64,000 bases of DNA from Phyllobacterium chamaecytisi (lineage in GTDB: Bacteria; Pseudomonadota; Alphaproteobacteria; Rhizobiales; Rhizobiaceae): the NCBI RefSeq assembly GCF_020164455.1, contig NZ_JAIQWW010000004.1:186001-250000 (forward strand), written 5' to 3'. The stretch's first letter is position 1. Each line of letters begins with the position of its first letter. Made by a program: the position numbers and the translations under genes. The notes below the pieces were generated by a model. It did not search any database and had not been told where the DNA came from. It saw only the letters and a program-made list of their open reading frames with translations. Shown here in pieces: positions 1-64,000 of the stretch.

Positions 1-884
1 CCGAAGCCGCCATGCGCAACCTGCTCAACTATCAACGCTCCGAAGAAATGGCCGCGGACCGTTCAGCCATCACCTATCTCGCAAGCACGGGACAATCAGC
101 CAAGGGAATGCTCACGACGTTCGAACGCTTCTCCAATGCACTCGCATTGACGGGAACCAGCGTCGACCCCTACCGCATCAGCCATCCGATGCCCCGGGAA
201 CGTATCGCAAACCTTGAAGTTCTCGCTCACGCCAGTCCCTATTATGACAGGCTCGATAGTCCGGCGTTGCAGCAACGTCATGACATGATGCGAGGAAAGA
301 TTGCGGCCTATACTGGCGGTGGTGCAAGTGTATTGCAGACCTTCCGCAAGGATCCGCGCAATATCGGTGCGCGCTACGGCGATGCCATTGCAACCTATCT
401 TAACGGCTCCTCGCAGTCCGCGCTTTCAAAGATCGACGTGTTGATCAAGGAACAACCAAAGAACCCCTATTTCCAGGAGATCAGAGGCGAGATCCTGTTG
501 AAGCAGAACAAGGCGAGCGACGCGGCAAAAGCCTTTCAGAAGGCAAATGCGCTCGATCCGCGCAAATCCAGTTTGATCCGCATGAGCTATGGGCGGGCTC
601 TCATGCTGTCGGGTACGCCAGATAACGTCAAGGCGTCCATAAAGGAAATCAAGGCTGGAATTGCCAGCGATCGCGAATATCCGTCAGGTTATGGCTATTT
701 AGCCCAAGCGTATGCCCAGACGGGCGACATGGTCAGGTCCGATCTCGCCAGTGCAGAACAGAAATATTATTCAGGCAAGATCCAGGACGCACAAATCTTT
801 GCCATTCGTGCACAGCGCGGCTTGAAAAACGGCACGCCCGAGTGGATACAGGCTCAAGATATCATCAATGCAAAGCGCAAGTGA
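1..884 (+). CDS. M48-family zinc metalloprotease with TPR repeats, C-terminal part (5' end off window)
   Basis: The reading frame is already open at base 3, so the gene begins before the window and only about 293 C-terminal residues are visible. The segment EEMAADRSA near the start of the visible part matches the third zinc ligand region (ExxxD) of M48 peptidases; the HExxH motif would lie upstream and cannot be seen. After a linker, roughly residues 110-270 of the visible part form TPR-like helical pairs (for example EIRGEILLKQNKASDAAKAF). This order, an M48 catalytic domain followed by TPRs, is that of BepA/YfgC-type periplasmic proteases involved in outer-membrane protein quality control. 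A DsbA-family gene follows 48 bp downstream on the same strand, consistent with a periplasmic folding role. An internal ATG at 12 exists but is unlikely to be the real start. Confidence 0.8.
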   Translation, partial: EAAMRNLLNYQRSEEMAADRSAITYLASTGQSAKGMLTTFERFSNALALTGTSVDPYRISHPMPRERIANLEVLAHASPYYDRLDSPALQQRHDMMRGKIAAYTGGGASVLQTFRKDPRNIGARYGDAIATYLNGSSQSALSKIDVLIKEQPKNPYFQEIRGEILLKQNKASDAAKAFQKANALDPRKSSLIRMSYGRALMLSGTPDNVKASIKEIKAGIASDREYPSGYGYLAQAYAQTGDMVRSDLASAEQKYYSGKIQDAQIFAIRAQRGLKNGTPEWIQAQDIINAKRK

Positions 885-932
885 GACGCGGCAACACGCG
901 TTCCGACAGAATTTGAAAAAGGACAGTTCATC

Positions 933-1730
933 ATGACAAAAGTCGCCCTGATCGGTGCCGCCGCCGGCATTGTTGGCGTTGCCGCCCTCGCCCTTGGCTA
1001 TCAGGCCGGCCGGTCTGATGTCGTTGTCGCCAGTGCTGCGCCGGAGATGTCGTCAACCACCGCGTCCACGACTGACAGAGCTGAAATCGAAGGGATTGTG
1101 CGGAATTATCTGATCAATAATCCCGAGGTCATGATCGAGGTCCAGACCGCTCTCAATGCCAAGCAGGAAGCCGCGCAGAAGGAAGCTTCGACAGAGGTCA
1201 TCAGCCAAAACCGGGATAAGATCTTCCAATCGCCGATGGATGCGGTTTTCGGCAATCCGAAAGGCGATGTCACAATCGTTGAATTCTTCGACTATAATTG
1301 CGGCTATTGCAAAAAAGCCTTGCCGGACATGGATGCCCTCCTGAAAAGCGATCCGAACCTTCGTTTCGTGATGAAAGAATTCCCGATCCTTGGCGCGGAT
1401 TCAACGCGCGCACATATCGTCGCCAAGGCGTTCAAAGCGCTCATGCCGGACAAATATCTCGAGTTCCACCGTGATCTCCTCGGTGGCGAAGGACGCGCAA
1501 CCGAAGCCTCGGCGATGGCCATTGCGGTCAAGTTGGGCGCAAACGAAGCCCAAATGCGGGAGAAAATGCTCTCTCCCGAAGTCACAAAGGCTTTCAACGA
1601 AAACTTCGAGCTGGCAAACAGCCTGAGCATTACCGGAACGCCGTCCTATGTCGTGGGCAATGAAGTCGTGCCCGGCGCACTTGGTGCGGATGTCCTTGCT
1701 GAAAAGATCAGCCATATTCGCAACAAATAG
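933..1730 (+). CDS. DsbA-family (ScsC/Com1-type) thiol oxidoreductase
   Basis: A 265-residue exported or membrane-anchored thioredoxin-fold protein. Residues 4-24 form a hydrophobic signal or anchor. Residues 50-85 (IVRNYLINNPEVMIEVQ region) match the small N-terminal domain found before the catalytic domain in ScsC/Com1-type DsbA proteins. The active site is C123-G-Y-C126 in the context FFDYNCGYCKKALP, and the cis-proline loop is TGTPSY near residue 235. The protein should oxidise or isomerise disulfides in the periplasm. The start ATG at 933 follows a GGACAG Shine-Dalgarno-like sequence. It probably shares a transcript with the M48 protease upstream. Whether it acts as an oxidase or an isomerase cannot be told from sequence. 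Confidence 0.88.
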   Translation: MTKVALIGAAAGIVGVAALALGYQAGRSDVVVASAAPEMSSTTASTTDRAEIEGIVRNYLINNPEVMIEVQTALNAKQEAAQKEASTEVISQNRDKIFQSPMDAVFGNPKGDVTIVEFFDYNCGYCKKALPDMDALLKSDPNLRFVMKEFPILGADSTRAHIVAKAFKALMPDKYLEFHRDLLGGEGRATEASAMAIAVKLGANEAQMREKMLSPEVTKAFNENFELANSLSITGTPSYVVGNEVVPGALGADVLAEKISHIRNK

Positions 1731-1838
1731 CCTGAATATTTACTTTTGCTTGGCAAAACCCTTTGTGGACAAGCAATAAGGGTGCTTTGCGGGCTTTTCG
1801 CTTGCCGATAAGCCGTCTATATGGGACCACCAATTGCG

Positions 1839-2110
1839 AGAGCGAGATAAGGTTATATTGATGTGTTCTGCCGGAGGGAATTCGTGGACAAGGTCAAGGG
1901 ATTTGGCGAGGCCGATGTTTTTGCATCGGACGATGCCGAAGCCCGAAGGATTTGGCCCGAATTCACCCGGCCCTTCGGGTTTCCGGCTGGCGCACACCCA
2001 CTTTGTCAGGCGGCTTCGTCCGATGAACCACATCGGCCTCGCCACCTTCCGCGTGGATTGTCTCGCCATCCGCAAAACAGAACGCCATCAATATAGCCTT
2101 GTCTCGCTCT
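1839..2110. repeat. Dispersed ~272-bp palindromic element, copy 1
   Basis: Terminal inverted repeats lie at 1839-1863 and 2086-2110 (23 of 25 positions pair; both exceptions are T-G on the plus strand). After a one-base slip the pairing continues through TTCTG. A second inner stem, GGCGAGGCCGATGT at 1905-1918, pairs perfectly with 2030-2043. The centre holds the hairpin-prone segment around CCCGAAGG and CCCTTCGGG. A second copy lies at 53458-53732 with a closely similar body but different outer arm sequences. No transposase and no clear target-site duplication were seen. The open frames inside it on both strands look spurious. Confidence 0.85.
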
Positions 2111-2125
2111 AACCACGCGGTAATC

Positions 2126-2569
2126 ATGAAACAGCAGATCTTTATCCTCAACGGCCCGAACCTGAATATGCTTGGTAAGCGTGAGCCGGGAATATACGGC
2201 GCCGCGACCTTGAGCGATATCGAGGTTCTGTGCCGTGCCGAAGGCGAAAATCTGGGCGTCGACATCGTATTTCGCCAGTCCAATCACGAAGGTGATCTGG
2301 TCAGCTGGATTCAGGAGGCAGGCGAGCAAAAGGCATTGGTTTTGATCAATCCTGCCGCCTACACGCATACATCCATCGCATTGCATGATGCCATCCGCGC
2401 TGCCGCCGTCACGCTGGTGGAGGTTCATCTTTCCAACATTCACGCGCGCGAGTCATTTCGCCATCACTCCTACGTTTCCCCTTTGGCTAAAGGGGTGATA
2501 TGTGGCTTCGGGGTCGATGGCTACGTGATGGGCCTGCGCGCACTCGTCAAGCTGGCAGCGTCGCAATAG
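2126..2569 (+). CDS. aroQ: Type II 3-dehydroquinate dehydratase
   Basis: 147 residues, the normal size for the dodecameric type II enzyme, which converts 3-dehydroquinate to 3-dehydroshikimate in the shikimate pathway. Recognisable family motifs are ILNGPNLNMLGKREPGIYG (with the catalytic Tyr and the Arg of the mobile lid), RQSNHEGDLVSWI, INPAAYTHTSIALHDAI and VEVHLSNIHARESFRHHS (catalytic His). The ATG at 2126 is chosen because the protein then begins directly with the conserved beta-strand; an upstream TTG at 2099 would place codons inside the repeat. It is the first gene of an apparent operon aroQ-accB-accC-aat. The repeat element ends 15 nt before the start codon, so the promoter must be inside or beyond that element. 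Confidence 0.95.
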   Translation: MKQQIFILNGPNLNMLGKREPGIYGAATLSDIEVLCRAEGENLGVDIVFRQSNHEGDLVSWIQEAGEQKALVLINPAAYTHTSIALHDAIRAAAVTLVEVHLSNIHARESFRHHSYVSPLAKGVICGFGVDGYVMGLRALVKLAASQ

Positions 2570-2605
2570 CGGACCGCCAAACAGGTATAAGGGGCTTGAA
2601 AAAGC

Positions 2606-3073
2606 ATGGCTAACAGAACCACCGGGATCGATAAGGTCATGATCCGCGATCTCGCGGAAATCCTGAACGAGACCGACCTCACGGATATTGAGATCGAGCA
2701 GGGCGACCTTCGCATTCGCGTATCGCGGCAGATAACGATGCAGGCCGCAGCCCCGGTCTATGCCCAAGCCCCGATGGGCGCGGCTCCCGCTCCGGCGGCA
2801 ACGGTCATTCCGGTCGCGTCTGCTGTCGCTGATCCCTCGAAGAATGCCGTCCCTTCGCCGATGGTCGGAACCGTGTATCTTTCCCCCGCGCCTGGTGCCC
2901 GCGCCTTTATCGAGGTCGGAACACAGGTCAAGGAAGGCCAGACGCTTCTGATCATCGAAGCCATGAAAACGATGAACCAGATACCGTCTCCACGTTCTGG
3001 TACGGTTACCGCCATCCTCGTCACAGACAGCCAGCCCGTCGAATATGGTGAGTTTCTGGTTGTGATCGAGTAG
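2606..3073 (+). CDS. accB: Biotin carboxyl carrier protein of acetyl-CoA carboxylase
   Basis: 155 residues. The N-terminal region (1-45) is helical, followed by an Ala/Pro-rich linker (about 46-80) and a biotinyl domain (81-155). The biotinylated lysine is K121 in [14 protein letters not shown], where the usual EAMKM reads EAMKTM, a common variant. It carries carboxybiotin between AccC and the carboxyltransferase in the first committed step of fatty acid synthesis. The gene sits 36 bp after aroQ and 7 bp before accC, so translation of the two acc genes is probably coupled. Confidence 0.96.
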
Positions 3074-3080
3074 CGAGAGC

Positions 3081-4445
3081 ATGATGTTTCAGAAAATACT
3101 CATAGCCAATCGCGGCGAGATTGCCCTGCGCGTCCTGCGCGCCTGCAAGGAGCTCGGCATCCAGACCGTTGCGGTCCACTCGACAGCCGACGCCGACGCC
3201 ATGCACGTGCGGCTTGCCGACGAAAGTGTTTGCATCGGCCCACCTCCTTCCCGCGATAGCTATCTGAATATCCATCAGATTGTTGCTGCGTGCGAAATCA
3301 CCGGCGCCGATGCGATCCATCCAGGTTACGGTTTTCTGTCGGAGAACGCCAAGTTCGCCGAGATCCTCGAAGCGCACAACATTACCTTCATCGGTCCGAC
3401 TGCCGCGCATATCCGCATCATGGGCGACAAGATCGAGGCCAAGCGCACCGCGAAACGGCTCGGCATTCCGGTCGTTCCGGGTTCCGAAGGCGGCGTGACC
3501 GACGATAAGGAAGCGGCGCGCATCTGTGCGGAAATCGGTTACCCGGTCATCATCAAGGCTTCGGCAGGCGGCGGTGGCCGCGGCATGAAGGTCGCGATGA
3601 ACGAAGAGGAGCTCTCGGTCGCCCTGTCAACCGCCCGCACCGAGGCGGGTGCAGCCTTTGGCGACGATGCCGTCTACATCGAAAAATACCTCCAGCAGCC
3701 GCGCCATATCGAAGTTCAGGTCATGGGCGATGGCTTTGGCAAGGCCGTCCATCTCGGTGAGCGCGACTGCTCGCTGCAGCGCCGGCATCAGAAGGTCTGG
3801 GAAGAAGCCAACTCGCCTGCCCTCAATTCCGATGAGCGTGAGCGCATCGGCATGATCTGCGCCAATGCCATGGCCGATATGGGTTATCGCGGCGCCGGCA
3901 CCATCGAGTTCCTTTACGAGAATGGCGAGTTTTATTTCATCGAAATGAATACCCGCCTCCAGGTCGAACATCCTGTAACTGAGGCGATAACCGGCATCGA
4001 TCTTGTGCACGAGCAGATCCGCGTTGCCTCCGGCGGTGGACTATCGGTAACGCAGGAGGATATTCGCTTCTCCGGTCATGCCATCGAATGCCGCATCAAT
4101 GCGGAAGATCCGCGGACGTTTACGCCGTCACCGGGTACGATTACCCACTGGCATACGCCGGGGGGCCTTGGCATTCGCGTCGATTCAGGCGTCTATACGG
4201 GCTACAAGATTCCGCCCTATTATGACAGCCTCATCGGTAAGCTCATCGTTCACGGCCGTAACCGCGTCGAATGCATGATGCGCTTGCGCCGGGCGCTCGA
4301 CGAGTTCGTTGTCGACGGTATCAAGACGACGCTGCCGCTGTTTCAGGATCTGATCAACAATCCTGACATTGCCAATGGCGATTATGATATCCATTGGCTG
4401 GAACATTATCTGGCTGGTGACGCAGCAGACGCTGCAGAAGAATAA
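3081..4445 (+). CDS. accC: Biotin carboxylase subunit of acetyl-CoA carboxylase
   Basis: 454 residues, close to the usual ~450. The biotin carboxylase N-terminal domain starts with [18 protein letters not shown]. The ATP-grasp domain contains the glycine-rich loop [12 protein letters not shown], and [32 protein letters not shown] and the C-terminal barrel follow. It carboxylates the biotin of AccB using ATP and bicarbonate. There are two adjacent ATG codons at 3081 and 3084; either may be used. The reading is intact, and aat follows after 3 bp. Confidence 0.97.
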
Positions 4446-4448
4446 GGC

Positions 4449-5063
4449 ATGACGGGTAAGAACCCGCAAGAAGCATTCAGAATAGACCCCGAATTGTTGC
4501 TGCGCGCCTATGCAACCGGGGTTTTTCCCATGGCCGAAGAGGCGGACAATCCGGAAATTTTCTGGGTACGTCCGGAAAAGCGCGGCGTCCTCCCCTTCGA
4601 GAATTTCCACGTTTCGCGCAGCCTGCGCAAGACAGTGCGCCAAGGCCGTTTCGACATTCGCTACGATACCGATTTCGCGGGCGTTATTGCCGGTTGTGCC
4701 AGCGGCAGCGGCGAACGCGCCCGCACATGGATCAATCGCCCGATCCGCGAAGCCTATGGCAAGCTGTTCGACCTTGGCTATTGCCACACCGTCGAAGCCT
4801 GGCGCGACGGAAACCTTGCTGGCGGCCTCTACGGGATCGCACTGGGATCGGCATTTTTCGGCGAAAGCATGTTCTCACGCGAACGCGATGCGTCGAAAGT
4901 CTGCCTCGTCCATCTGGTCAGCCATCTGATCGGAAAAAATTTTACGCTGCTCGACACCCAGTTCACCACCAATCATCTGGAAACCTTCGGCGCAGTCGAG
5001 GTCCCCCGGCGCCAATACCAGAAGATGCTGGAAAATGCCTTGGCGCAGCCAGCCGAATTCTAG
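4449..5063 (+). CDS. aat: Leucyl/phenylalanyl-tRNA--protein transferase
   Basis: 204 residues. It transfers Leu or Phe from tRNA to proteins with N-terminal Arg or Lys, marking them for ClpS/ClpAP degradation (bacterial N-end rule). Diagnostic blocks are [16 protein letters not shown] near the N terminus, [70 protein letters not shown] and [21 protein letters not shown]. The start lies 3 bp after the accC stop, so it belongs to the same operon. A half copy of palindromic family 2 begins at its stop codon. Confidence 0.95.
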
Positions 5064-5133
5064 GGTGTGTTGTTATTCGCACCATGACGGTCTGCAAACG
5101 GCACTTTTCTGCGATCCGGTGCTCCGTCGCGTA
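5063..5133 (-). repeat. Palindromic family 2, half element (copy D)
   Basis: This stretch is nearly identical to the reverse complement of the right arm of copy B (13475-13615): it shares ACCATGACGGTCTGCAAACGGC-type sequence followed by TTTTCTGCGATCCGGTGCTC. The partner arm is absent downstream, so it cannot form the full hairpin. It starts at the aat stop codon. The rest of the gap up to 5250 shows nothing recognisable. Confidence 0.75.
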
Positions 5134-5250
5134 TCCAGTTGTATTGTTGGAACCCGACCAACGTTCAAAACATTCCTGAGAAGAATGTCGGGGAGCTGCA
5201 ATTCCGTTCGTCCTTGAGACGGAACAACCCAAGCCACAAGGAGAACTATC

Positions 5251-5664
5251 GTGAGACTCAATGCTTATTTGAACTTCGACGGTCAATGTGAGGAAGCCTT
5301 CAAATTTTACGAGAAAGTGCTGGGCGGAAAGATCGAGTTCATGGTCCGCTATGACGAGATGCCCGAAGGCAACACGTCGGCGCCGGAACTGGCCAAAAAT
5401 ATCATGCATGTCAGCATGAAAGTCGGGGATACGATGCTGATGGGATCAGATGCACCGCCGCCTTATTTTCAGAAGGCACAGGGCATGACCGTGAGCATCA
5501 ACACGGATAAACCTGATGAAGCAGACCGTGTGTTTGCCGAACTCTCTGAAGGCGCTACCAGCATCATGATGCCGATCGGAGAAACATCCTGGGCCACACG
5601 GTTTGCCATGTTCGTCGACCGTTATGGCACACCCTGGATGATCAACTGCTCGAAGCCAATGTAG
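5251..5664 (+). CDS. VOC-family (PhnB-like glyoxalase/bleomycin-resistance fold) protein
   Basis: 137 residues covering one PhnB-type vicinal oxygen chelate domain. It opens with LNAYLNFDGQCEEAFKFYEKVLGG and closes with RFAMFVDRYGTPWMINC, both typical of the PhnB-like subgroup often annotated as VOC family or 3-demethylubiquinone-methyltransferase-like. The substrate is unknown. The start codon is GTG at 5251, supported by AAGGAGA 6 nt upstream. It appears to be a single-gene unit facing the convergent DUF2155 gene, 22 bp away. Confidence 0.88.
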   Translation: MRLNAYLNFDGQCEEAFKFYEKVLGGKIEFMVRYDEMPEGNTSAPELAKNIMHVSMKVGDTMLMGSDAPPPYFQKAQGMTVSINTDKPDEADRVFAELSEGATSIMMPIGETSWATRFAMFVDRYGTPWMINCSKPM

Positions 5665-5686
5665 GCTATCAGCTTTGGTGAACTAA

Positions 5687-6133
5687 TTAATTCTGGGTTC
5701 CGCCCGTCTGGGCGGCATCCGGGGCTGGAACGTCCGACTTCTGTTTGCAAGCCTTTAGCCACACATCGTACACCGGGTGCTCGACCGCATTGAGGCCGGG
5801 GCTATCGGCAAACATCCAGCCAGAAAAAATCTTGCGGATTTTGCGGTCCAGCGTGATCTCATCGACTTCGACGAACGTATCTGTCTTCGGCTTCTCCGTA
5901 TCGGGACGCGTGTAGCAGACATGCGGCGTCAATTGCAGCGCACCGAATTGCACCGTCTCGTTGATGTAGACGTCGAAGGTGGTGATTCGTCCGGTGATCT
6001 TGTCGAGGCCGGAAAAGACGGCAATCGGATTTGAAATCTTCTCGGTCGATTGGGCCGATGCACCGGAGACAGCACTGCATAGACCAGCAGTGATCAGCCC
6101 GACGGCAAGAGAGCGAAATTTCCGACTGATCAT
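5687..6133 (-). CDS. DUF2155 domain-containing periplasmic protein
   Basis: 148 residues from the ATG at 6133 (an upstream ATG at 6193 would precede the signal peptide and is not preferred). Residues 1-30 form a signal peptide ending AVSGASAQS. The mature part contains FSGLDKITGRITTFDVYINETVQFGAL, HVCYTRP and KIFSGWMFADSPGLNAVEHPVYDVWLKAC, the signature of DUF2155. The function is not established. It is commonly found next to the NDUFA12 homologue in alphaproteobacteria, as here (82 bp downstream of that gene on the same strand). Confidence 0.9.
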   Translation of the reverse strand: MISRKFRSLAVGLITAGLCSAVSGASAQSTEKISNPIAVFSGLDKITGRITTFDVYINETVQFGALQLTPHVCYTRPDTEKPKTDTFVEVDEITLDRKIRKIFSGWMFADSPGLNAVEHPVYDVWLKACKQKSDVPAPDAAQTGGTQN

Positions 6134-6214
6134 GTCATTTCCGGTTAAGCGCGCACAAGAGGATTTCGATTCCAGCCTGTCGATAAAGAGCAAATGTGGC
6201 AGAAGAAGACCCGA

Positions 6215-6613
6215 CTAGGCGCCCGGTGTCCAGGCATCGTAATCGCCGGTCACGGTCGGCCGGTTATCGCCATGCGCAATCGAACCCTGCGGTCGATAGG
6301 CAGCGGCGGAACCGGTGAGATTCGCCTGATGATTCTTTTCCCAAGGATACGGCTTATAGTTTTCCTGCGACGGCGCAGTGTCAACCCTGTGGTGTATCCA
6401 GCCGTGCCAGCCGGCAGGAATAGCCGAAGCTTCCGCATAGCCGTTGTAGATTACCCAGCGTCGCTTGCGCCCTTCCGAATCGAAGGTGCCCTCGTAATAG
6501 ACGTTGCCGAACTGATCTTCGCCAACTTTCGTGCCTTTGCGCCATGTGAAGAAGCGGGTACCGAGTGTCGGTCCATTCCACCACGTGAAAAACTGGGTCA
6601 TGAAGGTCTTCAT
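6215..6613 (-). CDS. NADH:ubiquinone oxidoreductase subunit NDUFA12 homologue
   Basis: 132 residues. The family pattern GTKVGEDQFGNVYYE, GRKRRWVIYNGYAEASAIPAGWHGWIHH, and the tryptophan/proline-rich YKPYPWEKNHQANLTGSAAAY are unmistakable for the 17.2 kDa accessory subunit of respiratory complex I, which alphaproteobacteria share with mitochondria. It is peripheral on the complex at the cytoplasmic membrane. The ATG at 6613 is used; a second in-frame ATG lies four codons later. It is probably co-transcribed with the DUF2155 gene. Confidence 0.95.
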   Translation of the reverse strand: MKTFMTQFFTWWNGPTLGTRFFTWRKGTKVGEDQFGNVYYEGTFDSEGRKRRWVIYNGYAEASAIPAGWHGWIHHRVDTAPSQENYKPYPWEKNHQANLTGSAAAYRPQGSIAHGDNRPTVTGDYDAWTPGA

Positions 6614-6685
6614 AGCAATCCTGCTTGGAATGTTGCCATTAGCAACTCATGGGTTTATGGCCGTATCATTGCCCGATAGCAAGGG

Positions 6686-7168
6686 TCAAGTTGACGCTGG
6701 AGCCAAGCGCATTTTGAATCCCGCGTGGCTCTTCTCGAAACCAAGCCGCTCGTAAAAACGGTGCGCATCCTGGCGCTTGGCGTTTGATGTCAGCTGCACC
6801 AGTGCAATGTCACGCTCACGCGCAACATCAAGGCAATGCTGGATCAACTTCGCGCCAATTCCCTTGCCGCGCATGTCGACTCGTGTTTGCACCGCTTCGA
6901 TAGCCATTCTTTTGGTGCCACGACCTGTGAGCGACGTAACGAAGGTCACTTGTGCGGTGGCAACCACCTCATCCTTGAGAACGCCGACGAAGAGCAGATC
7001 GTTTGGACTGGCTTCGATCGTGGCAAAGGCACTTTCGTAAAGTGGCAACGCCTCCGAATCGGTTGTATCGCCGTGACCACCGATCGGATCATCGGCAAAC
7101 AGCGCAATCAGCGCTCGCAGGTCATCGATCATTGCCTGCCGGAACGTCACATCAATTTCGGCTGTCAC
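6686..7168 (-). CDS. GNAT-family N-acetyltransferase
   Basis: 160 residues with one GNAT fold. The acetyl-CoA pyrophosphate loop is RVDMRGKGIGAKLI (motif A), followed by LVQLTSNAKRQDAHRFYERLGFE (motif B with the aromatic residue of the FYxxxGF element). The acceptor substrate cannot be predicted. Its start overlaps the stop of the upstream GNAT by 4 bp, so the two are translationally coupled and lie downstream of gatB on the same strand. Confidence 0.9.
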   Translation of the reverse strand: MTAEIDVTFRQAMIDDLRALIALFADDPIGGHGDTTDSEALPLYESAFATIEASPNDLLFVGVLKDEVVATAQVTFVTSLTGRGTKRMAIEAVQTRVDMRGKGIGAKLIQHCLDVARERDIALVQLTSNAKRQDAHRFYERLGFEKSHAGFKMRLAPAST

Positions 7169-7674
7169 GGTGCGAGCTCAAATCCAGTCAGGGATTTCTC
7201 CAGCACCACTACTGAGATACCGGAATTCGGCTCACCCCAGTTTTCGATCCGGTTGTTGGTACGCTCGAATCCCCTGCTTTCATAAAAGCTCAGAGCCCTA
7301 TGATTCGATTCGATAACTTCGAGCTGCAGCGCGTAGACACCGGGAAAGGCACTCTCCATTTCCGCCAGCAGCAACGAACCCACACCCTTCTTCTGATGTT
7401 CCGGATGCACATAGAGCTGGTTGAGGATCGAAAGCTTGTGATCCTTCTGCGACGCGTAGGCCATTCCCATGATATCGGCGCCATCATCGGCGATGATGAA
7501 TTCCGAATAGGGTTTTGCCAATTGCTTCTTCAACGCATCGAGCGAATGATAGCGATCAGTGATCGCCTTCACTTTTTCGACGCCGTAAACATCGTCATAG
7601 GTCGCGTGCCAGGTCAGGGCGAGCATGTCGCGCACCGCATCCAGATCTTCCTTCGTTGCGCTGCGAACCCACAT
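7165..7674 (-). CDS. GNAT-family N-acetyltransferase
   Basis: 169 residues. Typical features are VRSATKEDLDAVRDMLALTWHATYDDVYG at the N terminus and the CoA-binding loop YVHPEHQKKGVGSLLLAEME, then LEVIESNHRALSFYESRGF. It begins immediately after the gatB stop codon with no spacer and overlaps the next GNAT by 4 bp, giving a gatB-GNAT-GNAT unit. The substrate is unknown. The close packing with gatB suggests co-expression rather than a functional link. Confidence 0.9.
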   Translation of the reverse strand: MWVRSATKEDLDAVRDMLALTWHATYDDVYGVEKVKAITDRYHSLDALKKQLAKPYSEFIIADDGADIMGMAYASQKDHKLSILNQLYVHPEHQKKGVGSLLLAEMESAFPGVYALQLEVIESNHRALSFYESRGFERTNNRIENWGEPNSGISVVVLEKSLTGFELAP

Positions 7675-9177
7675 CTATTCGGTTATCCCGAGTTTTGCCT
7701 TGACCATGTCGCTGAGAACCTGAGGATTGGCCTTGCCGCCTGTCGATTTCATCACCTGTCCGACGAACCAGCCGGCAAGGCTTGGCTTTGCTTTGGCCTG
7801 CTCAACCTTGTCGGGATTGGCGGCGATGACATCATCGATGGCTTTTTCGATCGCGCCGGTGTCCGTGACCTGCTTCATGCCCCGGCTTTCCACGAGTTCG
7901 CGGGGATCGCCACCTTCGTTCCAGACGATCTCGAAAAGATCCTTGGCGATCTTGCCGGAAATCGTGCCTTCCTTGATCAAATCGATCACGGCGCCGAGTT
8001 GTTCCGGCGACACAGGCGATTCCTCTATGCCTTTGCCGGCCTTGTTCAAGGCCCCGAGCAGATCATTGATCACCCAGTTGGCAGAAAGCTTGCCATCGCG
8101 GCCCTTGGCAACAGCTTCGTAGTAATCGGCAATGGCTTTTTCCGTCACCAAAATAGATGCGTCATAGACGGAAAGCCCCAGCTCCGAGACGAGGCGTGCC
8201 TTCTTGTCGTCCGGCAGTTCCGGCAGGTCAGCCTTCAGCTCTTCGACATAGGACTGCTCGAATTCGAGCGGCAGGAGATCTGGATCAGGAAAATAGCGAT
8301 AGTCATGCGCCTCTTCCTTGGAGCGCATCGAACGTGTCTCGCCCTTTACCGGATCGAAGAGTCGTGTTTCCTGATCGATGGACCCGCCGTCTTCAAGGAC
8401 GGCAATTTGGCGGCGCGCCTCATATTCAATGGCCTGACCAACAAAGCGGATCGAGTTTACGTTTTTGATCTCGCAGCGTGTGCCGAATTCACCGCCGGGC
8501 TTGCGCACCGAGACGTTGACGTCGGCACGCATCGAGCCCTCATCCATATTGCCGTCGCATGTGCCGAGGTAGCGTACGATTGTCCGCAGCTTGGTGAGGT
8601 ACGCCTTCGCTTCATCGGAGGAGCGCATGTCCGGCTTGGAGACGATCTCCATCAGCGCCACGCCGGATCGGTTCAGATCCACGTAGGACATCGTCGGATT
8701 CTGGTCGTGCAGTGATTTGCCGGCATCCTGTTCCAGATGCAGACGCTCGATGCCGATTTCGATGTCCTCGAACTCGCCCTTTTTATCTGGGCCGACCGAG
8801 ATGATCATCTTGCCTTCGCCGACGATAGGCTGCTTGAACTGGGATATCTGGTAACCCTGCGGCAGGTCGGGATAGAAATAGTTCTTGCGGTCGAAAACCG
8901 ACTTCAGATTGATCTGCGCCTTGAGGCCAAGCCCTGTACGGATTGCCTGACGCACGCACCATTCGTTGATCACCGGCAGCATCCCCGGCATGGCGGCATC
9001 GACCAGCGAAACATTCTCGTTGGGCTCGGCGCCAAAAGTGGTCGATGCACCGGAAAACAATTTCGAGTTGGAGGTGACCTGCGCATGAACTTCCATGCCG
9101 ACGACGATCTCCCAATCGCCTGTGGCACCTGAAACAAAACGCTTGGGTTCCGGCGTACGCGTATCAACGAGAGTCAT
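7675..9177 (-). CDS. gatB: Aspartyl/glutamyl-tRNA amidotransferase subunit B
   Basis: 500 residues from the ATG at 9177 (preferred over an ATG at 9219, which would add 14 unconserved residues). GatB activates the misacylated Glu-tRNA(Gln)/Asp-tRNA(Asn) as part of GatCAB. Seen here are [53 protein letters not shown], the kinase-like region and the C-terminal YqeY-like helical tail that binds tRNA. gatA and gatC are not in this window. The upstream region contains palindromic family 2 copy A. Confidence 0.96.
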
Positions 9178-9230
9178 GCTGGTGTGTAATTCCTGGCTAA
9201 AATTGTCTGCGAGACCCATTGAAAATTTAG

Positions 9231-9332
9231 CCTGATGAGACAGCTGATGTGGTTTTCGAGAACCGGAGCGCAGTGGACATTTTCGTCCATGAGCACCGGA
9301 AGCGCAGAAAATCGCGTCAGATGTCCATCAGG
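9231..9332. repeat. Palindromic family 2, copy A
   Basis: A 102-bp near-palindrome. The outer arms CCTGATG (9231) and CATCAGG (ending 9332) continue inward with GGTTTTC/GAAAATC, CCGG/CCGG and TGGAC/GTCCA around a short loop. The core GGTTTTCGAGAACCGGAGCG is shared with copy C, and a close variant is in copy B. It lies between divergently transcribed gatB and the FadR-type regulator. Size and structure resemble the ~100-bp palindromic repeats known from Brucella (Bru-RS) and RIME elements of rhizobia; identity with them is not shown. Confidence 0.82.
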
Positions 9333-9485
9333 ATGGATTTGCAATAGGTCTCGCCATACTGGCTAGTGCAAACTGCCCAATGAGGCAAGTCTTTCGCGCC
9401 TTAGGCAGTGATATGTCGTTCGGTTGACAAAGCCAAACGTCAAGATTATTCATTAAGTCATCAGATGACTTTAGGAATTATCCTC

Positions 9486-10163
9486 ATGCAGCCCGCCGTG
9501 CGTACCAATCTTGCAGACACCGCGATTCAGAATATTCGCGCTGAAATCACCACCAGCCGCTGGCAGATAGGAGAGCGCATCCCGAATGAAGCGACGCTTG
9601 CCGACATGCTGGGCGTCAGTCGCGGCACCGTGCGGGAAGCCGTTCGCGTCCTCGTTTCTCAGGGCATCCTTGAAACCAGACAGGGCTCAGGCACTTACGT
9701 CCGCTCGGCGATCGACGCGGAGGACAGTCTGCTCCGAATCCGGCGAACCGGGCTTCGCGATCAGGTCGAGACGCGTTGTGCGCTCGAAGTAGAGGCCGCG
9801 CGCCTTGCGGCAACGCGACATACACCGGAGGTCGTCGCAGAACTTCGGCAAATGCTTGGCGATCGCGGCGAGTACAACCCCGCCGATCATGATCGCTATG
9901 TCGAACAGGACCTTGCATTTCACAAGGCGGTTGTTGCCGCTTCCGGAAACAGCGCACTCATCGAGGTCTACGAGTTCTTCTCGACTTCGACCCAGGAAAT
10001 CATCAAGGCCACGGTAACCGGCGAACTCCCTGAACCCGATATGGCTGCCCATTCCGCCATCATCGATGCCATCGCCTCGGGCGATCCGGAGAAAGCAACT
10101 CTCACCACCCGGGCTTTCATGGCTCCCATTCTTCTTGAACTCGATCGGCTTCTCGCATCATGA
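9486..10163 (+). CDS. FadR-subfamily (GntR) transcriptional regulator
   Basis: 225 residues from the ATG at 9486, which is preceded by TAGGAA at a good distance; upstream in-frame starts at 9408 and 9465 lack such a site. The N-terminal winged helix-turn-helix (RIPNEATLADMLGVSRGTVREAVRVLVSQGILETRQGSGTYV pattern) is followed by an FCD ligand-binding domain (about residues 85-220) with conserved acidic and histidine residues that usually bind a metal and an organic acid. The gene overlaps the downstream CynX-type transporter by 4 bp, so it most likely regulates that transporter and itself. Confidence 0.9.
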   Translation: MQPAVRTNLADTAIQNIRAEITTSRWQIGERIPNEATLADMLGVSRGTVREAVRVLVSQGILETRQGSGTYVRSAIDAEDSLLRIRRTGLRDQVETRCALEVEAARLAATRHTPEVVAELRQMLGDRGEYNPADHDRYVEQDLAFHKAVVAASGNSALIEVYEFFSTSTQEIIKATVTGELPEPDMAAHSAIIDAIASGDPEKATLTTRAFMAPILLELDRLLAS

Positions 10164-11446
10164 ACCAGCATATATCCCACAGCTCCGGACCACAGGATAT
10201 CGCCAGCGAGCAATTGATCGATGCCGAAGCCGACAGCGTTCCACAGCCCAGGCCTCCGGTTTTTGCAAGCCGTGCCGCACAGATCGTCACGGGGTTGAGC
10301 CTCGTCCTCATCGCCTTCAATCTCCGTCCGGTCTTTTCCAGCGCTTCTGCGCTCTTGCCGGAGATCATTGAACAGACGGGGCTGTCCTCTTTCGGCGCCG
10401 GCGTTCTGACAACCCTGCCCGTCGTCTGCCTTGGCGTCTTCGCCCCGCTCGCGCCAAGGCTGGCACAGCGCATCGGCGCCGAACGCACGCTGCTTGCCGT
10501 GCTGCTGCTTCTTGCATTGGGCACCGCGTTGCGCGGCTTCGGCTCGCTGCCATTGCTGTTCTTCGGGACTGCCCTTGCCGGTTCCTGTATTGCCGTCGGC
10601 AACGTTCTGCTTCCGGGCCTTGTGAAACGCGACTTCGCCTCGAGAACCGGCATGATGACCGGCCTTTATACCATGGCGCTCTGTGCAGGAGCAGCCAGCG
10701 CAGCCGGTTTCACTCTGCCCTTGCAGCGCGTGCTCGGCGGCTCCTGGTCCCTGGCGCTTGGTGCATGGGCGCTGCCGGCCATAATTGTCGCGGTGATCTG
10801 GTTCCCGCATGCATTCTTCAGGAAAGTCCGCACAAAACATGCCGGCTTCAGGGTTGAAGGTCTCTGGCGCGATCGACTTGCCTGGAAGGTCACCCTGTTC
10901 ATGGGGCTGCAATCGGCCTTGGCTTACTGCGTTTTCGGCTGGCTATCGCCGATCCTGCGCGAGCGCGGGCTCGACGGCGTTACAGCGGGCGTCGTGGTAT
11001 CCGTGTCGGTCATGGCGCAGGTTTTTGCCTGCCTCCTCGTTCCGTCGATCGCAGTGCGCTGCAGGGACCAGCGCCTCCTCAATGTAGCGCTCGTTACGCT
11101 GGCGGTCACCGGCCTGCTCGGTTTTCTGTTCGCACCCTTGTCAACGGTCTGGGTGTGGGCTTTCGTCCAAGGGCTTGGTCAAGGCGGACTGATTGCCATA
11201 GCCATGACCATTATTGTTTTGCGATCACCGAATGCACACGTGGCGTCGCATCTTTCCGGCATGGCACAATGCATCGGCTATATGCTTGCCGCGACCGGTC
11301 CGCTTCTGGTCGGGCTTATTCACAGCCTCACCGGGAGTTTCGCCGCCACAGCTGTGCTATTCGTCCTTCTCGGGCTTGGAGCGGCCCTGTTCGGTTGGGG
11401 CGCCGGGCGATCGACCCACGTTGGCGCGAAAACAATCGAGCTTTGA
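10160..11446 (+). CDS. CynX/NimT-family MFS transporter
   Basis: 428 residues with a ~35-residue polar N-terminal tail followed by about 12 predicted membrane segments. The segment LVLIAFNLRPVFSSASALLPEI is characteristic of the CynX/NimT subfamily (cyanate or 2-nitroimidazole type transporters) of the major facilitator superfamily. The substrate is not known from sequence. The start codon overlaps the FadR-type regulator stop by 4 bp, so both form one operon, and the regulator's ligand may be the transported compound or a product of it. Confidence 0.88.
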   Translation: MNQHISHSSGPQDIASEQLIDAEADSVPQPRPPVFASRAAQIVTGLSLVLIAFNLRPVFSSASALLPEIIEQTGLSSFGAGVLTTLPVVCLGVFAPLAPRLAQRIGAERTLLAVLLLLALGTALRGFGSLPLLFFGTALAGSCIAVGNVLLPGLVKRDFASRTGMMTGLYTMALCAGAASAAGFTLPLQRVLGGSWSLALGAWALPAIIVAVIWFPHAFFRKVRTKHAGFRVEGLWRDRLAWKVTLFMGLQSALAYCVFGWLSPILRERGLDGVTAGVVVSVSVMAQVFACLLVPSIAVRCRDQRLLNVALVTLAVTGLLGFLFAPLSTVWVWAFVQGLGQGGLIAIAMTIIVLRSPNAHVASHLSGMAQCIGYMLAATGPLLVGLIHSLTGSFAATAVLFVLLGLGAALFGWGAGRSTHVGAKTIEL

Positions 11447-11524
11447 TAGTGCCACCCTAGCGCTTTGCGCCAGTCTGGGGCATCCTAGCACTGGAGTTTG
11501 TTGTTCGTGGCAGGGAGGAACGCC

Positions 11525-13468
11525 ATGCGCTGCTTTACGGTACTCGGTCCCTCGCAGGCCGGGAAATCCACGCTCGTGGAAAAACTGGCCGCACTGGAAG
11601 GTGCATCGAAAAAATCCATCTCTCCATACGGATTGGGCCTGACGGAATTCGAGTTCGGGAACGAAGCATGGTGTGCGCTGGATGCGCCTGGATCGGGTGA
11701 GGCCCTGGCCCACGCCCAGCATGCGCTTTTAGCCAGTGATGCCTGCATCTTGTGTGTGTCGCCAAACCCCGAGGAAGCTGTTCTTGCGGCTCCCTACCTG
11801 CGGGCGATCGAAGCTTCGGGAACACCGTGCATCGTGTTCGTGAACCGGATGGACGAACCAAGGGGGCGGCTCAGAGACGTCATAGCCTCGCTCCAGGACT
11901 TTGCCAGCCACACTTTGCTCCTGCGGCAGATCCCCATCCGCGAAGGCGACAAGATCGTCGGCAGTTGCGACCTCATTTCGGAGCGTGCCTGGCGCTACCG
12001 CGAGGGCCAGACATCCGCACTGGTCGAGATACCCACTGATGTTGTGGAACGCGAACACGAAGCGCGTGCCGAACTTCTCGAACATCTCTCCGAATTCGAC
12101 GACTGGCTGCTGGAGGAACTCATCGAAGACCGCGAACCGGCCAGCGATGCTATCTATGCCATCTCGTCGCGCGTTCTGCGGGAAAACAGGATCATCCCCG
12201 TTCTCGTCGGCGCCGCAAGCCATAGCAACGGCATAATGCGCCTGATGAAGGCGCTGCGCCACGAAGCGCCGCAATACGATGCTCTTCGCGCGCGCCTTGC
12301 AGCGGCCACCAACATCAAAGAGGCGGCGTTGGTCGGCGTGAGCTTTCACGCCTACCACCGCCAGAACGTCGGCAAGACAGTGCTTGTCCGTGCTCTCAGT
12401 GATGGCCTCAAGCAAGGGTCCCTGCTTGCCGGCTCCCGTTTGGGACCAGTGCAGGATTCTGGAACCGGCAAACCCGTTTCAGTGGCGATACTCCCCGGCG
12501 ACGTTTTCGCCACTGTCAAATCGGACCACCTGCCTGTTCCATCGCTGCTGACACCCGATGCAGCCGTCGCATCGCCGGCATGGACAACGCCGCCTACCCC
12601 CATGCTGGAACGCATATTGGTACCCGACAGCGAACGGGACGAAACCAAGCTCTCCGAAACGCTGGCAAAGCTCGCAGAGACCGATCACGGCCTCAAGGTC
12701 ATGCAGGAGGAAGGGACCGGCGCCCAACTGATTTGCGTTCAGGGACCGGTGCATTTGCGTGATCTCTGCAAGACCCTGGCGGAAGTCTTTCATGTCAACG
12801 TAACCGACCGCCAACCGAGCCCGGTTTATCGCGAGACGATCTCGAAAACATCGGATGTTCACTACCGCCATCGCAAACAGACCGGCGGTGCCGGACAATT
12901 CGCCGATGTGAAGCTGAGCATCCACCCAAATGAACGCGGCGAAGGCTTCAGCTTCGGTGAAACGGTCAAAGGTGGTGCTGTTCCGCGCAATTTCATTCCC
13001 GCAGTCGAGGCCGGAGCTCGCGAAGCGATGGAGAAAGGCCCACTGGGTCTTAGAGTCATCGATGTCGGCGTAACGCTGACCGACGGCCAGCACCATTCCG
13101 TGGATAGTTCCGAATTCGCATTCCGGGCCGCGGGCAAAATGGGGGTGCGGGACGCGCTGGCCCAGGCATCCGCCGTGCTCATGCAGCCAATCTTCCGTGT
13201 GGAGATCCACATTCCTTCCATTTACTCCGGCAGTCTTGTGCCGATCGTCTCCGCCTTCAAGGGCCAGGTCCTGGGCTTCGACCGCGATGAAAGCGCCAAG
13301 GGATGGGATGTTTTCCGCGCGCTCATTCCCGGCAGTGCACTCGACGAACTGGCGCGCTCGCTGCGCTCCGCGACACAGGGCATCGGCACATTTTCGAAGA
13401 ACTTCGATCATTTCGAAGAACTTTATGGGAAAGAGGCCGATGCGATCATCAGCGCGCACGCAGGCTGA
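11525..13468 (+). CDS. Elongation factor G-like protein with reduced G domain
   Basis: 647 residues, shorter than the usual ~695 of EF-G. The ATG at 11525 has GGGAGGA upstream and begins directly at the first strand of the G domain. The P-loop is GPSQAGKST (8-16), the G3 motif reads D53-A-P-G instead of DTPGH, and the G4 motif is NRMD (107-110). Only about 37 residues separate P-loop and G3, so most of the switch I region including ERGITI is missing. Domains II-V are present (RKQTGGAGQFADVKL, SSEFAFRAAGKMGVRDAL, the C-terminal EF-G fold). This is an EF-G paralogue of the fusA2/FusA-like type; its GTPase activity is doubtful, and its role (recycling, stress) is unknown. Confidence 0.85.
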   Translation: MRCFTVLGPSQAGKSTLVEKLAALEGASKKSISPYGLGLTEFEFGNEAWCALDAPGSGEALAHAQHALLASDACILCVSPNPEEAVLAAPYLRAIEASGTPCIVFVNRMDEPRGRLRDVIASLQDFASHTLLLRQIPIREGDKIVGSCDLISERAWRYREGQTSALVEIPTDVVEREHEARAELLEHLSEFDDWLLEELIEDREPASDAIYAISSRVLRENRIIPVLVGAASHSNGIMRLMKALRHEAPQYDALRARLAAATNIKEAALVGVSFHAYHRQNVGKTVLVRALSDGLKQGSLLAGSRLGPVQDSGTGKPVSVAILPGDVFATVKSDHLPVPSLLTPDAAVASPAWTTPPTPMLERILVPDSERDETKLSETLAKLAETDHGLKVMQEEGTGAQLICVQGPVHLRDLCKTLAEVFHVNVTDRQPSPVYRETISKTSDVHYRHRKQTGGAGQFADVKLSIHPNERGEGFSFGETVKGGAVPRNFIPAVEAGAREAMEKGPLGLRVIDVGVTLTDGQHHSVDSSEFAFRAAGKMGVRDALAQASAVLMQPIFRVEIHIPSIYSGSLVPIVSAFKGQVLGFDRDESAKGWDVFRALIPGSALDELARSLRSATQGIGTFSKNFDHFEELYGKEADAIISAHAG

Positions 13469-13474
13469 ATGCCG

Positions 13475-13615
13475 GGATGTGTCGAGATTCACGATCATGA
13501 CGAGGCGAAAACGGTGGTTTTCGAGAAGCGGAGCGGAGCGTACTTATGGTACGTGAGCACCGGATCGGAGAAAAATGCCGTTTGCAGACCGTCATGGCGT
13601 GAATATCACACATCC
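13475..13615. repeat. Palindromic family 2, copy B (extended)
   Basis: 141-bp near-palindrome immediately after the EF-G-like gene. The outer arms GGATGTGT (13475) and ACACATCC (ending 13615) pair, continue through ATTCACG and CATGACG, then ACGG and GGTTTTC/GAAAAAT, and end at GTAC...GTAC around the loop TTATG. The inner half resembles copies A and C (CGAGAAGCGGAGCG, GTGAGCACCGG). Its right arm is repeated as a solo half at 5063-5133. No T-tract is present, so it is not a classical terminator. Confidence 0.82.
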
Positions 13616-13701
13616 TAATCCCTACGGGTTAATTCCGGTCCAAGGCCCAATGTGATACTTTCCCGCGTTCCGCTCATGGATGCTGAGACGGGGGACGTTC
13701 G

Positions 13702-14292
13702 GTGAACTTTTTTTGCGTTGCATTTATCGGAGGAATGTTGGGGGTCTCGTCCGCGCTGGCGGGGCCGCTGCATGACGCCGCCAAAAATGGCGATGTCGCA
13801 ACCGTTAAACAATTGCTGGATCAGGGTGCCGACATTGCGCAACCGGATGATGCCGGCGAGCCGGTTCTGCTTATTGCATCGCTTGCCGGAAAGCGGGACG
13901 TGGTGGCTATTTTGCTTGAACGCGGCTCGAACATCGAAATTCGCAACAAAGGCGGGCTGACGGCTTTGCACGCTGCTGCCTATAGCGGAAATCTCGATAC
14001 GGTAAAGTTGCTGGTTGCGAAGGGTGCAGCAATCAATGACGAAAAGAACTTCTATCACATGACACCTCTGCACGCTGCGGCCGAAGAAGGCCATGCCGAT
14101 GTGGTCGCATTTCTATTGACCAACAAGGCTGAAGTCGAACCAAAAGAACGCAACGGTTATACGCCACTCACCCAGGCTGGATGGCGGGAACATTGGGATG
14201 CGGCTGCCCTGCTGATGAAGGCGGGCGCTGAATGCCAGAAGGCCGATCTGGTCGGCCAATGGCTTTTTACCGAGTGCACCAAGCGCAAATGA
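13702..14292 (+). CDS. Secreted ankyrin-repeat protein
   Basis: 196 residues from a GTG at 13702 (an ATG at 13735 is the alternative). Residues 1-21 are a hydrophobic signal peptide ending SALAG. Then come about five ankyrin repeats, for example GGLTALHAAAYSGNLDTVKLL and MTPLHAAAEEGHADVVAFLL, and a C-terminal tail with two cysteines. It is likely a periplasmic binding scaffold; bacterial proteins of this type often protect against oxidative stress or bind partner enzymes, but no partner is obvious here. The YHS-domain gene follows after 46 bp on the same strand and may be co-transcribed. Confidence 0.85.
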   Translation: MNFFCVAFIGGMLGVSSALAGPLHDAAKNGDVATVKQLLDQGADIAQPDDAGEPVLLIASLAGKRDVVAILLERGSNIEIRNKGGLTALHAAAYSGNLDTVKLLVAKGAAINDEKNFYHMTPLHAAAEEGHADVVAFLLTNKAEVEPKERNGYTPLTQAGWREHWDAAALLMKAGAECQKADLVGQWLFTECTKRK

Positions 14293-14338
14293 CGGCTGGT
14301 CGCCGGTAACACCGCACCGGGATAAGGGAGAAACTGAA

Positions 14339-14863
14339 ATGCTGGAACACCGCTTGAAACGCAAGTTTCAAATTGCTGCATCTATGGCTGCGGCCGTGAT
14401 GCTGCTCTCGTTCACGCCGCCTGCCGGGGCCGAAGAACTCGTCAACACCGGCTATTTCGGCGACGTGGCAATCAAGGGCTATGACCCGGTCGCCTATTTC
14501 ACGCAGAACCAGGCTGTCCAGGGCTCCGACAAGTACTCATACCGCTGGCTTGGCGCTACATGGCAGTTTGCCAGCGCAGAAAATAGAGACCTCTTCATCG
14601 CAGAACCTGCAAAATATGCTCCGCAATATGGCGGCTATTGCGCAGACGGCGTTTCGTTCGGGACGGTCACGACCAATGTCGACCCGAAAGCCTGGCGGAT
14701 CATCGAAGGCAAACTGTACATAAGCTATGATCCGGGAGCCGCGGATGGGTTTGAAAAGAACCCGACCAAGCTCACCGACTCGCGCAAGCACTGGTCGGAT
14801 GTGGAGCACACGCTCGTTGCAGAGAAGTTGCAGACGGATTGGCAGAAGGCCCCCGCGAACTGA
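14339..14863 (+). CDS. Exported YHS domain-containing protein
   Basis: 174 residues. The N terminus (1-31) is a signal peptide ending PPAGAEE. The body carries a YHS-type domain: VAIKGYDPVAYFTQNQAV, YSYRWLGATWQFASAENRDLFIAEPAKYAPQYGGYCADGVSFG and a C-terminal extension. YHS domains are thought to bind metal or small ligands; the family to which this belongs is widespread in rhizobia and not functionally defined. AAGGGAG precedes the ATG. The convergent adenylate cyclase gene ends 8 bp downstream. Confidence 0.88.
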   Translation: MLEHRLKRKFQIAASMAAAVMLLSFTPPAGAEELVNTGYFGDVAIKGYDPVAYFTQNQAVQGSDKYSYRWLGATWQFASAENRDLFIAEPAKYAPQYGGYCADGVSFGTVTTNVDPKAWRIIEGKLYISYDPGAADGFEKNPTKLTDSRKHWSDVEHTLVAEKLQTDWQKAPAN

Positions 14864-14871
14864 CAGGTACC

Positions 14872-17085
14872 TCAAGGGGTAATGGAAAAATACATCAAGG
14901 CGCGCGGCGTGACATGAACATATTTCGCGTCGCGCTGCTCCGGCGCCGTATTGCGGTAAACATAGCCGCAGACCATCCGATCCAGGAAATAGCCCCCGAA
15001 CCGCTCGCATAGGCGATTGCCGCGAACTTCGATCAAGCCGGTTATATTCGTGTTGGCGCTGCGGTATGCGGTGTTTCCGGCCGTGTCGAAATACTGGATG
15101 AACTCGGTGCCGTTCTTGTGCTTGCCCGTCCAGGTCTTGTCGTTGACCATCGCCCTCAATTCCGCCTCACCGACCTGGTCGGCTGGATTGGCTTCAAAGC
15201 CGAACGGCCACTCGGGCACCCCGGCAGCGCGCAGCCCGTTCAGATGATGGCGCAGATCGTCTTCCCGCCAATAATCATAGAGATAGCCGTAATAGGTCAG
15301 ATTGGTGTCTGGAAACAGTTCCAGCAATTTTCCCGTTTCCCGGGATGCAAGTGTCCGGTCGCCACGATCCACATAGGCGGCAGCAAGATATTCACGTGCG
15401 GGCTCCGCCTTGGGAAGAGCATCGCGCGCGGTCTCCATCAGGGGAACCGCCCGTTCGCTGTCGCGCGCCGTGTAAAAAACAATACCAGCAAGCAACTGAA
15501 GGCTTGGCGGTGGTGTGGGATCGAGCCGCAACGCCTTTTCCATCTCGGTCATCGCCTGCGCGTGGCTGCCGGTCTGTGCCAGGATAAGGGCAAGATTGCC
15601 GACAATCTCCGCGTCGTTCGGCTGTGCCGCAACCGCCCTGTTGGCGGAATCCCTCGCCTCTGTCTCGCGCCCGTCGACCAGCTGCAGAAGCGCGAGCACC
15701 GTATGCGCACGAGCGTTATTTGGATCCAGCTTCAGGGCCTGACCCGCTGCGTCGTAGGCGATCTTTCGCGCCACCGCAGCCGACCAGAGATAGTTGTAAT
15801 CGTTGCGCCAGACATCCACTGCCACGCGGGCGATGCCTGCATGGGCATTGGCGAAATTTGGATCGAGATCGAGTGCCTTCTGGTAGTATGACAAGGTTCG
15901 CCGGTAAGTATCGACGTCGCTGTAATAAAAGCCCTCCTGTTCCGCTCGAAGATAATAGTCATAGGCCTCGAGATTCTCGGTCGGTATGCGCGCCAGCTGG
16001 TCACGCTCGCCTTCGCTCAGCTTGACTTCAAGCGCAGAAATGATCTTGCCGATGACATCGTCCTGAACCGCGAAAAGGTCGGCATATTGGCGATCATATC
16101 GCTCAGCCCACAAAGAAAGACCGGTAAGCGCATCGATCAGCTTGACGTTGATCCGCAGCCGGGAATCTGCACGCTGCAAGGTCCCCTCAAGAACGTAATG
16201 AACGCCGAGTTCCGCCGCCACATCCTGAATCTTTCCGGCCGTATCATGGATGGCGAAAACCGAATGACGGGCGATCACGAACAGGCCAGAGACCTTTGAG
16301 AGCTCGGTGATGAGATCGTCTGTCAGTCCCGCCGCAAGGTGGTCATGATCCGTGTCGCCGCTCACATTGATGAAAGGCAGGACAGCCACCGAAGGCTTGT
16401 CCGGCAGCGGATAGGCAAATCGCTCGACTAGTGACGCAGGCTGGAACAACTGCGCAGGTCTCCACCACAGCAATCCTGCGCCGAGCAACGTCAAAACAAG
16501 GACTGCGACGGCTGGCACGCGCCATCGGCGCAAGCGTCTGCGGGCGCCGACTGTCTTGCCCGCTCCGGCAGGGTCGAGCACGACGCGATATACCCGGATC
16601 GGCTCGGCGATGTTTTTGACCATCTGCTCACCGAGCGACACATAGCCAATCGGGAGCTTCGATTTCACCTGATCATAGGTCGTTCCGGAAATCGCAATGC
16701 CGCCAGGTTCCGCGAGCGTCTGTATCCGGTCGGCAATATTGACGCCGTCGCCGTGAATATCCTCGCCCTCGACCATGATGTCCCCGAGATTGACACCAAT
16801 GCGAAAAACCAGACGCTTTTCCTTTGGCACGGCAGCATTGCGCTCAGCCTTTTCGCGCTGCACCTCGACCGCACAACGCAATGCGGCGACCACGCTTTGG
16901 AACTCGACCAGCAGGCCGTCACCCATTGTCTTGACCAGCCGCCCATTATACTCGGCGATGTTCGGCTCGAGGACTTCGCTGAGGTCATCCTGAAAACGGG
17001 CGCGCGTTCCCTCCTCGTCGATCTGGCTCAAATGGCTGTAACCGACGACATCAGCAATCAAAACGGCTGCAAGACGGCGCTCCAT
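14872..17085 (-). CDS. Class III adenylate/guanylate cyclase with FlgO-like and TPR domains
   Basis: 737 residues. Residues 1-170 are a class III nucleotide cyclase catalytic domain (AVLIADVVGYSHL with the first metal Asp, GDGLLVEF with the second, GVNLGDIMVEGEDIHGDGVNIADRI). A single transmembrane helix lies near 190-210 (VPAVAVLVLTLLGAGLLWW). A FlgO/TolB-like nucleotide-independent domain (KPSVAVLPFINVSGD, about 233-350) is followed by TPRs (about 390-600) and a unique C-terminal region with two cysteines. The arrangement is a common rhizobial signalling architecture producing cAMP in response to a periplasmic input. Target and signal are unknown. Confidence 0.9.
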   Translation of the reverse strand: MERRLAAVLIADVVGYSHLSQIDEEGTRARFQDDLSEVLEPNIAEYNGRLVKTMGDGLLVEFQSVVAALRCAVEVQREKAERNAAVPKEKRLVFRIGVNLGDIMVEGEDIHGDGVNIADRIQTLAEPGGIAISGTTYDQVKSKLPIGYVSLGEQMVKNIAEPIRVYRVVLDPAGAGKTVGARRRLRRWRVPAVAVLVLTLLGAGLLWWRPAQLFQPASLVERFAYPLPDKPSVAVLPFINVSGDTDHDHLAAGLTDDLITELSKVSGLFVIARHSVFAIHDTAGKIQDVAAELGVHYVLEGTLQRADSRLRINVKLIDALTGLSLWAERYDRQYADLFAVQDDVIGKIISALEVKLSEGERDQLARIPTENLEAYDYYLRAEQEGFYYSDVDTYRRTLSYYQKALDLDPNFANAHAGIARVAVDVWRNDYNYLWSAAVARKIAYDAAGQALKLDPNNARAHTVLALLQLVDGRETEARDSANRAVAAQPNDAEIVGNLALILAQTGSHAQAMTEMEKALRLDPTPPPSLQLLAGIVFYTARDSERAVPLMETARDALPKAEPAREYLAAAYVDRGDRTLASRETGKLLELFPDTNLTYYGYLYDYWREDDLRHHLNGLRAAGVPEWPFGFEANPADQVGEAELRAMVNDKTWTGKHKNGTEFIQYFDTAGNTAYRSANTNITGLIEVRGNRLCERFGGYFLDRMVCGYVYRNTAPEQRDAKYVHVTPRALMYFSITP

Positions 17086-17251
17086 GCCCGGCCCCCGAGA
17101 GCAATTCCAGGAAAAGTGTGAAGCGGTTTTTCCGTCCGGAATTGCGTAAAAACAAGGAGCACGACGGCTCCCGCCATATCTTATAGCAGGTCAGGTAGCG
17201 ATACCATTGCGCCGGCAAGGGTTCCTGCCATCTCACGAGAAGCGCAAAATC

Positions 17252-20200
17252 TCACGCAGCACGGCGATAGGAGAATGTCTTGCCGCCATCGGTTGTTGAG
17301 ATCAGCCCCATCCGGTACAGCGAGATGAGCACGCTCGAAACCGCCGGACGCGCTTTCTGCCCCTGTTTGAAACCAGCGGCGATACGCGTGGCATCCAGTT
17401 CACCGCCACTCTCGATCAACGCATTCATGACAAGAGCCGTCTGCGCGATGTCGTCGGCAGGGAATGCAGGCTTTGCACCGGATTTCACGATGGCGGCTTC
17501 AGGTCCGAAATCAGCCTCGATCTGCTTGGCCTTTTCTTTCTCCGAACCGAAGCGCGGTATCTGGTAGTCTGGGCGCAACCAGCGCACCAGCCCTCGCTTT
17601 TCTTCCCTAACGCGCTCCTTGTTCAGCGCAACGAGACGAGAAAGCACTTCTTCCTCCGGCAAATCGACCGGCCAGCCATACGCCTCGGCGACAGCCACAT
17701 CGAGCCGCTCGTGCAATTCCTTCAGAATCAACACCAACCCATCATCGAAGATACGGCGCTCCTTGGCATCGAGATCGGCGGGTTTGGTACCTGCCCTCAA
17801 GCGTTCCAGCACGTTGTAAAGGCCGGTCAGCGTGAGGTGTTCGTGTTCAGCCAGAACGCGTTTGCGATGGGCGTCGAGTTCTTCGGCAACGGCGCCGATG
17901 GCGGATATCTGCGCTTCGTTTGCATCGGGAAATGGGAAGGGGTCGAACCCTTTCGACTTAGTGTATATCGGACGATCCTCAAGTGTTCCGCCGGTAGCTA
18001 ACGCCCAATTTACATGGATCAACGAGGACAATACTCCAATTGCAAACCCGGTTGAAAGTCCAAAACAGATCAGCCGGTTGTCTGGAAGAATCTTGGTGTC
18101 GAGAAATTGAAAAACTCGGTGTTTGGCCGTTTCAACAGTGGCAATATAGCGCGAAAGATTGGACAGGGCCGGTCGCAGATCCTTGCGAGGTTCCCCAAAA
18201 ATCCACCAGCTATCGCGGTAACTCTCCCGATTATTCCAGTCACGGCCCACTTTCTTTTCTTTGCCATCCACGATTTCGATCTTCTCTTTAACTTCAAGCT
18301 TGACGTGCTGATAAACCTCCGGAAAACGATTGCGCACTTGCTCGGCTGTTAAACCAAAAAGATCGATCGCCATGACACCGCGTGGCCTATCCATGAGATC
18401 TCGGCCATTTCGGTAAATGCGGACATGGTCTTCCAAACCCTCCCGCCTCCCAAGACCCAGATGTTCAGCCTCAGGCAATGAAATGATAAACCCAGAGCCG
18501 TGGAGCTTCATGCCCGGCGAGCAAATACCAAAATTTGACGTCAGTTCGACGGCCGCCGTCACGTCCGCACCAACCGTCAAATCCGAGTTGATCTTACCGC
18601 GCTTCTCGGCAAACAAGATCACCGGGCCATCAGTATCTACCCCTTCTTCCGCAGTGACCTCCATTAGCAGTCCATCGAACTTGCCAGTCTCGACCACAGT
18701 CATGGCAATGCGGACGGCAGCACTATCTCTCGTCACCTTGGTCCACGGGTGGTCTGGAATAGCCATGACCAGCGATAGCGGCTTCTTGGCATTGAGATGC
18801 GGTTCCATCACCCGACGCTGGAATACCTGACTGATGGAGTTGGTGGTCACGTAGCCAAAACGCTCAAGCCCCGAACCCTTCCGCAACAGAATCTCCGCTG
18901 AGCGATCCCACCAGTACATGACGAAATCGGCGCTTTCATTCATATGCTTGTGGGCCTTCCACAGCGCTTCGGCGTAAGCGCTGCCCATGCGGGCGCGCAT
19001 ATCCTTGCCTCCAACGAAAGGCGGGTTGCCGACGATATAATCCGCCTTGGGCCAGTCCGGGCGGCGCGGGTTCGGATAGGTCTCCTTGCCGTCCACAAAA
19101 CGCGGCAGCGGATATCCATCCCATTTCAGAACCGCATCCATGCACTGGATATTGTGAAACGCGCGCAGGATCGGCTCCGATGGTGCCGCCCCCTTGGTGC
19201 GGAAATGCCACTGCAGATGGCCGATCCACAGTACGAGTTCCGCTATCGCCGCCGCTCGCGGGTTAAGCTCCATGCCAAGGAACTGATGCGGGTCGACCGT
19301 GTGGCTCGAAAGTTTCAGCACATCCTGTCCGCCAAGATCGGCGAGAGCTTCCAGCACTTCGCCCTCCAGCCGCTTCATCAGCTCCAGCGAGACATAGAGG
19401 AAATTGCCGGTGCCGCAGGCAGGGTCCAGCACACGCGTTTCGCATAAGCGGTTATGGAATTCCTGTACGGTTTTTACCGCCGCATCATTGCGGCCTTCCG
19501 CATTCTGCCGCTCGGCAGTGGAAAGCACCTGTCCCCATTCGGCGCGCAACGGATCGATGATGGTCGCAATCACCAGCCGCTCGACATAGGCCCGCGGCGT
19601 ATAATGCGCTCCGAGGCGGCGGCGGTCAGTTGGGTCAAGAGCCTGTTCGAGAAAGGTGCCGAAGATCGCTGGCTCGACATCCTTCCAATCATAGGTGGCA
19701 GCCGCCGCAAGCTCGCCGATTTCTTCCTTGGCGAGTTTCAGCGCCCGCCGGTTTTTAAAAAACTCGCCGTTGAACTTCTTCACCTTTACGCGAATTCCAG
19801 CCGCAAACTCCCCCTCATCCATTGCCTTCCACAAATCCTCCATCATCCCGGAGAAGATTTCAGGCTTTTGCGCACAATCCTTGAGAAGCTCCTTGAAGCT
19901 ATCTTTGGGCAGGAGTTCCACATCCTCGGCAAACATGGTGAACAATACTCGCATCAGGAACATCGCCACTTCTTCAGTTGCGTGTCCCGCCTCCTCCAGC
20001 GCCTTTGAAACCTTGGCAATGCGCGTCGCAATCTCGCGCGTAACCTTGGCCGCATGACGCGACGGATCAAGCTCAAGCGGCGCTGTCCAGATTGCTTTCA
20101 GCCGCTCGCGCACATCCTTGTCGCGCAAGTCTTCCAGGTAGATGCGGAAGGGATCGCCGGTCCGGAAACTGGTCGTAAGCTTTTCCGTCGCGGCGGAAAT

Positions 20201-20687
20201 TTGCATAGACCTCGATGCAATGGCCGACATCGCAGATGAGCACGAAGGGTGGCGGTTCATGCGAGGCCGGCAGAAGGCGGACATAGTTCTCCGCTTGGCT
20301 CCGCGCATTCAGCATCAGCACATCCCAAGCCCGGTTCGCGCTTCTGCGTCCAAGTGGAGCCGTTTCAAATCCGGGAAGTTTTGGCGCCGCCGGTTCATCC
20401 GCGAGCTTCTTGTCGCCGGAATAGCGGCTTTGTTTGGCTTCGAGGATGAAACAATCACGTTTGTAGAGGTCGATCCGTTTATTCGAGGCAGCGCCGTCGC
20501 GCCCTGCCTCCCGGACCACCCGTTCGAAGACATAATCATTGGTTTCACTGATAGCTGAGGCTGGTTGTGGACGCGGTACCTCCAGAACATCGCAAAGCTC
20601 ACTCAGAAACATCGCATAATTGGCCCGCTCCTGCCCGCCTTCCAGCCCCTGCCACTTCTTTAGGAACGCGTCGACTGCTTCTGACAC
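17252..20687 (-). pseudogene. Type IIL (MmeI-like) restriction-modification enzyme gene, interrupted by one frameshift
   Basis: Two overlapping frames together encode one ~1144-residue protein. The N-terminal frame (start 20687) begins MSEAVDAFLKKWQG and holds a PD-(D/E)xK nuclease motif, D73-x9-E83-x-K85 (RIDLYKRDCFILEAKQ), the same spacing as in MmeI. The second frame contains the helical connector (HYTPRAYVERLV), SAM motif I DPACGTGNF, motif IV NPPFVGG and a C-terminal specificity domain. Continuity breaks at the GGG run 20150-20152: removing one base joins FPDRRS to FRIYLEDLRDKDVRERL. The alteration may be a true mutation, a sequencing error or programmed slippage on a very short run. As read, nuclease and methylase would be separate polypeptides, and the second may lack a good start (first candidates lie near 20308, out of the homologous region). 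Confidence 0.85.
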
Positions 20688-20765
20688 CCTGATTCTACCC
20701 CATTCGCCCCACTGCGATACTAAGACTGTATGACCACCACGTAAGTCAATGTGCCCGCCGGCATC

Positions 20766-21386
20766 TCACCCCTCCATCATCTCGCGCAGCACCATGTGCT
20801 TGAAATGCTCGACCAGCGCGTCACCCTCCTCGCGCTCAACCGAGATCGCAAGGCGCATCGTTGCCTCGCCGAGCTGCATGATCAGAAAGCTCGACGCCTC
20901 CAGTTCGTCGCGGTCCGCCTTGGGGTCGACCCGCGCCCGCGCCGCCGCCAGCACCGCGCCATTGATGCGGCTGTCGGCAAGACTGATATCGCGCAGCGCC
21001 TTGTCAGCCTGCGTTCCCGACCAGATGTCGCGCATCACCGGCTCGGCGAGGAACATCGCGTAGTAGACATCGATCAATTCGCCGAACGCCAGCCGCAAAC
21101 CTTGCTTGCCCTGCACATCCTGCAGGCCTTCCGAGATACATTGCTGGCCAAGCACATTGTAGCGCTCCGCCAGCGTGCGGATGATCGCACCCTTGTCGGG
21201 AAAGTACTGGTAGAGTGAACCGATCGAAATCCCCGCCATCTCCGCCACGTCGCTCATGCGCATGGCATCGCTGCCGCTCTTCTCGATGAGCGTCGAGGCG
21301 CAACTCAGTATCCGCTCCACCCGCTCGCGGCTGCGTTTTTGTGTCGGCTCGCGCCGTACGCCCTCGATTGGCCCAATCTCATTCAT
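20766..21386 (-). CDS. TetR/AcrR-family transcriptional regulator
   Basis: 206 residues. The N-terminal DNA-binding domain has the TetR helix-turn-helix MSDVAEMAGISIGSLYQYFPDKGAII (about residues 43-68); the rest is a helical ligand/dimerisation domain. It is divergent from an NmrA-like oxidoreductase operon 237 bp away. An inverted repeat CCTCATATT...AATATGAGG sits 8 nt before its start codon, with a third half-site further on, so autoregulation and control of the neighbouring operon are likely. The ligand is unknown. Confidence 0.9.
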   Translation of the reverse strand: MNEIGPIEGVRREPTQKRSRERVERILSCASTLIEKSGSDAMRMSDVAEMAGISIGSLYQYFPDKGAIIRTLAERYNVLGQQCISEGLQDVQGKQGLRLAFGELIDVYYAMFLAEPVMRDIWSGTQADKALRDISLADSRINGAVLAAARARVDPKADRDELEASSFLIMQLGEATMRLAISVEREEGDALVEHFKHMVLREMMEG

Positions 21387-21393
21387 GAGTATT

Positions 21394-21450
21394 CCTCATA
21401 TTTTGCTTGACTCCTATAATATGAGGATTTATCACATTTGCAAATATGAG
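21394..21450. promoter_or_regulatory. Candidate TetR operator
   Basis: CCTCATATT at 21394-21402 and AATATGAGG at 21418-21426 form a perfect 9-bp inverted repeat with a 15-bp spacer; a further AATATGAG half-site lies at 21443-21450. The array lies directly upstream of the tetR start and overlaps a possible minus-strand promoter (TTGCAA with TATTAT about 16 bp later). Assignment to this regulator is inferred from position. Confidence 0.6.
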
Positions 21451-21485
21451 ACTTGCTCATGTTTAAGAGCCCGTTTAGAAAGTCG

Positions 21486-21588
21486 CTGCGGCGAGACATA
21501 TGACGTGGTTTTCGAGAACCGGAGCGCAGCGTACGTAAAGTACGTGAGAACCGGAAGCGCAGAAAACCGCGGCAGATGACCGCCGCAG
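21486..21588. repeat. Palindromic family 2, copy C
   Basis: 103 bp bounded by the perfect arms CTGCGGCG (21486-21493) and CGCCGCAG (21581-21588). The interior repeats GGTTTTC/GAAAACC, CCGG/CCGG and GTAC/GTAC around GTAAA. The core is nearly the same as copy A, but the outer arms are different and again complementary within the copy. It ends 35 nt before the NmrA-like gene start, so it must lie in the leader of that transcript unless the promoter is inside it. Confidence 0.83.
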
Positions 21589-21623
21589 TAGAGTTTCAAG
21601 ACGGGATCCAAGAGGAGATGAAA

Positions 21624-22469
21624 ATGACCACCTTCCGCACCTCGAAATTCCCCGTTCTGATCATCGGCGGCACCGGCAAGACCGGCCGCCGCGTCGCCGA
21701 ACGTCTGACCGCACAGGGTGTTCCCGTGCGTATCGGTTCGCGCAATGCCAGCCCCGCCTTCGATTGGGAGAACCCCGAAACCTGGGCACCCGCCCTCGAA
21801 TGCGTCTCGGCCGCCTACATCACCTATTATCCCGACCTCGCCGCGCCGGGCGCTGCCGAAGCCATAGGCGATCTCGCCCGCCTCGCTGTCGCCAAGGGCG
21901 TCAAGCGTCTCGTCCTCCTCTCCGGCCGCGGCGAGCCCGAAGCCCAGCACGCCGAGCAGATGCTGCAAGCCTCCGGCGCCGATTGGACCATTGTCCGCGC
22001 CAGCTGGTTCATGCAGAACTTCAGCGAAAGCATGCTGCTCGGCTCGATCCTCGCCGGCGAGATGGCGCTGCCGGTCAGCACGGTGCGCGAACCCTTCATC
22101 CATGCCGATGACATCGCCGATATCGTCACCGCCGCACTCACCGATGATCGCCATATCGGCCAACTCTATGAGGTCACCGGCCCACGCGCCCTGACCTTCG
22201 CCGAAGCCACGGCCGAGATTGCCAAGGCCACCGGGCGCCCTATAAATTACGCCACCATCAGCCCGGAAGAATTCATGCAAGGTCTCGCGCAGGAACAGGT
22301 GCCCGCCGATATCGCCGCGCTCGTCAATGAGCTCTTCACCGTGGTGCTCGACGGGCGCAACGAATATTTGACCGACGGCGTCCAGCAGGCGCTCGGCCGC
22401 GCGCCGCGCGATTTCACCGCGTATGCCAGCGAAGCCACCGCAACCGGCATCTGGGAGGGCGCGCGATGA
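21624..22469 (+). CDS. NmrA-like NAD(P)-binding SDR-type protein
   Basis: 281 residues from the ATG at 21624, which has GAGGAG 6 nt upstream; an ATG at 21618 has no room for it. The Rossmann motif is PVLIIGGTGKTGRRVAERL, without the YxxxK catalytic pair, as usual for NmrA-like or atypical SDR proteins. The C-terminal half (HADDIADIVTAALTDDRHIGQLYEVTG) is the substrate or effector region. It could be a redox sensor or a quinone/flavonoid-type reductase. The downstream DUF1772 gene overlaps by 4 bp, and the divergent TetR gene probably regulates both. Confidence 0.85.
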   Translation: MTTFRTSKFPVLIIGGTGKTGRRVAERLTAQGVPVRIGSRNASPAFDWENPETWAPALECVSAAYITYYPDLAAPGAAEAIGDLARLAVAKGVKRLVLLSGRGEPEAQHAEQMLQASGADWTIVRASWFMQNFSESMLLGSILAGEMALPVSTVREPFIHADDIADIVTAALTDDRHIGQLYEVTGPRALTFAEATAEIAKATGRPINYATISPEEFMQGLAQEQVPADIAALVNELFTVVLDGRNEYLTDGVQQALGRAPRDFTAYASEATATGIWEGAR

Positions 22470-22954
22470 TCGCCCTCATCCCGCTCCTCACCCTCCTTGC
22501 CACGCTTGGCAGCGGTCTGATGGCCGGCCTGTTCTTCGCCTTCTCCAGCTTCATCATGACGGCGCTGGCAAAACTGCCGCCCGAACAGGGCATCGCCGCC
22601 ATGAATTCGATCAACGTGACGATCCTCAATGCCACGTTCAGCCTCGCCTTCTTCGGCACGGCCGTGCTTTGCCTTGGGCTCGGCATCGCCGGCGTCCTGC
22701 GCTGGGCGGAGCCGGGCTCGGCATGGCTGCTTGCCGGCAGCCTGCTCTATCTTGCCGGTGTGATCGTCATCACCATGGTGTTCAACGTCCCGCTCAATGA
22801 TGCGCTCGCCGCCGTCTCGCCAGCGAGCCCGGAAGGCGCCGCCCTGTGGACCCGCTATCTCGCCGAGTGGCTGCCGTGGAACCATGTGCGCACCTTCGCC
22901 AATATCGGTGCGCTCATCGCCTTCATCATCGCCTATGGCAGGCAGGCCGCGTGA
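22466..22954 (+). CDS. DUF1772 (anthrone oxygenase-like) membrane protein
   Basis: 162 residues with four predicted membrane helices. The pattern GLMAGLFFAFSSFIMTALAKLPPEQGIAAMNSIN near the N terminus and FNVPLNDALAAV...WTRYLAEWLPWNHVRTFANIGAL at the C terminus is typical of DUF1772, a family related to fungal anthrone oxygenases. The start overlaps the NmrA-like gene by 4 bp, indicating translational coupling. A joint role in oxidation of an aromatic or quinone compound is plausible but unproven. Confidence 0.88.
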   Translation: MIALIPLLTLLATLGSGLMAGLFFAFSSFIMTALAKLPPEQGIAAMNSINVTILNATFSLAFFGTAVLCLGLGIAGVLRWAEPGSAWLLAGSLLYLAGVIVITMVFNVPLNDALAAVSPASPEGAALWTRYLAEWLPWNHVRTFANIGALIAFIIAYGRQAA

Positions 22955-23039
22955 AACCCTGCACAAGGCGCCTCACCCCGCCTTGTACCAAGCCTGGTCC
23001 TGATGCACACTCCGGAGCAAGAATACCAAGGAGCATCCC

Positions 23040-23684
23040 ATGTACCAGCCGCCGCATTTCCGCGAGGAGAGGCTCGAAATCCAGCACGCGCTCATCAAGG
23101 AGCATCCACTTGGCCTGTTGATCAACAGCGGCGAAGACGGCCCGAACGCCAATGCCATTCCCTTCCTGCTCAATGCAGAGGCGTCGCCGAAGGGCACGCT
23201 CTTCGCCCATGTCGCCCGCGCCAACCCGCAATGGCGCCAGCTTGCGAGTGACGGCCGCGTGCTCATCGTCTTTCAAGGCCCGCAGACCTATGTGACGCCC
23301 TCCTGGTATGCGACCAAGCAGGAAACCGGCAAGGTCGTGCCCACATGGAATTATGCCATCGTGCAGGTGCGCGGCATGGCGAAAATCATCGAGGATCGCG
23401 ACTGGCTGCGGACCCACGTCTCCGCCCTCACCGCCCGCAACGAAGCGCCGCGGGCCGCGCCATGGGCAGTGAACGACGCGCCGGAAACCTATATCGACTC
23501 GCAGCTAAAAGGTATTGTCGGCATCGAGATCGAGATCGCCGAGATCGAAGGCAAGTGGAAGGTCAGCCAGAACCGCCCCGAGAACGACCGCACGGGCGTC
23601 GCGGACGGGCTCGAAGCCGATCAGCCTACGACGGAGGCGCGCGCCATGGCCGAGTTGGTCCGGGCTGGTGGTACGAAGTCCTGA
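23040..23684 (+). CDS. PaiB-family FMN-binding protein
   Basis: 214 residues matching the FMN-binding negative transcriptional regulator (PaiB) family: MYQPPHFREERLEIQHALIKEHPLGLL, FLLNAEASPKGTLFAHVARANPQWRQL, VIVFQGPQTYVTPSWYATK-like segment and VPTWNYAIVQVRG, then IVGIEIEIAEIEGKWKVSQNR. The fold is a split barrel that binds FMN. The name regulator comes from Bacillus and does not imply DNA binding here. It is 85 bp downstream of DUF1772 on the same strand and is probably part of the same TetR-controlled group. Confidence 0.9.
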   Translation: MYQPPHFREERLEIQHALIKEHPLGLLINSGEDGPNANAIPFLLNAEASPKGTLFAHVARANPQWRQLASDGRVLIVFQGPQTYVTPSWYATKQETGKVVPTWNYAIVQVRGMAKIIEDRDWLRTHVSALTARNEAPRAAPWAVNDAPETYIDSQLKGIVGIEIEIAEIEGKWKVSQNRPENDRTGVADGLEADQPTTEARAMAELVRAGGTKS

Positions 23685-23691
23685 TTGCTTG

Positions 23692-24990
23692 CTACTGGCG
23701 CAGCGATTTGAACGCAGCTCGCAGCTCTGCGCTGAAAAGCTCCGGCTGTTCCCACGCGGCGAAGTGACCGCCCTTGTCGACCTCGTGGAAGTAGATCAGG
23801 TTGCGATAGGCGCGCCGGGCCCAGGTCTCGGGGGCGCGATAGTTTTCGAAAGGAAATACCGTGATCGCCACCGGCAGCGCTATTTCGGAGGTCATCTCGC
23901 CGGCCGACAGCGCGGGACTGCGTCCACCGCCATATTCCCAGTAGAGCCGGCCCGAGGAGGTCGCGCTGTTCGTCAGCCAGTACAGCGTGACGTCGTCCAG
24001 CACTTCGTCGACAGATTTTTCGGGATCGTCGTTGCTGTATGTCCATCTGGAAAAGCCTGGATGCCCGAGCATCCATGCGGCGAGGCCGGCTGGCGAGTCC
24101 GTGATGGCATAGCCGACCGTCTGCGGCCGCGTGCCCATCATCGTCGCATAGGACCTGTTCCCCATTTTGCCGGCCGCGGCAAGCGCGTCGAATGTCTCGC
24201 GTTCCTTCTCGGTCAATCCCTCAGGCGCAGGCCCGCCGACAGCAAGCACTGCCGCGATCTCGGGTGGTACGATCGCCGGCAAGTTGATGTGGATGCCGAG
24301 CAGACCTTCCGGAGCCTGGCGCGCCATCGCGCTCGAGACCGGGGAGCCCCAGTCGCCGCCCTGTGCAACGTAGCGCGTGTAGCCGAGGCGCTTCATCAGT
24401 TCCGCCCAGATTTTCGCGGTCCGGTCGGGACCCCAACCGGTGTCCGTCGGCTTGCCGGAAAAGCCATAGCCGGGCATCGACGGAATGATCACATCGAACG
24501 CATCCTCGGGCTGCCCGCCATGGGCGGTTGGATTCGTCAGCGGATCGATGATCTTGAGCTGTTCGAACACGGATCCCGGCCAGCCATGGGTGATGATCAC
24601 AGGCAGGGCGTTCGGATGCTTCGAGCGAACGTGAATGAAGTAAATATCGATCCCGTCGATCCTGGTGGTGAACTGCGGCAGGGCATTCACCCTTGCTTCC
24701 ACCTTGCGCCAGTCGTAGTCGCTACCCCAATATTCGACCAGCGGCTTGAGCTTCGCGAGCTGTATGCCCTGGGATTGATCGGTCACCGTCTCCGGGTCGG
24801 GCCAGCGCGTCTCCTGGATCCGGCGTTTGAGCTGGGTAAGCTCCTCCTCGGGCACATGGATAGTGAACGGCCTTATCGATGTATCTTCGGCTGCCTGTGC
24901 ATTTGCCTCGAGCACGGGCGGCGCACTGCCAATGCCGATAGCAAAGAACCACAGCGTGACTGCCACAAGCGTCTTGATAAGTCTTGTCAT
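23692..24990 (-). CDS. Exported epoxide hydrolase-like alpha/beta hydrolase
   Basis: 432 residues from the ATG at 24990, supported by GGGGGA (an ATG at 24996 is also possible). A signal peptide of about 32 residues ends ANAQA. Residues 40-145 match the epoxide hydrolase N-terminal (EHN) domain (FTIHVPEEELTQLKRRIQETRWP). The alpha/beta hydrolase core shows the oxyanion HGWPGS, and the nucleophile in QGGDWGSPVSS (Asp in GGDWG). It is convergent with the PaiB-like gene and 26 bp downstream of the aspartoacylase-like gene, so the two exported hydrolases form a unit. The substrate is unknown. Confidence 0.9.
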   Translation of the reverse strand: MTRLIKTLVAVTLWFFAIGIGSAPPVLEANAQAAEDTSIRPFTIHVPEEELTQLKRRIQETRWPDPETVTDQSQGIQLAKLKPLVEYWGSDYDWRKVEARVNALPQFTTRIDGIDIYFIHVRSKHPNALPVIITHGWPGSVFEQLKIIDPLTNPTAHGGQPEDAFDVIIPSMPGYGFSGKPTDTGWGPDRTAKIWAELMKRLGYTRYVAQGGDWGSPVSSAMARQAPEGLLGIHINLPAIVPPEIAAVLAVGGPAPEGLTEKERETFDALAAAGKMGNRSYATMMGTRPQTVGYAITDSPAGLAAWMLGHPGFSRWTYSNDDPEKSVDEVLDDVTLYWLTNSATSSGRLYWEYGGGRSPALSAGEMTSEIALPVAITVFPFENYRAPETWARRAYRNLIYFHEVDKGGHFAAWEQPELFSAELRAAFKSLRQ

Positions 24991-25016
24991 CTGCATTCCC
25001 CCTTTTGATCGGTGAA

Positions 25017-26204
25017 CTACTCGGGATAAGACTCGACACCCTCCGGCGGCGCCTTGTGGTACAGGATAAATGTCAAGGGGTTGCCGGGCTCGCACGATAC
25101 ATCGCTGCGCAGGCCCGCCACCTCTCCAGCCACGCTTGTGGTGTACTCCGCAACCACTTCGCCGAAGCTGTTGCGCTGGATGGCTACCTTCTGTCCCGCT
25201 TCGACCTTGTCGTTGAGCTTGACCAGATGCTCGACGAACCCGCCCTCCGTTGCCAGAATCGGAAACGCGCTGTTGCCGACAAAGACACCCGCGTCCTTGC
25301 CGGTGCGTCCCATAGGCCCGGCAAGGATGCCATGATGCTTGAGAACGTTCATCGTGCCTTCCACGAACTGGGCGATCATTTCGAGGTCGAGGACACGCGC
25401 AGCGCCGACCTCCGGGCAGAAGGACGGAATGCCCGCGTCGATAAACGCATTATGCAGGACGCCGGGATAGGTGTGATTGTCGAAAATCTGCCCGACGGGA
25501 TAAAGGTCCACGATTGCCTTGATCTCGGGCACATCCATGCTGGCAATATTGAATGCGGAGACCTCGAAACCGGTTGTCCCGGTGTGGAAGTCGATCGCGA
25601 CGTCGGCGTTGGGCCGGAAAAGCCGGTTGAACAGCAGCCCGGCGTGCCGGCTGGTCGCGGTGGCACCGTTCTCGTTTCCGGGCCACACCCGGTTCATGTC
25701 GACGAGATCGGGCCCCCTGCCCGAATTGGGCCACCTGCGCTGCATGGCTTCGATGGCCGGGCCAGACACGTCCGTGACCGCCATCACCGTGCCGGACATC
25801 TGCGCCGGATCGAGTTGGTTCATCACGGTGTGGACCGTATGCACGGAACTCATCTCGTCGCCATGCACGCCGCTGACCAGAACGACGCGCTTGCCCGGCT
25901 TTGCGCCCCTGGCGACAATCACAGACGCATACCGCTGCTGGCCCGTGGGCATCTGCACACCCTGAAAATACAAAAAATGCTTCTGGCCGGGCTCGAGGTC
26001 ATTGACGTCGAGCGTACTGACGACCTTCTTCCCCTGCACCACATCACCGGTATAGACGGTTGCCTGCGGCGCAGCCGGTGCCGCCGTGTCCTGGGCGTTC
26101 GCAGCGCCAGCGTTGACGGCGAGGGCAGCCGACGCGCCGACCGTGGCAATGGATGCGATCATGAAGTCGCGGCGATCGAGGCCTTCTTTAGGCTTGTCCG
26201 ACAT
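25017..26204 (-). CDS. Tat-exported M14-type succinylglutamate desuccinylase/aspartoacylase-like protein
   Basis: 395 residues. The N terminus has a twin-arginine signal (LDRRDFMIASIATVGASAAL, cleavage after ANA/QD). The zinc site is recognisable in VSGVHGDEMSSVHTVHTVM and in the downstream histidine of AIDFHTGTTGFE; NRVWPGN supplies the substrate-binding arginine. It belongs to the AstE/AspA-like branch of the carboxypeptidase M14 clan, which cleaves acyl-amino acid bonds. It stands upstream of the epoxide hydrolase-like gene and is probably co-transcribed with it. An exported member is unusual, as the best known ones are cytosolic. Confidence 0.88.
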   Translation of the reverse strand: MSDKPKEGLDRRDFMIASIATVGASAALAVNAGAANAQDTAAPAAPQATVYTGDVVQGKKVVSTLDVNDLEPGQKHFLYFQGVQMPTGQQRYASVIVARGAKPGKRVVLVSGVHGDEMSSVHTVHTVMNQLDPAQMSGTVMAVTDVSGPAIEAMQRRWPNSGRGPDLVDMNRVWPGNENGATATSRHAGLLFNRLFRPNADVAIDFHTGTTGFEVSAFNIASMDVPEIKAIVDLYPVGQIFDNHTYPGVLHNAFIDAGIPSFCPEVGAARVLDLEMIAQFVEGTMNVLKHHGILAGPMGRTGKDAGVFVGNSAFPILATEGGFVEHLVKLNDKVEAGQKVAIQRNSFGEVVAEYTTSVAGEVAGLRSDVSCEPGNPLTFILYHKAPPEGVESYPE

Positions 26205-26617
26205 GATGGGAGGTCCTTTGTGATTTGAAAAGCTGGGTTAGAAGCATCGGCATGCACATCGGTCACAAAATCCCCGGCGACACGCCTGAACGTTTTCATG
26301 CAAATCCTCGACCGAAGCACAGACAGCTACCAAATTAGCCGTGACCGTTTCTTGTAGCGCTCATCCTCGCCGGTTCAGCTGCGGCGCTGCTATGCATGAC
26401 AGACGGGGCCCGCAAAATGCCTGAGACAATTGAACCCGCGTCAGGAGAAAACGGCAAGTACGTAACTGTTAAGTTGCGGTAGTTGCGATAAGATCAACGG
26501 CAAATGGAGGATGGGCTTGAGGCCGAGCTGGATACGGTGGAGGCAGGGGCGATGGCCAGGGTTGGCTATGAATGATAGGGCGTTTCATTCGTACGAGGAC
26601 AGAAGAAACATAGGATA
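26205..26617. other. Non-coding stretch at the left edge of the KAP islet
   Basis: About 410 bp without a supported gene. A tiny open frame of 23 codons at 26504-26575 has no ribosome binding site and no recognisable similarity. No tRNA, inverted repeat or insertion-sequence end was found. Base composition falls from the high-GC left flank to the AT-rich KAP gene within this stretch. Confidence 0.5.
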
Positions 26618-28774
26618 TTATACTCGTTCAACGCGATTTTTTTGGTCCCACGCATCCAAGAAAATCGCCACTGTTTCCAGGGAACATTTGTCCAATGCAT
26701 TCTCCTTTCGGATGCGCTCCAAGCCTGCGCGAAAGGTTACTGGATCGAGTATATCTATATCGCGTTTAATTTGTACAATTGTTGAGGCCATGGAAACGCG
26801 ATCACCCAAGCCACCAAAACCTCCGATCCCCATGGACCATGACCGGCTACTCATTGAACCTGCCAATGCGACAAGTGCGTTATCGTTCTCAAGTTGCCCG
26901 TCAGTCCAAGATCGGACTTCTGCCGCGTTATCGTCGCAAAAATCTCTCCAACGGTAGAGAATAAACAGCAAGTCCTTGTGTTGAATTAATTCTCCATTCC
27001 CGGCCGCCGTACGGATCGCATCAAGAGCCTTTGTCTTTAGAGATGCAAGTGCCTCCTCTGTGACGAGACAGTCCTCTTCTCTTATTGTTACCCCGTCAGT
27101 TGGCCGGTAATCACTTATCGCCGACGAGACAAAATCAACTAACCAGCCCAAAGATGCAGTTCTCAGTGCAGATAGATAAACGTCAGTGCGCTCTAAGATT
27201 GTAAAACGTTTCTCCGTCAACCGACGAATTAGCCAATGAAATTGCATCGTAGCATTTGCGAGTTCACCAAAGCCCGTTCCTGCATCCTTTTTGAGATCAA
27301 TCTCGTCATGTACCTCGAAAAGTGCCTGCAACATTAGTTCAACTTTCGACGTGTCGACCCGGCGCGCATGTGTCGTTAGTTCGTCAAGATATATCGGAAC
27401 CATCGATTTATCACCTCTGCGAGCAGTCAGGGCAGCGCGTTTGAATGTATCTTTTATGAATTTAGTATCGTCTGCATTCTGAATTAAATTATTGATCTGG
27501 CTTGAAGATAGCGCCTCTTCACTGAGTGACAGTCGGAAATAAGTATCGAAGTGTGTGTCGACACAAATGCGGCGTTCCATATCCCATTGACTGGCCCAAT
27601 CGCCGCTATAGCCGACGGCCTCAAGTCTGGGGAAAATCCGCTGTAAAGCAATCTGCACTGTCTCACGCCGACTATCTGGAACGTTTTGAAGAAGCTTAGC
27701 AAAGCGAGTTTCGTCCCGATGATCAGGGTCGTCTTGTTGTCGAGTCCCACATATGTTTTGTTTCTCAAGGCGTATTACTTTGAACATACCGGGCTCATAA
27801 AGACGTAGCGTTTCTAGTGCTATGAAATCAGCCAGATCCACCTCATCGGCAATAGCGGGCCACGTGACACTGATGGCATTCTGAAATCGAGCAATGTGTC
27901 GCGGCGTTGTCATGTATGGTGCGACAACATCATAAAAAACGTTCATAAACCGGCGAAGCTGTGACTCCTGGGGTGCGCCGCAGACTTCTTGAACAGAGGC
28001 AAGGACGGCTTGGTTGAGATCGACCTGAAGTGGGGCCGGCAAATCGAAACCAGCTTGAATAATTTTCTCAAGAAAATGGGGGCCTTCAGACGGATATCTC
28101 TCCTGAACTGCTTTATCCGCGAGCTCCCTGTCGAAAACGAGCAGATAAATCAAGTTGGGGAGATGTCCGACTGACTTTAGCAGGCGAAACACAGCCAAGG
28201 CCTCTTCCGGACTCAAACGATCAATATCGTCAATAATTATCAAGAAGCGGCGATTTTCCTCTTCTAGTATTTTGGCAAGTTTTCGGAAAGTCGTCTCGAC
28301 TGTTTCGCCTTTCGGGAAAAACGTAGCGAGAAAATTAGAGGTGCCAGGTATCAATGACGCAGCCCAAGCTTGCCCGCTCGCTAAGGACACAGCTTGACCG
28401 ATGACGGGTCCTGCCTGGAGTACGCGCTGCGTAATGTTAGGAATGAGGTTCTTGACCTTATCTCCTAAACTATTCTTTAGCACCGTGTGCAGATTTTGAA
28501 GAAAGGCAAGGGCTAATGCCTCATCTCCTCTATACCACCAACATTTGAAGTCTGTTATGACAAGCTTATCATTTTGATTTTCCTTCAGTTTTCTGCGAAT
28601 GAGATTTACCGCGCTGCTTTTGCCCGCGCCCCATGGACCGTTAAGCGCAATGGTCGTGCCGATAGGCTTCTCAATATTTAATATACTTTTGGCGATCGCT
28701 TCTGCAAATGGCGTTATTCCGTAACGATCGTCGTCGGGATTTTCGATAGGGCTATCGTTGAAGTAGTTTGACAT
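26618..28774 (-). CDS. KAP-family P-loop NTPase
   Basis: 718 residues. Walker A is GPWGAGKS (46-53) and Walker B is FLIIIDDIDR (177-186) followed by LSPEEALAVFRLLKSVGHLPNLIYLLVFD, all typical of the KAP STAND-related NTPases. A glycine/alanine-rich segment near 118-152 lies between them, where other members carry membrane helices. The C-terminal ~350 residues are helical and match nothing I recognise. The gene is clearly richer in A+T than both flanks and stands alone, so it was probably acquired. KAP proteins occur in phage-defence and membrane-associated systems, but this one has no partner beside it, so a defence role is only a possibility. Confidence 0.85.
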   Translation of the reverse strand: MSNYFNDSPIENPDDDRYGITPFAEAIAKSILNIEKPIGTTIALNGPWGAGKSSAVNLIRRKLKENQNDKLVITDFKCWWYRGDEALALAFLQNLHTVLKNSLGDKVKNLIPNITQRVLQAGPVIGQAVSLASGQAWAASLIPGTSNFLATFFPKGETVETTFRKLAKILEEENRRFLIIIDDIDRLSPEEALAVFRLLKSVGHLPNLIYLLVFDRELADKAVQERYPSEGPHFLEKIIQAGFDLPAPLQVDLNQAVLASVQEVCGAPQESQLRRFMNVFYDVVAPYMTTPRHIARFQNAISVTWPAIADEVDLADFIALETLRLYEPGMFKVIRLEKQNICGTRQQDDPDHRDETRFAKLLQNVPDSRRETVQIALQRIFPRLEAVGYSGDWASQWDMERRICVDTHFDTYFRLSLSEEALSSSQINNLIQNADDTKFIKDTFKRAALTARRGDKSMVPIYLDELTTHARRVDTSKVELMLQALFEVHDEIDLKKDAGTGFGELANATMQFHWLIRRLTEKRFTILERTDVYLSALRTASLGWLVDFVSSAISDYRPTDGVTIREEDCLVTEEALASLKTKALDAIRTAAGNGELIQHKDLLFILYRWRDFCDDNAAEVRSWTDGQLENDNALVALAGSMSSRSWSMGIGGFGGLGDRVSMASTIVQIKRDIDILDPVTFRAGLERIRKENALDKCSLETVAIFLDAWDQKNRVERV

Positions 28775-29028
28775 GAATGAAGACTCAAATTTGATCTGAT
28801 GCAGTTATAAACTACTTTTCGCGAATGGCTCGCCCAAAGTAAATATTCGATGACCAACGCCCCTGAATCCTTATCCCGGATTATCCGTATAGTGTGCCCT
28901 CCTAATCCTTCCAGTAGCGTTTCCGCCAAAACCCCGTACATTGCTCCCCGGGGAATACCATCGGTTGTATCGGTTCGTTGCGTTTGCGCCTTTCAACGCG
29001 CGCGACCAACCTCTGGCGGGAGACACGC

Positions 29029-29805
29029 ATGGTGTTGGGGATTTTTATCGGTGCCATATTCGTCGGCGGAACGATTGCGCTGACCCTCGCCTGCTATTTC
29101 CTCATGCGGTGGATGAGTGGCAATGAGCACGAGAACCATGAAAGGGATCTGGCAAGTTCCGTCGTCTTCCGTGTCTCCGCCCTGCATGGGCTGATCCTTG
29201 CGCTGGTTTTTGCGCAGGAAATGTTCAGCTACCAGCAGCTCCGGCTTCAGACCGCCACCGAGGCCAATGCCATCGCCGACATCTATTTCGACGCCGGGCG
29301 CTATGGCGACACCGAGAAGGTGAAGATCCAGAAGGAGCTTTCCGATTATATCCGCGTCGTCATCGACAAGGAGTGGCGTGGGCTCGGCGAGACCAACCGG
29401 CTTTCGCCCGAAGCCTGGACACAGTGGGATGAAGCCTATCGCGCGATCCTCGATCTGGTGCCGACAAATCCGCGCCAGCAAAGCCTGCGCAACCACATGC
29501 TCGACCGGATTTACCTTGTCTCGGAAAGCCGCACCAAGCGCGAGAGCACAGTTGCCGATGCCCTCAGCGGCATATTCTGGTTCGCCGCCATTTCCGGGAT
29601 GATCTTCATCGCGCTGGCCTATTATTCCTATCCGCCGACGCGCCGCAATGTCGTGCTGATCTCACTGTTCGGCGCCTATACCGGCGTTATCCTGTTTCTC
29701 ATCTACGCCTTCTCCAACCCCTACATGCAGCCGGCGGAGCTCAGCCCCGGTCCGTTCCTGCGGCTGCAGGAACAGATCGCGGCCTTGCCGCCGCCGGCGG
29801 GTTGA
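29029..29805 (+). CDS. DUF4239-like membrane protein
   Basis: 258 residues from the ATG at 29029 (GGGAG 6 nt upstream; an upstream TTG at 28978 is less likely). Four hydrophobic segments are predicted: about 3-25 and 48-67 at the N side, and 183-202 and 210-230 at the C side, with a soluble helical stretch between them. The N-terminal TEANAIADIYFDAGRYGD region and the paired C-terminal helices match the DUF4239 (bestrophin-like) group. The function is unknown. GC content returns to the local norm here, marking the right edge of the KAP islet. Confidence 0.75.
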   Translation: MVLGIFIGAIFVGGTIALTLACYFLMRWMSGNEHENHERDLASSVVFRVSALHGLILALVFAQEMFSYQQLRLQTATEANAIADIYFDAGRYGDTEKVKIQKELSDYIRVVIDKEWRGLGETNRLSPEAWTQWDEAYRAILDLVPTNPRQQSLRNHMLDRIYLVSESRTKRESTVADALSGIFWFAAISGMIFIALAYYSYPPTRRNVVLISLFGAYTGVILFLIYAFSNPYMQPAELSPGPFLRLQEQIAALPPPAG

Positions 29806-29829
29806 GCCCTCGCCGCATCGCACATGATG

Positions 29830-30030
29830 TCAGTGCCGGTTGTGGGTCTGGTCGCGCGTCCTGTTGCTGCTGCGAAGCGTGCAATCATAATAGCCGGATG
29901 CGCAGGACCGGGCCGGGTTCATGAAATAGTCCTCCACACGGGTCTGCCAGCTGTTGCGCGAGCTCGTGCTATTGCAGCCGGCAAGCATGGATAAGGCCAC
30001 AAGGGCGGCAGCCAGTTTCACGATACCCAT
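29830..30030 (-). CDS. Small lipoprotein
   Basis: 66 residues. The N terminus MGIVKLAAALVALSMLAGC is a lipoprotein signal with the lipobox LAGC (cysteine 19). The mature part is polar, Ser/Arg-rich, with two more cysteines (SCASGYYDC) that could form a disulfide. It is convergent with the DUF4239 gene. An AGGAGA sequence precedes the ATG. No family was recognised. Confidence 0.7.
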   Translation of the reverse strand: MGIVKLAAALVALSMLAGCNSTSSRNSWQTRVEDYFMNPARSCASGYYDCTLRSSNRTRDQTHNRH

Positions 30031-30118
30031 ATCTGTCTCCTCTTGTGCGGATTCGGACCTGCACCCGCTTTAGCATGGTGGCCGCGCTTTGACATCCGCT
30101 TTGCGGCGGTCCGACTGG

Positions 30119-30301
30119 GTTATCTCTCCCCTTGTGGGAGAGAAAGGATTTTCCTGGATTTAGCCTCTTTGCTAAATCCTTGGAAAAATCCAAGTGAGGG
30201 GGTATTAAGATGATTGGAAATCCCCTCTCTGGCGATTTCTAGCACTTAGCAAGTGCTAAGATGCTGAAATCGCTTTCTCCCCCACAAGGGGGGAGATAAG
30301 G
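30119..30301. repeat. Compound palindromic element
   Basis: Outer inverted repeats TATCTCTCCCCTTGTGGGAG at the left and CCCCCACAAGGGGGGAGATA at the right bracket two inner hairpins: GGATTTAGC/GCTAAATCC (around 30157-30180, extended by GGATTTTCC/GGAAAAATCC) and GCGATTTC/GAAATCGC with AGCACTT/AAGTGCT inside (30231-30273). The CCCCTTGTGGG outer arm type is a familiar dispersed repeat of rhizobial genomes. It lies between convergent-side small lipoprotein promoter region and the dinB 3' end. Confidence 0.85.
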
Positions 30302-30309
30302 CGCCGCTA

Positions 30310-31554
30310 TCAAAAATCCTCCGGTTCCGGTATGCGCCCGAATGCGATCTTGGAACCGATATAATTGCCCGGGCCGTTGTTCGGGCCAAGGTTGAGCGCC
30401 TTCGACCCATGCCGCACGCGTATCTTGTCGAGCACGTCCGAGACGCGTTCCCACTGGCCGCGCTGCCTCACACTCGCGCCGGTGTCGAACAGGTCGCGGC
30501 TGGCCTCCTCCTCGGCCGACAGGTCATGCAGCACCACCGTGACCGAGCTGATATTGCGCATCTCACCCGCCGCAATCATTCTCGCATGTAACTCATTGAG
30601 ACAATTCAGGAAAGTATGATCGTCGCGCGCCGGGCGGAACTGGCCTTCCAGCGTCACGCGGCTGTCGCGCCTGACGCCGACCGTATAGCTCATCGCCCCG
30701 GCGCGGTAATGCGAGCGGCGCAGACGGCGGGCGGCGCTCAAGCTGAGCAGCCTTGCGCATTGCAGCACCTTTTCCGGCGCACGCCAGTCCGGCGGCAGGT
30801 TGCGGCCATGGCCGAACATGCGCTTGATCGTCTCCGGCCTTTCCACCGCGTAGCCATGCAGCGCCGCAACGAAGCGCTCGCCTTCGACGCTGTTCCAGAT
30901 GGCGCGGGCGTGCTTCGGCGCGAGGTCCCACAACCCCCTGATGTCGCTGACCCCCGCCTCGCCGAGGCGCGCCGTCATGCCTTTGGAGATGCCCGGCAGG
31001 TCGCGCAGTTCCAGATCGAACAGGCGCCCCGGCAAATCCGCATGGTCGAGCAGCACGAAGCCGTCCGGCTTGTCCATTTCCGCCGCGATCTTGGCCAGAA
31101 GCTCGTTGACGGAAATGCCGATCGAACAGGTGAGGATCGGGCCGATCTCATCATGCAAGGCGCGCTTGATCCGCACCGCCAGCCCCGGCGCGTCGCGAGC
31201 TTCCGATTGCAGGAGGCTGCAAGCGACCTCGTCGATGGAGCGGACGGCGGCGATCGGCACGCAGCGCTCGATCGTCTCAAGGATGCGATTATGCAACTTT
31301 ACGTATATGTCCGGTCGTGCCTCGATGAAGACGATGTCCGGACATTTCTGCTTTGCCTCGGCAACGCTCGTCCCCGTCTTGATGCCGAACGGTTTCGCCT
31401 GCCGGCTGGCGGCGATGACACTCGTATGAGGCGAGTCCAGCGGCACCACTGCAACCGGGCGTCCTTGCAGCGCCGGATTGAGCTGTTGCTCGGCGCTGGC
31501 AAAGAAGCTGTCGAAATCCAGATAAAGCTTTTCGGTGTGGGTCGGTTTACGCAT
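30310..31554 (-). CDS. dinB: Y-family DNA polymerase IV
   Basis: 414 residues. The catalytic metal ligands are D13 in LYLDFDSFFASAEQ and the pair in RSIDEV (D108, E109); the usual IDEA reads IDEV. The thumb helix-hairpin-helix region (LRDLPGISKGMTARLGEAGV) and little-finger domain follow. It performs error-prone translesion synthesis. A GAAC-N7-GAAC LexA box lies about 20 bp upstream of the ATG, so it should be SOS-induced. It is a stand-alone copy, not the imuA-imuB-dnaE2 cassette. The downstream repeat at 30119 nearly touches its stop codon. Confidence 0.92.
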   Translation of the reverse strand: MRKPTHTEKLYLDFDSFFASAEQQLNPALQGRPVAVVPLDSPHTSVIAASRQAKPFGIKTGTSVAEAKQKCPDIVFIEARPDIYVKLHNRILETIERCVPIAAVRSIDEVACSLLQSEARDAPGLAVRIKRALHDEIGPILTCSIGISVNELLAKIAAEMDKPDGFVLLDHADLPGRLFDLELRDLPGISKGMTARLGEAGVSDIRGLWDLAPKHARAIWNSVEGERFVAALHGYAVERPETIKRMFGHGRNLPPDWRAPEKVLQCARLLSLSAARRLRRSHYRAGAMSYTVGVRRDSRVTLEGQFRPARDDHTFLNCLNELHARMIAAGEMRNISSVTVVLHDLSAEEEASRDLFDTGASVRQRGQWERVSDVLDKIRVRHGSKALNLGPNNGPGNYIGSKIAFGRIPEPEDF

Positions 31555-31574
31555 GGTTACAAGTTCTCAGCTGA

Positions 31575-31589
31575 GAACAAAACTAGAAC
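31575..31589 (-). promoter_or_regulatory. LexA (SOS) box of dinB
   Basis: GAAC-AAAACTA-GAAC, read on the minus strand as GTTC-N7-GTTC, the direct-repeat LexA box of alphaproteobacteria. It is 20 bp upstream of the dinB ATG (31554). The adjacent GTTCTCAGCTGAGAAC palindrome (31563-31578) shares one half-site with it. Assignment rests on the exact match to the known consensus and on position. Confidence 0.85.
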
Positions 31590-31640
31590 ATGGATCGCAA
31601 AAAAATGGAACAGGAATCTGCGGGAAATGAGGATAAGTCT

Positions 31641-31724
31641 CGCCGATTCTTATGCAAGAATCGTCGATTCTCACGCAAGAATAATTGGAACTCACACAAG
31701 AATTTCGTGATCTCACACGGCTTT
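31641..31724. repeat. Imperfect 21-bp tandem repeat
   Basis: Three clear 21-bp units at 31641-31661, 31662-31682 and 31683-31703 each end CAAGAAT (for example CGATTCTCACGCAAGAAT), with a degenerate fourth unit running into the 3' end of recJ at 31713. It is located between the dinB promoter and the recJ stop codon. No function is evident. Confidence 0.7.
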
Positions 31725-33503
31725 TGCGGCGTCGAGGATGCGAAACTGCGTCGTGGTCGAGCCGTTCCAGTGATTGAGCGCAAGGTTCCCCGCCACATGC
31801 AGCGACTGACCTAACTGCTTGAAAAGAAAGTCTCCGAGCGCACTTCCAACCGCCCGAAACGCTATCGCGTTGATGCGTTTGCCGTCCGCACCTTCCAGCG
31901 TCGCCTTGACATGGCTCGTTCCGACCGTCCTTGCATCAACCAGCCTGTGATGCGGCAAAACCAGCACGGGTTGGGGGTGTCCGGAGCCAAAGGGACCCGC
32001 CCTCTCCATGGTCTCGTAGAGCGGCACGGTCGCCCCGGCAGCGCTCAGCGCGCCATCGATGGCAAGCGACGCGTTGCCACGCAATTGGCCGACCATTTCG
32101 CCGGCGCTTTCCTCGAAAAACGCCCGTAAAGCCGCCATTTTACTGCGTTCCACGGTGATTCCGGCCGCCATCGCATGACCACCGCCTTTGACCAAGAGCC
32201 CCTGTTCGACGGCGTTTCGCACCAGTTTTCCAAGGTCGAAACCGTTGATCGACCGGCCCGAACCGCTCCCCGTCCCATTGGCGTTGAACGCGATCGCGAA
32301 GGCCGGTCGCCGCGTCCGCTCTTTCAGCCGTGCCGCGATCAGCCCCACGATCCCGGGGTGCCAGTCATCGCTGGCGGTGACCAGAACCGCCGGTCCGGAC
32401 CCAGCGGAGAGCTCGACCATCGCCTCGGCCTCTGCCTGTTCCAGCATGATGGTTTCCATCGCCTGGCGCTCCTGGTTCAGGCGGTCGAGTTCCTCGGCAA
32501 TACGCATCGCTTCGTTCGGATCGTCGAGCGTCAGCAGCCTTGCACCCAGCCCGGCATCACCGATCCTCCCGCCTGCATTTATCCGGGGACCCACTAAGTA
32601 TGCGAAATGAAAGGCATTTAGCGGCTCGCCAATGCGCGACACCCGTGCCAGCGCCGCGAGGCCAGCATTCTGCTGGGCACGCGCAACGAGTATGCCTTTG
32701 ACCACGAAAGCGCGGTTGAGCTCCTTCAGCGGCACCACATCGCACACCGTGGCAAGCGCCACGAGATCAAGCAGCGACAAAAGATCCGGGCCGAGAACGC
32801 CGAGGTTGACGTGCTGCTCGCGCAGCACCCGCAACGTCTGCACCAGTGTCAGGAAAACCACCCCAGCAGCGCAAAGATGGCCCTGCCCCGACAAATCGTC
32901 CTCGCGATTGGGATTGACCACCGCATGGGCCGCGGCGGGTAGTTCGCCGCCAACCTGATGGTGATCGAGCACCACCACATCGGCACCGGCGTCCTTGGCC
33001 GCCGTGATTGCCGCCGCACTGTTGGTGCCGCAATCCACGGTGACGATCAGCGACGCCTGCTCCGCCAGTTCCTGCATGGCGGCGGGATTGGGGCCGTAAC
33101 CTTCGAAAATCCGGTCCGGGATGTAAATCCGGTTGGCAATGCCATAATGGGTGAGAAAACGCGACAGGATCGCCGAAGAACAGGCGCCATCCACGTCATA
33201 ATCACCAAAAATCGCGATTTTCTCACGGGCTGCGATCGCTCTGGCGATGCGCTCGGCGGCCTTGTTCATGTCGGTCAGCGAAGCAGGATCAGGCATGAGG
33301 CTCTTGATCGTCGGCTCCATGAAGGCAACCGCCTCATCCAACCCGACGCCCCGGCCCGCCAAAACCCGCGTCACCAAGTCCGGAAAACCGTGGTTTTGCG
33401 CCATCGCCAGCGCGATATTGGCTTCGCGTTGCCCCAGCCGGTCGATCCATTTCAGACCGGTTGCCGATTGTTCAACGCCGAGGAAAAGCCGTTCAGGAAC
33501 CAT
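31713..33503 (-). CDS. recJ: Single-stranded-DNA-specific exonuclease RecJ
   Basis: 596 residues. Motif I is DYDVDG (101-106) and the DHH motif is D180-H-H (VVLDHHQVGGELP), followed by the DHHA1 domain with GSGSGRSINGFDL and KGGGHAMAAGITV. The enzyme degrades ssDNA 5'-3' in recombination and mismatch repair. The gene lies in a region with glpX, hom and an aminotransferase on the same strand, a gene order often seen in Hyphomicrobiales. Its 3' end contains the last degenerate unit of the 21-bp repeat. Confidence 0.95.
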   Translation of the reverse strand: MVPERLFLGVEQSATGLKWIDRLGQREANIALAMAQNHGFPDLVTRVLAGRGVGLDEAVAFMEPTIKSLMPDPASLTDMNKAAERIARAIAAREKIAIFGDYDVDGACSSAILSRFLTHYGIANRIYIPDRIFEGYGPNPAAMQELAEQASLIVTVDCGTNSAAAITAAKDAGADVVVLDHHQVGGELPAAAHAVVNPNREDDLSGQGHLCAAGVVFLTLVQTLRVLREQHVNLGVLGPDLLSLLDLVALATVCDVVPLKELNRAFVVKGILVARAQQNAGLAALARVSRIGEPLNAFHFAYLVGPRINAGGRIGDAGLGARLLTLDDPNEAMRIAEELDRLNQERQAMETIMLEQAEAEAMVELSAGSGPAVLVTASDDWHPGIVGLIAARLKERTRRPAFAIAFNANGTGSGSGRSINGFDLGKLVRNAVEQGLLVKGGGHAMAAGITVERSKMAALRAFFEESAGEMVGQLRGNASLAIDGALSAAGATVPLYETMERAGPFGSGHPQPVLVLPHHRLVDARTVGTSHVKATLEGADGKRINAIAFRAVGSALGDFLFKQLGQSLHVAGNLALNHWNGSTTTQFRILDAAKAV

Positions 33504-33579
33504 CGCTCCGGTTAATCACTCGGCGGCAATGAATGCAATGCTTCGAAAGGCCTATCCAATGGCTTTTACTGCTTCTTAC

Positions 33580-34188
33580 TCAGTTCCCGGGTGGCAGCGC
33601 GAGGGAGCTCACGGTGGAGGCGACAGACGACGCGAAGTCCGTAAGCTGGCGGTCGACGAGTTCCTTGGAACTCAGCCTGTAGTTTATCACGGGTTGGATA
33701 AGCAGATAGCGGCCAAGAACACCCGTAGCGCAGACCAAAAAATCATCCTTTTTCTGCGGATCGTCGGAACTGACACAGGCCATGGCCCGGTTGCCATAGC
33801 TAACGTTCGTCCGCTGCGCAATCTGGCCGGGTTGGGTGCTATGATATTGAAAAGCCTGATCGAGAAGGCTGCGCACCACGGGATCGTCCGGTCCGTCCCT
33901 GACCGGATAGATACCAGGCACATTGCTGGCCCTTACACCATTGATCGATACGATGGCACGCGCATCCAGCCCGCCATATTCGATTGTCGCACTGAAATTC
34001 TGTGGATCGCTGGTGCGGCTGATTACGGTGAACGGGCCGGATGTGTCAGGCAGACTGATCAGAATATCCCCAGAACGATAACCTTGAATAAGGTCAGGAT
34101 CGGCTTCCTGTGCATAGAGTGTCGAGAACTGTGTCGAGCCCACGGCCATCAACAACGCGCAACCGGCTATTCTGTGCTGGATATTCAT
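33580..34188 (-). CDS. Secreted hypothetical protein
   Basis: 202 residues from the ATG at 34188 (an ATG at 34248 would put 20 residues before the signal peptide). A signal peptide is followed by a mature part starting about QEADPDLIQGY. It contains a segment with two cysteines (MACVSSDDPQKKDDFLVCATGVLGRYLL) and has no family I recognise. It sits between glpX and recJ on the same strand. The mature sequence is balanced, with no repeats. Confidence 0.7.
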   Translation of the reverse strand: MNIQHRIAGCALLMAVGSTQFSTLYAQEADPDLIQGYRSGDILISLPDTSGPFTVISRTSDPQNFSATIEYGGLDARAIVSINGVRASNVPGIYPVRDGPDDPVVRSLLDQAFQYHSTQPGQIAQRTNVSYGNRAMACVSSDDPQKKDDFLVCATGVLGRYLLIQPVINYRLSSKELVDRQLTDFASSVASTVSSLALPPGN

Positions 34189-34280
34189 GGTTGTCCCGCC
34201 CGAATGAATTCCTCTCAGAGCAAAATAGCAAAAATACTGTCGTTCCAATAGGGTACAGAGACATTTGTCAGTAAACAGGC

Positions 34281-34316
34281 TTAAAATAAAACTGCCGGCT
34301 CTTTCGAACCGGCAGT
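34281..34316 (-). terminator. Rho-independent terminator of glpX
   Basis: On the minus strand the stem ACTGCCGG/CCGGCAGT (34291-34298 with 34309-34316), loop TTCGAAAGAG, is followed by TTTATTTTAA. It lies 22 bp after the glpX stop codon. Confidence 0.8.
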
Positions 34317-34338
34317 CGAGGCGGTCGGAACGGTGTTC

Positions 34339-35328
34339 CTACTGGAACTTCGCCATATCCTGATGCTTCGCCTTGATTTCGCGGACCGTCTGCGAATGGG
34401 AACGCATGACCACGGTGTGGGTCTGAATGTAATCCCGGGCGAATTTCACACCGGACAACATATTGCCGTCGGTAACACCCGTTGCGGCAAACAGCACGTC
34501 ACCCTTGGCCATCTCTTCCATTGTGTAGATCTTCTTGGGGTCGCTGATGCCCATCTTGGCGGCTCGGGCGATCTTGTCATCGCTGTTCAACTGCAGGCGC
34601 CCCTGCATCTGACCACCGATGCAACGCAAGGCAGCAGCCGCAAGCACGCCCTCCGGCGCACCACCGATGCCGATATAGATATCGATGCCGGTTTCATCAG
34701 GGTCTGTCGTGTGGATGACGCCGGCCACGTCGCCATCGCCGATCAGGCGGATGGCGGCACCGGTCGCGCGCACTTCCTCGATCAGCCTCGCATGACGCGG
34801 CCGGTCCATGATGCACGCTGTGATTTCATTGACCGGCACGCCCTTGGCCTTGGCTACAGCCATGATGTTCTCGATGGCAGGCGCGTCGAGATTGATGATA
34901 CCGGCGGGATAGCCGGGTCCGACAGCGATCTTTTCCATATAAACATCGGGTGCGTAGAGAAGATTACCCTTTTCGGCAATGGCAATAACAGCGAGCGAGT
35001 TGGGCAGGTTCTTGGCGCAGATTGTCGTGCCTTCCAGTGGATCGAGCGCGATATCGACTTCCGGTCCATTGCGCGTACCGACTTCCTCGCCAATGTAGAG
35101 CATCGGCGCTTCGTCACGTTCGCCCTCGCCGATTACAACTGTACCTGCGATTGGCAGGCGATTAAGTTCCTGGCGCATCGCATCAACGGCAGCCTGATCC
35201 GCCGCCATCTCGTCGCCACGTCCGCGCAGACGGGCTGCAGCAACAGCCGCCCGCTCGGTTACGCGCACGAGTTCGAGCGTCAAAATGCGGTCGAGACCCG
35301 CTTCATTCTGGTCGTTGGTTTTCAGCAT
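34339..35328 (-). CDS. glpX: Class II fructose-1,6-bisphosphatase
   Basis: 329 residues from the ATG at 35328, preceded by AGGGA; an upstream ATG at 35361 is less likely. The lithium-sensitive phosphatase fold is shown by GTVVIGEGERDEAPMLYIGEEVG, DIALDPLEGTTICA (metal-binding DPLEGT) and GGAPEGVLAAAALRCIGGQMQ. It hydrolyses fructose-1,6-bisphosphate in gluconeogenesis. It lies downstream of hom (177 bp) and has its own terminator. Confidence 0.95.
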   Translation of the reverse strand: MLKTNDQNEAGLDRILTLELVRVTERAAVAAARLRGRGDEMAADQAAVDAMRQELNRLPIAGTVVIGEGERDEAPMLYIGEEVGTRNGPEVDIALDPLEGTTICAKNLPNSLAVIAIAEKGNLLYAPDVYMEKIAVGPGYPAGIINLDAPAIENIMAVAKAKGVPVNEITACIMDRPRHARLIEEVRATGAAIRLIGDGDVAGVIHTTDPDETGIDIYIGIGGAPEGVLAAAALRCIGGQMQGRLQLNSDDKIARAAKMGISDPKKIYTMEEMAKGDVLFAATGVTDGNMLSGVKFARDYIQTHTVVMRSHSQTVREIKAKHQDMAKFQ

Positions 35329-35505
35329 AGTAATCCCTGCGTTGGTGTGGACATGCCGCATTCCGGATGAATACGGCCTTCCATAGCATTGCTATGCAAA
35401 CCTTTTGTCAAAGTCGAAACGCAGCGGCAAGACCTGCGTGACAAGAAAACGGCATTGCCGAAAAAGCTAATCGATTAAACGCTGTAGCCGAAGTTTCTGT
35501 CAGGT

Positions 35506-36822
35506 TCAGCCCGCCCGCTCAATGCGGATCATCTGCGGTTTGTCGGTCGCATGCCCGTCTTTGACGATACCTTCCAGCGCCTTTTTCACCGCAGCCTCGG
35601 TCGTCTCATGCGTCACGAGAATAACTGTTTTCGTCGCTTCCGGCTGGTCGGTGGCGCTCTGCCGCTGAACGATCGATTCCAGCGAAATGTCATTGTCGGC
35701 CATGCGTTTGGCGATGGCGGCGAACACACCGGCCCGGTCGTGCACGGTCAGGCGGATAAAGTAACCGCCCTCATGCGCACGCATCTTGGCCCGTTTGTAC
35801 GGCGCGAGCGCCTTGGCCGGCGTTCCAAACACGGGCCCATGCTGGAAGCCAGGCCGGCTTTTCGCGATATCGGCGAGGTCACCGATGACGGCGGACGCCG
35901 TTGCCGCACCGCCTGCCCCAGGACCCGATAGAAGCAATTCGCCCAGGAGATCGGTCTCGATCGCGACCGCATTGGTGACGCCGTGCACCTGCGCGATGAC
36001 CGATTCGACCGGCACCATCGTTGGATGCACGCGTTGTTCGATACCACTCTCGGTCTTGAGCGCCACGCCCAAAAGCTTGATGCGATAGCCGAGTTCGTCG
36101 GCCGCCTTGATATCGGCCAGCGAGATATTGCTGATACCTTCGAGATAGATATCGTCGGCCGCAATTTGCGTACCGAAAGCAAGACTGGTCAGGATCGCAA
36201 GCTTGTGTGCGGTGTCGTTGCCTTCGATGTCGAACGTCGGATCAGCTTCCGCATAGCCGAGGCGCTGCGCATCGGCCAGGCAATCCTCGAAGGAAATGCC
36301 CTCGTCCCACATTCTCGTCAGGATATAATTGCAGGTGCCGTTCATGATGCCGTAGACGCGCGAAACCGTGTTGCCGGTCAGGGATTCGCGTAAGGCCTTG
36401 ATCACCGGGATACCACCGGCGACCGCCGCTTCGAAATTCAGGAGAACACCTTTGTCCTCGGCAATTTTCGCAAGCGAAACGCCGTGCTTGGCAAGGAGGG
36501 CCTTGTTGGCGGTGACGACGTGCCGACCGGATCGCAATGCGGCTTCAACCGAGGCACGCGCTGGTCCTTCATCGCCGCCAATGAGCTCAATAAAGACATC
36601 GATATTGTTGGACTTGGCCAATGCAACCGGATCATCGAACCAAGTTGCGGACGAGAAATCGACGCCGCGATCGCGCTTTGGATCGCGCGCCGATACGGCG
36701 GTGACGATGATTTCCTTGCCGCACTGGCGAGTGAGCATTTCACCCTTGTCACGCAATATTTTCAAAACCGAGGCACCAACAGTACCCAGTCCGGCGATTC
36801 CCACGCGCAGCGCTTCACTCAT
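35506..36822 (-). CDS. hom: Homoserine dehydrogenase
   Basis: 438 residues: an NAD(P)-binding Rossmann domain (VGIAGLGTVGASVLKIL, 7-23), the catalytic domain with VTANKALLAKHG and GIMNGTCNYILTRM and a lysine-bearing AEADPTFDIEGNDTAHKLAIL, and a C-terminal ACT domain (YFIRLTVHDRAGVFAAIAKRMA) for threonine feedback. It reduces aspartate semialdehyde to homoserine on the way to Thr and Met. It follows the aminotransferase gene by 71 bp on the same strand. Confidence 0.96.
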   Translation of the reverse strand: MSEALRVGIAGLGTVGASVLKILRDKGEMLTRQCGKEIIVTAVSARDPKRDRGVDFSSATWFDDPVALAKSNNIDVFIELIGGDEGPARASVEAALRSGRHVVTANKALLAKHGVSLAKIAEDKGVLLNFEAAVAGGIPVIKALRESLTGNTVSRVYGIMNGTCNYILTRMWDEGISFEDCLADAQRLGYAEADPTFDIEGNDTAHKLAILTSLAFGTQIAADDIYLEGISNISLADIKAADELGYRIKLLGVALKTESGIEQRVHPTMVPVESVIAQVHGVTNAVAIETDLLGELLLSGPGAGGAATASAVIGDLADIAKSRPGFQHGPVFGTPAKALAPYKRAKMRAHEGGYFIRLTVHDRAGVFAAIAKRMADNDISLESIVQRQSATDQPEATKTVILVTHETTEAAVKKALEGIVKDGHATDKPQMIRIERAG

Positions 36823-36893
36823 TATTCAATTCCCTGAATTTTCATTGAGACGGCGCCGAGAGGCGCCGCGAATTTCAGTGCCGGCAACGCCGC

Positions 36894-38111
36894 TCAGCGA
36901 TGCGCATTCAACGAAATGACGTTATGCAATTTCTCTTCCGCGGTTGAAAGAAACCGCTTGAGATTGCGGGCGGCCTGACGAATGCGATGCTCATTTTCAA
37001 CAAGCGCGACGCGGATATAATCATCGCCATGCTCACCGAAGCCGATGCCAGGCGCGACCGCGACGTCCGCGTGTTCGATCAGCAGCTTGGAGAACTCCAG
37101 CGAACCGAGGCTGCGGAACTTTTCCGGGATAGGTGCCCAGGCGAACATGGTCGCAGCTGGTGCGGGTATATCCCAGCCAGCACGGCCAAAGCTCTCCACC
37201 AGCACATCACGGCGATGCTTGTAGATGTTGCGCACCTCCGCAATATCGGAGCCATCACCATTGAGGGCAGCGGCGGCAGCAACCTGGATAGGCGTAAACG
37301 CGCCATAGTCGAGATAGGATTTGACACGCGTCAGCGCCGAAATCAGCCGCTCGTTGCCCACCGCAAATCCCATGCGCCATCCGGGCATGGAGAAAGTCTT
37401 GGACATGGAGGTGAATTCAACCGCGACATCAATCGCGCCGGGAACCTGCAAGATGGAGGGAGGTGGCGCACCGTCGAAATAGATTTCCGAGTAAGCCAGA
37501 TCCGACAGAATGATGATTTCATTCTTGCGGGCAAACGCCACCACATCCTTGTAGAAATCCAGCGACGCAACATGCGCGGTCGGATTGGACGGATAGTTGA
37601 GAATCAGCGCCAAAGGTTTCGGAATGGAATGGCGGACACCGCGCTCCAATGCCGGAATGAATTGGTCATCGGGCAGTGCCGGGATCGAGCGGACGACACC
37701 GCCCGACATGATGAAGCCGAAAGCATGAATGGGATAGGTCGGGTCCGGGCAAAGCACCACATCGCCGGGAGCGGTGATGGCCTGCGCCATATTGGCAAAG
37801 CCCTCCTTCGAGCCCAACGTCGCAACGACCTGCGTGTCGGGATTGAGCTTAACGCCGAACCGGCGGTCGTAATAGGCGGCCTGCGCGCGGCGCAAACCCG
37901 GGATGCCCTTTGACGACGAATAACGATGCGTGCGCGGATCCTGGACAGCCTCACACAGCTTGTCGACGATACTCTGCGGTGTCGGCAGATCCGGATTGCC
38001 CATGCCGAGATCGATAATGTCCGCACCCGCCGCTCGCGCGCTTGCCTTCAGGCGATTGACCTGTTCGAAAACGTAAGGTGGCAGGCGGCGAACTTTATGA
38101 AATTCTTCCAT
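36894..38111 (-). CDS. Class I/II PLP aminotransferase (AlaC-like)
   Basis: 405 residues. The fold type I signature is SKTFSMPGWRMGFAVGN, with the PLP-binding Lys in SKTFSM, and NYPSNPTAHVAS and the N-terminal IDLGMGNPDLPTPQSIVDKL are typical. It resembles AlaC-type (glutamate-pyruvate) and LL-diaminopimelate aminotransferase-like sequences, which cannot be separated here. The position directly upstream of hom suggests a role in aspartate-family or alanine metabolism. The ATG at 38111 gives MEEFHKVRRLPPYVFEQV, the usual start of this group. Confidence 0.9.
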   Translation of the reverse strand: MEEFHKVRRLPPYVFEQVNRLKASARAAGADIIDLGMGNPDLPTPQSIVDKLCEAVQDPRTHRYSSSKGIPGLRRAQAAYYDRRFGVKLNPDTQVVATLGSKEGFANMAQAITAPGDVVLCPDPTYPIHAFGFIMSGGVVRSIPALPDDQFIPALERGVRHSIPKPLALILNYPSNPTAHVASLDFYKDVVAFARKNEIIILSDLAYSEIYFDGAPPPSILQVPGAIDVAVEFTSMSKTFSMPGWRMGFAVGNERLISALTRVKSYLDYGAFTPIQVAAAAALNGDGSDIAEVRNIYKHRRDVLVESFGRAGWDIPAPAATMFAWAPIPEKFRSLGSLEFSKLLIEHADVAVAPGIGFGEHGDDYIRVALVENEHRIRQAARNLKRFLSTAEEKLHNVISLNAHR

Positions 38112-38236
38112 AGGGTTGGGTCCGGTTAAAAGGGTTCGTTATGGGCGTGCGCTATACACCGAAACAGCACGGGGGTCGAGCAATCATTGCGGGTATCTGG
38201 AAGGATAGCTCAGGTTTTGGGGGCGTGGATTTGCCG

Positions 38237-38391
38237 GATGGCAATGCTGCTGTGCGTGGTTCGACAAGCTCACCATGAGGGAAGTGGGTTGATTACACGG
38301 AGTGAAATTCTGCAACCGCGGCGATTGTGGTTGCAACTCTCTACCTTCCTCATGGTGAGCTTGTCGAACCACGCACAGCAGCATTGCCATC
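38237..38391. repeat. Perfect 44-bp inverted repeat
   Basis: The 44 bases at 38237-38280 (starting GATGGCAATGCTGCTGTGCG) are the exact reverse complement of 38348-38391. The 67-bp centre carries another hairpin, TGCAACC/GGTTGCA. The inner portion of the arm, GTTCGACAAGCTCACCATGA, is of a type dispersed in many proteobacterial genomes. The element lies between the aminotransferase start (38111) and the lipoprotein stop (38454); nothing else is seen in this stretch. Confidence 0.9.
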
Positions 38392-38453
38392 TAGACAAGA
38401 AGGTGGCTGCCAAACTTATCCGCGATTCGATCGAGTTTTGGCGGGCCGCAAGA

Positions 38454-38813
38454 TCACTGAGGTGTCGAGGACGACTTCCCTTCAATCTCCTTCAGATCAG
38501 CTTCCTGCTGTTTTTTCAGGAGTTGCATCTCGGCTTGCCTGCGGGCGGCGACAGCGGGATCCGAGGACGGGCCGGCTTGTCCAGCCTTGGCGACGGAAAG
38601 CCTTGATCGCAGCGCATCCTTTTCTTCCGGAGTGAACTGCGTGGTCTCGCCTTTCGGATCAGGTGTAAAATGGGGATAGGCACCGGTATTTACCGGCCCG
38701 GTCAGGGGCGAATTGGACATGGGCGCCGGGGGCGGACTGGCGCAGGCACCGAGGCCGGCAATGAGGATGGCGCCAACAGAGAAGCGCATAATGTTTTTGA
38801 CCGAAATGTTCAT
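38454..38813 (-). CDS. Lipoprotein
   Basis: 119 residues. MRFSVGAILIAGLGAC forms the lipoprotein signal (lipobox LGAC) after an 8-residue leader. The mature chain starts with Ser/Pro-rich sequence, then a charged helix (DPAVAARRQAEMQLLKKQQEADLKEIEG) that may be a coiled coil. No family was recognised. The phaC gene is divergent, 118 bp away. Confidence 0.75.
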   Translation of the reverse strand: MNISVKNIMRFSVGAILIAGLGACASPPPAPMSNSPLTGPVNTGAYPHFTPDPKGETTQFTPEEKDALRSRLSVAKAGQAGPSSDPAVAARRQAEMQLLKKQQEADLKEIEGKSSSTPQ

Positions 38814-38931
38814 TATGTGTCCTGACTGCGAAAAACGATTTCATCATTGCCGTAACAATTGCACGTTAGAGGGATAGCACCGATTTATGATATGATGTCA
38901 ATATCGCGCATCGACGGGAGGAAGCGACTAT

Positions 38932-40752
38932 ATGGATAATCAAGGCGATAAGAGCGGCAAGACCCCGAACCTTGATAATTATGTCGTCAAGGATCCGGAA
39001 GCCTTTGCGCGCAATGTCGCCCATATGATCGAGCAGGCCGGGAAAGCGGCTTCCGCCTGGGTCGAACCGCGCGAAAAAGGCCTGAAGCGTGACACGCTCG
39101 CCGACCCCGTCACGGACGTGGTGAAGACACTTTCAAAAGTTTCGGAATATTGGCTTTCCGAGCCGGCCCGGGCCCTTGAAGCGCAGACCAAACTTTTTTC
39201 CAGTTATATGGTGATCTGGTCGAATTCCATTCGCCGCATGAGTGGTGAAGAGGTTGAGGACATTGTCACGCCCGACAAGGGTGACAAGCGTTTCGCCGAT
39301 GAAGACTGGGGCAAGAATGCCTTTTTCGATTTTCTCAAGCAGGCCTATCTTGTTACTGCGCGTTGGGCGGGGGATCTTGTCGAAAACGCCGAAGGACTTG
39401 ACGATCATACGCGGCACAAGGCGGCATTTTACGTCAAGCAAATCACAACGGCGGCATCGCCGAGCAACTTTCTTCTGACCAATCCGGAGCTTTACAAGGA
39501 AACCGTCGCCAGCAATGGCGAAAATCTGGTTCGCGGCATGAAGATGCTGGCCGAAGACATTGTGGCCGGAGGCGGCGACCTTCGCCTGCGTCAGTCAGAC
39601 CTTACGAAATTTGCACTCGGCGACAATGTTGCAACCACTCCAGGCAAGGTTATCGCCCGCAGTGAAGTGGCGGAAATCATTCAGTATGAGCCAGCCACAA
39701 AGGACGTATTCAAGCGCCCTCTCCTGATTTGCCCGCCATGGATCAACAAATTCTACATTCTCGATCTGAACCCCGAGAAATCCTTCATCAAATGGGCGGT
39801 GGAGCACGGCCATACCGTGTTCGTGATTTCATGGGTCAATCCCGACCACCGCCACGCCATGAAGGACTGGACAGCCTATATCAATGAAGGCCTGCGTTTT
39901 GGGCTCGATACGGTCGAGAAAGCCACGGGCGAAAAAGCCGTGAATGCCATCGGCTACTGTGTTGGCGGAACGCTCTTGAGCGCTGCCCTCGCCCTCTTTG
40001 CCAAAGAAGGCGAAGAGCGAATCAAGAGCGCCACGCTCTTTACGACGCAGGTGGATTTCACCCATGCTGGCGATCTCAAGGTCTTCGTTGACGAAGATCA
40101 AATCCGGGCGCTGGAAAAGGCAATGTCGGCGGAAGGCTATCTGGACGGAACGCGAATGGCGACGGCGTTCAACATGCTCCGCTCCGGCGACCTGATATGG
40201 CCCTATGTCGTCAACAACTATATGCGCGGGCGTGATCCCGTGCCGTTCGATCTGCTTTACTGGAACGCCGATGCCACAAGGATGAGCGCGGCGAACCATT
40301 CCTATTACTTGCGCAATTGCTATCTCGACAACAATCTGGTTCGCGGCATGATGAAGCTCGCTGGAGAGAACCTCTCGCTCGCCGATGTCAAAATCCCGAT
40401 CTACAATCTCGCGGCCAAGGAAGATCATATCGCCCCCGCACTTTCCGTGTTCACGGGCTGCCGTTATTTCGGCGGGGATATCACCTATGTCATGTCGGGC
40501 TCGGGTCACATAGCAGGCGTCGTCAATCCACCCGCCAAGAACAAGTATCAATATTGGACGGGCGGCAAGCCCGTCGGCGCATTCGATGAATGGCTGGCAA
40601 AGGCGAAAGAACATCCCGGTTCCTGGTGGAATCATTGGGAGAAATGGATCGAAGCGCAGGACGGAGCACGCGTTCCCGCACGCAAACCAGGTGAAAATCA
40701 TATGGAAATTCTTGCCGAAGCGCCCGGAACATATGTACGCGTGCGTGTTTAA
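38932..40752 (+). CDS. phaC: Class I poly(3-hydroxyalkanoate) synthase
   Basis: 606 residues. The lipase-like box IGYCVGG contains the catalytic C343; the later Asp (AKEDHIAP) and His (SGSGHIAGVVNPP) complete the triad. The N-terminal ~190 residues are the PhaC N-terminal domain. The enzyme polymerises (R)-3-hydroxyacyl-CoA into polyhydroxybutyrate granules. There is no phaE/phaR partner, and length and motifs match class I. The ATG at 38932 has GGGAGGAAG upstream. phaA/phaB are not in the window. Confidence 0.95.
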   Translation: MDNQGDKSGKTPNLDNYVVKDPEAFARNVAHMIEQAGKAASAWVEPREKGLKRDTLADPVTDVVKTLSKVSEYWLSEPARALEAQTKLFSSYMVIWSNSIRRMSGEEVEDIVTPDKGDKRFADEDWGKNAFFDFLKQAYLVTARWAGDLVENAEGLDDHTRHKAAFYVKQITTAASPSNFLLTNPELYKETVASNGENLVRGMKMLAEDIVAGGGDLRLRQSDLTKFALGDNVATTPGKVIARSEVAEIIQYEPATKDVFKRPLLICPPWINKFYILDLNPEKSFIKWAVEHGHTVFVISWVNPDHRHAMKDWTAYINEGLRFGLDTVEKATGEKAVNAIGYCVGGTLLSAALALFAKEGEERIKSATLFTTQVDFTHAGDLKVFVDEDQIRALEKAMSAEGYLDGTRMATAFNMLRSGDLIWPYVVNNYMRGRDPVPFDLLYWNADATRMSAANHSYYLRNCYLDNNLVRGMMKLAGENLSLADVKIPIYNLAAKEDHIAPALSVFTGCRYFGGDITYVMSGSGHIAGVVNPPAKNKYQYWTGGKPVGAFDEWLAKAKEHPGSWWNHWEKWIEAQDGARVPARKPGENHMEILAEAPGTYVRVRV

Positions 40753-41001
40753 ATCGTTCGATTTGTGACCGTGGAAAACCCTAAAGAACACGCAACGACA
40801 ATGGCGAGAAAGTGGCCAATCACGTTTTCGCCTCATTCTACCTATACTTGAAGCCTTGTGCAGATGATAAAAGTTCATTAACTCTGGCGACTCTCTGCCG
40901 GTGTTATTTGCACTTCAATAGAACTTCGCGAGCTTTCTGCTCTTATAAAAGCGGACCGGACTGAACACTACACGGCCGGAAAAGACGAGACGGGGGAATC
41001 G

Positions 41002-42315
41002 TTGAAATTACTGCCAGCTTCAGTTTATGCCCTTCGGGCGAGTACGGTTGCATGCGTCATTGTGCTTTCCGCCATGGCGGCTACATCGTGTACCTCGACG
41101 GTCTCAAGCCCCGGAGCAACTGCTGCCCTGGCTCCCTCCAGCGATGCCACAACACACACAACTGAGAGCGCAATGCCGTCCGGCGGCACCCAAGCGATAA
41201 CCCCCGAAGCACTGGCTCTGGCCGGAAGCACTGAGCCAAATGCTCTTCAGGCCATAAATCAAACCGCCAAACCTGCGAATGGTAAGGCGTTGCCGGTAAC
41301 GACCACTGCAGAAGCCCAGAAAGGCTCAGAACAGCAAACCGCGGCCACAGCCACTCCCACACAGCCCCCCGTCAAAACATCACTTTTTGGTTCGAGCACT
41401 CCTGCCAGCACAGAAGAGACACAGGTTGCAAGCGCCGCAACCGCTGCAGCGCCCGTCAAGACATCGCTGTTTGGCAATCCGATGCGGGGCGAAGGCGACG
41501 TTCAGCCCAAAAAATCACCGCAGCAAGCTGCCGAGGCTCCGGCACCTGACGCAGCTGACAAGTCCGCAGCCAAGGCTGATGACGCTCCTGCATCCCCGGA
41601 GCAAGGCATTGCGCCTGAAACGACGCGTCCAGCGACGGCAGCAAAGAACAATGGCGCGCTAATGCGGCTGTTCTCCAATAATCTGTCGAAGCCGGCCGGA
41701 AAGCGCCTGGTCGCCGTTATCGAACCGAAGTCGCAACCCAAACTGCGCGCAGTCGATACGTCGTCCCATGCAGCATCGCCGCTCCCCGCCGCCAGCTCCT
41801 TTGCCGGCCAGACACAATATGTATCATCCTCACTACCCGGCGTGCGGCCCAATGCGGGCATCCAGATCATGCAGCGCGACAGTCTATATGACGATGACGA
41901 TGTTGAAGCCGCAGCAGCTCCTGTGATTCTTGCCTCGGCCGCGGGCCTCGCACGTCTCGCGCCGAACGGTCTCAAGGTTCAGCGCGAAAACGTTCAGGTT
42001 GCCTGCCTTAAGCCGCAGCTCGTTGGTATGCTGAAAACAATCGAACGCAGATACGGCAAGTCGGTAATTGTGACGTCGGGCTATCGCAGCCCGCCCTATA
42101 ACCGGCTTGTCAACGGCGCGAAGGCATCACTGCACATGTCTTGCGCTGCAGCAGACATACAAATTCCCGGGGTTTCCAAGTGGGAATTGGCCAATTTTGC
42201 CCGCTCGATGCCCGGACGCGGCGGTGTTGGTACCTATTGTCACACCGAATCAGTTCACGTCGATATTGGACCAACGCGGGATTGGAACTGGCGCTGTTCC
42301 CGCAGGGCCGGCTGA
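41002..42315 (+). CDS. DUF882/peptidase M15-like exported protein
   Basis: 437 residues starting at a TTG at 41002, preceded by GGGGGA. A signal peptide with a cysteine (AATSCTS) makes lipoprotein processing possible. Residues 35-330 are low-complexity, rich in Ala/Pro/Thr, with the segments VKTSLFGSSTPAS and VKTSLFGNPM repeated. The C-terminal ~110 residues carry the YcbK/DUF882 peptidase M15 domain: TSGYRSPPYNRLVNG, LHMSCAAADIQI (zinc His and Asp) and TESVHVDIG (second His). Such domains act on peptidoglycan. Confidence 0.88.
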   Translation: MKLLPASVYALRASTVACVIVLSAMAATSCTSTVSSPGATAALAPSSDATTHTTESAMPSGGTQAITPEALALAGSTEPNALQAINQTAKPANGKALPVTTTAEAQKGSEQQTAATATPTQPPVKTSLFGSSTPASTEETQVASAATAAAPVKTSLFGNPMRGEGDVQPKKSPQQAAEAPAPDAADKSAAKADDAPASPEQGIAPETTRPATAAKNNGALMRLFSNNLSKPAGKRLVAVIEPKSQPKLRAVDTSSHAASPLPAASSFAGQTQYVSSSLPGVRPNAGIQIMQRDSLYDDDDVEAAAAPVILASAAGLARLAPNGLKVQRENVQVACLKPQLVGMLKTIERRYGKSVIVTSGYRSPPYNRLVNGAKASLHMSCAAADIQIPGVSKWELANFARSMPGRGGVGTYCHTESVHVDIGPTRDWNWRCSRRAG

Positions 42316-42462
42316 GTTGTCAGCACAAAATGCTGTCCCCCTTAGCGTGGCACAGCACCAATGCTAGTTGACGGACGGCATAAACTTCACTTTTTCGAAA
42401 AAAGAACGCTTTATGGGCTTGCGGCGCAAAAACTGTTTCACTATAAGCCGCTTAACCGAGCG

Positions 42463-42537
42463 GCGCCCATCGTCTAGCGGTTAGGACGGCGCCCTTTCAC
42501 GGCGCAAACAGGGGTTCGATTCCCCTTGGGCGTACCA
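42463..42537 (+). tRNA. tRNA-Glu (anticodon UUC)
   Basis: 75 nt including CCA. The acceptor GCGCCCA pairs with TGGGCGT; the anticodon stem-loop GCGCCCTTTCACGGCGC carries TTC; the T arm is AGGGGTTCGATTCCCCT. The first acceptor pair is G-U; the rest of the cloverleaf is canonical. Confidence 0.93.
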
Positions 42538-42599
42538 GGTTTTCTCTCGAAAATTCAATTGCTTGCCTGCAAGAGCTTTCATCTTGGGATGTTTGCCTG

Positions 42600-42635
42600 C
42601 AACAGAAAACGGCCAACTCCGGGTGAGCTGGCCGT
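42600..42635 (-). terminator. Rho-independent terminator of the 42.8-kb lipoprotein gene
   Basis: Stem ACGGCCA/TGGCCGT (42609-42615 with 42629-42635), followed on the minus strand by TTTTCTGTT. It lies 21 bp past the stop codon of the small lipoprotein. Confidence 0.75.
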
Positions 42636-42656
42636 CTGGTGTTGTCTTGCTGCAGC

Positions 42657-42839
42657 CTAGTTGGCAGGCGCTGGTTTTGCGGGATCCGGGGCGGGTGTGG
42701 CTGGTGCCGGAGCAGGTGCTGCGGGTTCAGATGTCGTCGCGGGCGGCGTGGTATTGCCTTCAGATGGCTTGTTGTCACAGGCTGTCAAACCAAGTGCAGC
42801 GAGAGCAACAAACGGTAGGAAAAACTTGAGTTTCATCAC
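42657..42839 (-). CDS. Small Ala/Pro-rich lipoprotein
   Basis: 60 residues. MKLKFFLPFVALAALGLTAC is a lipoprotein signal (lipobox LTAC). The mature part is DNKPSEGN followed by an Ala/Pro-rich tail of alternating PAPAPA. GGAGGAGACG lies upstream of the two adjacent ATG codons. It has a good terminator, so it is likely an expressed stand-alone gene. The function is unknown. Confidence 0.7.
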   Translation of the reverse strand: MMKLKFFLPFVALAALGLTACDNKPSEGNTTPPATTSEPAAPAPAPATPAPDPAKPAPAN

Positions 42840-42899
42840 GTCTCCTCCTGGTGAGTTTCGTCCCTTTGCGTAGCATGTGACACTCTTGCTGATTAGAAC

Positions 42900-43087
42900 A
42901 GCCCGGTTCTTTCAAGCTTTGTCACCGCCTGTTAGACAAAGTTATGAGACCCGAATCGGCAGCTGACCTATTATCTTGGTACTGCCACATTGATTTGCGG
43001 CAGCAGGGTCCAGTTAGACCTCCAAGCTGGCCCGATTCTCCCACCCCAGAGCAAACTCAACCTGCCTTTTAGAGGCAGGTTTTTTTA
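42900..43087 (+). ncRNA. Candidate small RNA ending in a strong terminator
   Basis: A plus-strand terminator with stem CCTGCCT/AGGCAGG (43061-43067 with 43073-43079) and a T-run to 43086 has no coding gene in front of it: the nearest upstream plus-strand gene is tRNA-Glu, over 500 bp away. The sequence before it contains two pyrimidine motifs complementary to Shine-Dalgarno sites, CCTCC (43018-43022) and CTCCCACC (43038-43045). This recalls AbcR/alpha-r15 sRNAs of rhizobia, but I cannot confirm the match. The 5' end is a guess. Confidence 0.4.
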
Positions 43088-43139
43088 TACGCTGTGCCAG
43101 GATGTTGTCGCGGTCCATCATGTCGGCTAAATCCTTCGT

Positions 43140-43841
43140 ATGATATTTGCTTCCCCTCTCGTCACCGGCCGGCTGGTTCAACGTTACAAGCGTTTTCTCG
43201 CTGACATTATTCTGGACGACGGCAATCCGATCACCAGTTCGGTTCCCAATACCGGCTCCATGCTGGGCCTGACGGACCCGGGCATCAGGGTGTGGCTGTC
43301 GGTTTCGAACGGGTTGAAACGCAAATATCCCCACACTTTGCAGCTGGTTGAAGCGCAAGGCATCATGGTTGGCATCAATACGGGCCTGCCAAACCGCATT
43401 GCTGAAGAAGCGATCCTGTCGGGTCTCCTGCCCTCATTGAGCGGCTATGCGGAGTTCAGACGCGAGCAAAAATACGGCTCGAATTCGCGGATCGATATAC
43501 TTTTGCGCGACCCAAATCGTCCTGACGCCTATGTCGAGGTCAAGAACGTGCATTTTTCAAGGTCGGCCGGACTTGCAGAATTTCCCGATTCTCCAACCGC
43601 ACGAGGCGCAAAACATCTGGATGAGCTTGGCACTATGGTTGAAAACGGTCATCGTGGTATCATGCTCTATGTCATCCAGCGCGGAGACTGCGAACATTTG
43701 AAAATTTGCGGCGATCTCGATCCTGTTTATGCAGCAGCCTTCGAACGGGCGATGCGGCGCGGGGTTGAAGCTTACGCAGTAAAATGCCACATCACACCCA
43801 CGGGTATCACTGCTATTAGCACAATGCCAATTATCGATTGA
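43140..43841 (+). CDS. sfsA: SfsA (sugar fermentation stimulation) family protein
   Basis: 233 residues. Family blocks: [81 protein letters not shown] and [16 protein letters not shown]. The E-V-K core and D resemble nuclease folds; the cellular role is unclear. The usual HC before the PNTG/ANPG segment reads SSV here. Its stop is followed after 17 bp by map, and radC follows, suggesting a sfsA-map-radC operon. Confidence 0.92.
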
Positions 43842-43858
43842 CGCCAACCGGAACGAAT

Positions 43859-44689
43859 ATGGTTACCTATCTCGACGCACAGAGCGCGCCCTTGAAAAAT
43901 ACCGGGCAGATCAGGCTTCACGGCCCGGAAGGGTTTGAGGCCATGCGCAAGGCCTGCCTGTTGACCGCACGCTGCCTGGATGAGCTCGCGTCTATCGTTG
44001 CGCCGGGTGTCACGACCAACACCATCGATCGTTTTGTCTTCGAGTTTGGTTCGGATCATGGCGCTCTGCCAGCCACGCTCAATTATCGCGGTTATACGAA
44101 GTCCAGCTGTACCTCGATCAATCACGTGGTCTGCCACGGTATCCCCGACGACAAGCCGCTGCGAGAAGGCGATATCGTCAATATCGACGTGACCTATATC
44201 CTTGACGGCTGGCATGGCGATTCCAGCCGCATGTACCCGGTTGGCGAAATCAAGCGCGCGGCCGAGCGCCTGATGGAAGTCACGCATGAGAGCCTGATGC
44301 GCGGCATTGCCGCCGTGCGTCCCGGCGCGCGTACCGGCGCTATCGGCGCAGCCATACAGACCTACGCGGAATCAGAACGTTGCTCGGTCGTGCGGGATTT
44401 CTGCGGCCATGGTGTCGGCCGGCTTTTCCACGACGCGCCGAACATTCTGCATTACGGCACGCCGAATGAAGGCGTCGAACTGCGCGAGGGCATGATCTTC
44501 ACCATCGAGCCGATGATTAATCTCGGCCGTCCGCATGTGAAAGTGCTCGCCGATGGCTGGACAGCCGTTACGCGCGATCGCTCGCTTACCGCGCAATATG
44601 AGCATACGGTCGGTGTCACCAAGGACGGCTGCGAGGTTTTCACCCTGTCTCCTGCCGGCCTGTTCGCGCCGGGATTGAAACTCGAATAG
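43859..44689 (+). CDS. map: Methionine aminopeptidase, type I
   Basis: 276 residues from the ATG at 43859 (a TTG at 43838 overlaps the sfsA stop and is less likely). Metal ligands are visible in NIDVTYILDGWHGDSSRM (two Asp), GHGVGRLFHDAPNILHYG (His), FTIEPMINLG (Glu) and QYEHTVGVTKDG (Glu). It removes the N-terminal Met from nascent proteins. A lengthened N terminus of about 25 residues precedes the catalytic fold. Confidence 0.95.
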   Translation: MVTYLDAQSAPLKNTGQIRLHGPEGFEAMRKACLLTARCLDELASIVAPGVTTNTIDRFVFEFGSDHGALPATLNYRGYTKSSCTSINHVVCHGIPDDKPLREGDIVNIDVTYILDGWHGDSSRMYPVGEIKRAAERLMEVTHESLMRGIAAVRPGARTGAIGAAIQTYAESERCSVVRDFCGHGVGRLFHDAPNILHYGTPNEGVELREGMIFTIEPMINLGRPHVKVLADGWTAVTRDRSLTAQYEHTVGVTKDGCEVFTLSPAGLFAPGLKLE

Positions 44690-44701
44690 GATGGTAGCTC
44701 A

Positions 44702-45505
44702 ATGAGCGAAGAAAAGCCGGAACAGACTTTCTTCTTCAACGAGCCCTCCGCAAAACTCTCTCCCAAACAACCACCCGTTGCAGCCGATAGCGTCGTCCGC
44801 AACGCGGAGCAGAAGAGCGATCCTGAAGAGGAACTTCCGCATTATCATGGGCATCGCGAGCGGGTAAGACAGCGGTTTCAAAAAGTCGGGCATGCGGGAT
44901 TTGCCGACTACGAGATGCTGGAAATATTGCTGTACCGCTCGATCAGGCAAGGCGATACGAAGCCGTTGGCCAAGGCCCTCCTGGCTCGCTTCGGATCACT
45001 GGCCGAGGTCCTTGGCGCTCCAGAACATCTTTTGCGCGAAGTGAAGGGGTGCGGTCCGGCCGTGACCTTCGACCTCAAGCTCGTCGCCGCACTGACCCAC
45101 CGTGTGATCCGCAGCGACATTCGCGAAAAGACAGTGTTGAGCTCATGGAGCAAGGTCATGGATTATTGCGTCGCGGCGATGGCATATGAGTCGCGCGAAC
45201 AATTTCGCATCCTGTTTTTGGACAAGAAAAATGCTTTGATCGCCGATGAAGTGCAACAGGTCGGGACGGTGGACCATACGCCAGTCTATCCGCGCGAGGT
45301 CATTGCGCGGGCACTGCAACTCGCTGCGAGTGGCATTATCCTCGCGCACAACCACCCTTCCGGTGACCCTACCCCCTCAAAAGCCGATATCGAAATGACG
45401 AGGACGATCGCCAATATCGGTGCACAAATGGGTATTGTCGTGCATGATCACATCATCATCGGCAAGAACGGCCATGCCAGCCTGAAGGGCCTCAAACTTT
45501 TCTGA
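44702..45505 (+). CDS. radC: RadC-family JAB1/MPN+ protein
   Basis: 267 residues. A helix-hairpin-helix segment ([30 protein letters not shown]) is followed by the RadC/JAMM domain with [35 protein letters not shown], which contains the HxH-x7-S-x2-D metal motif. The cellular role is not settled despite the name. It starts 12 bp after map. Confidence 0.94.
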
Positions 45506-45590
45506 CGCAACCGCAAACGCGATCAAAATGTGCGGTCAGTATGAATTCCGCTATGATAAATCCCGTCGAGACCTCATCGGAGTGCAAATC

Positions 45591-46310
45591 ATGCTGCAAG
45601 CCTGTTTGAACGGCGGACGAACCCGCGACTTTCATCCTGCGGTCCCTTTTACCGCGGCAGAACTCGCCCATGATGCGGCGCAAAGTGTTGCTGCTGGCGC
45701 ACGGGAACTTCATGTACACCCACGCGGTGCGGATGGTGCTGAGAGCCTTGAGCCCGATGATGTAGCTCAGGCAATTCTGGCAATCCGTACCAGCGTCCCC
45801 GGTGTTCCCGTTGGACTATCCACCCACTGGCGCATTCCGCCCGGAGGCAAGGCCCGGCAAAGGCCGATTGAGCAATGGACCGTGCTGCCGGATTACGTTT
45901 CCATCAACCTCATTGAGGAGGACGCAGCGGAAATGATCTCGCTCGTCCTGGGTAAAGGCATGGGCATCGAAGCCGGCCTGTGGTCGGTGAGCGACGCGGA
46001 ACGCTTTATTGCTTTATCCACCGCCCCTAGATGCCTGCGCGTGTTGATCGAAATCAATGAACAGGACGCCGAGGAAGGTCTCTCCGTCGCAACCGGCATC
46101 ATATCCGTTCTCGAGCACGCCGATTTTGCGCTTCCAATTCTGTTGCATGGCGATGAAGCCAGTGTATGGCCGATGTTCACAGAAGCGATGGCGCGCGGCT
46201 ATGACAGCCGCATTGGCCTTGAGGACGGCAGGCTACTGCCATCAGGCAAGATGGCCACCGACAATGCCGATATCGTCCATGCCGCCATGATGATGCAAAA
46301 TCCCGCTTGA
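45591..46310 (+). CDS. BKACE/DUF849-family beta-keto acid cleavage enzyme-like protein
   Basis: 239 residues from the ATG at 45591 (GGAG upstream). Family landmarks are LQACLNGGRTRDFHPAVPFT, AGARELHVHPRGADGAE (zinc-binding HxH) and VGLSTHWRIPPGG. It is shorter than typical members (~270-310), mainly in the middle. These enzymes cleave beta-keto acids with acetyl-CoA; the substrate is not predictable. A single gene downstream of radC, convergent with the HD gene. Confidence 0.85.
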   Translation: MLQACLNGGRTRDFHPAVPFTAAELAHDAAQSVAAGARELHVHPRGADGAESLEPDDVAQAILAIRTSVPGVPVGLSTHWRIPPGGKARQRPIEQWTVLPDYVSINLIEEDAAEMISLVLGKGMGIEAGLWSVSDAERFIALSTAPRCLRVLIEINEQDAEEGLSVATGIISVLEHADFALPILLHGDEASVWPMFTEAMARGYDSRIGLEDGRLLPSGKMATDNADIVHAAMMMQNPA

Positions 46311-46319
46311 TCAGATGGC

Positions 46320-46964
46320 TTAAATTTCTTCGAGAAATTCGTCAAAGAACCGGCGAAGCCGTTGCTGCCGCGCTTGCGCAATTTTGGCACCCGTTTCGGT
46401 ATTGAAGCCCGCCACCAATTTGAAAAGTTTGGTCTGGAAATGGTCCAGCGCAAAACGCTTGTCGTCAAAGCCACAGTCAAGCGCTTGCGGATCCTCCGGA
46501 TCGTAGAGACCGCTACTCATTCTGCCGGCAATGTAAAAGCATCGCGCCACGCCAACCATGCCAATTGCATCGAGCCTGTCCGCGTCCTGTACGATTTTCG
46601 CTTCCAGCGTCGTCGGCTTTATACCGGCCGAGAAACTGTGCGCCTCAATAGCATGTGCTGCGGCCGCCACCTGCGACGAAGGCCAACCAAGATCAACAAG
46701 CACGCCGGACGCTTTTTCCGCGGCAAATCTTGAAGCCTGCGCACGAAACGGCGAGTTCTTCTCAACCGAAACGCAGTCGTGCAGAAGCGTCGCCGCCACC
46801 AATATTTGCTGATTGCCTCCTTCCACAGCCTGAATTGCCTGGGTGTTTTTCCACACGCGCAAAAGATGTGAAAAATCATGCGAGCCATCGCTTGAGCCAT
46901 CAAGCGTGTGGGGCAAAAGACGCTCGGCAAGAGTTTGGTACGGCGCAAACGCGGTAATGGTCAT
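46320..46964 (-). CDS. HD-domain phosphohydrolase
   Basis: 214 residues from the ATG at 46964, which begins MTITAFAPYQTLAERLLP; the longer open frame upstream is rich in Arg/Lys and overlaps the tig terminator and 3' end, so it is rejected. HD residues: SHDFSHLLRVWKNT, VAATLLHDCVSVEK and QDADRLDAIGMVGVAR. It is similar to YedJ-like hydrolases; the substrate is unknown. It is downstream of tig, separated by that gene's terminator. Confidence 0.88.
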   Translation of the reverse strand: MTITAFAPYQTLAERLLPHTLDGSSDGSHDFSHLLRVWKNTQAIQAVEGGNQQILVAATLLHDCVSVEKNSPFRAQASRFAAEKASGVLVDLGWPSSQVAAAAHAIEAHSFSAGIKPTTLEAKIVQDADRLDAIGMVGVARCFYIAGRMSSGLYDPEDPQALDCGFDDKRFALDHFQTKLFKLVAGFNTETGAKIAQARQQRLRRFFDEFLEEI

Positions 46965-47032
46965 CTGGTGCGATCCGGGAATCAAATGAAGACGTTCGCG
47001 TATCATGCATGAACGCTGCGCTATCCGGACAT

Positions 47033-47061
47033 AAAAAAGGCCGCTTGAAGCGGCCTTTTTT
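47033..47061 (-). terminator. Terminator of tig
   Basis: AAAAAAGGCCGCTTGAAGCGGCCTTTTTT forms a stem with T-runs on both strands, so it can end transcripts from either side. It lies 19 bp after the tig stop codon. Confidence 0.88.
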
Positions 47062-47079
47062 GGATGCTGTGGAGAGGGC

Positions 47080-48504
47080 TTATGCCTCGTCGTCTGTCTT
47101 CTTCTTCGCGGCCTTTTTCGGCGCCGCCTTCTTGGCAGGCTTCTTGGCTTCATCCGACTTGGCGTCAGCCTCGTCATCGGCCATCAACGCTTCCTTGGTC
47201 ACCTTCTTGTCGGTGACGTTGATGTTCGACAAAAGATGGTCGACCACCTTTTCCTCGAAGAGCGGAGCGCGGAGATTGTTGACCGCTTCCGGAGTCTTGC
47301 GGAAGAATTCATAGATCTGCTGTTCCTGACCGGGATACTGGCGAACCTGATCATAGACGGCACGCTGCAGCTCGTCTTCGGTCACTTCGATACCGGCCTT
47401 GTTGCCGATTTCCGAAAGAACGAGACCGAGACGAACGCGGCGTTCAGCCAGCTTGCGGTACTCGTCGCGAGCCTCTTCTTCCGTCGTGTCTTCGTCTTCG
47501 AAGGTCTTGCCGGCTTCCTGCAGGTCGTGGCCGATCTGTGCCCAGATGTTGTTGAACTCGGCATTGACCAGACGTTCTGGCGACTCGAACTGATATTCGC
47601 TGTCGAGCGCGTCAAGTATCTGGCGCTTCACCTTTTGACGAGTGAACTTGCCGTACTGGCTTTCGATCTGCTCGCGTATGACCTGACGCAGGCGATCGGC
47701 GCTTTCGATGCCAAGCTTCTTGGCAGTCTCGTCATTGATTTCGAGTTCGCCCGGCTTGGCAACTTCCTTGACGGTTACGTCGAAGGTTGCATCCTTGCCT
47801 GCAAGATGGGCTGCCTGGTATTCAGCCGGGAACGTGACCTTGATCTGCTTTTCATCGCCCGCCTTGGTGCCGATCAACTGATCTTCGAAGCCCGGGATGA
47901 ACTGGCCGGAACCGAGAACCAGCGTCGCATCGCTGTCCGCGCCACCATCGAAAGGAACGTCGTCGACCTTGCCGAGGTAGTCCATCGTGATGCGGTCGCC
48001 GCTTTCAGCTTTGCCCTTCTTCGTTTCGAAGGTCTGGGCAGAGCTCGCTACGCGCTTGACCTGCTCTTCGACTTCCTCATCGGAGACATCGACGACTTCG
48101 CGCGTGACATTGATCTTGGAGGTATCCTTGATCTCGATGGCAGGCAGAACTTCATAATTCAATGAGAATTCGAAATCGGCCTGACCGCTCAATACCTTGT
48201 CAGCTTCCTTCTCGTCTTCGGTCATGACGACCTCAGGCTGGGTAGCCGACTTTTCATTGCGTTCAGCAAGGATCGTGCGTGAAGAATCGCTCAAAATCTC
48301 ATTGACGACTTCAGCCATGAATGACTTGCCGTACATCTTGCGCAGGTGCGCCATAGGCACTTTACCTGGACGGAAACCATTGATGCGCGCTTTTGCGCTG
48401 GCGCCTTGTAGGCGTTCGGAAAGCTTTGCTTCCAGATCCTTGGCCGGAACAACGACCTTGATCTCGCGCTTCAGCCCTTCATTGAGCGTTTCAGTAACCT
48501 GCAT
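47080..48504 (-). CDS. tig: Trigger factor
   Basis: 474 residues from the ATG at 48504 (GAAGG upstream); an upstream frame start at 48624 would add 40 unconserved residues. The ribosome-binding tail with [16 protein letters not shown] (signature GFRxGKxP), the FKBP-type PPIase domain ([20 protein letters not shown]) and the long helical chaperone domain are present. The C terminus ends in a Lys/Ala-rich tail ([16 protein letters not shown]). It is the ribosome-associated folding chaperone. Confidence 0.95.
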
Positions 48505-49047
48505 GTCCAAACCTTCACTTTTTAACATTCGTCCCGCCGTCACCGGCTCTTTCGCCAAATTGCGGGAGAAAAACTCATGCCGTCGTGGCTTCTGGTTCGG
48601 ATGGAGTGAGCCACGCTCTACCATCCGCGTTGATTTTATTGGTTTATTTCTAACTCAACTTCGTTTTGTAGCATTGATCGTACCACACAATCCGGCACAA
48701 AGTTACGGAAGAAACAGTACCCTTACCGACTGGTCGCTCCCTTTACTTGCCTTACGTATAAAAATCAATGGTAGAGCCTTTGCGGGGGATGAAATTGCTT
48801 GTCACCAGCCCATTGCCACCCGCGATTGCAGGGTGACAACGAAATCGAACTGTGCAAATCTGCCCGCACGGGGTTTTGAAACAGATCGATTATGACCACG
48901 CCTTGTCCGAAAGTCGTCGTATTAGAAGCTCTGTGAACTGACTTGCAATATTAGATTGATCGTCCGCGGAAACCTGTCTTCGAGCCATTCAATCGATTGA
49001 GCAGATTGGCATTTTTCCCCGTACCACACGCTGGAAGTCTCATTGCC
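48505..49047. other. Intergenic region between tig and the RND operon
   Basis: About 540 bp that must contain the divergent promoters of tig and of the efflux operon. No regulator gene, RNA gene or clear operator palindrome was seen. Repeats of families 1 and 2 are absent. Confidence 0.5.
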
Positions 49048-50229
49048 ATGGAGGCCTATCCCTTGTCACGCGCGTTGTTTACAGCCTTAAAATTTGGTTT
49101 TACCGCCGCTACCTTGTCGGCATCGGCAGCCCTCGCCCAGGAAGCCGCGGCTCCACCTCCTCCCCCGACTGTGACGGTTGCAAAGCCGGTCGTGCGCGAC
49201 GTGGTTGACAGCGATGAGTTTATCGGACGATTTGAAGCCGTCGATCAGGTTGCCGTCCGTTCGCGCATCGATGGATATCTCGATACAGTTCACTTCACCG
49301 ATGGCGCATTGGTAAAGAAAGGCGATCCGCTCTTCACGATTGACCAGCGGCCCTATATCACTGCCCTGGCGCAGGCACAATCATCGCTCGAAGTTGCCAA
49401 GACAACGCTGACTTACGCTGAAGCACAGTACAAGCGGACGGAATCGCTCACCGGCAGCGGCACGCTGTCCGTATCGACGCTCGATGACCAGCGGCGCGCT
49501 TTCCTTGCGGGGCAAGCCAGTGTGGCCGGCGCTCAGGCGGCTGTCGATAACGCTCAGCTCAATCTTGTATATACGCAGATCACTGCGCCGCAGGACGGCC
49601 GCATCGATCGCCGGCTGATTTCGGTCGGCAATCTGGTCAATGCCAATGACACAGTCCTGACCACGATCGTCTCGCTTGACCCGATCGATTTCTACTTCGA
49701 CGTCGATGAGCGCAACCTGCTCAACTATGCGCGGACGGCGCGCGAGCGTGGTAGCAATTTGCAGGAAGGCGGTGGCGGTCTCGACGTCACGGTCAAACTC
49801 ACAGACTCCAACGAACCGCCGGTCAAGGGCAAACTCGACTTTGCTGAAAATCGGCTCGATGATGCGACAGGCACAATGCGGGTTCGCGCTCGCTTCGCCA
49901 ATCCCAAATTCATTCTCCAGCCGGGGCTTTTCGGCCGCGTCGAAGTGGCCGCCTCGAACACCTATAAGGGAATTTTGGTCCCTGACGAAGCTGTCGGCTC
50001 GGACCAGAATGAACGCGTTGTCTTTGTCGTCGCTGAGGACGGCACTGTCACGAGCAAACCCGTTCGCCCAGGTCCCAAGCTTTATGGCTACCGCGTCATT
50101 CGCGAGGGGCTGACAGGTGATGAGACAATCGTCATCAATGGGTTGATGCGCGTTCGTCCCGGCGGCAAGGTTAAACCCGAACTCGTCCAGCTTCCGCCAG
50201 AGGCGAAGACGGCGGAGGCCAGTCAATGA
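49048..50229 (+). CDS. RND efflux periplasmic adaptor (membrane fusion protein)
   Basis: 393 residues from the ATG at 49048. The signal peptide ends SAALAQEAA. Then come a biotinyl-lipoyl-like beta domain (RSRIDGYLDTVHFTDGALVKKGDPLFTID), an alpha-helical hairpin (SLEVAKTTLTYAEAQYKRTESL), and the beta-barrel and membrane-proximal domains with YTQITAPQDGRIDRRLISVGNLV. It links the inner-membrane pump to the outer-membrane TolC-like channel. It lacks a lipobox. It overlaps the pump gene by 4 bp. Confidence 0.93.
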   Translation: MEAYPLSRALFTALKFGFTAATLSASAALAQEAAAPPPPPTVTVAKPVVRDVVDSDEFIGRFEAVDQVAVRSRIDGYLDTVHFTDGALVKKGDPLFTIDQRPYITALAQAQSSLEVAKTTLTYAEAQYKRTESLTGSGTLSVSTLDDQRRAFLAGQASVAGAQAAVDNAQLNLVYTQITAPQDGRIDRRLISVGNLVNANDTVLTTIVSLDPIDFYFDVDERNLLNYARTARERGSNLQEGGGGLDVTVKLTDSNEPPVKGKLDFAENRLDDATGTMRVRARFANPKFILQPGLFGRVEVAASNTYKGILVPDEAVGSDQNERVVFVVAEDGTVTSKPVRPGPKLYGYRVIREGLTGDETIVINGLMRVRPGGKVKPELVQLPPEAKTAEASQ

Positions 50230-53200
50230 GATTTGCGCATTTCTTCATCGATCGGCCGATCTTTGCATCTGTCCTTTCGATCGTGCTGCTGCTTGTCGGC
50301 AGCATTGCCTATACGCAGCTCCCCGTCGCCCAATATCCAGAAATCGCTCCGCCGACCATCGTGGTGCGCACGTCGTATCCGGGCGCCGATGCGGAAACCA
50401 TTGCGAATACTGTAGCCACCCCGATCGAGCAGCAGATCAACGGCGTCGAGGACATGCTTTACATGTCATCCTATTCGACAGCCGACGGCTCGATGTCGCT
50501 GACCATCACCTTCAAGCTCGGTACCGATCTCGACAAGGCACAGGTCCTTGTGCAGAACCGCGTCGCGATCGCTGTGCCTCAGCTGCCGGAAGACGTCCAG
50601 CGCAACGGCATAACCACGACGAAAAGCTCGCCTGACCTGATGATGGTCGTGCACGTGCTTTCGCCGGATAACCGCTATGACCAGCTCTACGCGTCGAACT
50701 ATGCCAACACCCGCATCCGCGATGTGCTGCTGCGGCTCGACGGCGTCGGCGACATCACCATTTTCGGTGAGCGTCAATATTCGATGCGCGTCTGGCTCGA
50801 TCCGCAGAAACTGGCCGCCTATAGCATGACGTCGGGCGATGTCGTGCAGGCATTGCGCGACCAGAATGTTCAGGTCAATGGCGGCGCCATCGGCGGACCA
50901 CCAACATCTGGCACAAACGCCTTTCAGTATACTGTCACGATGCAGGGCCGGTTCGAAGATGCAAGGCAATTTCGCTATGTGATCGTCAAGACCGGCGCAG
51001 ACGGCCGCCTGGTCCAGTTGCAGGATGTTGCCCGCATTGAACTTGGTGCGAAAGACTATGTGACCAACAGCTATCTCGATGGCAGTCCCGCCGTGGCGCT
51101 CGGTATTTTCAGCCGGCCCGGCACCAATGCGCTGGCAGCTGCGGCGACCATCAAATCCACAATGCAGGAGCTTGCCAAGGATTTCCCCCCAGGGCTCAAA
51201 TACGACATCGTCTATGATCCGACGGAATTCATCGCTGAGTCGATCAACGATGTTTACACGACGATCTTCGAAGCTGTGATTCTCGTCGCACTTGTCGTGC
51301 TTGTCTTCCTGCAATCGTGGCGTACCGCCATCATTCCTATCGTTGCCATCCCGGTCTCGTTGATCGGCACGTTCGCCATTCTTCTGGCATTCGGCTTTTC
51401 GCTGAATATGCTGACCCTGTTCGGTCTTGTTCTGGCCATCGGTATCGTCGTCGATGATGCGATTGTCGTCGTGGAAAACGTGGAACGAAACCTGGCATCT
51501 GGCATGACGCCAAAGCAGGCGTCGCATACCACCATGGATGAAGTGGGCACCGCTGTTATCGCCATCTCGCTGGTGCTGATTGCAGTGTTCGTACCAACGG
51601 CTTTCATTCCCGGCATTTCCGGCCAGTTCTACCTGCAGTTTGCCGTAACGATTTCTGCGGCAACAGCTATTTCGGCTCTCAACTCGCTGACGCTCTCGCC
51701 CGCCCTGGCAGCAATTGTCCTGCGTCCACACGATCACGCGGTTTCCAACAATCCGCTCGCGCGTTTCGGGCGAAGCCTCGCCAACGGCTTCAACAGAGGC
51801 TTCGATAGAATGGCATCGGGCTATTCCTGGATCGTAAGGCACCTTGTGGGATCAACGATCGGCCTTCTTGCCTCGCTTCTCGTGTTCGTCGGACTCCTTG
51901 GAGCCACATGGTACATGTCGAATCTGGTACCGCGCGGCTTCATTCCCCAGATGGATCAGGGCTATGCCATCGTCGTTATCCAGCTGCCGGACGGAGCCTC
52001 CCTCGCCCGCACAGATGCGGTGGTCCAAGAGGCCTCGAAGATCATCCGTGGCATCCCCGGCGTCAGAAACTCCGTCGCCTTCGCCGGCTTCAGTGGCGCG
52101 ACCTTCACGAATGCTTCGAATGCCGGCGTCGTTTTCGCGCCGTTCCAGCCGTTTGACGAGCGGATCAAGAATGGCCAGTCGGCGACTTCGATCATTGGCC
52201 AGATCTATGGAAGTCTGCAGAGCATTCAGGAAGCTTTCATCATCGCGGTGCCGCCGCCATCGATTCGCGGTGTCGGCAACGCCGGTGGTTTCAAGATGCA
52301 GCTCCTCGATCGCGACAGTTCCGACATGCGCCGCGTTCTGGGTCTGGCCCAACAGATGATGGGAGAAGCCAACCAGACACCTGGTCTGACCGGCGTCTAT
52401 ACGACGTTCTCCGCCTCGAGCCCGCAATATTTCCTTGAGATCGATCGCGACAAGGCTCGGGCATTGAACGTGCCCATTCCGAACATCTTTGAGGCGCTAT
52501 CGATCAATCTCGGCACGTCTTATGTGAACGATTTCAACGCTTACGGCCGTGTTTATCAAGTACGCGCGCAGGCCGATCAGCAATTCCGCGTGGATCGGGC
52601 GGACATTCTCGCGCTGAAGGTTCGCTCGGCGACTGGCGCGCTCGTCCCGCTGGGTACACTTGTCGAAATCAGGGATACAACCGGACCATCGCTCGTGCAG
52701 CGGTACAACATGTACGTGTCGGTTCCGCTCCAGGGCAATTCTGCTCCCGGAGTTTCTACCGGTACAGGTCTCGACAAGATGGAAGAGCTTGCGGCGAAGA
52801 CCTTGCCACCCGGCACAACCTTCAACTGGACCGAGCTTGCATTGCAAGAGAGAAGCACCGGGAATACGGCGATACTGATTTTTGGTCTTTCCGTTGTTTT
52901 CGTCTTTCTTGCGCTGGCCGCCCAATATGAAAGCTGGGTCCTGCCGCTGGCGATCATCCTGATCGTACCATTGGCCGTGCTGGCGGCGCTCATCGGCGTG
53001 CACCTGCGAGGTATGGACAACAATATCCTGACGCAGATTGGGCTCGTCGTCCTGATTGGCCTGGCGGCGAAGAACGCGATTCTCATTGTTGAATTCGCCC
53101 GACAACACCAGGAGGAAGGTGCCACGCCGGTCGAAGCTGCCATCGAGGCCAGCCGGCTGCGCCTGCGTCCGATCCTGATGACCGCCTTCGCCTTCATCTT

Positions 53201-53393
53201 CGGCGTTGTACCACTGATGATCGCACAGGGACCAGGTGCCGAAATGCGCCAGTCGCTCGGTACGGCGGTGTTTTCGGGCATGCTCGGCGTTACGTTCTTC
53301 GGCCTGTTCCTGACACCGGTGTTCTACGTCGCACTCCGATCTTTCGGCCGCAAACGTAAAGTGGTGGCGGAAGAAGCCCCCGCCGCCCACTAG
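50226..53393 (+). CDS. HAE1-family RND efflux permease
   Basis: 1055 residues, standard for AcrB/MexB-like transporters. The N-terminal FFIDRPIFASVLSIVLLLVG, TM4 proton-relay aspartates in GIVVDDAIVVVENV, and the TM10 lysine in GLAAKNAILIVEFA are present. The two periplasmic loops and 12 helices are intact. No outer-membrane TolC gene is adjacent, as in Brucella BepDE/BepFG systems that use a separate channel. The likely function is export of drugs, dyes or detergents driven by proton entry. Confidence 0.95.
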   Translation: MRFAHFFIDRPIFASVLSIVLLLVGSIAYTQLPVAQYPEIAPPTIVVRTSYPGADAETIANTVATPIEQQINGVEDMLYMSSYSTADGSMSLTITFKLGTDLDKAQVLVQNRVAIAVPQLPEDVQRNGITTTKSSPDLMMVVHVLSPDNRYDQLYASNYANTRIRDVLLRLDGVGDITIFGERQYSMRVWLDPQKLAAYSMTSGDVVQALRDQNVQVNGGAIGGPPTSGTNAFQYTVTMQGRFEDARQFRYVIVKTGADGRLVQLQDVARIELGAKDYVTNSYLDGSPAVALGIFSRPGTNALAAAATIKSTMQELAKDFPPGLKYDIVYDPTEFIAESINDVYTTIFEAVILVALVVLVFLQSWRTAIIPIVAIPVSLIGTFAILLAFGFSLNMLTLFGLVLAIGIVVDDAIVVVENVERNLASGMTPKQASHTTMDEVGTAVIAISLVLIAVFVPTAFIPGISGQFYLQFAVTISAATAISALNSLTLSPALAAIVLRPHDHAVSNNPLARFGRSLANGFNRGFDRMASGYSWIVRHLVGSTIGLLASLLVFVGLLGATWYMSNLVPRGFIPQMDQGYAIVVIQLPDGASLARTDAVVQEASKIIRGIPGVRNSVAFAGFSGATFTNASNAGVVFAPFQPFDERIKNGQSATSIIGQIYGSLQSIQEAFIIAVPPPSIRGVGNAGGFKMQLLDRDSSDMRRVLGLAQQMMGEANQTPGLTGVYTTFSASSPQYFLEIDRDKARALNVPIPNIFEALSINLGTSYVNDFNAYGRVYQVRAQADQQFRVDRADILALKVRSATGALVPLGTLVEIRDTTGPSLVQRYNMYVSVPLQGNSAPGVSTGTGLDKMEELAAKTLPPGTTFNWTELALQERSTGNTAILIFGLSVVFVFLALAAQYESWVLPLAIILIVPLAVLAALIGVHLRGMDNNILTQIGLVVLIGLAAKNAILIVEFARQHQEEGATPVEAAIEASRLRLRPILMTAFAFIFGVVPLMIAQGPGAEMRQSLGTAVFSGMLGVTFFGLFLTPVFYVALRSFGRKRKVVAEEAPAAH

Positions 53394-53400
53394 CAAAATA

Positions 53401-53424
53401 GCGCGAGGCTTTTCAGCCTCGCGC
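53401..53424 (+). terminator. GC-rich hairpin downstream of the RND operon
   Basis: GCGCGAGGC/GCCTCGCGC (53401-53409 with 53416-53424), loop TTTTCA, 8 bp after the permease stop. There is no T-tract, so it may be an mRNA 3' stabiliser or a Rho-dependent end rather than a classic terminator. Confidence 0.5.
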
Positions 53425-53457
53425 CGCTCAACAGCTGCTCCCAACAGCTACGCCCTC

Positions 53458-53732
53458 TAGAGCCTCGTGCGATAATATTGATGCGTTCTGCCGGAGGGAA
53501 TTCGCGGACAAGGTCAAGGGGTTTGGTGAGGCCGATGTTTATCCATCGGACGAAGCCGAAGCCCGATGGATTTGGCCCGAATTCACCCGGCCCTTCGGGT
53601 TTCCGGCGGGCGGCCAACCACTTTGTCAGGCGGCGTCGGACGATGGAAAGGCATCGGCCTCGCCACCTTCCGCGTGGATTGTCTCGCCATCCGTGAAACA
53701 GAACTGCACCAATATTGTCGCACGAGGCTCTA
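53458..53732. repeat. Dispersed ~275-bp palindromic element, copy 2
   Basis: Outer arms start TAGAGCCTCGTGCGATAATA (53458) and end in the near-complement at 53732; the two imperfect positions are T-G and A-C. The inner stem GGTGAGGCCGATG (53525-53537) pairs with 53652-53664 with one T-G. The body repeats that of 1839-2110 over most of its length, including AATTCACCCGGCCCTTCGGG. In the 11 bases after AGAGC the arms differ from copy 1 almost throughout but remain complementary to each other. Confidence 0.85.
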
Positions 53733-53856
53733 TAGTTACTGTTACGTACTTTCTTCGAAATTCGTCAACATGCATGCTGCGCTTGCACGGACAGTATTTT
53801 GGCCGCGTGGGATGATGGTCGATCGCGACCATAGAGCACTGAGGGGAATGGGATAA

Positions 53857-54279
53857 ATGGCCGACGCAATACACCCGGCAGCGATAGAACATCTGCCGGT
53901 TTTTATCACCGCCCCCGGTCAAACCGACTGGCTGTTCAGCGGGGTTGTCGTGTTCCTGTTGGCAATGATCCTCATCGTCGGCAATTTCTATTTCCGACTG
54001 CATGCCCTGCCGGAGCAAATGGCGCATCGGGGGAAAAAGGTGCAAATGGAGATTGTGGCCGTCCTGGCGCTCATTTCCCTGTTTACCCACAACCATATCT
54101 TCTGGATCGCCGGCCTGTTGCTGGCATTGATTGATTTTCCGGATTTCTCCTCGCCGATGATTTCAATTGCACAGTCGCTCGAGAAACTCTCCGGACGCGC
54201 TAGAACCGGCGAGGATGAGGCAATCGTCTCCCCGCCTGAACCGGAGCCGAAATCTGACACCGCAGGCGGGGGTATCTGA
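53857..54279 (+). CDS. DUF3302/YiaW-like small membrane protein
   Basis: 140 residues with two predicted membrane helices (about 26-47 and 67-90) and a polar C-terminal tail. VVVFLLAMILIVGNFYFRLHALPEQMAHRGK followed by a second hydrophobic pair resembles the YiaW (DUF3302) pattern. The adjacent gene, 3 bp downstream, encodes a HlyD-like protein, the same pairing as yiaW-yiaV in E. coli. The function is unknown. Similarity is judged by pattern and context, not by alignment. Confidence 0.65.
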   Translation: MADAIHPAAIEHLPVFITAPGQTDWLFSGVVVFLLAMILIVGNFYFRLHALPEQMAHRGKKVQMEIVAVLALISLFTHNHIFWIAGLLLALIDFPDFSSPMISIAQSLEKLSGRARTGEDEAIVSPPEPEPKSDTAGGGI

Positions 54280-54282
54280 GTC

Positions 54283-55512
54283 ATGTTTGAGCTACTTCTC
54301 TGTTCAATGCTCACAGTCTTTCCGGACTACCTTTTCCGCCGCTATGGACAGGGAAGGCGTCTCGGCAGGGAGATTACTCTTTATACGGTGTGGTATGAGC
54401 TGCGCTGGGGCATAACTGCGTGCCTTTTGCTGACTGTTTCGTTGATTACCGTCATTTTTTATTTTCATCCTTCGACGACGAACGTCACCGCGATATTCCG
54501 GACAGTCACCATTCTCCCCGAAACCACCGGCCGTGTCGCCGAAGTATTCGTCGGGATCAATACAAAGGTAGAAGCCGGAGCACCGCTCTTCCGGCTCGAC
54601 AGTTCGGAACAGGAAGCCGCGCACGAAACGGCACAACGCCAAATCGATGAGACCGTTGCCCAGACCGCGGTGGCGCAAACGGAACTGGCGGGGGCGGATG
54701 GGCTCATTCAGCAGGCGCAAGGCGCATACCAGCAGGCTCTGGATGAACTCGCCACCAGGCAAGAGCTTTTGCGGCGCAGGGCGGACGTCTCGGTTCGGGA
54801 GGTGGAGCGATTGCAAATCACGGCTGACACCCGAAAGGGAGCGCTCGACGCCGCTATCGCCAACAAGCGGACAATAGAGACAAAACTTTCAACGCTGCTG
54901 CCCGCCCAGAAGGCGAGTGCAGAAGCGGCCCTTAAGCAGGCACAGGTGGAGCTGGATAAAACCGTGGTTCGGGCCGGTGTGGCCGGAACGGTCCAACAGT
55001 TTACATTGCGGCCCGGCGACGTTGTAAACACCATGATCCGCCCCGCCGGGATCCTCGTCCCCCAGGAGGCTGGACGCGTGGCGCTGATTGCCGGTTTTGG
55101 TCAGATCGAGGCGCAGGTGATGAAAAAAGGCATGATTGCCGAAGCAACATGTATCGGGAAGCCCTTTACGATCATTCCAATGGTAGTGACCGAAGTTCAG
55201 GATGTGATTGCGGCGGGACAGCTTCGGCCGACGGACCAGCTGATCGATGTGCAGCAACTTGCACGGCCAGGCACGCTCACGGTCTTCCTCGAAGCGCTTT
55301 ATCCGGGGCAACTGGCGGGAATTCCGCCGGGCAGCAGCTGTATCGCAAACGCGTATACCAACAACCACGACGCGCTTGCAGCGAAGGATATCGGCACGGG
55401 GAGATGGATGTTCCTGCACATGGTCGACACAGTCGCGATCGTGCACGCCATGATCCTTCGAATGCAGGCACTGATGCTGCCCGTCCAGACCTTGGTATTG
55501 GGTGGCCACTAG
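54283..55512 (+). CDS. HlyD/YiaV-like inner-membrane fusion protein
   Basis: 409 residues. One N-terminal membrane helix (about 43-62) is followed by a lipoyl-like segment (TTGRVAEVFVGINTKVEAGAPLFRLDSSEQ), a long coiled-coil hairpin (about 105-215) and VVRAGVAGTVQQFTLRPGDVV with the second lipoyl half. A hydrophobic stretch near the C terminus (MVDTVAIVHAMILRMQALMLPVQTLVL) may return to the membrane. It begins 3 bp after the DUF3302-like gene. No transporter gene is adjacent, which is also the case for YiaV and YibH. Confidence 0.82.
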   Translation: MFELLLCSMLTVFPDYLFRRYGQGRRLGREITLYTVWYELRWGITACLLLTVSLITVIFYFHPSTTNVTAIFRTVTILPETTGRVAEVFVGINTKVEAGAPLFRLDSSEQEAAHETAQRQIDETVAQTAVAQTELAGADGLIQQAQGAYQQALDELATRQELLRRRADVSVREVERLQITADTRKGALDAAIANKRTIETKLSTLLPAQKASAEAALKQAQVELDKTVVRAGVAGTVQQFTLRPGDVVNTMIRPAGILVPQEAGRVALIAGFGQIEAQVMKKGMIAEATCIGKPFTIIPMVVTEVQDVIAAGQLRPTDQLIDVQQLARPGTLTVFLEALYPGQLAGIPPGSSCIANAYTNNHDALAAKDIGTGRWMFLHMVDTVAIVHAMILRMQALMLPVQTLVLGGH

Positions 55513-55606
55513 AGCGATTTTTTCTCAACGAATGTCGGGATCGGAGGCCTCGACACGTCCTTTGCCGGACAACAGGCGAGAATGAAGCCCGCCTGAAGGA
55601 GGAAAA

Positions 55607-56284
55607 ATGAGAGAGCTGATTTTGTTCATGCACATATCCCTGGACGGCTACGTTGCTGCCGCTGAAAAGACCTCACAGCCAACTACCAACGGCGATAGTG
55701 AATCTGAGGATGATGGCACGGTCGATGATCAAGGCATTATGGACACGGTAGTGCCCAAACTGACTAGCGGCTCCGACACACTGCTGCTCGGGCGGCTCGT
55801 GGCAGACGAACTGCTCGGCTATTGGCTGACTGCGGAAACCAAATATCCAGATCTATCGAGCGGCTACCGTGCCTATGCCCGCTGGGCAACAGACGCACGC
55901 AAGGCAGTCATTTCAAACACCGAGGAGCGGCTGCCTTGGGAGAACAGCGAGCTGCTGCTGGTAAAGAATGATGAAGACATGGTGCGGACCGTTTCGGCGC
56001 TCAAGCGGCAGCCTGGCAAGAACATTGTATTCCATGGCGGCGTGAGGACAGCGCAAAACCTGGCGCGGCTCAATCTGATCGATGAATATCAGCTCGTCGT
56101 AGAACCGGAGGCGCTGGGCGATGGCAAACCACTTTTCAGAAACCTGACAGACAAGCTCAAGCTAAACCTCGTCGAAGCAACGGCGTTAAAAGCCGGGGAC
56201 GTTTTTCTGAGGTATCGGCCAGCAACTGTCACAAAAGCCTTGCGGGCTATTGCTTATAGCCCTTTGCCTGCATGCATGCATTGA
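55607..56284 (+). CDS. RibD C-terminal/dihydrofolate reductase-family protein
   Basis: 225 residues. MRELILFMHISLDGYVAA at the start and KNIVFHGGVRTAQNLARLNLIDEYQLVVEPEALGDGKPLF are typical of the stand-alone RibD C-terminal (DHFR-like fold) reductases. GGAGGA precedes the ATG. The acceptor is unknown. The last 38 bp overlap the 3' end of the convergent lipoprotein gene, so the C-terminal residues (ALRAIAYSPLPACMH) lie beyond the domain and may be a result of that overlap. Confidence 0.88.
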   Translation: MRELILFMHISLDGYVAAAEKTSQPTTNGDSESEDDGTVDDQGIMDTVVPKLTSGSDTLLLGRLVADELLGYWLTAETKYPDLSSGYRAYARWATDARKAVISNTEERLPWENSELLLVKNDEDMVRTVSALKRQPGKNIVFHGGVRTAQNLARLNLIDEYQLVVEPEALGDGKPLFRNLTDKLKLNLVEATALKAGDVFLRYRPATVTKALRAIAYSPLPACMH

Positions 56285-56531
56285 CAAGATTGGCCTGTTC
56301 CTTAGCCCTGGCAGAACTGTCAGTGGCTAGGGCGGCGGTTGAACCGGCAGCCTGATATTTGCATTCCGCCATATCCTTGTTCGCGGGTGTGACAGGTTCT
56401 TCGCTATGGACCCACTTCTTCTCGGAAGAAGCGCATGCCGCGAGCACCATCATTGGAATGACAAACAGTAAAATCCGGCTCTTGGAGAGATTTTTGGAAG
56501 TATTGGATGAATCTGAAACCGCGTTGAACAT
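56247..56531 (-). CDS. Small lipoprotein
   Basis: 94 residues. A polar leader of about 18 residues precedes the hydrophobic stretch ILLFVIPMMVLAAC with the lipobox LAAC. The mature chain has the pattern ECKYQAAGSTAALATDSSARAKEQANLVNACMQAKGYKQ, where two cysteines and a terminal GY are typical of small rhizobial outer-membrane lipoproteins. It overlaps the RibD-like gene tail by 38 bp on the opposite strand. The coding potential looks real. Confidence 0.72.
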   Translation of the reverse strand: MFNAVSDSSNTSKNLSKSRILLFVIPMMVLAACASSEKKWVHSEEPVTPANKDMAECKYQAAGSTAALATDSSARAKEQANLVNACMQAKGYKQ

Positions 56532-56780
56532 CGTGAGAATCCTCTATTTAATTTGCCTAGTGACCAAAGTCAGGCATAAATCTGTTCTGAATGCTCCCCA
56601 TGAAAAGCAAGACTGTACCAAGGCGGCAAACTACATTGCATTTGGTGCCTGACACAACCCCGGTTGCGATATTTGACGGGAGAAGCCCGATCGCATCAAG
56701 GAAACTGATCCAGGTGCCCACTAACATCCGTACCCGACGGTGCCGGGCGCCCAGTGAGTGAAGAAGCGGTTTCGGACGCC

Positions 56781-57110
56781 TTACAGAAAATCGTCCCGTC
56801 TCGGCGTGAACGTGTCAATCAGCAAACCGTCCTGAAGCGCCACAACGCCGTGAACGAGATTAGGGGCGACGATGAAGCTGCTGCCGGTGGGCAGCGTCGT
56901 GGTCACGCCATCAACGGTCACCTCGAAGGCACCCTTCGCCACATAGCTCACCTGGGTATGCGGATGGGAATGGAGCGCGCCGATCGCGCCTTTGTCGAAG
57001 CTGAAGGCGACGAGCATCATTTCCGGACGATGCGAAAGGACAGCGCGGCGATTGCCGGGCGAGGTTTCCGTCCAGGCCAAGTCGTCAGGCAATGTGTAGT
57101 GACCGGACAT
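56781..57110 (-). CDS. Cupin-domain protein
   Basis: 109 residues forming one cupin barrel: HSHPHTQVSYVAKGAFEVTVDG (metal-binding His pair and Glu/Gly spacing) and SFIVAPNLVHGVVAL (second motif His). It lies 12 bp after kduD in the same direction, so it belongs to the kdu operon. Cupins of this type are found next to uronate genes and may be isomerase-like or sensor proteins. The specific role here is unknown. Confidence 0.85.
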   Translation of the reverse strand: MSGHYTLPDDLAWTETSPGNRRAVLSHRPEMMLVAFSFDKGAIGALHSHPHTQVSYVAKGAFEVTVDGVTTTLPTGSSFIVAPNLVHGVVALQDGLLIDTFTPRRDDFL

Positions 57111-57122
57111 TGATATCTCCTT

Positions 57123-57878
57123 TTATCGTGCCAGCCATCCGCCGTCGACGGGAAGGATCGTGCCGTGCACATAGTCCGACGCGTGGGATGCAAGGAAGAC
57201 GGCCGCTCCAGCCATATCGTCCGCCTGCGCCCAACGTCCGGCCGGGATGCGTTTCAGGATATCGGCATTGCGTTCGGCATCCGCCCGCAGCGCCGCGGTG
57301 TTGTTGGTCTCGACATAGCCAGGGGCAATGGCGTTGACGTTGATACCATGGGCAGCCCACTCGTTTGCCATCAGCCGCGTCAGGCCTGCAAGGCCGCTCT
57401 TTGCCGCCGTATAGGATGCAACACGAATCCCGCCCTGGAACGACAGGAGCGAGGCGATGTTGATGATCTTGGCAGACCTCTTCTCCGTCATCGCCATCCT
57501 GGCGAAGGACTGGCAGAGAAAGAACGCCGATTTCAGATTGGTGTCCATGACGGCATCCCAGTCCTCCTCGGTAAAATCGATCGTATCGGCCCGGCGGATG
57601 ATCCCGGCATTATTGACCAGAATATCCGGGCGCTTTCGAATGGCCGCTGCTCGCTCGACGGCAGCGCGCACCTCGTCCATCCTGGAGAGATCGGCCAGAA
57701 GAGGATGAAACGACCGGCCGCCGGCTGTCACGAGGGCTGCGGTTTCTTCCATCGGCGAGCGTCCGACGCCGATGATGTCGGCGCCGGCACCTGCGAGACC
57801 GACGGCAATCGCCTGGCCGATGCCCGTATTGGCACCGGTGACGATGGCGCATCGGCCGGAAAGATCGAACGGGTTCAT
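57123..57878 (-). CDS. kduD: 2-dehydro-3-deoxy-D-gluconate 5-dehydrogenase
   Basis: 251 residues, a classical SDR: TGANTGIGQAIA (cofactor loop), NNAGI, the catalytic Ser-Tyr-Lys in NIASLLSFQGGIRVASYTAAKSG, and NAIAPGYVETNNTAALR, characteristic of KduD. It reduces 3-deoxy-D-glycero-2,5-hexodiulosonate to KDG in pectin/uronate breakdown. Its start overlaps the kduI stop by 4 bp, supporting the assignment. Confidence 0.93.
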   Translation of the reverse strand: MNPFDLSGRCAIVTGANTGIGQAIAVGLAGAGADIIGVGRSPMEETAALVTAGGRSFHPLLADLSRMDEVRAAVERAAAIRKRPDILVNNAGIIRRADTIDFTEEDWDAVMDTNLKSAFFLCQSFARMAMTEKRSAKIINIASLLSFQGGIRVASYTAAKSGLAGLTRLMANEWAAHGINVNAIAPGYVETNNTAALRADAERNADILKRIPAGRWAQADDMAGAAVFLASHASDYVHGTILPVDGGWLAR

Positions 57879-58717
57879 CTCAGACTTTCCATCGGGACCT
57901 TGTCCATATCGGTGAAGCTCATGTTATCGCCGGCCATCGCCCAGATGAAGGAGTATCGCCCGGTGCCGGCACCGGAGTGGATGGACCACCCCGGCGACAG
58001 CACCGCATCATGGCTTTTCAGTACGAGATGCCGTGTTTCGTGCGGTTCACCCATGAAATGGAAGACACGAGTCGCCTCCTCCATGCCGAAGTAGAGATAG
58101 ACCTCCATGCGCCGGTCATGCACATGGGCGGGCATGGTGTTCCAGACGGAGCCGGGCTCAAATGTCGTCAGACCGACCAGAAGCTGGCAGCTTTCACAAA
58201 CATCCGGATGCACATATTGGTTGATCGTGCGGGCATTGGCTTCCTCAGTCGAGCCCGTGCGCACCTTCTTGGCCATGTCGAGCTTGATCAGAACGGTCGG
58301 ACAGGCGCGATGTGCCGGCGCACTAAGGAGATAGAATTCGGCCGGATTTGCCGGATCGTCGCTGCGGAACGACAACGTACCCTGCCCCATGCCGACATAG
58401 AGCGCATCCTGGAAGCCGAGCGGATAGTCGACGCCGCCGACAATGACCGTGCCCTTGCCACCGATGTTGAGAATGGCAGCCTCGCGGCGTTCAAGGAACT
58501 GGCTGGTCCCGGTTTCCTTGACCTGGTCGATCACGAGGTCTTGCCCCGCCGGGACGATACCGCCGATAATCATCCGGTCGAGATGGCTATAGGTGAGATT
58601 GATCTGGCCTTTCGAAAAAAGCCCCTCAATCAGGAAGTCCTTACGCAGGCCTTTCGTGTCACGCCTGGCAGCGTCTTCTGGGCCAACGACCTGGCGCACG
58701 TTTACGGAAATTGTCAC
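57875..58717 (-). CDS. kduI: 5-dehydro-4-deoxy-D-glucuronate isomerase
   Basis: 280 residues from a GTG at 58717 (AAGAGG upstream), close to the E. coli length of 278; the longer open frame upstream covers the regulatory region and is not used. The cupin-like fold has metal ligands in NTMPAHVHDRRMEVYLYF and the later HSGAGT. Other family blocks are RDTKGLRKDFLIEGLF and YPLGFQDALYVGMG. It converts 4-deoxy-L-threo-5-hexosulose uronate to the substrate of KduD. Confidence 0.94.
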   Translation of the reverse strand: MTISVNVRQVVGPEDAARRDTKGLRKDFLIEGLFSKGQINLTYSHLDRMIIGGIVPAGQDLVIDQVKETGTSQFLERREAAILNIGGKGTVIVGGVDYPLGFQDALYVGMGQGTLSFRSDDPANPAEFYLLSAPAHRACPTVLIKLDMAKKVRTGSTEEANARTINQYVHPDVCESCQLLVGLTTFEPGSVWNTMPAHVHDRRMEVYLYFGMEEATRVFHFMGEPHETRHLVLKSHDAVLSPGWSIHSGAGTGRYSFIWAMAGDNMSFTDMDKVPMESLR

Positions 58718-58833
58718 AGCATTTGCCTCTTGGCGTTTGATGGAAGGGTTAGGTGTGAGGACGACATATTCGGTGAGTTGGCTGATGCTGGTGTCTGCCT
58801 TGTTCACATCGAACACCTTGTGCTGTCGCCGAA

Positions 58834-58854
58834 TTGTATGGTACTGTATGGTGG
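58834..58854. promoter_or_regulatory. Candidate operator between kduI and gntR
   Basis: Two direct 10-bp repeats, TGTATGGTAC (58835) and TGTATGGTGG (58845), lie in the 158-bp divergent region, 22 bp before the gntR ATG. They are good candidates for binding of the GntR regulator; no experimental basis. Confidence 0.45.
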
Positions 58855-58875
58855 CTAAAAACAAATGTCAACGAG

Positions 58876-59577
58876 ATGACGGTAGCGAAAAGCATGAACC
58901 TTGAGACATTGAAGATCGAGACGGGGGAAACGACCGCCGCGCAGGTGGAACGGGATTTGCGCGAGGCGATCATCCGTCTCGATCTCGCGCCCGGTTCACG
59001 CCTGTCCGAACAGGAGATCGCGTCCCGTCTCGGCGTTTCCCGCCAGCCGGTCCGCGAGGCGTTGATCGCCCTTGGAAAATCCAAGCTCGTCGAAATCCGC
59101 CCCAATCGCGGAACCGTCGTGGTCCGCATCTCGGCGCGCCAGATGATGGAGGCCCGCTTCGTGCGCGAGGCGATCGAGGTTGCCGTTGTTCGGCGGGCCA
59201 GCGAAAGCTTCGATACGTGGACACGGCGAAAGATCGACAGCATCCTCGAGCGCCAGCGAATGGCAATGACCGAACACGATCATAATGCTTTTCGCCGGGA
59301 GGACGAGCAGTTTCATATCGCGATAGCAGAAGGTGCCGGCTGCGGCCTCGCCTGGAACGCGATTTCAGACATCAAGGCGCATATGGATCGGGTTTGCAAT
59401 CTGCAGCTCCGCAACCCGGCCTCTATGAAAAACCTTATCGAGCAGCACGAGAAGATCGTCACCGCCATCGACGCCCGAAACGCCGATGCTGCAGCCGATG
59501 CCATGAGAGTGCATCTGAACGGCATTCTGAATGATCTACCACAGATCGAATCTGACAATCGTGAGCTGTTCGAATAG
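58876..59577 (+). CDS. GntR-family (FadR-type) regulator divergent from kdu
   Basis: 233 residues from the ATG at 58876 (an ATG at 58894 is the alternative; neither has a strong Shine-Dalgarno). Winged helix: RLSEQEIASRLGVSRQPVREALIALGKSKLVEIRPNRGTVV. FCD domain: about residues 85-220, with REDEQFHIAIAEGAG and the later IEQHEKIVTAIDARNADAAADAMRVHL. It is divergent from kduI-kduD-cupin and most likely controls that operon in response to a uronate-derived ligand. Confidence 0.9.
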   Translation: MTVAKSMNLETLKIETGETTAAQVERDLREAIIRLDLAPGSRLSEQEIASRLGVSRQPVREALIALGKSKLVEIRPNRGTVVVRISARQMMEARFVREAIEVAVVRRASESFDTWTRRKIDSILERQRMAMTEHDHNAFRREDEQFHIAIAEGAGCGLAWNAISDIKAHMDRVCNLQLRNPASMKNLIEQHEKIVTAIDARNADAAADAMRVHLNGILNDLPQIESDNRELFE

Positions 59578-59633
59578 CGATGTGCAGTGCTGCGTATGAA
59601 TACCTAAATCTTACACACGGCTGCCAGCCACGA

Positions 59634-60620
59634 TCAGCCCGTGAGGCGCGCGCGAAACAACGTGCAGCCGTCCGTCAGGCGCGACCTGGAGATATCCCGG
59701 AATCCAGCCTCGGTCATCCACGCGCGATACTGACCTTCGGTGTACGATTCGCCGTGGCGATAGAGGTTCAAGAATGTGAGATTCAAAAAGACACCCTCAG
59801 GCGGGCCGAGGCGGTCATCATCGACGACGCCCCACCCCGCAATTGCGATCTCGCCCCCTGGTGTGAGGCAACGCGCGGCGTTCAGGATCGAACTACGCGC
59901 TTGGTCCGGCGGTAGGACCTGGACTACAGCCTTGAGGATCGCCAGATCGTGCCGACCGATCGATGGTGCGACAGTTATGTCTCCCTCTTCGACAACCACG
60001 TCGTCGGCACCGTATTCTGACAGGATAGCTGGCGCGACGGCTGCGACCGTTGGGAGTTCCATCAGCGTCGCCGCAATCTGCGGCCGCCCCTCGCGAAGTC
60101 CGACGAGAATGGTCCCGGCGCCCCCGCCGATGTCGATCACCGAACCGATCGCCGATAGGTCCATCTCCCGGGCCAGATGTCGGCCGAAAATCACCCCGCC
60201 CGGTGCGAGCATGCGGCTGAAGGCCACCGCGGCCTCAGGCCCCGCTTCGGAAAAGTCGTGCAGCGCAGCCGGCCGGCTCTGTCGCAGCGACTCTGCGGTC
60301 AGCAGGTCGGCTCCCCAGAGCTCGCGCAGGAGCGCATGATCGCCACCACGATAGGTCGGCTTGGACGCGTCGAGGAAGGCCAAGGCTTCGGCTCCGTTGC
60401 GAAATTGACCGTCCTTGACTTCGAGGAGACCGATGCTGGCGAGCGCGTAGAGGAGCCGCGACAGACGGTCGGGCTCGATTTTGAGTGCGGCCCCAAGCGT
60501 GTCAGCAGTCATAGCGCTGCCACCGAGCCGAGTGAAGATGCCAAGGTCCAGCCCGGCCCGAAGCGCCAAGGCGGGGGGAACCGCTGCGATCAGGTTGTCG
60601 ATCCGATCAGAATCCACCAC
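59634..60620 (-). CDS. SAM-dependent O-methyltransferase (winged-helix type)
   Basis: 328 residues. The N-terminal winged-helix dimerisation domain (TLGAALKIEPDRLSRLLYALASIGLLE) precedes the methyltransferase domain with VIDIGGGAGTILVGL (SAM motif I), DLAILKAVVQVLPPDQ and GEIAIAGWGVVDDDRLGPPEGVFLNLTFL. It resembles acetylserotonin/hydroxyneurosporene-type O-methyltransferases. The substrate is unknown, and no biosynthetic cluster is adjacent. It is convergent with gntR. Confidence 0.87.
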   Translation of the reverse strand: MVDSDRIDNLIAAVPPALALRAGLDLGIFTRLGGSAMTADTLGAALKIEPDRLSRLLYALASIGLLEVKDGQFRNGAEALAFLDASKPTYRGGDHALLRELWGADLLTAESLRQSRPAALHDFSEAGPEAAVAFSRMLAPGGVIFGRHLAREMDLSAIGSVIDIGGGAGTILVGLREGRPQIAATLMELPTVAAVAPAILSEYGADDVVVEEGDITVAPSIGRHDLAILKAVVQVLPPDQARSSILNAARCLTPGGEIAIAGWGVVDDDRLGPPEGVFLNLTFLNLYRHGESYTEGQYRAWMTEAGFRDISRSRLTDGCTLFRARLTG

Positions 60621-60729
60621 GTCACATCCCCTTCCGCGATCTGGTTACTCGAGCGCCCACGTCAGTTTGGTTGCAACACATCCTGATGCTGGTGTTCGTT
60701 CTTCGAAAATGCCGGCAAGGATTTTAGCA

Positions 60730-62241
60730 CTACTCAGTTCTCTCGACATGAGAGATCTCAAATAAATGCCTGATCTTTTTAACCAGTCCGGGCATGGCAT
60801 GGATGCCGGCAATCTCAGTACTGTTCTCGAACAAATGCTTTTCTGCCTGTGCTCGTCTGCACAAAATGAGGCTGAGTTCATCGACGAGACTTGGCCTGTC
60901 ATGGAGCAGCGGCGCCAAGGTCGATTTCTCGATTTCATAAACAACTGTAGAGGCGAGCGCACGCACCGTGCCCGGCTCCCCCGCGCCAGCCAGAAGGCTG
61001 GCCTCGCCGAAATAATCGCCCGGCGCCAGTTTGGCGAGTTGAAGCTGCCTGTGGCCTTCTTCGCGTGTGACGGCCAGAACCCCGCTTCGAACGATCACCA
61101 GCGACTTCATCTCACTGCCCTGCTCAGCAATCACATCCGATTTACGGAAGGTTCGACGCGACATGGATTTGGCAAGAACTTCCTTTTCGTCGTCGGTGAG
61201 CGTTTTGAAAAGTGGGAGGGCGTCGAGGAGTCGCATTTGGCTGGAGCGGTTGCTCGTGGCAGGTTCCGTCTTTGCGCCAGATGCTGGTTGAACGACGGGT
61301 GTTGCCAAGGGCATGCCCGCCGCCAGACTGTGGCGATAGACCAGATCGAATATTTCGTTCTGGGCAGTCCCGGCCAGAGCGATATCCGCAACCCGGAACG
61401 ACAGCTCCAGCTCGACTGCTGAGCCGTCCAGCGATTTTATCTGGATGCTCGGTTCCGGCACGTTCAATATCGTCGTTGAACTCAAAAGGACAGCGCGCAT
61501 AATATCCACGATGGCCCCCGGGGCCGTCGTTGCCGCGAAGCGCACGGTAAGGCTGACGCCGTGGCTGCGATCGGGGTTGCTTACGTTGATAAGCCTTGCC
61601 TTTGCCAAGTCGCTATTGGGGACAATGACGAGGTCGTTTTTGGCGTTCAGCAGGTGCGTTGCCCGCCAATTGGTTTCAACTACCCTGCCCTCGGTGCCGT
61701 CGCCGAGAATGATCAGATCTCCAATAACATAGGGCCTACCGAGATTGAGGGCGATGCCCGAAAAGACATCGCTCAGGGTACTTTGCAGTGCCAGGCCAAG
61801 AATAATGGCAAGCACACCGGATGTCGCGATCAGTGTGCCCACCGGCAGGCTGAAGACGTTGGCAACGACTGAGAGAACCGCTCCAAGATAGATAATGCCG
61901 ACGACCAGATCCTGGATAAGCCTCCCCTCCCGCGGACGCCTTTCAAAGATCAAGAACACGCGCGCAAAACCGACAAGCGCCCAGGCGGCGTTGATCCACC
62001 AGATCACCTTTGCAATGCCGATGAAAACTTGCTGGACAGCCGAGGCTGTAGCTGGTCCCGCCTCGTAGGGAACGATGCCGTGATAAAGCAGCAGGGTGGT
62101 CAGGACGATAAAGAACGTTACCTGAAAAATAAGGTGCAATCGCGGATTGTTGCGCAGCGCCACCCGCGAGACGAAAGCCCCGACTGCCGCCAGGGTCCCT
62201 GCCTGAATGATCGGATCGGTGATCAGCTCAAAAAATGTCAT
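60730..62241 (-). CDS. Mechanosensitive-type channel with C-terminal cyclic-nucleotide-binding domain
   Basis: 503 residues. Four to five N-terminal helices are followed by the MscS pore and beta domains: LIATSGVLAIILGLALQSTLSDVFSGIALN and GRPYVIGDLIILGDGTEGRVVETNWRATHLL. Residues ~360-480 are a CRP-like CNBD (LLDALPLFKTLTDDEKEVLAKSM, LAPGDYFGEASLLAG, where E and Ser/Ala contact the nucleotide). Such fusions are cAMP-gated ion channels of the bCNG group. The window also encodes an adenylate cyclase far away; a link is only speculative. Confidence 0.9.
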   Translation of the reverse strand: MTFFELITDPIIQAGTLAAVGAFVSRVALRNNPRLHLIFQVTFFIVLTTLLLYHGIVPYEAGPATASAVQQVFIGIAKVIWWINAAWALVGFARVFLIFERRPREGRLIQDLVVGIIYLGAVLSVVANVFSLPVGTLIATSGVLAIILGLALQSTLSDVFSGIALNLGRPYVIGDLIILGDGTEGRVVETNWRATHLLNAKNDLVIVPNSDLAKARLINVSNPDRSHGVSLTVRFAATTAPGAIVDIMRAVLLSSTTILNVPEPSIQIKSLDGSAVELELSFRVADIALAGTAQNEIFDLVYRHSLAAGMPLATPVVQPASGAKTEPATSNRSSQMRLLDALPLFKTLTDDEKEVLAKSMSRRTFRKSDVIAEQGSEMKSLVIVRSGVLAVTREEGHRQLQLAKLAPGDYFGEASLLAGAGEPGTVRALASTVVYEIEKSTLAPLLHDRPSLVDELSLILCRRAQAEKHLFENSTEIAGIHAMPGLVKKIRHLFEISHVERTE

Positions 62242-62598
62242 CTGCCTTCGACGCTAGAACGCTTTGCTGCGGCTCACAAGTTGGTTCTTGCAGGGATGAA
62301 ACGATCACGTCAGCCAACCTCCCGTTCCATGCTGGCTCGACCACGTGCAAATGTGAACTTTCATTCAGAGGGCAGTGCCAATATCTGCTCGAAATTATGC
62401 GCTGACACTGGCGGCGATGGTCTCTAGATCCCTCACGCTTCGTCGAGCAAGCGTGTGTCTACTGGTGCCGTTTGAACGTGTTTGGTTAGAATCAGACTTG
62501 CCGCGCTTGAATCTTCTCTGAAATCTAGGGTGGATCGAAGGGGGGTCGAACTCGATGGTCGCAAAAACATAACAAAAACAATAGCATATGGAAAATTG
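62242..62598. other. Intergenic region before tRNA-Leu
   Basis: About 357 bp. Nothing recognisable was seen: no repeat family member, ORF with support or terminator with a T-tract. It holds the promoter of the MscS-CNBD gene and the 3' flank of the tRNA. Confidence 0.5.
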
Positions 62599-62681
62599 TG
62601 GTGCGGATAGAGGGACTCGAACCCCCACGGTCTCCCGCCAGAACCTAAATCTGGTGCGTCTACCAATTTCGCCATATCCGC
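62599..62681 (-). tRNA. tRNA-Leu (anticodon UAG)
   Basis: 83 nt including CCA on the minus strand. Acceptor GCGGATA pairs with TATCCGC; anticodon loop in CCAGATTTAGGTTCTGG carries TAG; a short variable arm (CGGGAGACCG) and T arm GGGGGTTCGAGTCCCTC follow. This is the class II tRNA layout of Leu. Confidence 0.94.
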
Positions 62682-62794
62682 AGATGAAGCATAAGCCTCA
62701 AGCGCCGGTCCCTATATCACCCTCTCTTCACGCGTCAAAGGAAAAAGCCCGGCTTCCGGCAGAATATATTTTTGGCAACGTCCAGTTGCCGAAC

Positions 62795-63370
62795 TCAGTA
62801 AATCGGCTCTTCGTAAAGCACGGTGCCATTGTCTTTCAATGCGCGGATCTGCGCATCTCCCGCGCTCGATACGGCGACTACCGCCTCGATCTTTCGTTCC
62901 TGTTGCTGAGCTTCGATCGCCCGTCCCTGACCTTCCGGCACATAGTAGCGCTCGATGCCATAGGTGACGCGGAGAGGGCTATAAGCCGCCGCATTGGCAA
63001 AGCTGGACGTGCGGCCACGCAGCTGCACTTCGCCAGACGGCACGTCCTTGCGCTCCTGCCATGAGGCGCCAGCGAAGGTCCACACGCCGCCGTCGCCCTC
63101 TTTCACAGTTACATAGACATCGGCAGGTCCATCGGTTGCGGGAATCGTTCCGCTGATCTTCCCGGCCTCGATATTGGAGATGGCATAGCGAAGCGTGACA
63201 TAGTCGCCGCGCAAAAAATCGTGCGGATCGACGGGTTCGCTTTGCAATGTGATGTCGGTGCCATCGCGCAGAATCGAAACGTGCTGCTGGACCATGGCGT
63301 AGAGCACACCGGACTGCATAAGCGCCACTGCAGCACCAAGCCAGAGGATGCGATTGATCTTTATTGTCAT
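62795..63370 (-). CDS. GDYXXLXY domain-containing protein
   Basis: 191 residues from the ATG at 63370, which overlaps the stop of the upstream membrane protein gene by 4 bp; the longer open frame beyond it is the shadow of that gene. An N-terminal hydrophobic helix (INRILWLGAAVALMQSGVLYAMV) anchors it. The family motif is G-D-Y-V-T-L-R-Y (HDFLRGDYVTLRYAI), and YGIERYYVPEGQGRAIE is the second conserved block. The function is unknown. It is usually paired with a DUF2157/DUF4401 membrane protein, as here. Confidence 0.9.
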   Translation of the reverse strand: MTIKINRILWLGAAVALMQSGVLYAMVQQHVSILRDGTDITLQSEPVDPHDFLRGDYVTLRYAISNIEAGKISGTIPATDGPADVYVTVKEGDGGVWTFAGASWQERKDVPSGEVQLRGRTSSFANAAAYSPLRVTYGIERYYVPEGQGRAIEAQQQERKIEAVVAVSSAGDAQIRALKDNGTVLYEEPIY

Positions 63371-64000
63371 GCGGTTGTCTGCCTTTTTGGATTCCTTTTC
63401 TGAAGACGTCGCTCCATACGGATGACAAAGGCGGCGAGAAGCAGAACCAGCACACCGGCGCTCAGGAAGAAGCTCGCGGTCCCGATCATCGTGCCGATAG
63501 TCTCGAAAGCCAGGTAGAGAACTTCCAGCGAGAAGACCGTATAGGCAATCCACCGCACCGCCAGATTACGGTGGCCCGAAAGCACGAGACCCGCGATCGA
63601 GCAGCCAAGGATCGCAAATCCGATCAGGACCTGACCGGGAATCGCTTCATCGGCAAATTCATTGCTGGCGATATCGAACTGGAAGAACAACAGCGCCACG
63701 AGCACCATGAAGAAGCCATAGGCGCCCAGGGGCTCTGTCCAGCCGGTCATCCGGTCCAGGAGGCCCGGACGCACGGCGTCCATCATGAAGCATATGGCAC
63801 CGATCAGCCCCGCCACCCACAAGACCATGACCTCGTTGAGATCGATTCGGACGACAAGCACGTAGGTGATGAGCAACAGGGCGATGAGATGCTGTGCGGC
63901 CCTGCCCTTCGTGTACCAGATTAGCCCTGCACTGATGAAAAGCAGGACCGGCACCAGCCAGACATAGTTGAAAGGCTCGCCCGTGGACCGGTCGAGCGAA
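63367..64000 (-). CDS. DUF2157/DUF4401-like multi-spanning membrane protein, C-terminal part (5' end off window)
   Basis: At least 211 codons are open to the window edge; a GTG at 63954 is internal, not the start. The visible part has about seven hydrophobic helices, for example LLFISAGLIWYTKGRAAQHLIALLL and VLYLAFETIGTMIGTASFFLSAGVLVLLLAAFVI, ending in a basic tail (RRLQKRNPKRQ). It is translationally coupled to the GDYXXLXY gene. The function is unknown, and only the C-terminal half can be judged. Confidence 0.75.
   Translation of the reverse strand, partial: SLDRSTGEPFNYVWLVPVLLFISAGLIWYTKGRAAQHLIALLLITYVLVVRIDLNEVMVLWVAGLIGAICFMMDAVRPGLLDRMTGWTEPLGAYGFFMVLVALLFFQFDIASNEFADEAIPGQVLIGFAILGCSIAGLVLSGHRNLAVRWIAYTVFSLEVLYLAFETIGTMIGTASFFLSAGVLVLLLAAFVIRMERRLQKRNPKRQTTA

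Follow-up and report, generated by a model that had tools for sequence, protein, structure and literature searches.

The window, which is the whole 64,000-nucleotide stretch of Phyllobacterium chamaecytisi DNA that was analysed, contains two copies of a ~270 bp palindromic element, located where the initial annotation had placed them (1839-2110 and 53458-53732). Copy 1 is bordered on its left by a gene that we take, from its translation read by eye, to encode a DsbA-like protein (933-1730); on its other side, the translation within the open frame 2099-2569 is presumably that of a type II 3-dehydroquinate dehydratase. Copy 2 comes after a large gene (50226-53393) whose translation we take to be an RND-type transporter. 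The open frames overlapping the two copies look, in our judgement, fortuitous. The arms of copy 1 (1839-1863 and 2086-2110) are 25 nt long and 92% complementary, and those of copy 2 (53455-53484 and 53706-53735) are 30 nt long and 90% complementary. Both copies share AGAGC tips and an inner ATATTGATG, as first described, while the 11 intervening bases differ (GAGATAAGGTT versus CTCGTGCGATA), each of these segments being matched by the partner arm of its own copy. The features are the following:

1838-1839, no strand: dinucleotide GA bordering copy 1 on the left, where most copies read TA
1839-1863, plus strand: left arm of copy 1, a terminal inverted repeat comprising the AGAGC tip, the variable 11 nt at 1844-1854 and the inner ATATTGATG
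1864-2085, plus strand: body of copy 1, including the short apex (CCCTTCGGG)
2086-2110, plus strand: right arm of copy 1, complement of the left arm, variable segment at 2095-2105
2110-2111, no strand: right flanking TA of copy 1, presumed target duplication (GA on the left side; empty site in G002 (L150), one base off)
53458-53459, no strand: left flanking TA of copy 2, presumed target duplication (length-matched empty site in G013 (L173))
53459-53484, plus strand: left arm of copy 2, variable segment at 53464-53474, limits from the family alignment
53485-53705, plus strand: body of copy 2
53706-53731, plus strand: right arm of copy 2, variable segment at 53716-53726
53731-53732, no strand: right flanking TA of copy 2, presumed target duplication

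From the outside inwards, the layout comprises TA, the AGAGC tip, the variable segment of ~11 nt, a semi-conserved stretch, GTTCTG and the body, whose left half folds back on itself in the consensus structure. Elsewhere in the window, a separate 155-nt palindrome (38237-38391) with 49-nt arms, 96% complementary, contains GGTTCGACAAGCTCACCATGAGG. Similar sequence is present in L121 (3455-4507) and again beside an arm in L049, and this resemblance suggests that the palindrome probably belongs to a different dispersed repeat family of the genus. AT-rich imperfect palindromes overlap one another in a cluster at 21377-21468.

In the genome from which the window is taken (6.36 Mb, 93 contigs), there are 41 matches, which we assign to 17 places with a body and to one palindrome that lacks it. 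The element was detected, with E values of 1e-10 or better, in 21 of 59 genomes searched: the window genome, all 19 other members of the genus searched, and one genome (G034) from a different genus of the same family; the copies drawn from this search are a subset of at most 12 scored candidates per genome. G034 harbors 16 near-full copies; their arms are of two types, and in either type the two arms of a copy match. An exact 20-mer scan of named genomes returned 55 stretches, 52 of them in Phyllobacterium and three in contigs of one 'Rhizobiales bacterium'. A plasmid of Aminobacter niigataensis carries one copy.

The copies fall into several size classes. Among 40 adjacent facing pairs of ends belonging to one arm group (group A) in 19 genomes, 26 delimit 269-274 nt, four 353-357 nt, five 163-166 nt and the remaining five 52-152 nt. 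The long form possesses an extra ~84 bp at the apex, bearing two small hairpins. This segment occurs in L118, L131, L113, L126, L141, L053, L110, L331 and on contig C35 of the window genome (L032); at the same locus it is present in some species and absent in others, and the apex is long in one orthologue and short in the other at four of 12 loci. Two derivatives of half size, 164 bp, are located at different sites of G034 (G034:C1:605075-605238 and 1041569-1041732; L252-L253 and L256-L257), and in both the matches put the sequence of one end at both ends, which suggests that fold-back derivatives are themselves able to spread. On a plasmid of Phyllobacterium zundukense, an annotated ABC transporter permease gene ends within the element's opening three bases (TAG, L226 3001-3003), and its stop codon may have been supplied by the insertion. 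The sole clear copy with two different arm types (L109 7258-7567, the same as G017:C42 and L320) is found at a contig end, having arisen either by recombination or as an artefact of assembly.

The matching of the two arms within a copy, first noticed in the window, proved to be genuine and family-wide. Both arms were readable in 71 of 76 distinct copies, five being lost at arm extraction, and measure ~26 nt; L109, with its two different arms, is one of the 71. For the 69 copies with both arms in register, L109 being left out, the variable segment averages 1.28 mismatches of 11 against its own partner, versus 6.71 of 11 against the partners of other copies; adding two more copies (one out of register, one with two arm types) gives 1.39 and 6.69 of 11. 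The initial annotation had proposed collecting copies and searching the outer stem for covariation. Arm changes were counted on 66 aligned copies, an alignment that omits the long-apex copies, L157, L083 and the copies cut by the end of a locus: 27 of 33 arm pairs covary, with both sides changed. Double-changed cells number 484, as compared to 161.6 in shuffles, a value reached by none of 500 shuffles, the excess being inflated by kinship among the copies. Standard pairs occupy 94.2% of the arm cells and drop to 30.3-43.0% when one arm is slid by 1-3 columns.

Covariation of this strength is what one would look for if the arms formed the closing stem of a functional RNA, or of a cruciform, with their pairing kept by selection. 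The folding energies point the same way, lying far below those of shuffles for plus-strand RNA (z -10.85 for copy 1 and -10.24 for copy 2). However, the one minus strand that was folded, that of copy 2, gives an equally low energy (z -10.25). The tendency of imperfect stem positions to be G-U pairs in a plus-strand RNA, noted initially for the window copies, does not extend to the family: in 59 distinct arm pairs (L109 and the out-of-register L011 omitted), 61 mismatches would be G-U in a plus-strand RNA and 63 in a minus-strand RNA, the other 37 being transversions, and the one-strand G-U constraint of a structured RNA family is therefore not observed. Including one out-of-register copy, the counts become 68 plus-strand G-U, 66 minus-strand G-U and 46 transversions; with this copy likewise included, mismatches that occur in a single arm pair are more often G-U on the plus than on the minus strand (39 versus 25), a tendency in the direction of the initial annotation that we do not regard as decisive. 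The tip is mismatched at 1.7% of its positions, the variable segment at 12.3% and the inner part at 12.9%, as compared to a mean body divergence of 11.9%; the arms, tips excepted, thus look about as decayed as the rest of the element. Searching the window with Rfam at gathering scores retrieved two tRNAs only, with no match to a described family at the copies. Finally, at orthologous loci (12 pairs, in a comparison using 113 of 123 arm pairs), 13 arm changes affect a single arm, one is concerted and one is of another kind, and selection on the fold finds no support in these changes. RNA selection as the cause of the matching arms was dropped for want of a strand bias and in view of arm decay resembling that of the body, and an RNA or cruciform under selection appears highly improbable. 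The initial annotation had offered a choice between a selected fold and arms kept alike by hairpin-templated replication or gene conversion; the first is not supported and the second is in part. The choice did not include a mobile element with the arms as its terminal inverted repeats, a reading that the empty sites support.

Copy 1 is absent from its exact place in all 19 other genomes, G004, G012, G014 and G016 having a copy elsewhere in the same gap, and copy 2 is absent in the five of these 19 genomes in which the spacer can be aligned. The comparison of empty sites among copies used 122 of 131. By length, a 2-bp duplication fits at five sites (copy 2/G013, L131/L135, L134/L185, L139/L089 and L008/L115), the TA being intact in the L131/L135 empty site; at the copy 1 site and the G012/G015 site, the fit to a TA duplication is off by one base. 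Of 70 copies, 51 are bordered by TA at both ends. In ten empty-site sequences, read over 60 nt on either side, no GAGC...GCTC palindrome is found, and at most one of eight further bases is paired. With ten empty sites devoid of an arm palindrome and a 2-bp, mostly TA, duplication, it follows that the arms arrived with the element, which inserts as a unit of body and both arms and needs no prior palindrome.

These same sites bear on the idea that the body was inserted into pre-existing palindromes of varied sequence, an outcome that the initial annotation regarded as fatal to its claim and that is rejected wherever a site can be read. Body-less palindromes with the same arms do exist (L031, L056, L062 and L349) and would suit this idea, but none of the ten empty sites, which come from copies with different arms, holds such a palindrome, and three of the four (L031, L056 and L062) are in our reading internal deletions joined at repeats of 3-5 bp. 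Insertion into standing palindromes is accordingly extremely improbable. Uncompensated arm differences, also considered damaging in the initial annotation, do occur to some extent: 161 of 1534 arm cells are mismatched.

How the arms may come to match, and remain alike, is illustrated by several copies. L015, L342 and L344 carry, as their second end, the first end in inverted orientation, and L349 is a 52-bp palindrome made of two arms only; these ends and this palindrome show that fold-back copying happens. Comparison of 42 pairs of nearest relatives (55 distinct arm pairs, leaving out L109, L095, L088, L089, L011 and L137) gave 61 concerted, 100 single-arm and 19 other changes, where ~5 concerted changes are expected by chance; in G034, three are observed and 0.09 expected. 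The fold-back copies, the arm-only palindrome and this concerted excess together support the part of the initial annotation in which the arms are kept alike by hairpin-templated copying or conversion. Concerted arm changes fit both correction in place and matching at transposition. The proportions of concerted and single changes at orthologous and non-orthologous loci compare with Fisher p values of 1 to 0.12 for up to 8 letter differences, and of 0.04 at 12.

It is possible, if on balance unlikely, that the matching results from quasipalindrome correction in place, whether by template switching at a fold-back or by gene conversion from arm to arm, without need of a transposase that recognises matched ends. 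The fold-back copies and the concerted excess are compatible with such a process, as are the concerted change at the orthologous locus L107/L140 and a second one, L119 versus L147, that was read by eye and on the right flank only. Yet single-arm changes dominate orthologous loci, the arm mismatch is as high as the body divergence, and correction alone leaves the TA insertion and the conserved AGAGC tip unexplained. It is improbable, though worth stating, that recognition by the mobilising enzyme depends on the pairing of the ends, in a folded or cruciform state, together with the AGAGC tip, and not on the sequence of the variable 11 nt. If so, the ends would be free to vary when both change together, many end types in one genome would be explained without a matching transposase for each, and a TA-targeting element would be moved in a structure-guided, sequence-tolerant manner.

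Within the family, arms and body vary separately. The body distance between minus within arm groups is 0.0009, a value reached by 683 of 2000 shuffles, whereas between minus within genomes it is 0.0272 and reached by none of 2000. Body type is independent of arm type and tied to the genome. Mutual information between body columns and the larger arm groups exceeds z 3 in three of 67 tested columns. In G034, where whole-copy identities had been read as a linkage between body and arm type, this reading was dropped: on bodies alone the link is weak, the mean distance over 15 copies being 0.036 for copies of the same arm type and 0.041 for copies of different types, with 108 of 2000 shuffles reaching this difference.

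Individual loci illustrate this decoupling. L140 and L146, both of P. myrsinacearum, possess bodies that are 98.2% identical and wholly different arms. The body of L140 differs from that of its orthologue L117 (91.9% identity) about as the flanks do (90.9%), and therefore in L146 either the body or the arms have been replaced. A second example is the locus shared by L025 (window genome) and L143 (P. trifolii), where the arms are identical, the flanks 95.9% and the body 88.7% identical, and where the differences start just inside the arms: here the body was replaced, arms and flanks being kept. L143 and L095, a copy with other arms in the same P. trifolii genome, share a gap that is found in two of 66 aligned rows and is absent from L025. 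Identical arms, a diverged body and a rare gap in common with L095 point to ectopic gene conversion of the body. Such replacement is seen directly at one of 12 orthologous loci; at the remaining loci, body identity is close to that of the flanks or exceeds it.

The search for a partner transposase covered two transposase families and a single end type each in 19 genomes and in G034. The loci scanned, 19 of 19 for PF13586 and three of seven for PF13358, revealed no autonomous element or transposase bearing ends of this kind; PF13586 occurs in nine of 19 genomes and is absent from the window genome, while PF13358 occurs in five of 19, the window genome included. Of the 136 group A end matches in the 19 genomes, 80 make up the 40 facing pairs and 56 remain unpaired when one mismatch is allowed; no adjacent facing ends lie 358-6000 nt apart. 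All 30 end matches in G034 coincide with known copies of the element. Across 199 sources, GAGC-ended inverted repeats 300-3200 nt apart with at least 15 of 20 matches gave eight distinct hits, namely six long-apex copies of the element and two others. IS630 and some IS5-group elements target TA, and for this reason they remain candidates.

Several properties identify the element as MITE-like: it is shorter than 500 bp (main class 269-274 nt) and has no transposase gene; its ~26-nt arms are within the 4-30 bp range of terminal inverted repeats; a target duplication is observed at empty sites (five by length and two more one base off); and multiple copies are dispersed at species-specific sites (17 places in the window genome). 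It is probably a non-autonomous, TA-targeting transposable element of ~270 bp with terminal inverted repeats of ~26 nt, present in Phyllobacterium and close relatives, whose ends and bodies follow separate routes. Many sequence types of end pair exist. The ends would match within a copy because the mobilising transposase needs a matched pair, and fold-back template switching, copying one end onto the other, may help this matching. Once inserted, the arms would decay like neutral DNA, and ectopic gene conversion would spread bodies among the copies of one genome, stopping at the arms, where homology ends. Matched-end transposition, fold-back copying, arm decay and body conversion combined would thus give one body with many covarying arms. 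As body and ends evolve separately, a tree of the bodies does not give the history of insertions. Covariation of base pairs commonly counts as the strongest argument for a functional RNA stem; the present element offers a natural case in which strong covariation is better explained by DNA transposition and recombination. The strand test on G-U mismatches (G-U confined to one strand) separates an RNA from a DNA cause and could be applied where repeats give rise to proposed RNA families.

Among repeats of comparable type, Correia ends are of two types that can be mixed, and RIME is an intergenic palindromic repeat of rhizobia. The present element appears undescribed in the sections consulted of the literature on palindromic, MITE, RIME and Bru-RS repeats, a coverage that took in few subscription journals. 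Its nearest described parallels, likened by description and not by sequence, are Correia/NEMIS, RUP and ERIC (PMC2229807; PMC10969869). Correia/NEMIS, from Neisseria, is a small non-coding mobile repeat with 24 bp terminal inverted repeats, TA ends and a target duplication, and its short and long forms of 107 and 155 bp differ by a 50 bp internal segment (PMC2229807). The Phyllobacterium element likewise has a short and a long form (269-274 and 353-357 nt), but it belongs to another genus and has many end types, which correspond within almost every copy and are unrelated to body type. RUP (Streptococcus pneumoniae) and ERIC (enterobacteria) are TA-ended, target-duplicating, MITE-like intergenic repeats, and IS630-Spn1 is the candidate transposase of RUP (PMC2229807); in contrast to RUP, no candidate transposase was found for the Phyllobacterium element among the families and genomes scanned. 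A pattern of many ends on one body is not stated for RUP or ERIC in the available portions of that source.

Bru-RS, RIME and CIR are, like the present element, intergenic palindromic repeats of alphaproteobacteria (rhizobia and Brucella), and two of them are set apart by their descriptions: Bru-RS measures 103-105 bp (PMC2267715), and CIR is composed of two stem-loop arms and a linker, without a terminal inverted repeat (PMC2229807). REP/REPIN sequences are also palindromic repeats spread through genomes, with REP units of 20-40 bp in GTAG- and CGTC-tagged groups (PMC3733652), whereas the Phyllobacterium element is ~270 bp long with a TAGAGC tip and a TA duplication. In template-switch (quasipalindrome) correction, one arm of an inverted repeat serves as the template for the other, and compensatory changes result (PMC8794818; PMC7202029; PMC8604942); it is a process and not an element, and it may have a role in the arms described here. 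By the features tested, the element is a TA-targeting MITE, and what sets it apart from these parallels is the many matched end types carried on one shared body.
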